A stretch of DNA of 40,571 nucleotides from Candidatus Doudnabacteria bacterium RIFCSPHIGHO2_02_FULL_42_25 (lineage in GTDB: Bacteria > Patescibacteriota > Doudnabacteria > UBA920 > O2-02-FULL-48-8): the NCBI GenBank assembly GCA_001777665.1, contig MFEQ01000006.1, positions 88,309 to 128,879 of the forward strand, written 5' to 3'. Each line of letters begins with the position of its first letter. Positions within the stretch are counted from its first letter, which is position 1. Below the pieces are notes generated by a model. It was not told the DNA's origin, ran no database searches, and was given only the letters and a program-made list of their open reading frames with translations. This document shows positions 1 to 40,571 of the stretch, in pieces. A program made the position numbers and the translations under genes.

Positions 1-2
1 AC

Positions 3-191
3 TGGTCCAAGAGGTTGCCCTTACTTGTTCTACACCCGAATCGTTTCTTACTCGAGCGTACCAATTCTTCGATCACATCTCCTGATCCATCGAACAGCCT
101 TTTAGAGCCGCCCGGCTCCGTAAAGATTACTCTTTCCGAAGACCATGGTAACGGCATTATAGAAATTGAAATTAACGGGGTCAAGCTCTAA
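3..191 (+). CDS. C-terminal part of an unidentified protein (5' truncated by window edge)
   Basis: Frame 3 is open from base 3 to TAA at 189-191 (...GSVKITLSEDHGNGIIEIEINGVKL*); no family recognised. Confidence 0.4.
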   Translation, partial: WSKRLPLLVLHPNRFLLERTNSSITSPDPSNSLLEPPGSVKITLSEDHGNGIIEIEINGVKL

Positions 192-274
192 AAAAAATCC
201 TATAAACTTACGATTTTACTGGGTTTTTTAACGCACTGTGTATTACGTGTGTATATCCTGTAAATTATTTGTGA

Positions 275-1282
275 CTATCTCGAAGCCAAAATACTTTTCT
301 TATAACTTTCCAAATTATCCAAGGCGATTCCAGTGCCTTTGACCACACACAATATCGCATCATCTGCGACATATGCAGGTACTCCAGTGGTTTGGCCAAT
401 TAATTTATCGAGATTGCGAAGCAACGCGCCGCCGCCAGTTAGCACCATGCCCTTATCGATAATATCAGCGGCTAGTTCGGGAGGTGTTTCTTGGAGCACT
501 GATCGAATGGCTTTAATTATTTCTCGCAATTCTTCCTGAATTGCTTCGACCACTTCATTTGTGCTGATTTGAATAGTTTTCGGTAAACCCTGAACCATGT
601 CGCGACCTCGAATTTCAATTTTCGTTTCTTTATCAACAGGAATCGCTGAACCGATTTTGATTTTAATTTCTTCGGCCGTACGATCCCCAACAGCTAACCC
701 ATATTTGCGTTTGATAAAATCTGCAATGGCTTGATCTAATCTATTCCCCGCTACCCGAACTGAAGTTTGGGTCACAATTCCTCCCAGCGAAAGCACGGCT
801 ACATCCGTGGTTCCACCGCCAATGTCTATAATCATGTTGCCGGATGGAGCAGAGATATCAATTCCAGCTCCAATAGCTGCGGCTACTGTCTCTTTGATAA
901 CAAAGGCCGCTTTTGCCCCGGCTGCTTGCGCCGCGTCAATCACCGCACGCCGTTCAGTCGAAGTAATTCCTCCTGGTACAGAAATCATAACTTCTGGCCG
1001 GAAAAATCTGACATTACCAGTAGTTTTATTAATAAAATATCGCAGCATGGCTTCCGTCACCCGATAATCAGCAATGACTCCGTCTTTCATCGGTCGGTGG
1101 GCTACGATCGTATCTGGCGTGCGACCCAGCATTTCTTTGGCTTCCTGCCCTACTGCCATGATTCTATTATCCACGACCGAAATAGCCACAACTGTGGGTT
1201 CGTTTATGACTATCCCTTTTTTCGGAACAAATACCAAAGTATTGGCAGTTCCTAAATCAATCCCTATTCTTTGTAAAAACAT
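275..1282 (-). CDS. mreB: Rod shape-determining protein MreB
   Basis: 335 aa; IGIDLGTANTLVFVPKKGIVINEPTVVAI and DIGGGTTDVAVLSLGGIV actin-fold motifs. Confidence 0.96.
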   Translation of the reverse strand: MFLQRIGIDLGTANTLVFVPKKGIVINEPTVVAISVVDNRIMAVGQEAKEMLGRTPDTIVAHRPMKDGVIADYRVTEAMLRYFINKTTGNVRFFRPEVMISVPGGITSTERRAVIDAAQAAGAKAAFVIKETVAAAIGAGIDISAPSGNMIIDIGGGTTDVAVLSLGGIVTQTSVRVAGNRLDQAIADFIKRKYGLAVGDRTAEEIKIKIGSAIPVDKETKIEIRGRDMVQGLPKTIQISTNEVVEAIQEELREIIKAIRSVLQETPPELAADIIDKGMVLTGGGALLRNLDKLIGQTTGVPAYVADDAILCVVKGTGIALDNLESYKKSILASR

Positions 1283-2532
1283 TATGCGCGTCTTATCTCC
1301 GCTCCAAGTTTACTTAACCTCTCTTCCAAATTCTCATACCCTCGATCGATATGCTCGACTCCTTCGATTTCTGATTGGCCTTGAGCCACTAGGGCCGCTA
1401 TAACAAGTGTTATACCCATACGGATGTCAGAGCTAGTCATCTTATCACCCTTCAGGGGTGTAGGGCCAGTAAAAATCACATTGTGAGAATCTACCGCTTC
1501 CACTGATGCTCCCATCTTCATCAATTCCGTGGCATAACCCAATCTGTTCTCGTACATCCATTCATTCATAGTGCTTTTCCCAACAGCTTGAGTGGCCAGA
1601 ATCGCCATGGCCGGTATGTCATCTGATGCGAGTTTGGGATAAAGTCCGCCCTGAATTTTTATCGCCTGATAATCCACGGTTGGGGCATTTACTTCAATAA
1701 AATCTTTTCCAACTTCGAAATTCACCGCCATATTTTTTAGCTTCAGTAAAAAATCATCTAGATATTCTGGATTAATCCCGGTAACGGTAACAGTACTCTT
1801 AGTCGCTGCGGCCAGAGTTATAAAACTGGCTGCTTCGTTTGAATCTGGAATCAAATCAATTTCAGCTCCATGAAGTTTAGGGACTCCAGTAATATTAATT
1901 GTGGTCGTGCCGATACCTGTGATTTTTGCTCCCATCTTATTCAAAAATTCACACAACTGCTGGACATGCGGTTCCATAGCCGCGAGTTTGATCACAGTTT
2001 GGCCTTCGGCCATTGCCCCAGCTAATATGGCATTCTCGGTCGCGGTAACTGACGATTCTTCTAATATAATTTTATTTCCGACTAATTTCTCTGCAGAAAT
2101 TTCGATAACTCCATTGGCTTGGGTAATAGCTCCCAAAGCTTCAAATGCCTGCAAATGTGAATCAATAGGCCGCTTCCCGATCGAATCCCCACCAGGGAAA
2201 GACATGGTGACTCTTTTCATCCGCGCTAGCAATGCCCCAAGTAAAACAACACTGCCACGAAGTTTTGAAGTTAGTTCTGGGTTAAGGTCTGTTTTGTTAA
2301 TATTGGCTGCAGTAATCAACACTTCGTGAGGGGAGACATTCATCTGGACCCCCAAATCAGCCAATAAATGAACCATGACTTGTTTATCAACAATCTCTGG
2401 AACATTGGAAATCCTGCAGGGTTGTTCGGTTAGCAAACTCGCCGCAAAAATAGGAAACAAGGCGTTCTTGGATCCGGAGACTTTAATCTCACCTGATAAT
2501 TTTTTACCCCCATTGATTATAAATTTAGCCAT
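1282..2532 (-). CDS. murA: UDP-N-acetylglucosamine 1-carboxyvinyltransferase (MurA)
   Basis: 416 aa; GGKKLSGEIKVSGSKNA, active-site loop FPGGDSIGKRPIDSHL (Asp in place of Cys). Confidence 0.95.
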   Translation of the reverse strand: MAKFIINGGKKLSGEIKVSGSKNALFPIFAASLLTEQPCRISNVPEIVDKQVMVHLLADLGVQMNVSPHEVLITAANINKTDLNPELTSKLRGSVVLLGALLARMKRVTMSFPGGDSIGKRPIDSHLQAFEALGAITQANGVIEISAEKLVGNKIILEESSVTATENAILAGAMAEGQTVIKLAAMEPHVQQLCEFLNKMGAKITGIGTTTINITGVPKLHGAEIDLIPDSNEAASFITLAAATKSTVTVTGINPEYLDDFLLKLKNMAVNFEVGKDFIEVNAPTVDYQAIKIQGGLYPKLASDDIPAMAILATQAVGKSTMNEWMYENRLGYATELMKMGASVEAVDSHNVIFTGPTPLKGDKMTSSDIRMGITLVIAALVAQGQSEIEGVEHIDRGYENLEERLSKLGAEIRRA

Positions 2533-2536
2533 GAGC

Positions 2537-3553
2537 TTAGATATATAATACTTCTTCTTCTAACTTAACGCCAAATTTCATCAGTACGGATTGCTTAATT
2601 TTGTCTGCCAAAGACTTAATTTCTTCGGCGCTCGCTCCTCCATAATTCATCAACCCCAGCGAGTGTTTGGGCGAAATACCGACATTCCCTTCTCTATAAC
2701 CCTTACCAAATCCTGATTGCTCTATCAAATAAGCTGCGGATAATTTCACACTATCGGGCATTTCCCAAAATTGGTTCGATGTGGAATCACCAAACATGGC
2801 TTTAATTTTTTCAAACTGCTCTTTACTGATAATCGGATTTTTGAAAAATGATCCAGCTGTTTTATAGCTCTCAAATCCTGGCATAATCACATATCCTTTA
2901 CTCGCACGAATTTCAATTACAGCACGCCTCACTTCAGCTAAAGTTGGCACTTGCCCTGCAAATCTTTTCTGGATTTCTGGGTAAATTGCAGTTGCAGCCG
3001 ATCCTGGATGTAATTGCAATTCAAATTTAGTTATTATAAATTTGTTTGGGTGCCTTTTGAACCAACTATTACGATATTCAAACTCACATTCGGCAGCTGA
3101 AAATTCTTTAACATTTCCAGTTGCGACTTCAACCGCGTAGACGCTTGATACTAAATCTCCAATCGTCTGACCATAAGCTCCTATATTTTGAACGATGGCC
3201 CCAGCAGCGCTCCCCGGCACTCCAGAGAGACACTCAATCCCAGCCAAGCCCTGTTGAACTGCACTAGCGACCACATCATCCCAGTTTTCTCCTGCCCCGA
3301 CAGTTACCAATCCTGATTCATCTATAGTTAAACGTTTGAGCTGGTTGTGAATTACAACTCCATTAAAGCCTTGGTCGGAAACCAAAATATTGCTTCCACC
3401 GCCGATTATAAACACTGGCAACTTCTTGGCGCGAGCAAAATCCAAAGCCTCTTTCAGTTCTACTTCTGTCGTAACTTCAGCTAAATACAAAGCCGGCCCA
3501 CCGATTTGGAAGGTTGTTAAATCAGCTAATAATTGGTTTTGCTTCATGTTCAT
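2537..3553 (-). CDS. murB: UDP-N-acetylmuramate dehydrogenase (MurB)
   Basis: 338 aa; FAD-binding GGGSNILVSD, GVPGSAAGAIVQNIGAYG, YRNSWFK. Confidence 0.95.
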   Translation of the reverse strand: MNMKQNQLLADLTTFQIGGPALYLAEVTTEVELKEALDFARAKKLPVFIIGGGSNILVSDQGFNGVVIHNQLKRLTIDESGLVTVGAGENWDDVVASAVQQGLAGIECLSGVPGSAAGAIVQNIGAYGQTIGDLVSSVYAVEVATGNVKEFSAAECEFEYRNSWFKRHPNKFIITKFELQLHPGSAATAIYPEIQKRFAGQVPTLAEVRRAVIEIRASKGYVIMPGFESYKTAGSFFKNPIISKEQFEKIKAMFGDSTSNQFWEMPDSVKLSAAYLIEQSGFGKGYREGNVGISPKHSLGLMNYGGASAEEIKSLADKIKQSVLMKFGVKLEEEVLYI

Positions 3554-3564
3554 AGGGCCTGAAT

Positions 3565-3592
3565 ATTTTACCAGAAAGCCAGAATATTGAAA
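3565..3592. promoter_or_regulatory. Divergent promoter region murB(-)/PEGA gene(+)
   Basis: Minus: TGG-extended TAAAAT (complement of 3565-3570) with TTTTCA 17 nt upstream. Plus: TTGAAA 3587-3592, 17 nt, TAAAAT 3610-3615. Confidence 0.6.
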
Positions 3593-3626
3593 ATGCCTTA
3601 CTTTTCAGGTAAAATACATGTTAGTC

Positions 3627-4529
3627 ATGAGATTACGGAATCGATTTTTATTGGTTGGGAGCGGAGTGGTGGTATTTGTTCTAATTACCCCGATTTTGGT
3701 GTTGTATGCCCGCGGATTTAAGATTGATTGGGAAAATAAATCAATAGTTAAAACCGGGGCACTTGTCATCAAAACAGAACCGAATAAAGCGGACATCTAC
3801 CTGAATAATGAAAAGATTGATCAAACAACTCCAGTTAATATCCGATTTTTACCACCTAAAGATTATGACATTCGGATCGAAAAAGACGGTTATCAGCCCT
3901 GGATGAAACGACTAAATGTCCGTTCCCAACTAGTCACTTGGGCAAATAATGACAGAGAGTTCATAACTTTATTTTTAAAAAATCCAACGCTGCTCGATCA
4001 TATTGACACCGATGAAGCAGAAAAACTATTTAAAGTCGAGGACGATCTGAATCCGGAAGAACTTCAAAAAATCCTCATCGACCTCAATATATCTGTGCCT
4101 AATTTTACCACTCAAAAAATTATTCGCACCGAGAATCAAATTTACTTAATTCTCGATGATACTTTATACTTTTTAAACGACAGCTTAGAAAAAATATATT
4201 CTCCAGTGAATTTTGCGAATTGGAACAATGAAACAAGACAACTTCTCTACTCCAATACTAATGAAATTTATTTATACCAAGCTGATGGGAACAACTCTGA
4301 TCTCATTTTGCGCAGTATCACCCCGATCCAAATCCCGATTTTAAATCCTGAAACTGGATATTTATTCTACCAAAATGAGAATAAAATAAAAGCTGTCGAA
4401 TTGGACAGCCGCGATCTTCGTAATAATTATACGATTCTAAATTCTTCCGATGATTATAGAATTTCAGAAGACGGCACCAAACTTTATACCAAAAACGAAT
4501 TAGAAATCAAATCTTACCAAATCAGGTAA
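3627..4529 (+). CDS. Membrane-anchored PEGA-domain protein
   Basis: ORF from 3618; second ATG at 3627 fits the promoter better. N-terminal TM segment then GALVIKTEPNKADIYLNNEKIDQTTPVNIRFLPPKDYDIRIEKDGYQPW (PEGA). Confidence 0.8.
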   Translation: MRLRNRFLLVGSGVVVFVLITPILVLYARGFKIDWENKSIVKTGALVIKTEPNKADIYLNNEKIDQTTPVNIRFLPPKDYDIRIEKDGYQPWMKRLNVRSQLVTWANNDREFITLFLKNPTLLDHIDTDEAEKLFKVEDDLNPEELQKILIDLNISVPNFTTQKIIRTENQIYLILDDTLYFLNDSLEKIYSPVNFANWNNETRQLLYSNTNEIYLYQADGNNSDLILRSITPIQIPILNPETGYLFYQNENKIKAVELDSRDLRNNYTILNSSDDYRISEDGTKLYTKNELEIKSYQIR

Positions 4530-4932
4530 CGATCTCATCCAGGGCTTCATTGACTAGCTGGTCAGCTAGTTTATTTTTTTCGCGAGGGACATGGACAAAT
4601 TCCACTCGATTAAATTTCGCAGTCAAGCGCAAAGTATCTGCCGTTAAGGGTTTTAATCCTTCTTCTCGGACTTTGTATTTACCCGTTAGTTGCCTGACCA
4701 CCAGTTCCGAATCCAAGTGGCAAACCAGGTCTTTAGCACCTATTTTCAATGCTTCTTCCATCCCCGCAATCAATGCTTTGTACTCGGCTTGGTTATTGGT
4801 AGTAATTCCGAGATAATGTTTAAATCTCACCATTTCTTTCCCTCCCAAATCATAAATAACAAACCCAATCGCTGCTACACCAGGATTGCCCCTGGCACCC
4901 CCGTCAGAGTAAAGAATCACTTTATCGTTCAT
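4522..4932 (-). CDS. RNase HI-like ribonuclease
   Basis: MNDKVILYSDGGARGNPGVAAIGFVIYD...NNQAEYKALIAGMEEAL...HVPREKNKLADQLVNEAL; start taken at ATG 4932. Confidence 0.88.
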   Translation of the reverse strand: MNDKVILYSDGGARGNPGVAAIGFVIYDLGGKEMVRFKHYLGITTNNQAEYKALIAGMEEALKIGAKDLVCHLDSELVVRQLTGKYKVREEGLKPLTADTLRLTAKFNRVEFVHVPREKNKLADQLVNEALDEIVT

Positions 4933-6590
4933 AGAATTTTCGTATCCAAAATTTTTAATTGTAATGATTTGTTGCCATTCCATTCATTGGCTGTTAGCTC
5001 AAATAAACAGTCTATTTTATTATTGGGCTTTAGTGAATTGTTCAAAAATCCTTGACCAAAAGCGATCGCCTCTAAATTATGTTCTCCAAATTTCAATTTC
5101 AATTTGGCATGATTATTATTATTGCCAACTGTCCGGCATTCTAGTACCTCAAGATTTCTACCAATGAATTTGGGAATGGGATTGCCGTAACCGAATGGCG
5201 CTAACTTTTCCAAATATCCATAATTCTCCCAAGAAATATCACCGGGTTCCACTTCGGCATCCGCTAAAAGTACAGGGTCAGATAAAGTTAAATTCAGACT
5301 CTCGGCATACTCCAAAAGCCGCTGATGAAAACTAAGTAAATTGTCGCTCGACAAAGTAAATCCAGCGGCTTGAGTGTGCCCACCATATTTTTGCAGCAGA
5401 TCTTTTGAAGCAGTTAGCGCTGCCACGATATCAAATTCGGGCGTAGACCTCGCTGACCCAGTTGCCACGCCTTCGATGCTACTGATAGCTAAAACCGGCC
5501 GGTTATATTCCTCTGCGAGTCGCCCGGCCACTAACCCAACTACGCCTTTCGGCCAATCCTTACCGACCGCCAACAAAACCTTCTTGTCTAAAGAAAGTTC
5601 AACTTGAGCCTTGGCTTCACTTAAAACTTGATCAGTCAAAAACTGTCGATGCTGATTGAGCTCGTTTAATTCTACTGCCAAACTTTTGGCTTCTGCTTCG
5701 TTCTCTGCCACCAGTAACTTGAACGCCGTGTCGCCGTGTCGGATCCGGCCAGCAGCGTTAATTCTCGGAGCTAAAATAAATCCTAACGTAAACGTGTCAT
5801 ATTTCCGATCCTTCAATCCGCCTAACTCCAACATCGAGCGCAAACCTGGCCAGCGAGTTTTGGTCAAGACCTTAAGTCCAAAACCAACCAAAATCCGGTT
5901 TTCAGAAGTTAAACTATGACAATCAGCCACTGTTCCTATCGCGACTAAATCCAAAAGCCACTTTTCCCAACCATTATTTTTAAACAGGGCAGAAATTAAC
6001 TTAAATGCGACTCCAACACCTGTTAAAAATGGAAACGGATATTCATCGTGTGGATTTTTGGGATTAATTAAAGCAAAAGCTTTGGGCAATTCCCCAGTTA
6101 ATTCATGATGATCAGTAATAATTAAATCTACCCCCAGTTCTTTACAGAGCAAAGCTTCTTCCACCGCGTTCGTTCCACAATCGACTGTAATAATCAAATT
6201 CGTGTCGTTCGCAGCAATTTGATTAATCGCGTCCTTGTTTATGCCGTAGCCTTCTGAAAACCGATCAGGAATATAACACTCTGCCACTAACCCTAATTTT
6301 TTTAAACCTTGATACATCACAGTAGCTGCTGTAATGGCGTCAGCATCATAGTCCGCATAAATCGTGACTTTTTCTTTTTTTGCAATCGCTTCCTCGATTC
6401 TGGTCACGGCTCGCTGCATCTCGCGAAACAAGAAAGGATCATATAATTTGCCAAAATCCGGATTTAAAAAATCCCGAATTGCTTCAGGTTCGGTCAGTCC
6501 TCGCAAGGCTAACAACTTAATAATTAAGCTCGGATATTCAGGAAGTATTGCCTGTGAAGTTTCAAGTTGTTTTATCTTCCAATTTTTCAT
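4929..6590 (-). CDS. recJ: Single-stranded-DNA-specific exonuclease RecJ
   Basis: 553 aa; DYDADAITAATVMYQGL, ITVDCGTN, DLIITDHHEL, GGHTQAAGFTL. Confidence 0.94.
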   Translation of the reverse strand: MKNWKIKQLETSQAILPEYPSLIIKLLALRGLTEPEAIRDFLNPDFGKLYDPFLFREMQRAVTRIEEAIAKKEKVTIYADYDADAITAATVMYQGLKKLGLVAECYIPDRFSEGYGINKDAINQIAANDTNLIITVDCGTNAVEEALLCKELGVDLIITDHHELTGELPKAFALINPKNPHDEYPFPFLTGVGVAFKLISALFKNNGWEKWLLDLVAIGTVADCHSLTSENRILVGFGLKVLTKTRWPGLRSMLELGGLKDRKYDTFTLGFILAPRINAAGRIRHGDTAFKLLVAENEAEAKSLAVELNELNQHRQFLTDQVLSEAKAQVELSLDKKVLLAVGKDWPKGVVGLVAGRLAEEYNRPVLAISSIEGVATGSARSTPEFDIVAALTASKDLLQKYGGHTQAAGFTLSSDNLLSFHQRLLEYAESLNLTLSDPVLLADAEVEPGDISWENYGYLEKLAPFGYGNPIPKFIGRNLEVLECRTVGNNNNHAKLKLKFGEHNLEAIAFGQGFLNNSLKPNNKIDCLFELTANEWNGNKSLQLKILDTKIL

Positions 6591-6966
6591 TTTTTTTATC
6601 TAGTAATTCCTTCACCTTAGTTAAAATAACATTTGGTCCGGCCAAGCCCTTAATCATAAAAGTAACCTTTGTAAACTTTTCTGCTTTTTTCTTATCTTCT
6701 TCGCGGCCCAAATGCGAAAATAGAATTACAGGAACTTCTGCCATTATCGCATTATTGCGAAGATTCCGCACAAATTCAAATCCATCCATCCGAGGCATGA
6801 TGATCCCGCTAAAAACCAAGTCCGGTTTAAACTTTAGCGCGATGTCTAGTCCTTCTAGCCCGTCATTGGCTCCAGTTACATCATATCCTTTGTCTTTAAA
6901 AACCTGGAGGTACAAATCTTTCTGAACCAAATCATCATCCACCACTAATATCTTCTTTTTTGTCAT
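6562..6966 (-). CDS. Stand-alone response-regulator receiver-like domain, phospho-acceptor Asp replaced by Gly
   Basis: KKILVVDDDLVQKDLYLQVFKDKGYDV...PDLVFSGIIMPRMDGFEFV...VILFSHLG...FMIKG. Confidence 0.9.
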   Translation of the reverse strand: MTKKKILVVDDDLVQKDLYLQVFKDKGYDVTGANDGLEGLDIALKFKPDLVFSGIIMPRMDGFEFVRNLRNNAIMAEVPVILFSHLGREEDKKKAEKFTKVTFMIKGLAGPNVILTKVKELLDKKNEKLEDKTT

Positions 6967-8572
6967 AATCTTCGCTTTTTACTAATTGATCAAGCAAACT
7001 TACACCTGTCATTTCTGGCGGTTTCTGGGTGCCCATTAATTCTAGCATTGTTGGGGCCACGTCGGAAAGTACCCCGACCGGGATCATACTCGCTAAACCC
7101 GCAACTCCATCCTGCTTCGCATTTTTCAAGCGAAATTGTTCAGAGACTAAAATAAATGGCACCGGACTAGTCGAATGCTCTTTATCTATACCACCCGAAC
7201 GATGATCAATCAACTCTTCGACATTTCCATGGTCGGCAGTGATGATTAAACAAATATCTTCTTTCAAACAAGCGTCGGCAATTTTCTTAATACATTCATC
7301 AAGAACTGTGATTGATTGAATTGATGCATTCAAATCACCCGTGTGCCCGACCATGTCACCATTGGCAAAATTAATCAGATAGAAACTGTAATTTTCCGAA
7401 AACTTTGCAATCAATTCTTCAGTGACTTGCCGCGCTGACATTTCTGGCACATCCAAATAATTCTGATAATTCGAAGCCGGAGAACTCACTATTCGCCAGT
7501 CTTCTCCAGGAAAAGGTGTAGTTTTACCACCATTAAAAAATAATGAAACGTGCGCATATTTTTCTGACTCTGCGATATGGAACTGACGCAACCCCTGCTG
7601 ACTAATTATTTCAGACATGGTATTGGTTACATCTTTAGTCTGGAAAGCAACTTGTACGGGATAATCCCGACCAAATTCTGTCATCGTCACAAATAATAAA
7701 TTTTCTAGGTATTTTCGGGGTTGTTTAAATTTGTCTAAATCCGGAGAAACGAACGCTCTTGTAATTTGCTGGACTCGGTCGGGACGAAAATTAAAACAAA
7801 TCACTGCGTCATTACTTTCAATAAGCACAGGCTTGCCTCCTGATTGAACTATTACAGTCGGGACCACCATCTCATCATAAATATCCTGACTGTAGCTATC
7901 CTGAATTGCCTCCAGCGCCGAGTAGGCGGTTTTACCGATCCCATAAGCCATAGCTCGATAAGTTTGTTCGGTTAAATTCCAATGCTCACCACGATCCATT
8001 GCATAAAATCTACCAGTGATTGTAGCTATCTTTCCTACTCCCAATTCTTCAATTTTTTGGTTGAGTTTCTGAATTGTTTCAAGGGCGATTTGCGGTGGAG
8101 TGTCGCGTCCATCCAGAAACATGTGAATAAAAACTTGGGTCAGTCCCTGTTCAGCAGCCAGCCCCATCAGAGCGTACAAATGTTCGATATGACTGTGAAC
8201 CCCGCCAGTGCTCGCCAGTCCCATCAGATGCAAGGCCGAATTATTTTTTTTGACATGCTCGGCGGCGGCCAACAATACCGGATTCGTAAAAAAACTCCGG
8301 TCATCAATCGATAATGTAATCCGAGCCAAATCTTGGGCCACAATTCGACCAGCACCCAAATTTAAATGCCCGACTTCAGAATTGCCCATCTCTCCCCAGG
8401 GCAATCCCACAGTGGCTCCCGAAGCCTGCAATGTGCAAGCTGGAAAATTATTCACTAAATAATCAAAATTCGCCGGATGAGCCTGTGTCACCGCATTCCC
8501 TCTCGAATCAGTCGCGATTCCGAAGCCATCCAAAACAACCAAAACCATTTTTTTATAAGGTTTAAATTCCAT
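6935..8572 (-). CDS. gpmI: 2,3-bisphosphoglycerate-independent phosphoglycerate mutase
   Basis: 545 aa; VLVVLDGFGIA, MGNSEVGHLNLGAGRIVAQDLARI, ADHGNVEELID, EHSTSPVPFILV. Confidence 0.95.
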   Translation of the reverse strand: MEFKPYKKMVLVVLDGFGIATDSRGNAVTQAHPANFDYLVNNFPACTLQASGATVGLPWGEMGNSEVGHLNLGAGRIVAQDLARITLSIDDRSFFTNPVLLAAAEHVKKNNSALHLMGLASTGGVHSHIEHLYALMGLAAEQGLTQVFIHMFLDGRDTPPQIALETIQKLNQKIEELGVGKIATITGRFYAMDRGEHWNLTEQTYRAMAYGIGKTAYSALEAIQDSYSQDIYDEMVVPTVIVQSGGKPVLIESNDAVICFNFRPDRVQQITRAFVSPDLDKFKQPRKYLENLLFVTMTEFGRDYPVQVAFQTKDVTNTMSEIISQQGLRQFHIAESEKYAHVSLFFNGGKTTPFPGEDWRIVSSPASNYQNYLDVPEMSARQVTEELIAKFSENYSFYLINFANGDMVGHTGDLNASIQSITVLDECIKKIADACLKEDICLIITADHGNVEELIDHRSGGIDKEHSTSPVPFILVSEQFRLKNAKQDGVAGLASMIPVGVLSDVAPTMLELMGTQKPPEMTGVSLLDQLVKSEDYDKKEDISGG

Positions 8573-9789
8573 TATTTCTCCAAAACTTCGATTCCTGGAA
8601 GCTCTTTACCTGCTAAAAATTCCAACATCGCCCCACCGCCAGTTGATAAATGATCCACGAAATTTCCCACTTTTGCTTGATTCACAAGTTCTACTGTCTC
8701 CCCACCCCCGACGACTCCAAAGGCCGCACCTCTGGATCTGGCGGCAAAAGACATTGCAATCGCTTTACTCCCAAACGCATATCTTTTGTTTTCAAATAAA
8801 CCAAACGGACCGTTCCAAACCAAAGTTTTTCCAGTTTTGATAATTTTCGCAAACTGCCTAATCGATTCAGGACCGATATCGAAAATTGCTTCGTTCGGTC
8901 GAACCTTTTCAATTTTGGACAGTCTGGGCTTTGATTCTTCATCCGTAGCGACCACGACATCCAACGGCAAAACAATTTTGTCTTTGTAATGTCTTAGGAG
9001 TTTTTTAGCAATAGAGACATCTGTAACTTTTGATTTGCCCACTTCATAACCCAAGGCTTTCAAAAAAGTATTCGCGATCGCCCCGCCTAAAATTATTTTT
9101 GTTGCATGCTTCGCCAAATTAGTCAGCGTTTCGACTTTGTCGTCAATTTTGGCCCCGCCCATAATTACGATCATGGGTTGCTGTGGTTTGGTGATAACTT
9201 TTTTCAAAGCTTTGATCTCGCGCAGCAGGGCTATCCCTGCATAAGCCGGAAGTTTTTCCGCCAAACCATAATGCGAAGCGGATTTACGATGCGCTGATGG
9301 AAATCCTTCCTCCACGTAAATATCGCCATATTGGGCAAGGACTTTTACAAACTTCGTGTCGTTTTTTTGTTCTCCTGGATAGAACCGCAAATTTTCCAAA
9401 AATAAAATATCCCCTCCATTTATCTCTTTGCTTAATTCCGAACAATCATTTTTGATAATATTCGATTCCAAAAAGTTGATATGAGGAACTTTGTAATCTG
9501 GGAGCCGGTCTTCTATTTTTACCACTTTGATATTTAAAAATTCGCCCAGCTTTTGAGCGACTGGCCACATACTTTTATCATTATCCCAGTTATCTGGACG
9601 GCCCAAATGCGCCACAATTATGATTTTTGCTTTTTGTTCTATCAGATATTTCAAAGTAACCAGCGAATCTTTGATCCGGGTGTCATCAGCTACTTCCCAT
9701 TCTTCTTTCTTTATTAGTGGCACATCAAAACCAGCCCTGACAATTACTCGTCGACCAGCTACTTTTACATCCTTGATTGATTTTATCAT
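8572..9789 (-). CDS. pgk: Phosphoglycerate kinase
   Basis: 405 aa; GRRVIVRAGFDVP, IIVAHLGRPD, IMGGAKIDDKV, LVWNGPFGLFE, VGGGETVEL, STGGGAMLEFLAGKELPG. Confidence 0.96.
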   Translation of the reverse strand: MIKSIKDVKVAGRRVIVRAGFDVPLIKKEEWEVADDTRIKDSLVTLKYLIEQKAKIIIVAHLGRPDNWDNDKSMWPVAQKLGEFLNIKVVKIEDRLPDYKVPHINFLESNIIKNDCSELSKEINGGDILFLENLRFYPGEQKNDTKFVKVLAQYGDIYVEEGFPSAHRKSASHYGLAEKLPAYAGIALLREIKALKKVITKPQQPMIVIMGGAKIDDKVETLTNLAKHATKIILGGAIANTFLKALGYEVGKSKVTDVSIAKKLLRHYKDKIVLPLDVVVATDEESKPRLSKIEKVRPNEAIFDIGPESIRQFAKIIKTGKTLVWNGPFGLFENKRYAFGSKAIAMSFAARSRGAAFGVVGGGETVELVNQAKVGNFVDHLSTGGGAMLEFLAGKELPGIEVLEK

Positions 9790-9812
9790 TCGGCGGTTAT
9801 TCTTTAATATAT

Positions 9813-9908
9813 TGTAGCGCGCCCATTTATGGGCTCGAGGGCTCGGCTACTCTAGAGCCGACCCGCCTGCCACGCCGGCATGGCGGGCAGGTGAATCGGC
9901 ACGCTACA
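9813..9908. repeat. Cloverleaf-like multi-hairpin palindromic element
   Basis: Outer TGTAGCG/CGCTACA encloses GCCC-atttat-GGGC, TCGGCT-actctag-AGCCGA and CCCGCCTGCC-acgcc-GGCAtGGCGGG. Confidence 0.7.
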
Positions 9909-9927
9909 GAGAACCCGTTCTAATAAT

Positions 9928-10107
9928 TTATCTCTTTCTTTTCTTTGTCACCGCATCCAAAATCATGAATCCGCGAGGAATTCTTTTTACGATCACTCGT
10001 TGTCTCTCGCGCCAACCCAAACTCCTTACACCTGAAGCTGGAAGCATAATTCCCAGTGACCCTTTGCCGATTCTGGTGACCTTTTTGATATTTGAATTTT
10101 TTGCCAT
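9928..10107 (-). CDS. Small SpoVT/AbrB-like DNA-binding protein (59 aa), absent from supplied ORF track
   Basis: MAKNSNIKKVTRIGKGSLGIMLPASGVRSLGWRERQRVIVKRIPRGFMILDAVTKKRKR*; resembles AbrB swapped-hairpin pattern (VTRIGKGSLGIMLP...LGWRERQRVIV). Confidence 0.7.
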   Translation of the reverse strand: MAKNSNIKKVTRIGKGSLGIMLPASGVRSLGWRERQRVIVKRIPRGFMILDAVTKKRKR

Positions 10108-10113
10108 ATTTTT

Positions 10114-10135
10114 TCTACGTAGTTAACTACGTAGA
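10114..10135. repeat. Perfect 22-bp palindrome TCTACGTAGTTAACTACGTAGA
   Basis: Self-reverse-complementary; 6 nt upstream of the AbrB-like start codon. Confidence 0.9.
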
Positions 10136-10141
10136 TCTTAA

Positions 10142-10438
10142 TTATTCTCTTACCCAACCTTCTGGGACATCACAGGGTGTTGGGAATTGCTTAATCTCGC
10201 CTGTTTGAGGATTTCTGGCTTCAGCGATGACCTGGATACAAACCTGGCCGTCATTCGATGTTTCTTCGGAATTTGATTTGGCTATAAAAAAATAATATCC
10301 GGCAGCCAAGACAGCGCCTGCTAATACAATCCCTAAAATTTCAGCCAGCAAATGCCTGGCAAACCAAGATTTATGGCTAATAGATTGGAGATCTGAAGCA
10401 GGTGTTCTATATATTATTTCGGGTTTCTGTTCGTCCAT
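10142..10438 (-). CDS. Hypothetical single-TM protein, 98 aa
   Basis: ILGIVLAGAVLAAGYYFFI TM segment followed by a short extracytoplasmic tail with two Cys. Confidence 0.7.
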   Translation of the reverse strand: MDEQKPEIIYRTPASDLQSISHKSWFARHLLAEILGIVLAGAVLAAGYYFFIAKSNSEETSNDGQVCIQVIAEARNPQTGEIKQFPTPCDVPEGWVRE

Positions 10439-10447
10439 CGATTCTAA

Positions 10448-11506
10448 CTACTCCTTTCCGATCATTATTGCTTGTTCGACAAACCGATTCGCATACCCAA
10501 ATTCGTTATCATACCAAGCGACCACCTTTACCATATCTCCGTCTACTACTTGAGTCAGTTCGAGATCAACAATCGATGAATGGGGGTTGCCAATAATATC
10601 AGTGGAAACAATCGGATCATGAGTTACCTGCAAGATATTTTGCCATATTGGATTTTTCGCTGCGTCAATAAAAACTTGGTTGACTTCCGCAACGGTCACT
10701 TTCTTGTTCAAAATAAAAGTAAAATCCGAAAGTGAACCGACAGGAGTTGGAACACGGAAAGCCATAGCCGTCAAAAGGCCCTTAAGTTCTGGGAGTGCTT
10801 CTGTTGTAGCGATTGAAGCCCCACTGCTTGTCGGGATAATGTTTTCCGCAGCGGCCCGAGCACGCCTCATATCATTCGATTTGCCACCGGGAGGTGGTCC
10901 GTCCACCAAATTTTGTTCAGCTGTGTACGAATGAATAGTCGACATCATCATTTTCTTTACTCCAAATTTAGAATGTAAAATTGCGATTACAGGTGTAATA
11001 TTGTTAGTCGTGCATGAAGCGTTAGAGATAATTTTTTCTTCATTATATTTATTATGGTTTACTCCAATGATAAATGTCGGGGTAATACCCTCATCCTTCG
11101 CTGGAGCTGAAATAATTACTTTTTTTGCACCAGCCTTGAGATGAGCACTAGATGCTTCAGTCGTAATAAACCGGCCAGTAGATTCCAGCACGACATCGAC
11201 ACTCAAGTCTCGCCATGGTAAGGTAGCTGGGTCTTTTTCTGCAAAAATGGGATAGCGTTTACCATCAACGATAATACTACCCATGGAAGAAATCGTTTGG
11301 TTTGCTTTTTCCTGCTTATCATCACTTCCAACTTTTTTATCGTATGGACCGTAATTGGAATCAAAGCGCAACAAATGCGCCAGAACTTTTGGTTCAGTTA
11401 AATCATTGATCCCGACCACTTCTAATTCCGGTTTGGTGAGTGCGATTTTAAAAGCTTGGCGGCCGATTCGACCAAAGCCATTGATGGCAATTCGAATTTT
11501 TTCCAT
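10448..11506 (-). CDS. gap: Glyceraldehyde-3-phosphate dehydrogenase, type I
   Basis: MEKIRIAINGFGRIGRQAFKIAL; SNASCTTNN active site; WYDNEFGYANR. Start at ATG 11506 rather than 11593. Confidence 0.95.
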   Translation of the reverse strand: MEKIRIAINGFGRIGRQAFKIALTKPELEVVGINDLTEPKVLAHLLRFDSNYGPYDKKVGSDDKQEKANQTISSMGSIIVDGKRYPIFAEKDPATLPWRDLSVDVVLESTGRFITTEASSAHLKAGAKKVIISAPAKDEGITPTFIIGVNHNKYNEEKIISNASCTTNNITPVIAILHSKFGVKKMMMSTIHSYTAEQNLVDGPPPGGKSNDMRRARAAAENIIPTSSGASIATTEALPELKGLLTAMAFRVPTPVGSLSDFTFILNKKVTVAEVNQVFIDAAKNPIWQNILQVTHDPIVSTDIIGNPHSSIVDLELTQVVDGDMVKVVAWYDNEFGYANRFVEQAIMIGKE

Positions 11507-11511
11507 CGGTT

Positions 11512-11631
11512 TTATATATATTGAGTTAAGAATACGGTGACAAGGGTTGCCCAGATCAAAACGATAAAATATTCTGTATCGTTCGTGATCCATTTGTATA
11601 TTCCCTGCACATTGTTTTTCTTTTTGGCCAT
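11512..11631 (-). CDS. Small membrane protein, 39 aa
   Basis: MAKKKNNVQGIYKWITNDTEYFIVLIWATLVTVFLTQYI*; occupies the gap upstream of gap; not in supplied ORF track. Confidence 0.5.
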   Translation of the reverse strand: MAKKKNNVQGIYKWITNDTEYFIVLIWATLVTVFLTQYI

Positions 11632-11670
11632 TTGATTTTAATTAATAATATTTTTATAACCATTTCGAGC

Positions 11671-11746
11671 GAGCGATGCGAGGGAGAAATCGCTCTCCGA
11701 GGGTGACCCTCGTAGGAGGGATCTCTCCCCCGGATCAAGTCCGGGG
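11671..11746. repeat. Composite GC-rich palindromic element overlapping the fba 3' end
   Basis: GAGCGAT/ATCGCTC, CGAGGGT-g-ACCCTCG, GGGAGA/TCTCCC, CCCCGGA-tcaag-TCCGGGG. Confidence 0.75.
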
Positions 11747-12652
11747 TCGAGATGGGTTAACTCTAAAACCTTTTGCTTTTCCACTCGTATACATTAACTT
11801 CAGCTTAGCTTCCGCGGCTTTACTCAAAGCTTCAGTGGCAGGGGCAAGTATCTTTCTCGGATCATAAACCTCGACATGTTTTTTTAAATTATCTCGAAGC
11901 GCTTTATTAAACGCTACTCGCAAATCAGTGTCGATGTTAAACACAGCTACTCCATGCTTAATCGCGGCTCGAATCTGTTTATCTGGGACACCGGAAGCTC
12001 CATGCATGACAAGAGGAATTTTTACTTTTTTTCTAATTGCTTTTACTCGGTCGATGTCGACATGTTCTTTAAGGGTGCTTAAAACTTTTTTGATCCGAGG
12101 ATCTACCGGAATACCGTGAACGGATCCGACTGCTATCGCCAACGTATCGATACGAGTGTCTCTGACAAATTCGGCAGCTTGGTCAGGATCAGTCATGAGA
12201 TCATCCCCACTTTTTACGTTCTGCCAATCTTCATTGCCTAAAATTCTTCCTAGTTCAGCCTGGACCCAGACTCCTCGGCGATGCGCGTAGCTAACCACGG
12301 CTTTCGTTAACTTCAAATTTTCTTTGTACGGTAAATGCGAGGCATCAACCATCACTGAACTATACCCGAGACTGATCAATTTTTTTATCAGATTAAAATC
12401 ATGACAATGATCTTGGTGGAGTGCGACTGGAATCTTCGCTTCTCTAGCAAAAGCTTTATTTAAACCCACTAATTCATCAATCCCTGCATACTCGAGAGCA
12501 CCGACAGAAGTTTGAACGATCACCGGCGCTTTTTGCTTCTCTGCAGCTCTGATTATCCCTTGCGTCATTTCGAGATCAGAAGTATTGAATGCTGGGATCG
12601 CATATTTCCCAAGCATATTTGGAGTTACAATTCGGCCAATATGTACCAGCAT
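11735..12652 (-). CDS. fba: Class II fructose-bisphosphate aldolase
   Basis: 305 aa; YAIPAFNTSDLEMTQGIIRAAE, ALHQDHCHDF, SVMVDASHLPY, AVGSVHGIP, LVMHGASGVPD, VFNIDTDLR. Confidence 0.94.
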   Translation of the reverse strand: MLVHIGRIVTPNMLGKYAIPAFNTSDLEMTQGIIRAAEKQKAPVIVQTSVGALEYAGIDELVGLNKAFAREAKIPVALHQDHCHDFNLIKKLISLGYSSVMVDASHLPYKENLKLTKAVVSYAHRRGVWVQAELGRILGNEDWQNVKSGDDLMTDPDQAAEFVRDTRIDTLAIAVGSVHGIPVDPRIKKVLSTLKEHVDIDRVKAIRKKVKIPLVMHGASGVPDKQIRAAIKHGVAVFNIDTDLRVAFNKALRDNLKKHVEVYDPRKILAPATEALSKAAEAKLKLMYTSGKAKGFRVNPSRPRT

Positions 12653-12859
12653 CTAAAACCTGGCTCCTGCTTTGAGAACTTCGAAGATGCCTGGGATGGA
12701 TTTTGCTCCTTTGGTATCACAAACTGCATACGCGATGTGATACTCGCAATCCCATTTTTTATCCGCTTCCACATTTTTTATTCCACGCCAGTATAAAAAT
12801 AGTAAAACAGCGACGATGACTAAAATTAATTTTGTTCGGTATCTTTTGCGGAGTAACAT
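12653..12859 (-). CDS. Hypothetical small membrane protein, 68 aa
   Basis: LILVIVAVLLFLYWRG TM segment; tightly packed between fba and the PfkB kinase. Confidence 0.6.
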   Translation of the reverse strand: MLLRKRYRTKLILVIVAVLLFLYWRGIKNVEADKKWDCEYHIAYAVCDTKGAKSIPGIFEVLKAGARF

Positions 12860-12860
12860 T

Positions 12861-13844
12861 TTATTTATTGTATTCTTTCGCTTTAAATTTTGGATGCTTA
12901 CGTAGCCAGGATTCTATTTGAGATTTCGTCTGTAATCCTTTGTGCGGTCCTGTATACAGTGCTACATTACCGCCATTGATCGTCCCCCAGGCTATAGCTT
13001 CAGGAACTGTTTTCCCATGAAAAATCGCAGCAGTAAATGCTGTACCAAAGGCATCTCCAGCGCCCGTTGCTTCTATAAGTGGGCCGGGGAAATGATCTAA
13101 GAACCAAATATTGGTTCCGTTCGAAGCATAAGCACCTGCGCGACCATCAGTGATGACAGCAATTTTCACGCCCATTTTGTGCATACCATGCGCAAGTGAT
13201 CGAATAGCTCTGGTTGTTTGTTGGGTCACCAGCTGTGCTTCTTCGCGGTTCAAAAATAAAATTTCAGTGCGTTTATAAATGCCGCCTAGAGCTTTTTTGC
13301 CCATCCGCATTTGGAATGTTCCGGGATTAAAGGCTAATTTCACCGATTTATTTTTTTGTAAGTACCGATCAACTTCTTTGTGGAATTTTTCGGTTCCTTG
13401 AGCCATGGACGAAAAATAAACCCATTCTGTGCTCAAATTCGGCAGTGTATATTTAAATTTATTGTGCTTGAGTAGTATGGTTCGTTCGCCTTTGAACACC
13501 AAAACAAAATGATAATTAGTCGCTACACCTTTGTTGATACTAATATGGGATGTATCGACTTTTTCTTTCTTAAATTCGTTGAGAATATCTTGACCATGGG
13601 CGTCTTGACCGATGGCACCAATATAGGTACCTTTCATTCCGAGTCTGGACGAACCAATAGCATTGTTGGCTGAATTACCGCAAGCAGGAAGGACGATTAA
13701 ATTCTCGTAAGGAATTTTATTAGCATAAGAAAAACAGATCTGGCAATCCCCATGATTAATATTGCAATGCACCGAAGCCTCATGAACTTCAATAAAAGCA
13801 TCGATGGTTGTATCACCTATGGAAACAATATCAAATTTAGCCAT
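12861..13844 (-). CDS. PfkB/ribokinase-family carbohydrate kinase
   Basis: 327 aa; FDIVSIGDTTIDAFIEV, GNSANNAIGSSRLG, C-terminal EATGAGDAFGTAFTAAIFHG anion-hole motif. Confidence 0.9.
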   Translation of the reverse strand: MAKFDIVSIGDTTIDAFIEVHEASVHCNINHGDCQICFSYANKIPYENLIVLPACGNSANNAIGSSRLGMKGTYIGAIGQDAHGQDILNEFKKEKVDTSHISINKGVATNYHFVLVFKGERTILLKHNKFKYTLPNLSTEWVYFSSMAQGTEKFHKEVDRYLQKNKSVKLAFNPGTFQMRMGKKALGGIYKRTEILFLNREEAQLVTQQTTRAIRSLAHGMHKMGVKIAVITDGRAGAYASNGTNIWFLDHFPGPLIEATGAGDAFGTAFTAAIFHGKTVPEAIAWGTINGGNVALYTGPHKGLQTKSQIESWLRKHPKFKAKEYNK

Positions 13845-13876
13845 TTTTGGTTTCTAAAAGCTTATTTTACGTCTTT

Positions 13877-13905
13877 ATTATAATGAAAACTTATCTTTTT
13901 GGCAA
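13877..13905 (-). promoter_or_regulatory. Sigma70-like promoter of the PfkB/fba/gap operon
   Basis: Minus strand TTGCCA - 17 nt - TATAAT. Confidence 0.75.
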
Positions 13906-13960
13906 GAAAATTCCCCTCCTCGGTTCGAGAATAAAAACTGCTGTCTAATTCTAGTATCTA

Positions 13961-13992
13961 CCCCACCTAACCTCCCCTGCTCCAGGGGAGGA
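13961..13992. repeat. CCTCCCCT-gctcc-AGGGGAGG hairpin repeat, same family as 22965-23051
   Basis: ccccacctaaCCTCCCCTgctccAGGGGAGG. Confidence 0.7.
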
Positions 13993-14003
13993 ACAACTGC
14001 ACG

Positions 14004-14978
14004 CTATTTTCTTTTTACTACTCTCTTTACAGCAGCAACTATAGCCTTCGCGTCCATTCCCCATTTGGCGATCAGTTCATTAGGTTCGCCGGATTCCCCG
14101 AATTTGTCAGGCATGCCCACAAACTCTTGGGGTACTGGCAAATTTCTACTTAAAGCTTCGGCCACCGCTGAGCCAACTCCACCTGTAATCTGATGTTCTT
14201 CTGCTGTGACAATGCATTTGGTTTTTTTAACTGATTCAACGAGGGTTTGTTCGTCTAGGGGCTTAACAGATGCCACGTTGATGACTTCGCATTCAATTCC
14301 TTCTTTGGTTAATTGATCAGCGGCTTGCAGGGCATAGTAAACTTGAGCGCCAGCTGCAGCGATCGTCACATCTTTGCCTTCGCGGTAAACAAAAGCTTTT
14401 CCGATTTCAAACGGGGTTTCTTCAGTAGTGAATTGAGGAGTTTTTTCTCTGGCCAATCGAATATAAACAGGCCCATTATGTTTGGCAGCTGCTAAAGTCG
14501 CTTTGCGAGCTTCAATTGCGTCTGCTGGGACTAATACCGTCATTCGCGGCAATACGCGCGTGATCGCGATATCTTCCATTCCTTGATGAGTAGCTCCATC
14601 TGGACCCACAGAAATACCTGCGTGCGAACCGACGATTTTGACATTGTTGCCAGAATAACAAATCGAAACGCGAATTTGGTCCCAATTTCTTCCCGGAGAA
14701 AATGTCGCGTAGGAAGTTATAAACGGAATATAGCCTTCGTGAGCAAATCCAGCACCCAGTCCGGCTAAATTCTGTTCTGCTACTCCGACTTCGATAAACC
14801 GATCAGGGTACTGTTTAGAAAATTCAAGCATTCTAGTGGATTCGGTAAGGTCGCAACAAAGTCCGATAACTTTCGGATTTTCTTTGCCTAATATCAAAAG
14901 GCCTTCCCCGTATCCATTTCGGATCGGGACTTGTTTGATATCAGGAGCAAATAAATTGTCTATGAGTTTGACTGTCAT
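14004..14978 (-). CDS. Transketolase C-terminal subunit
   Basis: 324 aa; RNGYGEGLLILGKENPKVIGLCCDLTEST, FIEVGVAEQNLAGLGAGFA, SHAGISVGPDGATHQGMEDIA. Confidence 0.92.
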   Translation of the reverse strand: MTVKLIDNLFAPDIKQVPIRNGYGEGLLILGKENPKVIGLCCDLTESTRMLEFSKQYPDRFIEVGVAEQNLAGLGAGFAHEGYIPFITSYATFSPGRNWDQIRVSICYSGNNVKIVGSHAGISVGPDGATHQGMEDIAITRVLPRMTVLVPADAIEARKATLAAAKHNGPVYIRLAREKTPQFTTEETPFEIGKAFVYREGKDVTIAAAGAQVYYALQAADQLTKEGIECEVINVASVKPLDEQTLVESVKKTKCIVTAEEHQITGGVGSAVAEALSRNLPVPQEFVGMPDKFGESGEPNELIAKWGMDAKAIVAAVKRVVKRK

Positions 14979-14984
14979 ATTAGT

Positions 14985-15049
14985 TCTACGAAAGTACGAA
15001 TTCTCGAATTACGAACTGTTCGTAGTTTCGCAATTTCGTATTTCGTAGA
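14985..15049. repeat. TACGAA-type intergenic inverted repeat A
   Basis: TCTACGAAAGTACGAATTCTCGAATTACGAA / TTCGTAGTTTCGCAATTTCGTATTTCGTAGA arms. Confidence 0.85.
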
Positions 15050-15895
15050 TTATTCATGCTCACTCCTTATCTTCCCTCCAAGTGTTCTTAATTCATCCAA
15101 GGCTTTTTTGGCTTCATCTTTTTCAAAAACTTTACTATGCCATTCGTATCGATACTCCATGAAGTCCACACCTTTGCCGGGAATAGTGTGGCAAATAATT
15201 ACTGTGGGTTTTTCATAAATCGCTTTGGCTTGATTGCAAGCATCGATAATTTCGCGGATATTGTGACCATCAATTTCCAGGACATGCCAACCAAATGCCC
15301 TCCATTTATCAGCAAACGGCTCCAGCGGCATGATGTCTTCGGTATGACCGTCAATTTGAATGTTGTTGCGATCGATAAGTCCTGTTAGATTTCGCAGTTT
15401 GTATTTCGATGCAAACATCGCTGCTTCCCAAGTTTGTCCTTCTTCTTGTTCCCCGTCACTCATGACGCAGTAAACTCGCCAGGGCTGTTTTTTTAAAATC
15501 AAACCTGCATAAGCCATGGCTGCTGCTTGCGATAAACCTTGGCCCAGCGGGCCAGAAGAGTTTTCAATCCCAGGTAGAGCTTCATTGTGTGGATGCCCAT
15601 GAAGGCGTGTGCCTAATTTTCGAAGTGTCGCTAATTCACTAGTGGGGAAAAATCCGGCATGTGCCATAGTCGCATACCACACAGGGTTAATATGCCCGCA
15701 AGAAAGTACAAATCTGTCCCGACTCTCCATCTGAGGGTTCTTCGGATCATAGTTCATTACTCCGAAGTAAAGCGCAGTAAATACGTCGGCCATATCCAAA
15801 GGCCCGGCAACATGTCCTGATTTGGCGGAGACAAGCATCCTGATGATGTCTTGTCTGATTTCATTCGCTTTGAGTTCGAGCTGTTCTAAGTTCAT
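15050..15895 (-). CDS. Transketolase N-terminal subunit
   Basis: 281 aa; SGHVAGPLDMADVFTALYF, LSCGHINPVWYA, GPLGQGLSQAAAMAYAG, VMSDGEQEEGQTWEAAMFA. Confidence 0.93.
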   Translation of the reverse strand: MNLEQLELKANEIRQDIIRMLVSAKSGHVAGPLDMADVFTALYFGVMNYDPKNPQMESRDRFVLSCGHINPVWYATMAHAGFFPTSELATLRKLGTRLHGHPHNEALPGIENSSGPLGQGLSQAAAMAYAGLILKKQPWRVYCVMSDGEQEEGQTWEAAMFASKYKLRNLTGLIDRNNIQIDGHTEDIMPLEPFADKWRAFGWHVLEIDGHNIREIIDACNQAKAIYEKPTVIICHTIPGKGVDFMEYRYEWHSKVFEKDEAKKALDELRTLGGKIRSEHE

Positions 15896-15905
15896 AAGGG
15901 GAATA

Positions 15906-16559
15906 TTATAATTCTATATCTTTTCTAAGACTTTCCAAAGCTTCTTGCTCATTCGGGCTTTGTAAAATACTGGAACCAGCCACTATAATATTTGCTCCGG
16001 CTTCAGCCACATCATGCGCAACACCAACTTTCACGCCGCCATCTACAACTATAATTAAAGTTTTAGACAAAGATCTTAATTCCTCAACCTTATCTATTAT
16101 TGAAGGAATAAACTCCCGCCCCTGTGCCCCTGGATGAATTCCCATGACCTGGACCATGTCTACTTTCTGTAAATATTTTCCTAATCGGTGGACCGCTGTT
16201 TCGGGATTGATCGCTATTCCGATCTGAAAACCCAAATTTTTTCCGTGCGCAATGACTTGATCCATATCTGGTTCATCCACTGCTTCATAATGAAATATAA
16301 CTTGCTTGAATCCTATTTCTTTAGCTTTCTCAAAATATTGTTGTGGCATCATGGTCATAAAATGAGCCATGAGAATCAAAGGCGAAGATTTTAGGAAATC
16401 CAATGCATCGGGCATGACAGTGGTTCGATCGACAAACACATCATCCATAAAGTCCACGTGTAGAATCCGAAAATACTGACTTAATCCAAATAGATCTGAA
16501 TACTTTTTTCTGAAATCTGATATATCATTAGTGAGTATCGCTGGTGCTAATTCTGTCAT
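15906..16559 (-). CDS. rpe: Ribulose-phosphate 3-epimerase
   Basis: 217 aa; LHVDFMDDVFV, MVQVMGIHPGAQGREF, IVVDGGVKVGVAHDVAEAGANIIVAGSSI. Confidence 0.9.
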   Translation of the reverse strand: MTELAPAILTNDISDFRKKYSDLFGLSQYFRILHVDFMDDVFVDRTTVMPDALDFLKSSPLILMAHFMTMMPQQYFEKAKEIGFKQVIFHYEAVDEPDMDQVIAHGKNLGFQIGIAINPETAVHRLGKYLQKVDMVQVMGIHPGAQGREFIPSIIDKVEELRSLSKTLIIVVDGGVKVGVAHDVAEAGANIIVAGSSILQSPNEQEALESLRKDIEL

Positions 16560-17005
16560 AAATTAATATCGATCTTTCGGACTTTGTTGACTCGTCGCAA
16601 GAACCGTTCTTCTTTTGCAAATGGCGTGGTTAAGAAAGTTTGGACAATATTTTTAGCTAAATCAAGAGTTGTATAATCTGCCGCCAGACACAAAATATTG
16701 ACATCATCGTCATTCCGCGCTGCATGAGCTGATTTTTCGTTCCAGGCCACTGCGGCTCGAGCGCCCTTCGCCTTGTTGGCAACGATACATTCCCCCTGAC
16801 CTGATCGGCAAATCAAAATTCCAAATGAACCATGTTCGTGCCCGACTTTCACTGCCACAGGCCAGGCAAAATCCGGATAATCATCCTCGGGGTCAAACTT
16901 GTCATTTCCAAAATCCTCATAGCTGTGCCCCCATTCTTTCAGCCAATTTTTGATTTCTTCTTTTAATTTGTAACCCCCATGATCAGCTCCTAGGTAAACT
17001 TTCAT
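16556..17005 (-). CDS. rpiB: Ribose-5-phosphate isomerase B / LacAB family
   Basis: 149 aa; MKVYLGADHGGYKLKEEIKNWL, FGILICRSGQGECIVANKAKGARAAV, DDVNILCLAAD. Confidence 0.88.
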   Translation of the reverse strand: MKVYLGADHGGYKLKEEIKNWLKEWGHSYEDFGNDKFDPEDDYPDFAWPVAVKVGHEHGSFGILICRSGQGECIVANKAKGARAAVAWNEKSAHAARNDDDVNILCLAADYTTLDLAKNIVQTFLTTPFAKEERFLRRVNKVRKIDINL

Positions 17006-17778
17006 TTATGTACACTTTCTCGATTAAATTCCGTGACTACTTGCCAGAAATTATCTGAATCCAAACTGGCTGCCCCGACCAATGCACCATCAATTTCCGG
17101 ATATTTAGCATACTCGTGAACGTTATCTTTGTTTACAGTACCACCGTACAACACTCTGATGTTTCTCGCAACTCCTTTGGCCAATTTTTTCTCCAGTAAA
17201 CTATAGATGTGATTAATTAATTCCAAAGCGTGTTCACCTGTTGCAGGATACGAATGCCTGGAAGTGGATATACTCCAAGTCGGTTCATAAACATAAATAA
17301 TATTTTCTAATTCTTTCGGTTCTAAATGTTTCGTAACTTTATTAAATTGTTTGGTCACGATAGCTTTCATTTCGTCCTTCGTTGCATCTTCTTCTGCACC
17401 CAAACATACTATAGGGGTCAGTTTATATTTCAGGGCAGTAAAAATTTTCGCATTGACTATTGAGTCTGTTTCGCCTAAATTTAACCGCCTCTCGGAGTGG
17501 CCCAGTATAACATAATTAGCTTTCCATTGTTTGACTTGAGACGCTGAAATCTCACCCGTCATGGCCCCATGTTCGACCCAACTGATATTTTGGGCTCCTA
17601 GCGAAAGGTGGTGCGTGTAGTGGCTTAATGCTGGCAAATATACAAATGGCGCGCAAATCACTACTTCAACATTATCAACCACTGAAGACATACGGTGCTC
17701 AATCGCAGACACCAAATGCCTAGCCTCTTCCACAGTCTGCGGGTTCATTTTCCAGTTGGCAATAATTAATTTCTTCAT
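17002..17778 (-). CDS. tpiA: Triosephosphate isomerase
   Basis: 258 aa; KKLIIANWKMNP, YVILGHSERRLNLGE, YEPTWSIS, RVLYGGTVN, DGALVGAASLD. Confidence 0.94.
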   Translation of the reverse strand: MKKLIIANWKMNPQTVEEARHLVSAIEHRMSSVVDNVEVVICAPFVYLPALSHYTHHLSLGAQNISWVEHGAMTGEISASQVKQWKANYVILGHSERRLNLGETDSIVNAKIFTALKYKLTPIVCLGAEEDATKDEMKAIVTKQFNKVTKHLEPKELENIIYVYEPTWSISTSRHSYPATGEHALELINHIYSLLEKKLAKGVARNIRVLYGGTVNKDNVHEYAKYPEIDGALVGAASLDSDNFWQVVTEFNRESVHK

Positions 17779-17779
17779 C

Positions 17780-18778
17780 TTATTTCTGCCTAAATATGTC
17801 GGCGGACATTTCGGGCAATACTGTGTTTACGTAGACGTCACTTCCGAGTTCAAATCCACCCCAAACGTTTAATCGAGGCAATATTTCTAGATGCCAATGA
17901 TAGCTTCGCTCGTCATAGCGAGAAAGTAATGAATGCGAAATTGGCAAAGAATGAATGTAGTAATTATATGCTGGATTATTCAGTTTATAGTGAAGCTTCT
18001 GGAGTACAATTTTTAAAACTAAACCCAACGATTTTCTTTCTTTAGCCGTAATTTCCATAAAACTGGCTTGGTGACGTTTCGGGATAATTCGCATCGCGTA
18101 CGGCACTCTAGCGGCAAACGGCGCAAATACCAGAAAGTCTTCATTGTCCAAAATAATTCGTTCCCGATCCGAAATTTCTTTGAGAATCATTTCGCAATAA
18201 ATGCATGCCCCTTCAGATTTAAAAAAAACATAACATCCAGTAACCTCGTCATGTAAATGTTCCGGAACAAAAGGTGTCGCAAAAATTTGTGAATGAGGAT
18301 GAATAAGCGAAGCTCCTCCAGCGAAACCGTGATTTTGCAAGATATGCACATATTCGACTTCGGAATGATTGGATAATTCTGTCATTCGCTCTTGATAGAC
18401 TTTCAAATTTAAATCCATAAGTTCATCAGATAAAAAACCGGTCAAAACATTGTGTGGACGAGTAACGACCACTTCGTGATCTCCAATTCCTTCACGGACT
18501 CGATAAAAGTCCGATCGTTCACGACCACCCGAATGCCCTAGTGCTTCAAACTTATTCAGGATTACTCTCACTTTCCAGTTCTTGCCCTTCGGATGAGCGG
18601 CAACTTCCAAATTAAATTCTTCTTTCCCAGCACAAAACGGACAAGTTATGTCGTGTTCGGGAACGGTTTTTGGATTTGGAGTCGCCGGGGCATGCTTAAA
18701 ATCCTCTGGTCTTGAGGCTCTATTTGGAGCAAATAATACCCAGTGTTGGGAGACGATATCTTGTCGAAATTCAGACAA
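17780..18778 (-). CDS. Galactose-1-phosphate uridylyltransferase-like HIT-superfamily protein
   Basis: 332 aa; CPFCAGKE, GGASLIHPHSQIFATPFVP, CIYCEMI, YHWHLEILPR. Confidence 0.85.
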   Translation of the reverse strand: MSEFRQDIVSQHWVLFAPNRASRPEDFKHAPATPNPKTVPEHDITCPFCAGKEEFNLEVAAHPKGKNWKVRVILNKFEALGHSGGRERSDFYRVREGIGDHEVVVTRPHNVLTGFLSDELMDLNLKVYQERMTELSNHSEVEYVHILQNHGFAGGASLIHPHSQIFATPFVPEHLHDEVTGCYVFFKSEGACIYCEMILKEISDRERIILDNEDFLVFAPFAARVPYAMRIIPKRHQASFMEITAKERKSLGLVLKIVLQKLHYKLNNPAYNYYIHSLPISHSLLSRYDERSYHWHLEILPRLNVWGGFELGSDVYVNTVLPEMSADIFRQK

Positions 18779-18782
18779 ATGT

Positions 18783-19304
18783 TTACTTAGTTATAAAATG
18801 AAATGTTAACAAAACTGGTCGCATCAAATTTTCTGTGCCGTTCACAACATACAATTTCTTGTTGTGCGTTGCCATGATTATGATCTCACTGTGTCCTCCG
18901 CCCAAATCATTTACTAATCGCGTCGCAATAATCCCACCAAGTGTCGTGTTAGTTTCAGATATTATTTTAAGATTTTTTCGGATTCCGACAGATGAACTCG
19001 GATCTGCGACGGTCACCGTGACACCACTGTCTGATAATTCTGGAGGTAGGAATGTCACGCTAGAGGCTTCAGCCTCAATAGCCCAGTCTGCCGGGTACCT
19101 GACTCCAAATCCCAATCTGGAATCGCTGTAACTATGGAAGGAAGAAAAAACACTATCAGCTTCACTGGAAATGTTTAGATCAGAAATCTTGATATAACTA
19201 ATCAAAGCTAAAGCAACGATCAAGGCATAAGCCAGCGCCCAGATCAACCACCGGTTATGATGGATTTTTATTTTATGTAGATGGTATAGTTTTCTTTTTG
19301 CCAT
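18783..19304 (-). CDS. Hypothetical membrane-anchored protein, 173 aa
   Basis: N-terminal TM, then LGFGVRYPADWAIEAEASSVTFLPPEL (PsbP-like beta pattern, tentative). Confidence 0.65.
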   Translation of the reverse strand: MAKRKLYHLHKIKIHHNRWLIWALAYALIVALALISYIKISDLNISSEADSVFSSFHSYSDSRLGFGVRYPADWAIEAEASSVTFLPPELSDSGVTVTVADPSSSVGIRKNLKIISETNTTLGGIIATRLVNDLGGGHSEIIIMATHNKKLYVVNGTENLMRPVLLTFHFITK

Positions 19305-19311
19305 TTTGTTT

Positions 19312-19327
19312 TCCGCCAGCTGGCGGA
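19312..19327. repeat. Perfect 16-bp palindrome TCCGCCAGCTGGCGGA
   Basis: Self-reverse-complementary, 8 nt upstream of a start codon. Confidence 0.85.
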
Positions 19328-19338
19328 TTAATTAATTA

Positions 19339-19626
19339 TTATGTAAATTTAACACTAATCAAATATAATCCTACAGTCCCTCCTAAAAGAATAATGAAAT
19401 ATGTAAAAATATTGCTTTGGGCTCGATGTAATAATTTGGTCCAGAAATATATAATAAATGATAAAATTGCTAATCCGATCAGGAGACCGGCATTGACTTT
19501 TTCGTCAAAAATAAATGCCAAAAATATGTTAACAAAGAAGTAACCAACTGCAAGCCACACCAGTCTATTTTCATCGATATAGCGGGCGAATGTCGCTAGG
19601 ATGAACAGAAAAAGTATATCTATCAT
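19339..19626 (-). CDS. Hypothetical multi-TM membrane protein, 95 aa
   Basis: Strongly hydrophobic ORF overlapping ruvX. Confidence 0.65.
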   Translation of the reverse strand: MIDILFLFILATFARYIDENRLVWLAVGYFFVNIFLAFIFDEKVNAGLLIGLAILSFIIYFWTKLLHRAQSNIFTYFIILLGGTVGLYLISVKFT

Positions 19627-20027
19627 TTATTTGTGTCTAAATATTGCTGCAGCATAATTTGGGCTGCGATATTATCTTTAATTGTCCTCTGTTTCTTTTC
19701 TTTCATTCCAGCCTCGTGTAATTTATTCCTTGCTTGAACTGACGAAAACCTTTCATCGACTAATTCAAATTTGCAACTGGTGTACTCCTTTAGGATTCTT
19801 ACAAAATCTTCAACTCGGGTAGCGCTGGCGGCTCGGTCGCCCGATAAATTTTTCGGGTTCCCGATTATGATTTTTTCTACATCTAGATCCGTAATAATTT
19901 TTTTAATTTCAGATACTGCGACTTTTGCATCAATCACTTTATCTAAAGGAAATGCGATTGTAGCTTCTGGATCAGAAATAGCAGCACCGATTCTTACATC
20001 ACCCCAATCTAACGCTAAAATTCTCAT
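19623..20027 (-). CDS. ruvX: Holliday junction resolvase-like RuvX (YqgF)
   Basis: MRILALDWGDVRIGAAISDPEATIAFPLD, IIIGNPKNLSGDRAASA, LVDERFSSVQA. Confidence 0.93.
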   Translation of the reverse strand: MRILALDWGDVRIGAAISDPEATIAFPLDKVIDAKVAVSEIKKIITDLDVEKIIIGNPKNLSGDRAASATRVEDFVRILKEYTSCKFELVDERFSSVQARNKLHEAGMKEKKQRTIKDNIAAQIMLQQYLDTNK

Positions 20028-21226
20028 TTAGACTCACCCAATGTTACCGTGATTGTTTTTTCTTCACCACGGCTCAAAATCTTCATTGTGACCTGATCAT
20101 CAGGGTTAAAATTCTTTAATTCAGCAGCTAAACTGTTTTCCTGCTCGATCTTTTTGCCGTTGATTTCCAAAATAATGTCATTCTCGCGAAGCCCGGCTTT
20201 ATCAGCAGCTGAACCGGGTATGACTGCTGGGTTGGAAGGAGTGCCTCCAGATACAATTAAAGCTCCATAATCGACTTCTAAATTATTTTCTTCCTTCAGA
20301 GTCTGATTAATCAAAACATAGCGGATTCCTAAGAAAGGTTTAACAATTCGTCCAAATTTTCGAAAACTATCTAAGTCTCGTTTCGCATCATTAATCGGTA
20401 TCGCAAATCCCAAGAGCTGGCCTTGAGAATCAATGGCAGTATTAATCCCAATCACAGAGCCGCCGATATCTAATAATGGTCCACCAGAATTCCCTGGATT
20501 AATGGCAGCATCTGTTTGAATTACTCCTTCTAGCTGTTCTGCAGTACTGCCTCCACTCGCTGTTATAGACCTCCCAATCCCAGAAACCACTCCAGTCGTA
20601 ACTGTATTTTGGTATTGGCCCAGTGAATTACCAATCGCAATAACTGATTGGCCGATTTCTAAGTTGGCGGAATCTCCGAGTATTAAAGTCGGCAACCCGC
20701 TGGCGTCAATCTTGACTAAAGCAATATCATTTACCGGATCCCTGGAAAGAACTGTCGCGTCGTATTTTTTTCCATCAGTGGTTAGAACTGTGTACGTTGC
20801 TGTCGTATCTTCGACCACATGTTTGTTGGTCATGATCAATCCGTCATCAGTTATAATAAATCCGGTACCACCTCCGATTTCTTGAACGTCGGGTATCGGC
20901 CCAAAATTGAACGGCGAAGTAGAATAACCTGGAATTTTATTTAAATCTTTCGAGACTATGATCGAAACCACCGCTGGTGAAGATTTATTTACGACATCGA
21001 TCACTGCGGAGCTCTCGTCGACAGACACGGTTCGTACATCGCCCAAAGATGTTATAGAAAGTCCTCTCTCACCGAGGAAAGCTGATCCAAAAACCGCGCC
21101 TGCTATCCCAAAAAGAAAACTCAATAAAGCCACCACGCCCAATAATTTCAGGTGGTTCTGGTCTGATTTATCCGAAACTTCCGAAAAGCTCGGAAGTAAA
21201 CTTTTATCCTCGTTAGAATTGCTCAT
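20024..21226 (-). CDS. HtrA/DegP-type trypsin-like serine protease with PDZ domain
   Basis: Catalytic MTNKHVV, DPVNDIALVKID, AAINPGNSGGPLLD; C-terminal PDZ (GSAADKAGLRENDIILEINGKKI). Confidence 0.94.
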   Translation of the reverse strand: MSNSNEDKSLLPSFSEVSDKSDQNHLKLLGVVALLSFLFGIAGAVFGSAFLGERGLSITSLGDVRTVSVDESSAVIDVVNKSSPAVVSIIVSKDLNKIPGYSTSPFNFGPIPDVQEIGGGTGFIITDDGLIMTNKHVVEDTTATYTVLTTDGKKYDATVLSRDPVNDIALVKIDASGLPTLILGDSANLEIGQSVIAIGNSLGQYQNTVTTGVVSGIGRSITASGGSTAEQLEGVIQTDAAINPGNSGGPLLDIGGSVIGINTAIDSQGQLLGFAIPINDAKRDLDSFRKFGRIVKPFLGIRYVLINQTLKEENNLEVDYGALIVSGGTPSNPAVIPGSAADKAGLRENDIILEINGKKIEQENSLAAELKNFNPDDQVTMKILSRGEEKTITVTLGESK

Positions 21227-21235
21227 CGTGCCTAT

Positions 21236-21265
21236 ATTATACCATATTTTAGGTCAGGATCTCAA
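21236..21265 (-). promoter_or_regulatory. Promoter of htrA-like gene inside the map 3' end
   Basis: Minus strand TTGAGA - 18 nt - TGG-extended TATAAT; -10 ends 9 nt before ATG. Confidence 0.65.
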
Positions 21266-22007
21266 ATCCATCCTCCGTGACCAATATTGTGTGTTCTCTA
21301 TGTGCAGACCAACCGCCATCTTCAGTGACTATAGTCCAATTATCAGGTGCAAAATTGATTTTCCATCCATTTTCATTCACCATGGGCTCTATCGCCAAGA
21401 CCATTCCTTGAACTAATTTAGTCCCGGTGCCCTTTTTCCCGAAACAAGGAACTTCTGGTTCTTCATGTACAGCTTTTCCTACGCCGTGACCGACTAATTC
21501 TCGTACAACTTGAAAATTATATTTCTTAGTAGTTGATTCTATGGCAAATCCTATGTCTCCAGTGAATTTCCCGGGTTTAACTTCGGATAATCCGGCTTCC
21601 AAGCTTCTTTCAGCTGCTTCTATAAGCTTTAATTTCTTCTCTGAAACGTTACCAACTGGGACTGTAATCGCGGAGTCTGTATATAATCCCTGGTAAATTA
21701 CTCCGAGATCTAAACCAACAATGTCCCCGTCTTGTAAAATTTTATCTTTCCCTGGAACACCATGGACAACTTCATTATTTCGACTAACACACAGACTCGC
21801 AGGGAAAGCGGGATCGCCCACCTGCGATCGATAATTCTTAAAAGAGGGTTTACCGCCCATTTTAATTATTTCTGTTTCCGCCAACTCATCTAACTCTGCT
21901 GCTGAAACTCCAGGCTTAACCTTACTTGCGACCATGTTTAAAACAGTGGCAAGAATTTTGCCACCTTGGCGGAGAATTTTAATTTCGTTTGGATCTTTGG
22001 TAATCAT
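21249..22007 (-). CDS. map: Methionine aminopeptidase, type I
   Basis: 252 aa; VVHGVPGKDKILQDGDIVGLDLGVIYQGLYTDSAITVPVG, VGHGVGKAVHEEPEVP, GMVLAIEPMV. Confidence 0.95.
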   Translation of the reverse strand: MITKDPNEIKILRQGGKILATVLNMVASKVKPGVSAAELDELAETEIIKMGGKPSFKNYRSQVGDPAFPASLCVSRNNEVVHGVPGKDKILQDGDIVGLDLGVIYQGLYTDSAITVPVGNVSEKKLKLIEAAERSLEAGLSEVKPGKFTGDIGFAIESTTKKYNFQVVRELVGHGVGKAVHEEPEVPCFGKKGTGTKLVQGMVLAIEPMVNENGWKINFAPDNWTIVTEDGGWSAHREHTILVTEDGFEILT

Positions 22008-22019
22008 ATGGTCTTTAAT

Positions 22020-22048
22020 ATTTTATATGTATTTCCATGCCTTAGCAA
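22020..22048 (-). promoter_or_regulatory. Promoter of map
   Basis: Minus strand TTGCTA - 17 nt - TAAAAT, 12 nt before ATG. Confidence 0.55.
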
Positions 22049-22071
22049 CCCTAGATAAGGCCGTTCCTTTT

Positions 22072-22100
22072 TTGACACTCTTGTCAAGGCTCGATATAAT
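22072..22100 (+). promoter_or_regulatory. Consensus sigma70-like promoter
   Basis: TTGACA 22072-22077, 17 nt, TATAAT 22095-22100. Confidence 0.88.
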
Positions 22101-22106
22101 TTATAT

Positions 22107-22346
22107 ATGACTGATTTAACTAAAGAATACCTCGACAAAAGCCTAAAAAACCTGCCGACAAAACAGGAAGTTGATACTATTGTCAACACCGCTGTTGATA
22201 GTGCTGTAGAAAATCTAGCGAAAGTAATAAACGATGGCTTCCAAGCACAACAGGATTTCTTAATTGAAAAATTGGACGTTTCGGAACGGGTGGCCCAACT
22301 AGAGAACGACATGACCAAGATTAAAGAAGCTCTGCATATAAAATAG
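22107..22346 (+). CDS. Small coiled-coil protein, 79 aa
   Basis: MTDLTKEYLDKSLKNLPTKQEVDTIVNTAVDSAVENLAKVINDGF...; consensus promoter and terminator flank it. Confidence 0.8.
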   Translation: MTDLTKEYLDKSLKNLPTKQEVDTIVNTAVDSAVENLAKVINDGFQAQQDFLIEKLDVSERVAQLENDMTKIKEALHIK

Positions 22347-22357
22347 CCATACGAAAG

Positions 22358-22380
22358 CAGCCTTAATGGGCTGTTTTTTT
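22358..22380 (+). terminator. Intrinsic terminator CAGCC-ttaatg-GGCTG + T7
   Basis: Stem followed by TTTTTTT; overlaps the convergent kinase stop codon. Confidence 0.8.
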
Positions 22381-22944
22381 GTAATCACTTATAGCTTTCT
22401 GAATATCTTTAGAAACATTAGGAATGGTTTGATCACCATTAATCATTCTTAACTTTTTAAGTGATCGGAAATACTTTACTGTTTTACTAACTTGATTCTT
22501 CGTATAATCAATTCGATTCCAAACACCCTGATCTTCAGATTGGAGACGGGCCCGAGCTTTAGTCCTCGCTAAAATTTCTTTGGTCGGAATTTGTATATAG
22601 ATCACAAAAAAATCCCGTCTTTTTTGCTTAAATAATTTAACGAGCAATTGAGCTTCTGGTTTCAGCCTGGGATTGCCGATAAATATTAAATCTTTGTTCT
22701 TAGGTGCATTAGATAGATTTGAAATCAAAAATTTTTTCATCAACACTACTGGTGTTGGGTGGCCCAAAGACATTGTTCGACGCAGCCAAGCGCCATCCGC
22801 ATTCTTTTTCTTGGCCATCGCTCGCCAATGCTTGCCCGATTCAACTGCTTTTAAAGAGTACTTTTTCTTTAAAATTTCCGCGTGCGTATCTTTCCCAGCC
22901 GTCGGATCGCCTAATAAAATCAAATCAAATCCGAGTTTTTTCAT
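22363..22944 (-). CDS. Adenylate-kinase-like P-loop nucleotide kinase, paralogue-like
   Basis: LILLGDPTAGKDTHAEILKKKYSLKAVESGKHWR; FIGNPRLKPEAQ; overall Adk-like layout. Confidence 0.75.
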   Translation of the reverse strand: MKKLGFDLILLGDPTAGKDTHAEILKKKYSLKAVESGKHWRAMAKKKNADGAWLRRTMSLGHPTPVVLMKKFLISNLSNAPKNKDLIFIGNPRLKPEAQLLVKLFKQKRRDFFVIYIQIPTKEILARTKARARLQSEDQGVWNRIDYTKNQVSKTVKYFRSLKKLRMINGDQTIPNVSKDIQKAISDYKKTAH

Positions 22945-22964
22945 AACAATTCCTCCGCAGCTGT

Positions 22965-23051
22965 CCCCCTCCCTGGAAGGGAGGGGTTAGGGGAGGGTCG
23001 GAGAGCTAACCCTCATGACTCCTCCCCCAGCCCCTCCTCAAAGAGGAGGGG
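22965..23051. repeat. Paired inverted copies of a CCCCTCC..GGAGGGG hairpin repeat
   Basis: CCCCTCCCTggaAGGGAGGGGTTAGGGGAGGG ... CTCCTCCCCCAGCCCCTCCTCaaaGAGGAGGGG. Confidence 0.8.
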
Positions 23052-23059
23052 TGAAACTG

Positions 23060-23632
23060 CTACTTAATTTTCTCCAAAATTTCTTGCTGGACTGCTTCTA
23101 TTGGTTGATCGCCATTGATGTGAACTAATAAGCCTTTCCTTTCGTAATAATCCTTCACAGGGGCAGTTTTAGTCATATATTCGTCAAATCGTGTTGTCAT
23201 TGCATTAATGTCATCATCCGCCCGTTTTTCTAGTTCTGATCGCAACAAAAGTCGTTTTACTAATTTCTCTCTATCAGCATCTAGAAATACTGCTAGAATA
23301 TTTTGAATATTATATTTTTTCATGAGTTCCTCTAAAAGCTGTACTTGCTCAATGGTTCGAGGGTAACCATCAAGTATGACTCCAGATGCATTCAAAATAC
23401 TTTCAAATTTTTTAATAAAAATCTGCCGTATAATTTCAATCGGAAGAATAATTCCCTGATCAATAATTGATTTAATTTTTTGGCCAAGTTCCGAATCTTG
23501 CTTGGCATATTCCCGAGACAATTCTCCAGTGCTAAAAAACTCGTAGCCTAATTTACTACTAAGGAGTTTGGTTTGAGTGCCTTTACCACTACCAGGCGCT
23601 CCCATAAACACAATAATTTTCTGTAGTCCCAT
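23060..23632 (-). CDS. adk: Adenylate kinase (short form)
   Basis: 190 aa; IVFMGAPGSGKGTQTKLLSSKLGYEFFSTGELSRE, ILDGYPRTIEQ. Confidence 0.93.
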   Translation of the reverse strand: MGLQKIIVFMGAPGSGKGTQTKLLSSKLGYEFFSTGELSREYAKQDSELGQKIKSIIDQGIILPIEIIRQIFIKKFESILNASGVILDGYPRTIEQVQLLEELMKKYNIQNILAVFLDADREKLVKRLLLRSELEKRADDDINAMTTRFDEYMTKTAPVKDYYERKGLLVHINGDQPIEAVQQEILEKIK

Positions 23633-23658
23633 GATGATATTATAGCGAAAATTGGTGC

Positions 23659-23697
23659 AAAAAAAAAGCCGAGGGCAGGACGCTGTGATCCCCGGCA
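23659..23697 (-). terminator. Intrinsic terminator of the Fis-like gene
   Basis: Minus: GCCGGGG...CCCtCGGC followed by TTTTTTTTT. Confidence 0.65.
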
Positions 23698-23701
23698 GGA
23701 A

Positions 23702-24004
23702 TTACGAAGCCTTTAAAAGCGCACTGGGCCGAAAGTCCCTGAAGGGTAATTTGACCCCGTGTTGTGTAACGAAATTCATAAAGCGCTTGTAGTCTCCAGG
23801 AGGCATGTTCAAAATCTCGACTACGCGCTTGTAGCACCCTCCGGTTTCTCGCAGCGCGATGGACACCAGCTCTCGCATCTGACCCCTGGTCATGTCTCGG
23901 TTCATGTACGTCGGATAGGCCGTCGTCCAGAAGCTCTTCTTTCCTTCTGTGATCTCCGAAAACACATCTTGCGCGACCTTTTCATCGTCTGAACGGTCAC
24001 TCAT
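23702..24004 (-). CDS. Stand-alone Fis-like HTH domain resembling the C-terminus of sigma-54-type regulators, 100 aa
   Basis: MSDRSDDEKVAQDVFSEIT...RGQMRELVSIALRETGGCYKRVVEILNMPPGDYKRFMNFVTQHGVKLPFRDFR; SD AAGGGGG 5 nt before ATG 24004. Confidence 0.7.
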   Translation of the reverse strand: MSDRSDDEKVAQDVFSEITEGKKSFWTTAYPTYMNRDMTRGQMRELVSIALRETGGCYKRVVEILNMPPGDYKRFMNFVTQHGVKLPFRDFRPSALLKAS

Positions 24005-24067
24005 ATGGTCCCCCTTGTAAGAACTATAGACTAACATAATTAAGAAAGTTAGCAAAGCAAAAAAAAG

Positions 24068-24094
24068 AGCTCGCCTTTCGGAGAGCTCTTTATA
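24068..24094. terminator. Near-symmetric intrinsic terminator after secY
   Basis: AGAGCTC-gcctttcgga-GAGCTCT with A-run/T-run flanks; T-run on minus follows secY. Confidence 0.85.
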
Positions 24095-24104
24095 AAATAT
24101 AAAT

Positions 24105-25400
24105 TTAAAAATCCTCGTAGTCGCGCATGACCATTTGGGCTTGGACTTGCTTCATCACTTCGATAACGACTGATACCGCAATCAACAAACTAGTGCCGCC
24201 CAAAGTAAGCGCTTGTGTATGCGTAAATCCTTGTATGATGTTTGGTAACACGGCTATCAGTCCCAAAAATAGAGCTCCGACTAGAGTGATTCGATTCAAA
24301 ACTTTATACAAAAAGTCTGCAGTCTGGCGACCAGGACGAAGGCCAGGGACGAATCCACCCTGTTTCTGGATATTGTCAGAAATTTCATCAGGATTGAAAA
24401 CAATTGCTGTGTAGAAATAAGTGAAAGCTACGACCAATATGAAATAAATAATCGCTTGATAAGTTTGATTCTGGAAAAAGTTGTTGATCGCAGTGGCGGC
24501 GTTGGCTACGGCTTCAGTTTTTGCATGAGAAAAGAAATTCGCTATCAATCCAGGAAACAATAGAATCGAGATTGCAAAAATGATTGGAATAACACCGGCT
24601 TGGTTCACCCGCAATGGCAGATGAGTATTGACTCCGCCATACATTTTATTACCACGAACACGCTTCGCATATGAAACTGGGATATTCCGCTGCGCTTCGG
24701 TAATTAATACAACTCCGCCTATGACGACCAAAGCTACAGCCAAATATGATATCAGAGTAACCAAGTTCTGCCCGGTAATCGTATTACCAGATGAAGTCAA
24801 ACTGACGTAGGCTTGCTGAGCTGCGGTTGGCAACCCTGCCACGATACCAGCAAAAATGATTAAAGAGATACCGTTCCCGATTTTAAACTCGGAAATCATT
24901 TCACCTATCCAGAGCAAAATCATGGTTCCAGCAGTGATTGAGAGTAAAATAATAAACCATTCAAATGAGGTAAAATCCCCAATACCTACTTGGGTGCTTC
25001 GGCTTAATAATACGATTGTGCCGTAGCCTTGGATTGCTGTTAATGGCACGGTCAGATAGCGCATATACTGGTTGATTTTTGCTCGCCCAGCCTCTCCGCC
25101 TTCTTTCTGTAATTCTCCGAGCTTCGGAATAATTACGGTCAAAAGCTGCATAATAATCGAAGCGGTGATGTATGGCCCGACTCCCAGCATAACAATGGAA
25201 AAATTACGCAATCCACCGCCTGAAAAAATATCAAACAATCCCAATAAAGTATTTTCACTAAGCAGTGATCGCAAATTTGCTAATTCAATTCCTGGGATAG
25301 GGATGTGGGCTAAAATTCGAGTGACCAAAAGCAAAAGCCCCACGATAATAATTTTATTCCGCAGCTCTTTGACCTTCCAAATTTGGGAAATACGAGACAT
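24105..25400 (-). CDS. secY: Protein translocase subunit SecY
   Basis: 431 aa; RILAHIPIPGIE, VMLGVGPYITASIIMQLLTVIIPKL, INQYMRYLTV, FNPDEISDNIQKQGGFVPGLRPG. Confidence 0.96.
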   Translation of the reverse strand: MSRISQIWKVKELRNKIIIVGLLLLVTRILAHIPIPGIELANLRSLLSENTLLGLFDIFSGGGLRNFSIVMLGVGPYITASIIMQLLTVIIPKLGELQKEGGEAGRAKINQYMRYLTVPLTAIQGYGTIVLLSRSTQVGIGDFTSFEWFIILLSITAGTMILLWIGEMISEFKIGNGISLIIFAGIVAGLPTAAQQAYVSLTSSGNTITGQNLVTLISYLAVALVVIGGVVLITEAQRNIPVSYAKRVRGNKMYGGVNTHLPLRVNQAGVIPIIFAISILLFPGLIANFFSHAKTEAVANAATAINNFFQNQTYQAIIYFILVVAFTYFYTAIVFNPDEISDNIQKQGGFVPGLRPGRQTADFLYKVLNRITLVGALFLGLIAVLPNIIQGFTHTQALTLGGTSLLIAVSVVIEVMKQVQAQMVMRDYEDF

Positions 25401-25405
25401 AATTT

Positions 25406-25846
25406 TTATGAAATCTTGCCGCCAGCTTTTTCTATTTTTTCTCGAGCAGCACCAGAAACGATTACCTTTTCCAAAGTCAACGCTTTTTTAATCTCGCCGA
25501 CCCCCAAAATTTTAATTTCTTCGCTAGCGGACTTAACCAATCCTTTATTCTTTAGAATTTTTGGATTGACAGTTTCGCCAGAGTTAAATTTATTATTTAA
25601 ATCATCCAGACTCAAAACAGTGGCCTTGATATGAATGCTTTTGAATCCTCGTTGCTTCGGGATCTGTCGTTGCAGTGGCATTCGTCCACCTTCGAATCCA
25701 GCGGGAATATTTCCACCCGATCGTGCTTTTTGACCCTTCGCGCCTCGTCCGGAAAAAGTTCCATGCCCAGATCCAACACCGCGTCCGACTACTTTTCGGC
25801 GTTTTGTTGCTCCTTTATATGGTTTTAACTCATTTAATTTGAGCAT
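25406..25846 (-). CDS. rplO: 50S ribosomal protein L15
   Basis: MLKLNELKPYKGATKRRKVVGRGVGSGHGTFSGRGAKGQKARSG. Confidence 0.95.
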   Translation of the reverse strand: MLKLNELKPYKGATKRRKVVGRGVGSGHGTFSGRGAKGQKARSGGNIPAGFEGGRMPLQRQIPKQRGFKSIHIKATVLSLDDLNNKFNSGETVNPKILKNKGLVKSASEEIKILGVGEIKKALTLEKVIVSGAAREKIEKAGGKIS

Positions 25847-26327
25847 ATTCTTCCTTTGATCGAAGTTTATTCAAAGCTAGATAAGTGGCCATAACATTAT
25901 TAACTTTATTGCTGGAGCCAATCATTTTAGACAAAACATTCTTAATACCCACTAAATCAAGTACTGATCGGATAGCTCCACCAGCAATCACTCCGGTTCC
26001 AGGCATAGCTGGTTTCAAAAAGACAACTGCAGACTTATATTTTAGCTTAATTTCGTGAGGAATGGTATCGTTGACGATTTTCACAGTTATCATATTCTTT
26101 TTGGCACTGTTCACAGCCTTATTTACGGCTTCTGAAACGTCAGGACCCTTGCGAATACCCATGCCAACTCTACCTTTACGATCACCAATTACTACCAAAG
26201 CCCGAAAACGCATACGCTTACCACCACCGGTCACACGCGTAACACGCTTGATTTCTACAATCTTTTGATCGAATTCTCGTTTGGCCTGATCCCCACCACC
26301 CCGACCGCCTCTACGCTGTTGTTTCAT
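25830..26327 (-). CDS. rpsE: 30S ribosomal protein S5
   Basis: VVEIKRVTRVTGGGKRMRFRALVVIGDRKGRVGMGIRKGPDV; ends inside rplO. Confidence 0.95.
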   Translation of the reverse strand: MKQQRRGGRGGGDQAKREFDQKIVEIKRVTRVTGGGKRMRFRALVVIGDRKGRVGMGIRKGPDVSEAVNKAVNSAKKNMITVKIVNDTIPHEIKLKYKSAVVFLKPAMPGTGVIAGGAIRSVLDLVGIKNVLSKMIGSSNKVNNVMATYLALNKLRSKEEYAQIK

Positions 26328-26331
26328 AATA

Positions 26332-26673
26332 TTAGAACTCCAATCCCGCAGCTCTGGCTGCTTCTGCTAATTCTTTGACACGTCCATGATATTGATATCC
26401 ACCGCGATCAAACTGAACTTTCTTAAATCCAGCTTCCACCGCTTTTTTGGCCAATAATTTTCCAACTTCAGCAGCGATTGTCGTCTTGTTACCCTTGGCT
26501 TTAACTTCTTTACTGGAAGCAGCGGCCAATGTTTTTCCTTCTTCATCATTAATCAGCTGAACATAGATATGGTTCAGGGATCGGAAAACATTTAATCTCG
26601 GGCGGTCCATGGTACCAACAACTTTCGCTCGAACTCTGTTATGTCGCAATTTTCGTTGTGCTCTTTTATTCAT
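26332..26673 (-). CDS. rplR: 50S ribosomal protein L18
   Basis: [57 protein letters not shown]. Confidence 0.95.
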
Positions 26674-26676
26674 AGT

Positions 26677-26760
26677 TTTACTAAATACTAATTGTTACTA
26701 ATTTACTAATCGGTAAAGCTTTAGCTATTCGTATATTCGTACCGATTCGTACTTCGTAAA
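26677..26760. repeat. TACTAA/TTCGTA-type intergenic inverted repeat B
   Basis: TTTACTAAATACTAATTGTTACTAATTTACTAATCGGTAAAGC / GCTATTCGTATATTCGTACCGATTCGTACTTCGTAAA. Confidence 0.85.
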
Positions 26761-26761
26761 G

Positions 26762-27316
26762 TTATTTCCCGCCACCTACGGCTTTAACGACTTTACCAGC
26801 TTTGCGTCGGATAACTTCACCTTGGTATTTAATTCCTTTGCCTTTGTATGGTTCAGGTTCACGCTTTGATCGGATCACCGCCGCAAATTGGCCTACTGAT
26901 TGGCGATCGATTCCGGAAATTGTGATCGTGTTCTTTTCAACTTTCGCTTCCAACCCTGCAGGAATTTCTAATTCAACTGGATGAGAATATCCTAATTGCA
27001 ACACTAATTTCTTGCCCTGTAATTCTACTTTATAACCGACGCCATTGATTTCGAGAACTTTACTGAAACCTGTGCTGACTCCAGCAACCATGTTGTTAAT
27101 CAATGCCCGGTATAATCCCCACAACGCTCGTTGTTGCTTATTCTCTTCATTGGAAACTTTAACCACAACTTCATTTTCACCTTTTTCTATCTGAACTTTT
27201 GGATGCAAATTCAAAGTCAGCTCACCTTTTGGCCCTTTAACTTTTAGGACTTCAGAGGTTAGATCAACATTGACACCCGATGGAATTGTAACTGGTTTTT
27301 TACCGATTCTTGACAT
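26762..27316 (-). CDS. rplF: 50S ribosomal protein L6
   Basis: MSRIGKKPVTIPSGVNVDL; KEPEPYKGKGIKY-type C-terminus. Confidence 0.96.
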   Translation of the reverse strand: MSRIGKKPVTIPSGVNVDLTSEVLKVKGPKGELTLNLHPKVQIEKGENEVVVKVSNEENKQQRALWGLYRALINNMVAGVSTGFSKVLEINGVGYKVELQGKKLVLQLGYSHPVELEIPAGLEAKVEKNTITISGIDRQSVGQFAAVIRSKREPEPYKGKGIKYQGEVIRRKAGKVVKAVGGGK

Positions 27317-27320
27317 AGTT

Positions 27321-27719
27321 TTACCAAATTTGACAAACGACTTCTCCGCCGACTTTTTGCTTGCGGGCTTCTTTGTCTGTCATTAATCCTTTCGAAGTCG
27401 AAATAATCGTGGTCCCGAGGCCTCCCAAAGATTTCGGAATCTGGGTGCGGTTACTGTAAATTCTCTGTCCTGGTTTACTGACTCTCTTGATGCCTGTAAT
27501 CGTGGGTTGACCCTTAGTATCGTATTTCAAAATCAAAGACAATGTTTTAAAGCCATCCACTTCTTTTACATCCACTTGAGCCAGCCAGCCTTCACCTTGC
27601 AAAACTTTCGCCAGATTGTGCTTAAATTTGGAGTAAGGCAAAACCACTTCTGGCTTCTGTGCCATAAGTCCGTTGCGGATGCGGGTTAACATATCGGAAA
27701 TTGTGTCAGACATTGTCAT
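27321..27719 (-). CDS. rpsH: 30S ribosomal protein S8
   Basis: DTISDMLTRIRNG; GLGTTIISTSKGLMTDKEARKQKVGGEVVCQIW. Confidence 0.96.
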   Translation of the reverse strand: MTMSDTISDMLTRIRNGLMAQKPEVVLPYSKFKHNLAKVLQGEGWLAQVDVKEVDGFKTLSLILKYDTKGQPTITGIKRVSKPGQRIYSNRTQIPKSLGGLGTTIISTSKGLMTDKEARKQKVGGEVVCQIW

Positions 27720-27723
27720 ATAT

Positions 27724-27918
27724 TTACCAGGACGCTTTCGATACTCCAGGGATTTCTCCGTTGGAGGCTAATTCTCTAAAACAAATTCTGCAAATATCAA
27801 AATCTCTCATATATCCATGTTTGCGACCACAACGCCAACAACGCCTGACTATTCGAGTCGAATACTTCGCTTGGGTCCGTGATCTATGGGATTTTATGTA
27901 TTGCGCCTTCGTTGACAT
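27724..27918 (-). CDS. rpsN: 30S ribosomal protein S14, zinc-binding (type Z)
   Basis: [38 protein letters not shown]. Confidence 0.94.
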
Positions 27919-27921
27919 AGA

Positions 27922-28461
27922 TTATTCTTTCTGGAACGGGAAACCTAATGATTTTAATAACTCGAGAGCTTGCTTGTCGTCATCTGTAGAAGTCTGAATA
28001 TTTACTTCCAGACCGAATGAGTAGTCAACGTGCTCGCGGATGGTTTCTGGAAATACAATCTGTTCTTTTATCCCAACATTGTAATTACCGTGACGGTCAA
28101 ATTTTTTAGGATCCAGTCCTCGGAAGTCTCGAACACGAGGGAGAGCTACTCGAACTAGCTTTTCTAAGAAATCATACATCCGGTTTCCTCGCAGTGTCAC
28201 CATAACTCCCACCACTTGTCCTTCGCGGATCTTAAATCCTGCAATCGATTTCTTGGCAATAGTTTTAACAGGTGCTTGCCCGGTGATGCGTCGAATGTCT
28301 TCAATAATTGCATCCAGCATTTTCGCATCTTTCAGAGTTTTTCCCACTCCAACATTAACTACGACTTTCTGAATTTTAGGCACAGCCATAGAATTCTTCA
28401 AATTGAACTGTTGCTTGAGTGCAGGTGCTGATTTTTCTTTGTAGATAGTTTTCAGTTGCAT
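27922..28461 (-). CDS. rplE: 50S ribosomal protein L5
   Basis: PKIQKVVVNVGVGK; GQAPVKTIAKKSIAGFKIREG; HVDYSFGLEVNIQT. Confidence 0.96.
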   Translation of the reverse strand: MQLKTIYKEKSAPALKQQFNLKNSMAVPKIQKVVVNVGVGKTLKDAKMLDAIIEDIRRITGQAPVKTIAKKSIAGFKIREGQVVGVMVTLRGNRMYDFLEKLVRVALPRVRDFRGLDPKKFDRHGNYNVGIKEQIVFPETIREHVDYSFGLEVNIQTSTDDDKQALELLKSLGFPFQKE

Positions 28462-28465
28462 ATGA

Positions 28466-28780
28466 TTACATTACCTTTCCGCATTTCTTACACTTGCGCA
28501 AATTACCATTCTCTGTGACTTCATGAGCGACTCTGGTTGGTTTACCACAATTCGGACAGAGCAAAATTACATTCGAGACATTCATCGGAGACGGAAGTTC
28601 CAGTCGTTGACCTTTTTCACCTTTTCGCTTCGCTTTCGAAAATCTAACATGAACATTCAATCCTTCGATGGATAATCGGGCGTTTTTTGGAAACACTTCC
28701 AAAACTTTTCCGGACTTTCCTTTTTCTTTTCCGGATAGAACTTTGACTGTATCGCCTTTTTTAATGTTTAATGAAGCCAT
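28466..28780 (-). CDS. rplX: 50S ribosomal protein L24
   Basis: NIKKGDTVKVLSGKEKGKSGKVLEVFP; zinc-type C-terminus CPNCGKPTRV..CKKC. Confidence 0.94.
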   Translation of the reverse strand: MASLNIKKGDTVKVLSGKEKGKSGKVLEVFPKNARLSIEGLNVHVRFSKAKRKGEKGQRLELPSPMNVSNVILLCPNCGKPTRVAHEVTENGNLRKCKKCGKVM

Positions 28781-28801
28781 ATGCTTTAGTTAATTAAACT
28801 T

Positions 28802-28883
28802 TCTACGAAATTACGAATTTTTACGAAAGTACGAACTGAACCGAGTTCTTTCGTATTTTCGTAACTTTTTCGTAGTTCGTAGA
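28802..28883. repeat. TACGAA-type intergenic inverted repeat C
   Basis: TCTACGAAATTACGAATTTTTACGAAAGTACGAACT / AGTTCTTTCGTATTTTCGTAACTTTTTCGTAGTTCGTAGA; abuts rplN stop. Confidence 0.88.
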
Positions 28884-29255
28884 TCATACTACTTCCTCTG
28901 CTAAAGATATAATCTTGGTAAACCCCAAGTCGCGAAGTTCACGGGGCATCGGACCAAAAATACGGGTGCCTCTTGGGTCTTGGCTGTCTTTAGTTACCAA
29001 TACTGCGGCATTATCATCAAATCGAATATATGAACCATCGGCTCTGCGGACTTCTTTGCGCGTACGGACGATAACTGCATAAACTTTATCACCTTTTTTG
29101 ACTTGGCCTTTCGGGCTGGCAATCTTCACTGAAGCGGAGATGACATCGCCCAATCTGGCCCAGCGTCGTTTGTTCTTTCCATTCACAGAAAAAGCTGCGA
29201 TCTCTTTCGCACCGGTATTGTCAGCAACTATTAATCTGGTACGTAATTGAATCAT
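28884..29255 (-). CDS. rplN: 50S ribosomal protein L14
   Basis: [48 protein letters not shown]. Confidence 0.96.
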
Positions 29256-29256
29256 A

Positions 29257-29520
29257 TTAGACTACTCTCCAGTTAACTGTTTTACTGTAAGGTTTAACTT
29301 CTTCGATCGTAACTTTCTGGCCAACTGTATATACTTTAGCATCGCCATCGGTGTGAGCTGCATATTTTTTAAACACCTTGTAGCGCTTGTGATATTTCGG
29401 ATGGACTTTTACTGATTCAACTTTAACAACGATGGTTTGAGTCATCTTGTTTGAAGTTACAAATCCTGTAAGTTGTCGCTTTACCCCGTTAGATTTTACA
29501 GTGTTATTATCGTTTGTCAT
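29257..29520 (-). CDS. rpsQ: 30S ribosomal protein S17
   Basis: [42 protein letters not shown]. Confidence 0.94.
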
Positions 29521-29565
29521 AAAATTTACTTTCCCGCGTTGATTTTTATAAAAATCTAACGGGGT
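29483..29565 (-). promoter_or_regulatory. Competing-stem element spanning the rpsQ start codon
   Basis: 15-nt perfect inverted repeat ACCCCGTTAGATTTT (29483-29497) / AAAATCTAACGGGGT (29551-29565), plus an alternative local hairpin at 29533-29564. Confidence 0.6.
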
Positions 29566-29579
29566 TTACTTTATCCATA

Positions 29580-29765
29580 TTATTTCTTCTTACCGATAAA
29601 TGTTAAAATTCTTGCTATATCTTGTCTGATGTTCTTCAGCATGTGATTATTTTTCACTTCCCGTGAATGAATCTTGAATGTCAGATCGCGAACTTGTTCA
29701 CGCAATACACCCAGTTGTCTGGTCAATTCGTTCGGTGTCATGTTTTCTAATTCTTTCATCTTCAT
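29580..29765 (-). CDS. rpmC: 50S ribosomal protein L29
   Basis: MKMKELENMTPNELTRQLGVLREQVRDLTFKIHSREVKNNHMLKNIRQDIARILTFI. Confidence 0.93.
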   Translation of the reverse strand: MKMKELENMTPNELTRQLGVLREQVRDLTFKIHSREVKNNHMLKNIRQDIARILTFIGKKK

Positions 29766-29769
29766 AAAC

Positions 29770-29853
29770 TTTACTAATTACTAATTATTACTAATTTACT
29801 AATCGTTAAAGCATTGGCTATTCGTATATTCGTACTGATTCGTATTTCGTAAA
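29770..29853. repeat. TACTAA/TTCGTA-type intergenic inverted repeat D
   Basis: TTTACTAATTACTAATTATTACTAATTTACTAATCG / TATTCGTATATTCGTACTGATTCGTATTTCGTAAA; abuts rplP stop. Confidence 0.88.
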
Positions 29854-30267
29854 TCACTTCTGCTCCTTTGTCACGAATCGAGTTTTGACCGGCAACTTGT
29901 GAGATGCCAACCGCATAGCTTCTTCAGCCTGAACCGGGGTTACGCCATCCATTTCAAATAAAATTCGTCCTTTTTGAACTACAGCAACAAAGTGATCTAC
30001 AGCACCTTTTCCAGCTCCCATCGGTGATTCATTACCATGAGCAGTAATTGGTTTATCCGGGAAAATTCGAATCCAAATTTTACCACCACGTTGGATGTAT
30101 CGAGTCATAGCGCGCCTAGCTGCTTCGATCTGACGCGAAGTCACCCAGCTGTTTTCCAGCGATTTCAGTCCAAAGCTGCCGAAGGCGACAAAATTTCCAG
30201 ACATGGCCTTGCCTTTAGATGATCCGCGATGATGCTTTCGATGTTTAACTTTCTTTGGAATAAGCAT
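29854..30267 (-). CDS. rplP: 50S ribosomal protein L16
   Basis: [77 protein letters not shown]. Confidence 0.96.
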
Positions 30268-30276
30268 AAATAATCC

Positions 30277-30936
30277 TTAAACTTTAAGCTTTAACTTGTT
30301 GCCTTCAAAAACTTCGCCTTTGTTGATCCAAACTTTAATACCGATCGTGCCGTATGTAGTAAATGCTGTAACTCTAGCAAAATCAATATTCGCTCTCAAA
30401 GTATGCAAAGGAAGCTTACCTTTGAACAATCTTTCGGATCGGGCAATTTCAGCTCCACCTAATCGGCCTGAACATTCGATACGAACACCAATCGCTCCGG
30501 ATTCCATAACTTTCTCAATCGAAGCTTTCATCGCACGTCGGAAAGCAATACGTCGTTCAATCTGGTCTGCAATGTCTTGGGCTATAACTTGGGCTTGAAG
30601 ATTTACATCCTTGATTTCTTCGATATTGATCTTCATTTCCAATTTATCAAGTTTCAAATGCTTCAAAATCTTCTTTTTCAACTCTTCGATCCCGCCACCA
30701 CCTTTTCCGATAATCATTCCAGGTTTCGTGGTTTTGATATTTATATAAAGTCTGTTGCTGTATCGTTCGATATCGACGCGAACCAATCCGGACTTTTTCA
30801 AAGCATTACCAAGGAAAGCTCGAATTTTCGTATCTTCAGCAAGAAGAGTTGCAAAACCAGTCTTGGTCAGCCATCGTGACTTCCAAGTGTCTGTAATTTT
30901 CAGTCTTAAACTATTTGCGTTTACTTTATGTCCCAT
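30277..30936 (-). CDS. rpsC: 30S ribosomal protein S3
   Basis: MGHKVNANSLRLKITDTWKSRW; GMIIGKGGGGIEELKK KH motif; GAIGVRIECSGRLGGAEIARSE. Confidence 0.96.
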   Translation of the reverse strand: MGHKVNANSLRLKITDTWKSRWLTKTGFATLLAEDTKIRAFLGNALKKSGLVRVDIERYSNRLYINIKTTKPGMIIGKGGGGIEELKKKILKHLKLDKLEMKINIEEIKDVNLQAQVIAQDIADQIERRIAFRRAMKASIEKVMESGAIGVRIECSGRLGGAEIARSERLFKGKLPLHTLRANIDFARVTAFTTYGTIGIKVWINKGEVFEGNKLKLKV

Positions 30937-30940
30937 AAAA

Positions 30941-31486
30941 TTATTGACCCGATCTCCTGTTAAATAATCGACGTTTCAAACTAATCTTTTGCTGCTTCAT
31001 CTTTTCATCAGATTTCGGAGCTTGTTTCGGGACATTCTGCTTTTCTGACGCTTGACCAGCTTCAGGAAGAGCTACGGCTTTTGGTCGAAGTGAGAAAACT
31101 GATCTAGATTTTTTCTTGGATTTACCAGCTCTGGATTCTAATACGACACTAATATGACTAGTTCTCTTTCGTTCTACGAATGCTCGTCCTTGTGCTCTTG
31201 GCGCATATCTTTTATAAACTGGTCCGCCATCTACAGTTAGAGATTTAATAAACATATCATCTTTATTCATATTGAAATTATGCACGCCATTGGCAATAGC
31301 AGAATTGATCGCTTTGCTTAGTGGAAGAGCAGCGTTCTTCGAAGAAAATCTAAGCTGTTCCAATGCATCAGAAACATGCATTTTTCTAACCAAATCAGCG
31401 ACAAGTCGAAGCTTTCGCGGAGAGACATGAATGTATCTTGCGAACGCTTTAACCTCGGTATGCAGTTTGGGATTCTTTTCAGCCAT
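30941..31486 (-). CDS. rplV: 50S ribosomal protein L22 with extended C-terminus
   Basis: ARYIHVSPRKLRLVADLVRKM; ~181 aa with basic tail after SHISVVLESR. Confidence 0.94.
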   Translation of the reverse strand: MAEKNPKLHTEVKAFARYIHVSPRKLRLVADLVRKMHVSDALEQLRFSSKNAALPLSKAINSAIANGVHNFNMNKDDMFIKSLTVDGGPVYKRYAPRAQGRAFVERKRTSHISVVLESRAGKSKKKSRSVFSLRPKAVALPEAGQASEKQNVPKQAPKSDEKMKQQKISLKRRLFNRRSGQ

Positions 31487-31495
31487 AAATTTATC

Positions 31496-31573
31496 TACGA
31501 ACTTACGAAATTTTTACGAAAATACGAAAGAAAGCTATTTTCGTATGTTCGTATTCTTTTCGTACTTTCGTAG
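31496..31573. repeat. TACGAA-type intergenic inverted repeat E
   Basis: CTACGAACTTACGAAATTTTTACGAAAATACGAAAG / TATTTTCGTATGTTCGTATTCTTTTCGTACTTTCGTAG. Confidence 0.85.
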
Positions 31574-31576
31574 CCA

Positions 31577-31912
31577 TTACTTTTTGGGCTCCTCTTTAGC
31601 AGCAGTTGTGGCACGTCTTTCAGCGTCAGCAGCTGCCAATGCTTCATCTTTTGCCATCTTACCACCATGTCTAGTAAATTTCCGAGTTGGAGCAAACTCA
31701 CCGAGTTTGTGGCCAACCATGTTTTCTGAAGGAATAACTGTAATAAAATTCTTACCCTGGTGGACGAGGAAAGTCATGCCAACCATTTCAGGAAAAATCG
31801 TAGAATCACGTGACCAAGTTTTAATTTGAACTTTAGAACCTGGTTTGTTCTTCTGAACTTTCTCTAATAATTTTGGATCGATAAAAGGTCCTTTTTTCAG
31901 TGATCGTGACAT
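31577..31912 (-). CDS. rpsS: 30S ribosomal protein S19
   Basis: [58 protein letters not shown]. Confidence 0.96.
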
Positions 31913-31913
31913 A

Positions 31914-32747
31914 TTATTTGCTTCGTCTCTTAACTATAAATCTAGAACTTGCTCTCTTTGGGTTACGGGTGCGGACACCAAGTGCGTGTTTACCCCAAGG
32001 AGTTTTCGGATATTTAAGCCCAATTGGGTTATGACCTTCTCCACCACCATGAGGGTGATCCACAGGGTTCATAGCTTTACCGCGTACAGATGGACGAATT
32101 CCCATGTGTCGAGTGCGTCCAGCTTTACCGATTCTAACATACATCCAGTCGACATTTGAAACTTGCCCGAGTGTAGCATAAGCATTGCCAGCAACTTTTC
32201 GAATTTCGCCTGATGGCATTTTCAATAAAACGTGCTCGCCTTCACTAGCGGAAATAATAGCGTAGTTCCCTGCGGCTCTAGCGATTTGACCACCACGTCC
32301 AGCCAAAATTTCTATACTGTGGACATTGGTTCCTACCGGGATATTTTTGAGCATCATACGATTCCCGACTTTCACTTCAGTTCGAGGAGCTGTGAGTAAA
32401 ATAGTTCCGACTTTCACTCCATCTGGAGCGAGGATGTATCGCTTCTCACCATCACGGTATGCAAGCAGGGAAATAAAAGCACTTCGTCCTGGATCATATT
32501 CGAGAGTCTGAACTTTTGCAGGAATATTCAACTTTTCACGCATAAAATCAATCATCCGGACTTTTTGCTTGTGTCCACCACCTTGGTGTCTGGTGGTAAT
32601 CAAACCGCGATTGTTTCGGCCGCCGGTTTTTTTCTTAGACACAATCAAAGCATTCGGAGCTTTGACTCGTTTTCTTAGAACAGAATAATCCGTAACTGAA
32701 TGAATTCTGCGTCCTGGTGAAGTTGGTTTGTAGATTTTGATAGCCAT
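31914..32747 (-). CDS. rplB: 50S ribosomal protein L2
   Basis: 277 aa; [52 protein letters not shown]. Confidence 0.97.
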
Positions 32748-32748
32748 A

Positions 32749-33180
32749 CTAGATTCCTTCGGCTAAGCCGGAAATTTTTTCACCTTGTTTTAATGTCACG
32801 ATGGCCTTCTTCCAATCTTGAGTGCGGCCCATGACTCGTCCCTGTCGGCGGGATTTACCTTGAACATTCGCGATATTTACTTTAACGACATGGACATCAT
32901 AAACTTTTTCTATAGCTTTCTTAACTTCAATTTTATTCGCGTTGCGATCAACTCGGAATACATATCTGCCGGTAGTCGAAAACATATTAGTCTTTTCCGA
33001 CAAATGATGGTTTTTCAAAATTCTGTGTGCTGAACCGGTGTCCTCTTTCAGTACAACCGGCTTGCCCTCCGTAGCTTTAGCGGAGGAGGGCTCTTGGACC
33101 ATATCCAAGACATTCTCTTCTTTCTTCTTCTTACTCCCCTTGTCCCCTTTATTCCCTTTTATTCTATCGAGAAGTCCCAT
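32749..33180 (-). CDS. rplW: 50S ribosomal protein L23 with N-terminal extension
   Basis: HHLSEKTNMFSTTGRYVFRVDRNANKIEVKKAIEKVYDVHVVKVNI core; extension carries EPSSAKATEGKP. Confidence 0.94.
   Translation of the reverse strand: MGLLDRIKGNKGDKGSKKKKEENVLDMVQEPSSAKATEGKPVVLKEDTGSAHRILKNHHLSEKTNMFSTTGRYVFRVDRNANKIEVKKAIEKVYDVHVVKVNIANVQGKSRRQGRVMGRTQDWKKAIVTLKQGEKISGLAEGI
33064..33091. repeat. In-frame palindromic element inside rplW
   Basis: GCCCTCCGTAGCTTTAGCGGAGGAGGGC, encoding (minus) PSSAKATEGK. Confidence 0.75.
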
Positions 33181-33808
33181 ATGTTTTTTCTATTACAGTT
33201 AAGGCATCTTTCAAAACCACCACATCGTACTTCATCAAATCAACAACATTCAACTGATTTGCGTATAAAATTTTCACATTGGCAAGGTTTCTGACAGCGC
33301 GTTCCAATTCAGCATTTTTCGCATCCATCACTACCAAATATTTTTTACCCAAACCAGCTTTGGTCGCGAAATCATTCAATCTTTTCGAAATTTCTTTAGT
33401 CTTCGCAGTTTTATCCAAATTTTCGAGCACAACTAATTTCTTATCATTTAATTTATCAGTCAAAATAGTAAACAAAGCTTTACGCCATGCAGAGCGGTTC
33501 ATTTTCAAAGACCAATTTCGATCTGATCGTGGTCCAAATGTAATTCCACCGTGTCGCCAAATTGGAGATCGGATAGAACCAGCTCGAGCGCGTCCAGTAC
33601 CTTTTTGCTTCCAAGGCTTTCGGCCACTACCTGCGACTTCACCTCGGTTTTTGGTATGAGCTAGTGCTGATCTTGCGTTGGATAGTTGGATTCGAACAGC
33701 CGAATGCACCAAATTCGCGTCGATTTTTTCCACGCCAAAAATCTTTGGATTGAGATCCAAATCTGTAACTTTGTCACCTGTTTGGTTATAGACGACGACT
33801 TTGGGCAT
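33164..33808 (-). CDS. rplD: 50S ribosomal protein L4
   Basis: AHTKNRGEVAGSGRKPWKQKGTGRARAGSIRSPIWRHGGITFGPR. Confidence 0.96.
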   Translation of the reverse strand: MPKVVVYNQTGDKVTDLDLNPKIFGVEKIDANLVHSAVRIQLSNARSALAHTKNRGEVAGSGRKPWKQKGTGRARAGSIRSPIWRHGGITFGPRSDRNWSLKMNRSAWRKALFTILTDKLNDKKLVVLENLDKTAKTKEISKRLNDFATKAGLGKKYLVVMDAKNAELERAVRNLANVKILYANQLNVVDLMKYDVVVLKDALTVIEKTYGTSR

Positions 33809-33811
33809 ATG

Positions 33812-34471
33812 TTATTTAATTAACCCTGGATAATCGGTGAAAATTCCATCGACACCGATCTTTTTCATTCGTTTTAATTCCTTCTCGGAATTGACTGTCC
33901 AGACGTAGATATTTTTCGCAAACTTGCGTAAATATTTAACAACCTGATCAGTCACGAACAAATTTCTTGGATGGATCGAATACAACTGCAAATTTCTAGT
34001 AAGCTGCATCATAATCGGCAAGAAATAAAATTTTCTCACCGGAATAATTAATCCCAGATGGACTTTTCCATCCAAAGCTCTGATTTTCTTGAGAACCCCC
34101 GGATAAAATGAGGAAATCAGAACCCTGTGCGGAAAATTTTTAATTTTGTTTAGAACTTTTTGCTCGATGCCTTGGACTTTGATTTCGATATTAACATCAA
34201 CGTCGATGGCGGCTAAGGCTTCGTCGAGAGTTGGAATCAATCGATACCGAGAAATGGCTCGCAATTCTGCCAAAGTACTTTTGGCAATGGCTTGTCCATC
34301 ATCGAACAATCTTTTCAATGTTCGGTCGTGGAAAAGTACTAGTTCTCCATCTCTTGTTACCCGTATATCGAGCTCGACCATTTTCACCCCATGCTCAATT
34401 GCTTTTTTCAAAGAACGGATTGTGTTCTCCGGTTCAAACCCTGATGCTCCTCTGTGCCCGATTACTAGCAT
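33812..34471 (-). CDS. Glycerophosphodiester phosphodiesterase (GDPD family) inside the S10 operon
   Basis: MLVIGHRGASGFEPENTIRSLKKAIEHGVKMVELDIRVTRDGELVLFHDRTLKRLFDD; VNIEIKVQ; VWTVNSEKELKRMKKIGVDGIFTDYPG. Confidence 0.94.
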   Translation of the reverse strand: MLVIGHRGASGFEPENTIRSLKKAIEHGVKMVELDIRVTRDGELVLFHDRTLKRLFDDGQAIAKSTLAELRAISRYRLIPTLDEALAAIDVDVNIEIKVQGIEQKVLNKIKNFPHRVLISSFYPGVLKKIRALDGKVHLGLIIPVRKFYFLPIMMQLTRNLQLYSIHPRNLFVTDQVVKYLRKFAKNIYVWTVNSEKELKRMKKIGVDGIFTDYPGLIK

Positions 34472-34479
34472 AAATCCGG

Positions 34480-35055
34480 TTATTTACGCATCGCCTGAAT
34501 CTTAACTATTCCACCATTTGCGCCTGGAACTGCTCCTTTTATTGCTATTAAATTCCGTGCTGCGTCGACATCCACTACTTCCAAATTCGTCACTGTTCTA
34601 GTGCCGCCCATACGTCCGGCCATGTGCAAACCTTTTCTGACGTGCTGTGGGAAACGGCCTCCGATAGCTCCGACTGCGCGAGGGTGATCATGTCCGTGAG
34701 ATGCTGGCGCTCCGTGGAAGTGCCATCGTTTAACTGGGCCTGCAAACCCCTTTCCTTTCATCTCTGCGGTAACTTTAACCTTATCACCAATAATAAACGT
34801 ATCAGCTTTGATCTCATCACCAGTGCTGTAGCTATCTTTATCATCAGTTCGGAATTCAACTAACTTTTTAAATTTATTGCCGGTTTTCTTTTTACCAAAT
34901 CCAACCTGAACAGCAGTGTATTTATCTTTGTCCATGGTTCGAACCAATGTCACTTTAACTGGACCCGCCTTCAAAATAGTTACCGGAACTACGATACCTT
35001 TGTCGGTAAACATCTGAGACATCTTCAATTTTTGAGCAATTATGAATTTGGCCAT
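34480..35055 (-). CDS. rplC: 50S ribosomal protein L3
   Basis: KMSQMFTDKGIVVPVTILKAGP; GFAGPVKRWHFHGAPASHGHDHPRAVGAIG. Confidence 0.96.
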   Translation of the reverse strand: MAKFIIAQKLKMSQMFTDKGIVVPVTILKAGPVKVTLVRTMDKDKYTAVQVGFGKKKTGNKFKKLVEFRTDDKDSYSTGDEIKADTFIIGDKVKVTAEMKGKGFAGPVKRWHFHGAPASHGHDHPRAVGAIGGRFPQHVRKGLHMAGRMGGTRTVTNLEVVDVDAARNLIAIKGAVPGANGGIVKIQAMRK

Positions 35056-35057
35056 GA

Positions 35058-35220
35058 CTTTACTAATTACGAATTTTTACCAATATACGAATGGGTTTTT
35101 AAAAAACCGACCAGATCCCCTTTAATAAAGAAACCTGGTCGGTTCTTCAAGATTGGCGATATCCTGGGGGATCTTGACCCAATCTATTCGTATATTCGTA
35201 CTGATTAGTAATTCGTAAAG
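35058..35220. repeat. Intergenic inverted repeat F with nested hairpins
   Basis: CTTTACTAATTACGAATTTTTACCAATATACGAAT / ATTCGTATATTCGTACTGATTAGTAATTCGTAAAG arms enclosing two further hairpins. Confidence 0.85.
35101..35185 (-). promoter_or_regulatory. Attenuator-like structure between rpsJ and rplC
   Basis: Minus: AGATTGG/CCAATCT hairpin, then AACCGACCAG..CTGGTCGGTTTTTT terminator-like hairpin; AGATCCCC and GGGGATCT can also pair. Confidence 0.6.
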
Positions 35221-35222
35221 TT

Positions 35223-35546
35223 CTACATCTTAATCTCGACGTCGACACCAGCTGGCAAATTGAGATTACTCAATGCATCTATGGTTTTCGGAGTCGGAGA
35301 AGAGATATCAATCAATCGTTTATGGATGCGCATCTCGAATTGCTCACGTGCATTCTTGTGCACAAAAGTCGATTTGTTGACTGTGTATTTTGTCTTTTCC
35401 GTTGGAAGAGGAACTGGACCCAATACACCTGCACCAGTCCGCTTTGCTGTATCGACAATTTGGCGGGCTGATTGATCAATCAACTTGTGATCATATCCTC
35501 GAATTTTGATTCTTATTCTGCTGACTGCAGCAACTTCTTGAGCCAT
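35223..35546 (-). CDS. rpsJ: 30S ribosomal protein S10
   Basis: [48 protein letters not shown]. Confidence 0.96.
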
Positions 35547-35589
35547 CTTATATAATGAACTTAATTACACAACCCACTAATACTACACG

Positions 35590-35621
35590 AAACGGAAGCC
35601 CCTGTAAAGAGGCTTCCGTTT
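35590..35621 (-). terminator. Strong hairpin after tuf (no clear T-tract)
   Basis: AAACGGAAGCC/GGCTTCCGTTT, 11-bp perfect stem. Confidence 0.55.
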
Positions 35622-35627
35622 ACGTAT

Positions 35628-36815
35628 TTACTTCGTGATTTTGTTTACAACTCCAGCACCGACAGTGTGTCCACCTTCGCGAATAGCGAAGCGCATCTTT
35701 TCTTCCAAAGCAACTGGGGTAATCAACTTGACTTTGAGGGAAACAGTGTCTCCAGGCATGACCATTTCTTGACCTGCTGGCAATTCAACTTCTCCGGTTA
35801 CGTCTGTAGTTCGGATGTAGAATTGAGGCTTATAACCTTTGAAGAATGGAGTATGACGTCCGCCTTCTTCTTTGGTCAAAATATAAACTTCTGCATCAAA
35901 TTCAGTGTGAGGAGTAACTGATCCTGGTTTACACAAGACTTGTCCGCGTTCTACTTCATCTTTTTTGGTTCCGCGGAGCAAGATACCTGCGTTGTCACCA
36001 GCGCGTCCTTCATCCAATTGCTTGTTGAACATCTCAATACCAGTGACCACTGTTTTGACAGTTGGGCGGATACCGACGATTTCAATTTCTTCGTTGATTT
36101 TGATCATTCCACGTTCGATTCTTCCGGTGACTACAGTTCCTCGTCCTTCGATGGAGAAGATGTCTTCGATAGGCATCAAAAATGGTTTATCAATTTCACG
36201 AACTGGTTCAGGGATGTAAGAATCCAAATTTTCAATCAATTTGAGAATTGAAGCTTCGCCGATTTCGGAAGTATCACCTTCCAAAGCTTTCAAAGCTGAT
36301 CCTCGAACGATAGGGGTATCTTTTCCTGGAAAACCGTATTTGGTCAGTAAATCTCGGATTTCTTCTTCGACTAAGTCTAGTAATTCTTTATCATCAACCA
36401 TATCTACTTTGTTCATGTAGACGACGATGTAAGGAACTCCGACCTGTTTGGCCAGAAGAATGTGTTCTCGAGTTTGAGGCATAGGGCCGTCAGCTGCTGA
36501 CACGACCAAAATCGCACCATCCATCTGGGCGGCACCGGTGATCATGTTTTTGACATAGTCAGCGTGTCCCGGACAGTCGACGTGGGCGTAGTGACGCTTG
36601 TCAGATTCGTATTCTGCGTGAGAAGTATTAATAGTAATACCACGGGCCTTTTCTTCAGGAGCGTTGTCGATAGAATCGTAGGCGCGTGCTTTGGCTTTGC
36701 CTGATTTTGCTAAAACTGTGGTGATAGCAGCAGTCAAAGTGGTTTTGCCGTGGTCAACGTGACCGATGGTTCCGACGTTGACGTGAGGCTTGGAACGATC
36801 GAATTTTTCTGCCAT
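35628..36815 (-). CDS. tuf: Elongation factor Tu
   Basis: [32 protein letters not shown]; start at ATG 36815. Confidence 0.97.
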
Positions 36816-36865
36816 TTTACTGGCCTTTCCGGTGATTTTTAAGTGGTATCCAGTCCTCCCGAGCC

Positions 36866-36895
36866 TTAACAAAAACCCCATTTTGCGGGGGTTTA
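36866..36895 (-). terminator. Intrinsic-terminator-like hairpin in the tuf leader
   Basis: Minus: AAACCCC-cgcaaaat-GGGGTTTTTGTT. Confidence 0.6.
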
Positions 36896-36955
36896 GCCAA
36901 GTTCAGGATGACGCCTGACTCAAAAACCGCCAATAATTAATTTACATGCCTAACG

Positions 36956-36984
36956 ATTATAGAGGATTTGGGGCAGTTTGTAAA
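36956..36984 (-). promoter_or_regulatory. tuf promoter
   Basis: Minus TTTACA - 17 nt - TATAAT, about 140 nt upstream of tuf ATG. Confidence 0.75.
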
Positions 36985-37057
36985 GGGTTTAGGTGTCTGT
37001 GGATAAACTAGCTTAAATTCTATAAATCAGATATTCTTATCTTATTGGGAGGGTTTA

Positions 37058-37183
37058 ATGGCCGATGATGAAGGACAATGGTGGCTCGGAATTATTGCGA
37101 TTGCGGCGATCATCGCAACTGCTCTCATCGGGCGAGATTGGGTACATCAGCTGATCGCCGGTGTAGCCGCAATCAGCAACTAG
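37058..37183 (+). CDS. Island unit 1: small membrane protein, 41 aa
   Basis: GGGAGGG SD; MADDEGQWWLGIIAIAAIIATALIGRDWVHQLIAGVAAISN*. Confidence 0.65.
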   Translation: MADDEGQWWLGIIAIAAIIATALIGRDWVHQLIAGVAAISN

Positions 37184-37200
37184 AAAAATCGGGAGGAACT

Positions 37201-37263
37201 ATGAGAAAAACGGGAAAGAAAAAGCCCAAGAACGGCTGGCCGATCTTCGGCTTTGGAGAGTAA
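37201..37263 (+). CDS. Island unit 1: 20-aa basic peptide
   Basis: GGGAGG SD; MRKTGKKKPKNGWPIFGFGE*. Confidence 0.5.
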   Translation: MRKTGKKKPKNGWPIFGFGE

Positions 37264-37284
37264 ACCGCCAACTCTGTCCGCCAT

Positions 37285-37323
37285 CCACCAAAGCATGAAT
37301 CCACGCCTCGGTGGCTTTTTTTT
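37285..37323 (+). terminator. Island terminator T1
   Basis: CCACCaaagc...gcctcGGTGG + T-run. Confidence 0.8.
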
Positions 37324-37345
37324 ATATGCAAATAGGAGTAATCTT

Positions 37346-37372
37346 ATGACTAGGAGAGGACTATATTGCTAG
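37346..37372 (+). CDS. Possible 8-codon leader ORF
   Basis: GGAG-taatctt-ATG; MTRRGLYC*, overlapping the next ORF start. Confidence 0.3.
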   Translation: MTRRGLYC

Positions 37373-37503
37373 TGACACTGACCGAGCTTCTCAACAATCT
37401 GCCCAAATACTTCTGGCTCGTTGCAGGAATTGGAACAGTCAGCATCGTGGTGGTCTTAGGACTCATCGCGAAAGTCCATAAAGATTGGGACGGAATCCGT
37501 TAA
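37366..37503 (+). CDS. Island unit 2: small membrane protein, 45 aa, TTG start
   Basis: AGGAGAGGA SD; (M)LVTLTELLNNLPKYFWLVAGIGTVSIVVVLGLIAKVHKDWDGIR*. Confidence 0.6.
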   Translation: MLVTLTELLNNLPKYFWLVAGIGTVSIVVVLGLIAKVHKDWDGIR

Positions 37504-37527
37504 CAAAGTAACTTTAAGGAGGAAATC

Positions 37528-37848
37528 ATGGAGTGGATCTGGTTTGTGCTTGCTGTACTAACTGGCCTCTACGCTTTCGGGTACCACTGTGCGTTGCGTT
37601 TCGCCACTGGCACATGGGATTACTCGAGTGAGCTTCATGACTCGGCGATGCATTTGTGTTTGAATGCAGGTGCATTCCCCGGCTGCTTCCGAAGAATCGC
37701 TTCAGGGTGGGGCTCCTTCACCATCTTCTCTCTGATATTCCTATCCGAGGGTAGAATTGCAGCAGCACTTGCGATTGCTGCCTTCATGGCGATCCTCGTA
37801 GGAATCCATATCTATTTCAACCGGTTCAGACCGGAGCTCAATCTATAA
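37528..37848 (+). CDS. Island unit 2: multi-TM protein, 106 aa
   Basis: AAGGAGG SD; MEWIWFVLAVLTGLYAFGYHCALRF...AALAIAAFMAILVGIHIYFNRFRPELNL*. Confidence 0.75.
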   Translation: MEWIWFVLAVLTGLYAFGYHCALRFATGTWDYSSELHDSAMHLCLNAGAFPGCFRRIASGWGSFTIFSLIFLSEGRIAAALAIAAFMAILVGIHIYFNRFRPELNL

Positions 37849-37887
37849 CCACCAACACGTGATCAAACGCAGCGGTGGCTTTTTTTA
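37849..37887 (+). terminator. Island terminator T2
   Basis: CCACCaacacgtgatcaaacgcagcGGTGGC + T-run. Confidence 0.75.
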
Positions 37888-37904
37888 TTTCTAAACTGTA
37901 TGCT

Positions 37905-37910
37905 TATAAT
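37905..37910 (+). promoter_or_regulatory. -10 element of island unit 3
   Basis: TATAAT immediately after T2; weak T-rich -35. Confidence 0.5.
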
Positions 37911-37975
37911 GTAATCGGGAGGAATGAATAGTAGCTTAGACGCGATCTAACCGGCTAAACATTCAGGAGGTTGCT

Positions 37976-38044
37976 ATGTCGATTGGAAAAATGATCGCCG
38001 TCGCCCTGCTCATCTCGTCGTGGGTCTCTCTATTTGTCGGCTGA
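37976..38044 (+). CDS. Island unit 3: 22-aa hydrophobic peptide
   Basis: CAGGAGG SD; MSIGKMIAVALLISSWVSLFVG*. Confidence 0.55.
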   Translation: MSIGKMIAVALLISSWVSLFVG

Positions 38045-38070
38045 AGTCGACTCTCGACCACGCTCCCCCT

Positions 38071-38110
38071 CCACCAAAGCATTCCCCAAATGCCTAGGTG
38101 GCTTTTTTTA
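38071..38110 (+). terminator. Island terminator T3
   Basis: CCACCaaaGCATTccccaAATGCctaGGTGGC + T7. Confidence 0.85.
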
Positions 38111-38121
38111 TGGCAAATTGC

Positions 38122-38127
38122 TATAAT
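38122..38127 (+). promoter_or_regulatory. Extended -10 promoter of island unit 4
   Basis: TTGCTATAAT matches TGnTATAAT. Confidence 0.6.
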
Positions 38128-38156
38128 CCATTGAACTCGAATCCGGAGGGAATCAA

Positions 38157-38471
38157 ATGAAAGGAACTGTCAAAAGAAACCCTAAGACCGAGGTCAACTA
38201 CCCCAGCAAAACATACACTGCATCAAATGAAGTGAGAAGCGACTTGTATCGGGGCTATGGTTGTGGTGTCTTCAGTCGTTATACGTGGAGTTCGTACTTC
38301 CAAGGCACAGCAGATCTCACTACACGACGCGTAGTGGATAGCCACAAGAGTTGCTGCCAGTCTTGCAAAGCGTTCCACAAATTAGAGTCCAAAGTCACAC
38401 GAAAAAAAGCGAAAGGACATTCTCGACGTAGACGTGACCGTGCTGGCAAAGCAGTTCAAAAAAAACGATGA
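38157..38471 (+). CDS. Island unit 4: basic Cys-containing protein, 104 aa
   Basis: CGGAGGG SD; ...SHKSCCQSCKAFHKLESKVTRKKAKGHSRRRRDRAGKAVQKKR*. Confidence 0.7.
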   Translation: MKGTVKRNPKTEVNYPSKTYTASNEVRSDLYRGYGCGVFSRYTWSSYFQGTADLTTRRVVDSHKSCCQSCKAFHKLESKVTRKKAKGHSRRRRDRAGKAVQKKR

Positions 38472-38490
38472 CTAACCAGGAGGAAAACTA

Positions 38491-38757
38491 TTGGCACTTC
38501 GTCATGATTGGGGTCTACGAGCCCTTCGTGGTTACAAGCTTGCACAACCGTTCTATGAGGCTCATCCGGAAATCCTGATATCAGTTGGAGCACTTGCAAC
38601 TGTGTACTACAAGTATTTTCGGGACGCTGCTATCCAACGTGGTGATTTCGAGACCATGCTCGATCGGATTCGAAACAATCCTGAAGCGAACCAAGAACTT
38701 GAAACCCTTAATCAACGAAACGCTCAAGCGAGAACGAAAGCGAAGCGAAAACGGTAA
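38491..38757 (+). CDS. Island unit 4: 88-aa protein, TTG start
   Basis: AGGAGG SD; (M)ALRHDWGLRALRGYKLAQPFYEAHPEILISVGALATVYYKYFRDAAIQRGDFETMLDRIRNN... Confidence 0.7.
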   Translation: MALRHDWGLRALRGYKLAQPFYEAHPEILISVGALATVYYKYFRDAAIQRGDFETMLDRIRNNPEANQELETLNQRNAQARTKAKRKR

Positions 38758-38782
38758 GTCCCCGACTACCGTTCTTTTTTTA
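38750..38782 (+). terminator. Island terminator T4
   Basis: AACGGTA-agtccccgac-TACCGTT + TTTTTTT; stem includes the stop codon. Confidence 0.85.
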
Positions 38783-38848
38783 TTTTCAAATTAGTCGCAA
38801 AAACAATGTAATTACAGTATTTTTACGACTATTTATTTATAAAAGAAA

Positions 38849-38866
38849 AACCGCCTTTCGGCGGTC
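38849..38866 (-). terminator. fusA terminator
   Basis: Minus: GACCGCC-gaaa-GGCGGTTTTTCTTTT. Confidence 0.85.
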
Positions 38867-38873
38867 TAAAAAT

Positions 38874-40571
38874 TTACTTATTCTGGCCTACGCGGATTTT
38901 TCCTGTTTCCCCGATAATTTTCTCCGCGACGTTGCGAGGAACTTCTTCATAGTGATGAAATTCCATGGAGTAAGATGCCTGACCCTGGGACATGGAGCGA
39001 ATTTGCGTCGCATAACCAAACATTTCAGCGAGTGGAACTTCGGCATCGACGACTTTGATGTTACCTCGCTCACCCATCTCGAGAATTTTTCCGCGTTTGG
39101 CATTCAGATCTCCGATGACATCTCCGAGAGATGATTCCGGAGTGAGCACTTCTACTTTCATGATCGGTTCAAGTAAAATTGGTTGCGCTTTTTTCACAGC
39201 ATCCTGGAAAGCCATGGAACCGGCAATTTTGAAAGCAATTTCAGATGAGTCAACTTCGTGGTAAGAACCATCATAAAGCGTAACTTTAGCATTGATCAGA
39301 GGAAATCCTGCGATAACACCACGGTCTTCGGCTTCTTTAATCCCCTTATCAACAGCTGGGATGTATTCGCGAGGAATAGTACCACCCACGACTTCGTTTA
39401 CAAATTCATTGCCTTTGGTTGGATCATCCTGGGGTTCGAGTCTGATATAGACATGGCCATACTGTCCACGACCACCTGTCTGACGAATATATTTTCCTTC
39501 AGCTTCAGATTTACCTTTGATCGTTTCTTTATAAGCAACTTGTGGGCGGCCGACATTGGCTTCCACTTTGAATTCGCGCTTCATGCGGTCGACGATAATA
39601 TCCAAATGCAGTTCGCCCATTCCAGAAATCAAAGTCTGGTTGGTTTCTTCATCAGACTTGATCCGAAAAGTTGGATCTTCTTCAGCTAATTTCTGTAAAG
39701 CCAATCCCATCTTTTCTTGATCTTGTTTGGTCTTGGGTTCAATCGCCACTGAAATAACCGGTTCTGGGAATTTGATAGATTCGAGCTGAACTGGATAATC
39801 TACGTTCGTTAGCGTGTCTCCGGTGAAAGTATCTTTCGGACCTACCAAAGCAGCAATATCGCCAGAATAAACTTCTTTTACTTCCTCGCGGGAATCAGCA
39901 TGAAGTCTGACTAGACGTCCGACACGTTCTTTATTTCCTGATCGGGTATTCAAAATATATGATCCTGTTTGCAATACTCCTGTATAAACTCGGAAGAAAG
40001 CTAATTTCCCGACAAATGGATCTGTCGCGATTTTGAAAGCTAAGGCCACGAATTTTTCATCATCTACTGGAGTCAACAATATTTCTTCTTTGGTCTTGGT
40101 ATTAATTCCTTTTACCGGTGGTTTGTCCATCGGAGATGGCAGATAATTTACCACCGCGTCTAAAATCGTCGTGACTATAAGTCCGCGACCGTCGCCGCCA
40201 ACAACTGGATAAAATTTACCAGTTAAAGTTGAAGATCGTATAGCTCGCATTAATTCTTCTTCAGTCAATTCAGTACCAGCCAAATATTTTTCCATCAATA
40301 CATCATCAGATTCAACTGCTTTTTCAATCAATTTCAAACGATATTCTTTGGCTTTTTCTAACATAGAAGCTGGGACTTCGCCTTCAGTAAACCCTTTATC
40401 TTTGTGCTCTTTGTAGGTATAGGATTTCATTTTCACCAAATCCACCACACCATTGATGTCTTTTTCAAATCCGATCGGCAATTGGATTGGGAATGCGTTT
40501 GGTGACAATCGTTTATGAATAGCATCTAAGGATTTATAGAAATCGCCCCCAGTTTGGTTGATTTTGTTGAT
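38874..40571 (-). CDS. fusA: Elongation factor G, 5' part beyond window edge
   Basis: Frame open to 40571 (INKINQTGGDFYKSLDAIHKRLSPNAFPIQLPIG...); GGRGQYGHVYIRLEP, YSMEFHHYEEVPRNVAEKI. Confidence 0.96.
   Translation of the reverse strand: MNKINQTGGDFYKSLDAIHKRLSPNAFPIQLPIGFEKDINGVVDLVKMKSYTYKEHKDKGFTEGEVPASMLEKAKEYRLKLIEKAVESDDVLMEKYLAGTELTEEELMRAIRSSTLTGKFYPVVGGDGRGLIVTTILDAVVNYLPSPMDKPPVKGINTKTKEEILLTPVDDEKFVALAFKIATDPFVGKLAFFRVYTGVLQTGSYILNTRSGNKERVGRLVRLHADSREEVKEVYSGDIAALVGPKDTFTGDTLTNVDYPVQLESIKFPEPVISVAIEPKTKQDQEKMGLALQKLAEEDPTFRIKSDEETNQTLISGMGELHLDIIVDRMKREFKVEANVGRPQVAYKETIKGKSEAEGKYIRQTGGRGQYGHVYIRLEPQDDPTKGNEFVNEVVGGTIPREYIPAVDKGIKEAEDRGVIAGFPLINAKVTLYDGSYHEVDSSEIAFKIAGSMAFQDAVKKAQPILLEPIMKVEVLTPESSLGDVIGDLNAKRGKILEMGERGNIKVVDAEVPLAEMFGYATQIRSMSQGQASYSMEFHHYEEVPRNVAEKIIGETGKIRVGQNK

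Follow-up and report, generated by a model that had tools for sequence, protein, structure and literature searches.

A stand-alone protein with a predicted DNA-binding domain of the sigma-54-activator type between secY and adk in a Doudnabacteria genome

The secY-adk locus

The window, the whole stretch of 40,571 nucleotides that was analysed, contains an open reading frame (ORF) of 100 residues between secY and adk. It has an ATG start and lies on the same strand as both neighbours. The features of the locus are listed in Table 1. An earlier note on this DNA, made from the letters alone, had described a GC-richer ORF with the Shine-Dalgarno sequence AAGGGGG that splits the secY-adk pair, and its coordinates and composition were borne out.

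Table 1. Coordinates of genes and signals around the 100-residue gene (positions in the window)
Feature	Positions	Strand	Remarks
secY	25400-24105	-	
secY transcription terminator, hairpin and T run	24064..24091	-	-16.3 kcal/mol, z -3.96 against shuffles
CTAAC-N12-GTTAG inverted repeat, possible operator	24031..24052	.	upstream of the 100-residue gene, where a promoter would lie
TATAGT, possible -10 element of the 100-residue gene	24023..24028	-	by eye
Strong Shine-Dalgarno sequence, AAGGGGG	24010..24016	-	5 nt before the ATG of the 100-residue gene
100-residue stand-alone DNA-binding domain, sigma-54-activator C-terminal type (predicted)	23702..24004	-	
Terminator of the 100-residue gene, GCCGGGG...CCTCGGC and T9	23668..23696	-	GC-rich hairpin
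TATAAT of the presumed adk promoter	23639..23644	-	by eye
adk	23632-23060	-	

The gene had been placed between two terminators. The hairpin that follows secY stands up well (z -4.0 when rounded). The one that follows the gene itself has the correct form of a terminator, yet its z of -0.75 is no better than shuffles of the same GC-rich stretch. About 50 AT-rich bases lie between the secY terminator and the gene, and these hold the TATAGT and the Shine-Dalgarno sequence. The gene presumably has a promoter of its own; the promoter scan found no sigma-70 site above its threshold for this gene. When one mismatch was allowed, the inverted repeat had at least one match in 43 of 100 shuffles, and it is no evidence of function. 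An element resembling GCTATAAT was seen by eye before adk in most family members.

Downstream of secY, a pair of adenylate-kinase-like genes lies side by side, adk itself and another P-loop kinase (window 22363-23632). The same pair is present in most family members whose locus extends far enough. A GC-rich inverted repeat, CCCCTCCC.../...GGAGGGG, was seen by eye between the two kinase genes (window 22960-23060).

The composition of the ORF was compared with that of 48 neighbouring genes, with the comparison of codon usage confined to the window. The ORF has a GC content of 0.515, a GC3 of 0.65, and a codon-adaptation-type index of 0.571. The neighbours have a mean GC of 0.413 (maximum 0.457), a mean GC3 of 0.370±0.04 (maximum 0.477), and a mean index of 0.731 (minimum 0.681). 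The ORF is thus an outlier in GC3 and codon usage, outside the range of its neighbours. The protein has a pI of 9.2, and residues 36-100 have a pI of 10.3.

In most family members, adk begins within about 70-215 bp of secY and there is no apparent gene between them. Other ORFs occupy the gap in four further members: 234 residues in G001 (locus L019), 196 residues in G010 (L018; GC 0.64, GC3 0.81), 82 residues in G004 (L026), and msrB in G005 (L028). Pfam gave no significant match for the three unnamed ORFs. Because different ORFs are found there, the gap behaves as an insertion site, and it is read here as one that lies between two transcription units.

Identity of the domain

Scans of the 100-residue protein against Pfam and PHROGs gave no significant match, and neither did sequence searches of the PDB. 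The lack of a Pfam match agrees with the earlier view that no AAA+ or receiver domain is present. When 85,462 species genomes were scanned for close relatives, three came up, all of them from Acidobacteria MAGs. In all three, what matches is the C-terminus of a sigma-54 activator with an AAA+ domain, which PF00158 recognises at E 1e-60 or better. A profile search then placed the domain in 22 of 119 Acidobacteriota genomes, with up to 44% identity. In the cases that could be read, it is C-terminal and comes directly after the AAA+ domain and lid. This is the usual place of the Fis-type helix-turn-helix (HTH) in sigma-54 activators. One acidobacterial copy, L053, seemed to stand alone and was rejected as the end of a frame-broken activator.

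A profile made purely from acidobacterial domains, without the window gene, scores the window protein at 108 bits over residues 9-92. The ORF is therefore not a chance one, since 84 of its residues match that profile. An example of the alignment is SFWTTAYPTYMNRDMTRGQMRELVSIALRETGGCYKRVVEILNMPPGDYKRFMNFVTQHGVKLPFRDFR of the window protein against SFWTTAYPAFMSRDITRDDMRHIVRTGLEQTHGSYRLLLGLFNMAADDYKRFLGFLKQHDCHLPFQRFR of L037. The protein is homologous to the domain of the Acidobacteriota activators (Sigma54_activat, AAA_lid_14, and the domain) and of NCBIfam NF038230 from end to end, over about 85 residues. Of the five residues that hardly vary in the domain, it retains four: F25, W26, R36, and Y72. 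Unlike those activators, it stands alone, with no AAA+ domain, no GAFTGA loop, and no sigma-54 detected in its genome. NF038230, the GPMC system transcriptional regulator, aligns with the window protein over the final 90 positions of the model (E 4.7e-6). The short name of this model, Regu_Geo_Pelo, hints at Geobacter and Pelobacter, and so the domain probably occurs outside Acidobacteriota as well.

The N-terminal helices of the family carry a conserved motif, SFW...R(D/E)-T-(R/K), which is among its best conserved parts. It is a guess that these helices serve dimerisation. The AlphaFold2 model (pLDDT 86, pTM 0.77) has five main helices. These are predicted at residues 4-20, 25-34, and 40-53, followed by the HTH at 58-81 (58-64 and 69-81). 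In a Foldseek search of the PDB, matches 1 and 3 are the sigma-54-activator DNA-binding domains 2m8g and 3e7l, with non-significant E-values of 4-7 that carry little weight by themselves. The model of the second stand-alone copy (below) likewise gave only non-significant matches, with Escherichia coli Fis (1ety) at rank 7. No match was found between the window model and viral models in Foldseek.

The earlier note had seen a resemblance to the Fis-type end of activators in the C-terminus. The assignment to the DNA-binding end of an activator was right. The protein is not a member of HTH_8, however, and the resemblance extends to the whole protein rather than to its end. Scored with the single profile, it does not reach the HTH_8 cut-off (PF02954). 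A more distant relationship can be seen by profile-profile comparison. The HTH of the domain aligned by hhalign to an HTH_8 profile over 34 HTH columns with a score of 33.6 and an E-value, counted as one comparison, of 6e-6. That profile was made from 30 HTH_8 domains out of two of the same acidobacterial genomes. Controls scored 10.9 for the reversed HTH_8, at most 12.7 for 60 column shuffles, and 11.9 for an unrelated helical lid domain. The result did not change when both stand-alone copies were removed. The expected HTH likeness was thus found by profile search. The HTH of the domain is probably homologous to the Fis/NtrC-type HTH_8, although a generic HTH likeness is conceivable. The whole protein is a single five-helix domain of about 85 residues that is distinct from HTH_8 and, in those activators, stands where the Fis HTH would otherwise be. 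This activator domain is still without Pfam coverage.

The nearest parallel is Fis itself. Fis, the E. coli nucleoid protein (PF02954), is likewise a small stand-alone protein of about 100 residues, equivalent to the part of a sigma-54 activator that binds DNA, and its HTH is related to that of the window protein by the comparison above. Unlike Fis, the window domain is longer, with extra conserved N-terminal helices, and the residues of its recognition helix differ. Fis has an N-terminal beta-hairpin arm, whereas the monomer model of the window protein consists of helices and contains no beta strand. The window gene would have an origin separate from that of Fis. According to PMC7166090, which cites Morett and Bork (1998), Fis has been proposed to descend from NtrC through lateral transfer. 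The same paper describes NinH, a Fis mimic of phage lambda, as a small stand-alone protein with a Fis/NtrC-like HTH. NinH resembles the window protein in these respects, but no relative of the window protein was found in phages, plasmids, or viral contigs.

Distribution and the absence of detected sigma-54

Among 382 genomes of the phylum and 50 of the class, the domain was found only in the window genome (G000) and in G007, which belongs to another genus of the same family. Weak profile matches in other genomes of the phylum (L012-L015) are to other proteins, judging by their sequence. Another weak match, in G049, looks like a sigma-70 region-4 HTH and was rejected as a relative. Genomes beyond Acidobacteriota and this phylum were reached by the close-relative scan alone, and they may therefore hold further stand-alone copies or more fitting donors.

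The earlier note had called the gene an orphan. It does lack an AAA+ or receiver partner domain, but the copy in G007 is a second one that stands alone and occupies the same slot between secY and adk. The order there is that of the window: a terminator, the gene with the Shine-Dalgarno sequence GGAGG, a terminator, and an adk promoter. The two copies are 29% identical. In G007, the putative recognition helix has lost most of its basic residues (DYKRFMNF in the window, QADLLVSFL in G007), and the pI of this copy is 6.4. For this reason, DNA binding may not be conserved in that copy, which may warn of functional drift. The earlier note had named vertical conservation in the lineage as evidence against its reading; the domain is present in two of the 14 family genomes and missing from the other 12, and the gene is therefore dispensable in the lineage.

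The window genome is 98% complete, and its size of 849 kb fits the view of the earlier note that it belongs to the CPR (Patescibacteria). Sigma-54 (PF04552) was found in none of 61 genomes, the window genome and 60 relatives, in a search that was positive in four of 14 known genomes used as a control. This agrees with the earlier remark that CPR bacteria are not generally known to use sigma-54. The window genome has no HTH_8 and no strong match to a sigma-54 activator. What matches PF00158 there scores low (at most 35 bits) and lies in long frames, as expected of other AAA+ proteins. Since neither sigma-54 nor a strong activator match was found in the genome, the domain cannot work in its usual role. 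Nothing directly on point was found in the literature on sigma-54 in bacteria of this kind.

A different protein was observed in G026, a genome of the same order with no detected rpoN. It is a sigma-54-activator-like protein of 468 residues (L006, 610-2016, - strand; PF00158, E 2.4e-50). By eye, it appears to have two C-terminal Fis-type HTHs.

Possible origin and role

The protein can be explained as the DNA-binding domain of a sigma-54 activator, excised and gained by lateral transfer, that acts as a Fis-like DNA-binding protein, a reading that is given a slightly better than even chance. The gene encodes the complete C-terminal DNA-binding domain of an Acidobacteriota-type activator (bEBP). 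This domain would have been freed from the AAA+ ATPase, turned into a separate gene with its own Shine-Dalgarno sequence and terminator, acquired laterally, and inserted behind the secY terminator, in front of the adk promoter. The composition unlike that of the neighbours, the patchy distribution, and the best relatives in a distant phylum are those expected of a lateral gene, and they suggest the lateral origin and its direction. The protein would bind DNA as a small homodimer through its basic C-terminal HTH (residues 58-81). Activation of sigma-54 is impossible because both the ATPase and sigma-54 are missing. It may instead serve as a Fis-like local regulator, or as a nucleoid or architectural protein, on ordinary sigma-70 promoters. 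Dimerisation, DNA binding, and a regulatory role are predictions from sequence.

The copy in the same slot of G007 makes an older, vertical origin possible. The gene would then have been present in the ancestor of the family, mostly lost, fast-evolving, and left with its odd codon usage for other reasons. Slot, orientation, and anatomy are the same in both genomes. Neither copy has a well-supported sister in the domain tree, the window copy pairing weakly (88/86) with the decayed L053, and a tree in which the two copies are forced together is not rejected (p-AU 0.24). The SecY tree, on the other hand, divides the family into two well-supported halves (100/99), with G000 in one and G007 in the other, so that several losses would be needed. 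Each copy also scores higher against acidobacterial domains than against its fellow (243 and 144 versus 86), and the composition in G000 is foreign. This history is somewhat doubtful, and it concerns descent and is compatible with the proposed DNA-binding function. It is rather unlikely that the gene is a transient passenger, a young and unimportant foreign fragment in the insertion site that is intact because of its youth. Its foreign codon usage, its presence in two of 14 genomes, and the other ORFs in the gaps of four relatives would fit such a passenger. However, the domain is kept from end to end with a start codon, a strong Shine-Dalgarno sequence, and a terminator fitted to it, and the same domain in the same gap of a second genus, at 29% identity, is hard to reconcile with a useless gene.

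The domain could also have ceased to bind DNA and now act through contacts with another protein, perhaps by inhibiting it or serving as its partner. The changed recognition helix of G007 and the strong conservation of the N-terminal motif point in this direction. The window copy, though, retains DYKRF and its basic C-terminal half (pI 10.3), and there is no candidate partner in a genome with no other protein that bears the domain and no strong activator match. Such a role is considered improbable.

A shared origin with the tuf-fusA island (37-38.8 kb) had also been suggested. The island genes and the 100-residue gene are alike in GC richness and in Shine-Dalgarno strength, and that part of the suggestion held. 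The DNA that they have in common does not go beyond chance matches of 11 bases. A search of 60 genomes with one island protein, i2, brought up no convincing relative. A common origin is conceivable, composition and style being all that speaks for it. The island itself (window 36882-38873) is a row of very small ORFs on the + strand with strong Shine-Dalgarno sequences (GGGAGG, GGAGG). Look-alike terminators ending in GGTGGCTTTTTTT occur at about 37315, 37878, and 38101, as if it were built of repeated single-gene units.

A broader proposal is given a somewhat less than even chance. A Fis-like protein would have been born a second time, independently, by excision of an activator domain in the absence of sigma-54. 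This would possibly have happened twice at secY-adk, with an Acidobacteriota-like donor that was perhaps a partner or neighbour cell. Such an event would resemble the way in which Fis is proposed to have come from NtrC, but in reduced genomes and with the foreign composition still visible. The secY-adk gap, with a terminator on one side and the following promoter on the other, would be a site where genomes of this kind acquire single-gene units, and the case also draws attention to a DNA-binding domain of activators that has no Pfam entry so far.
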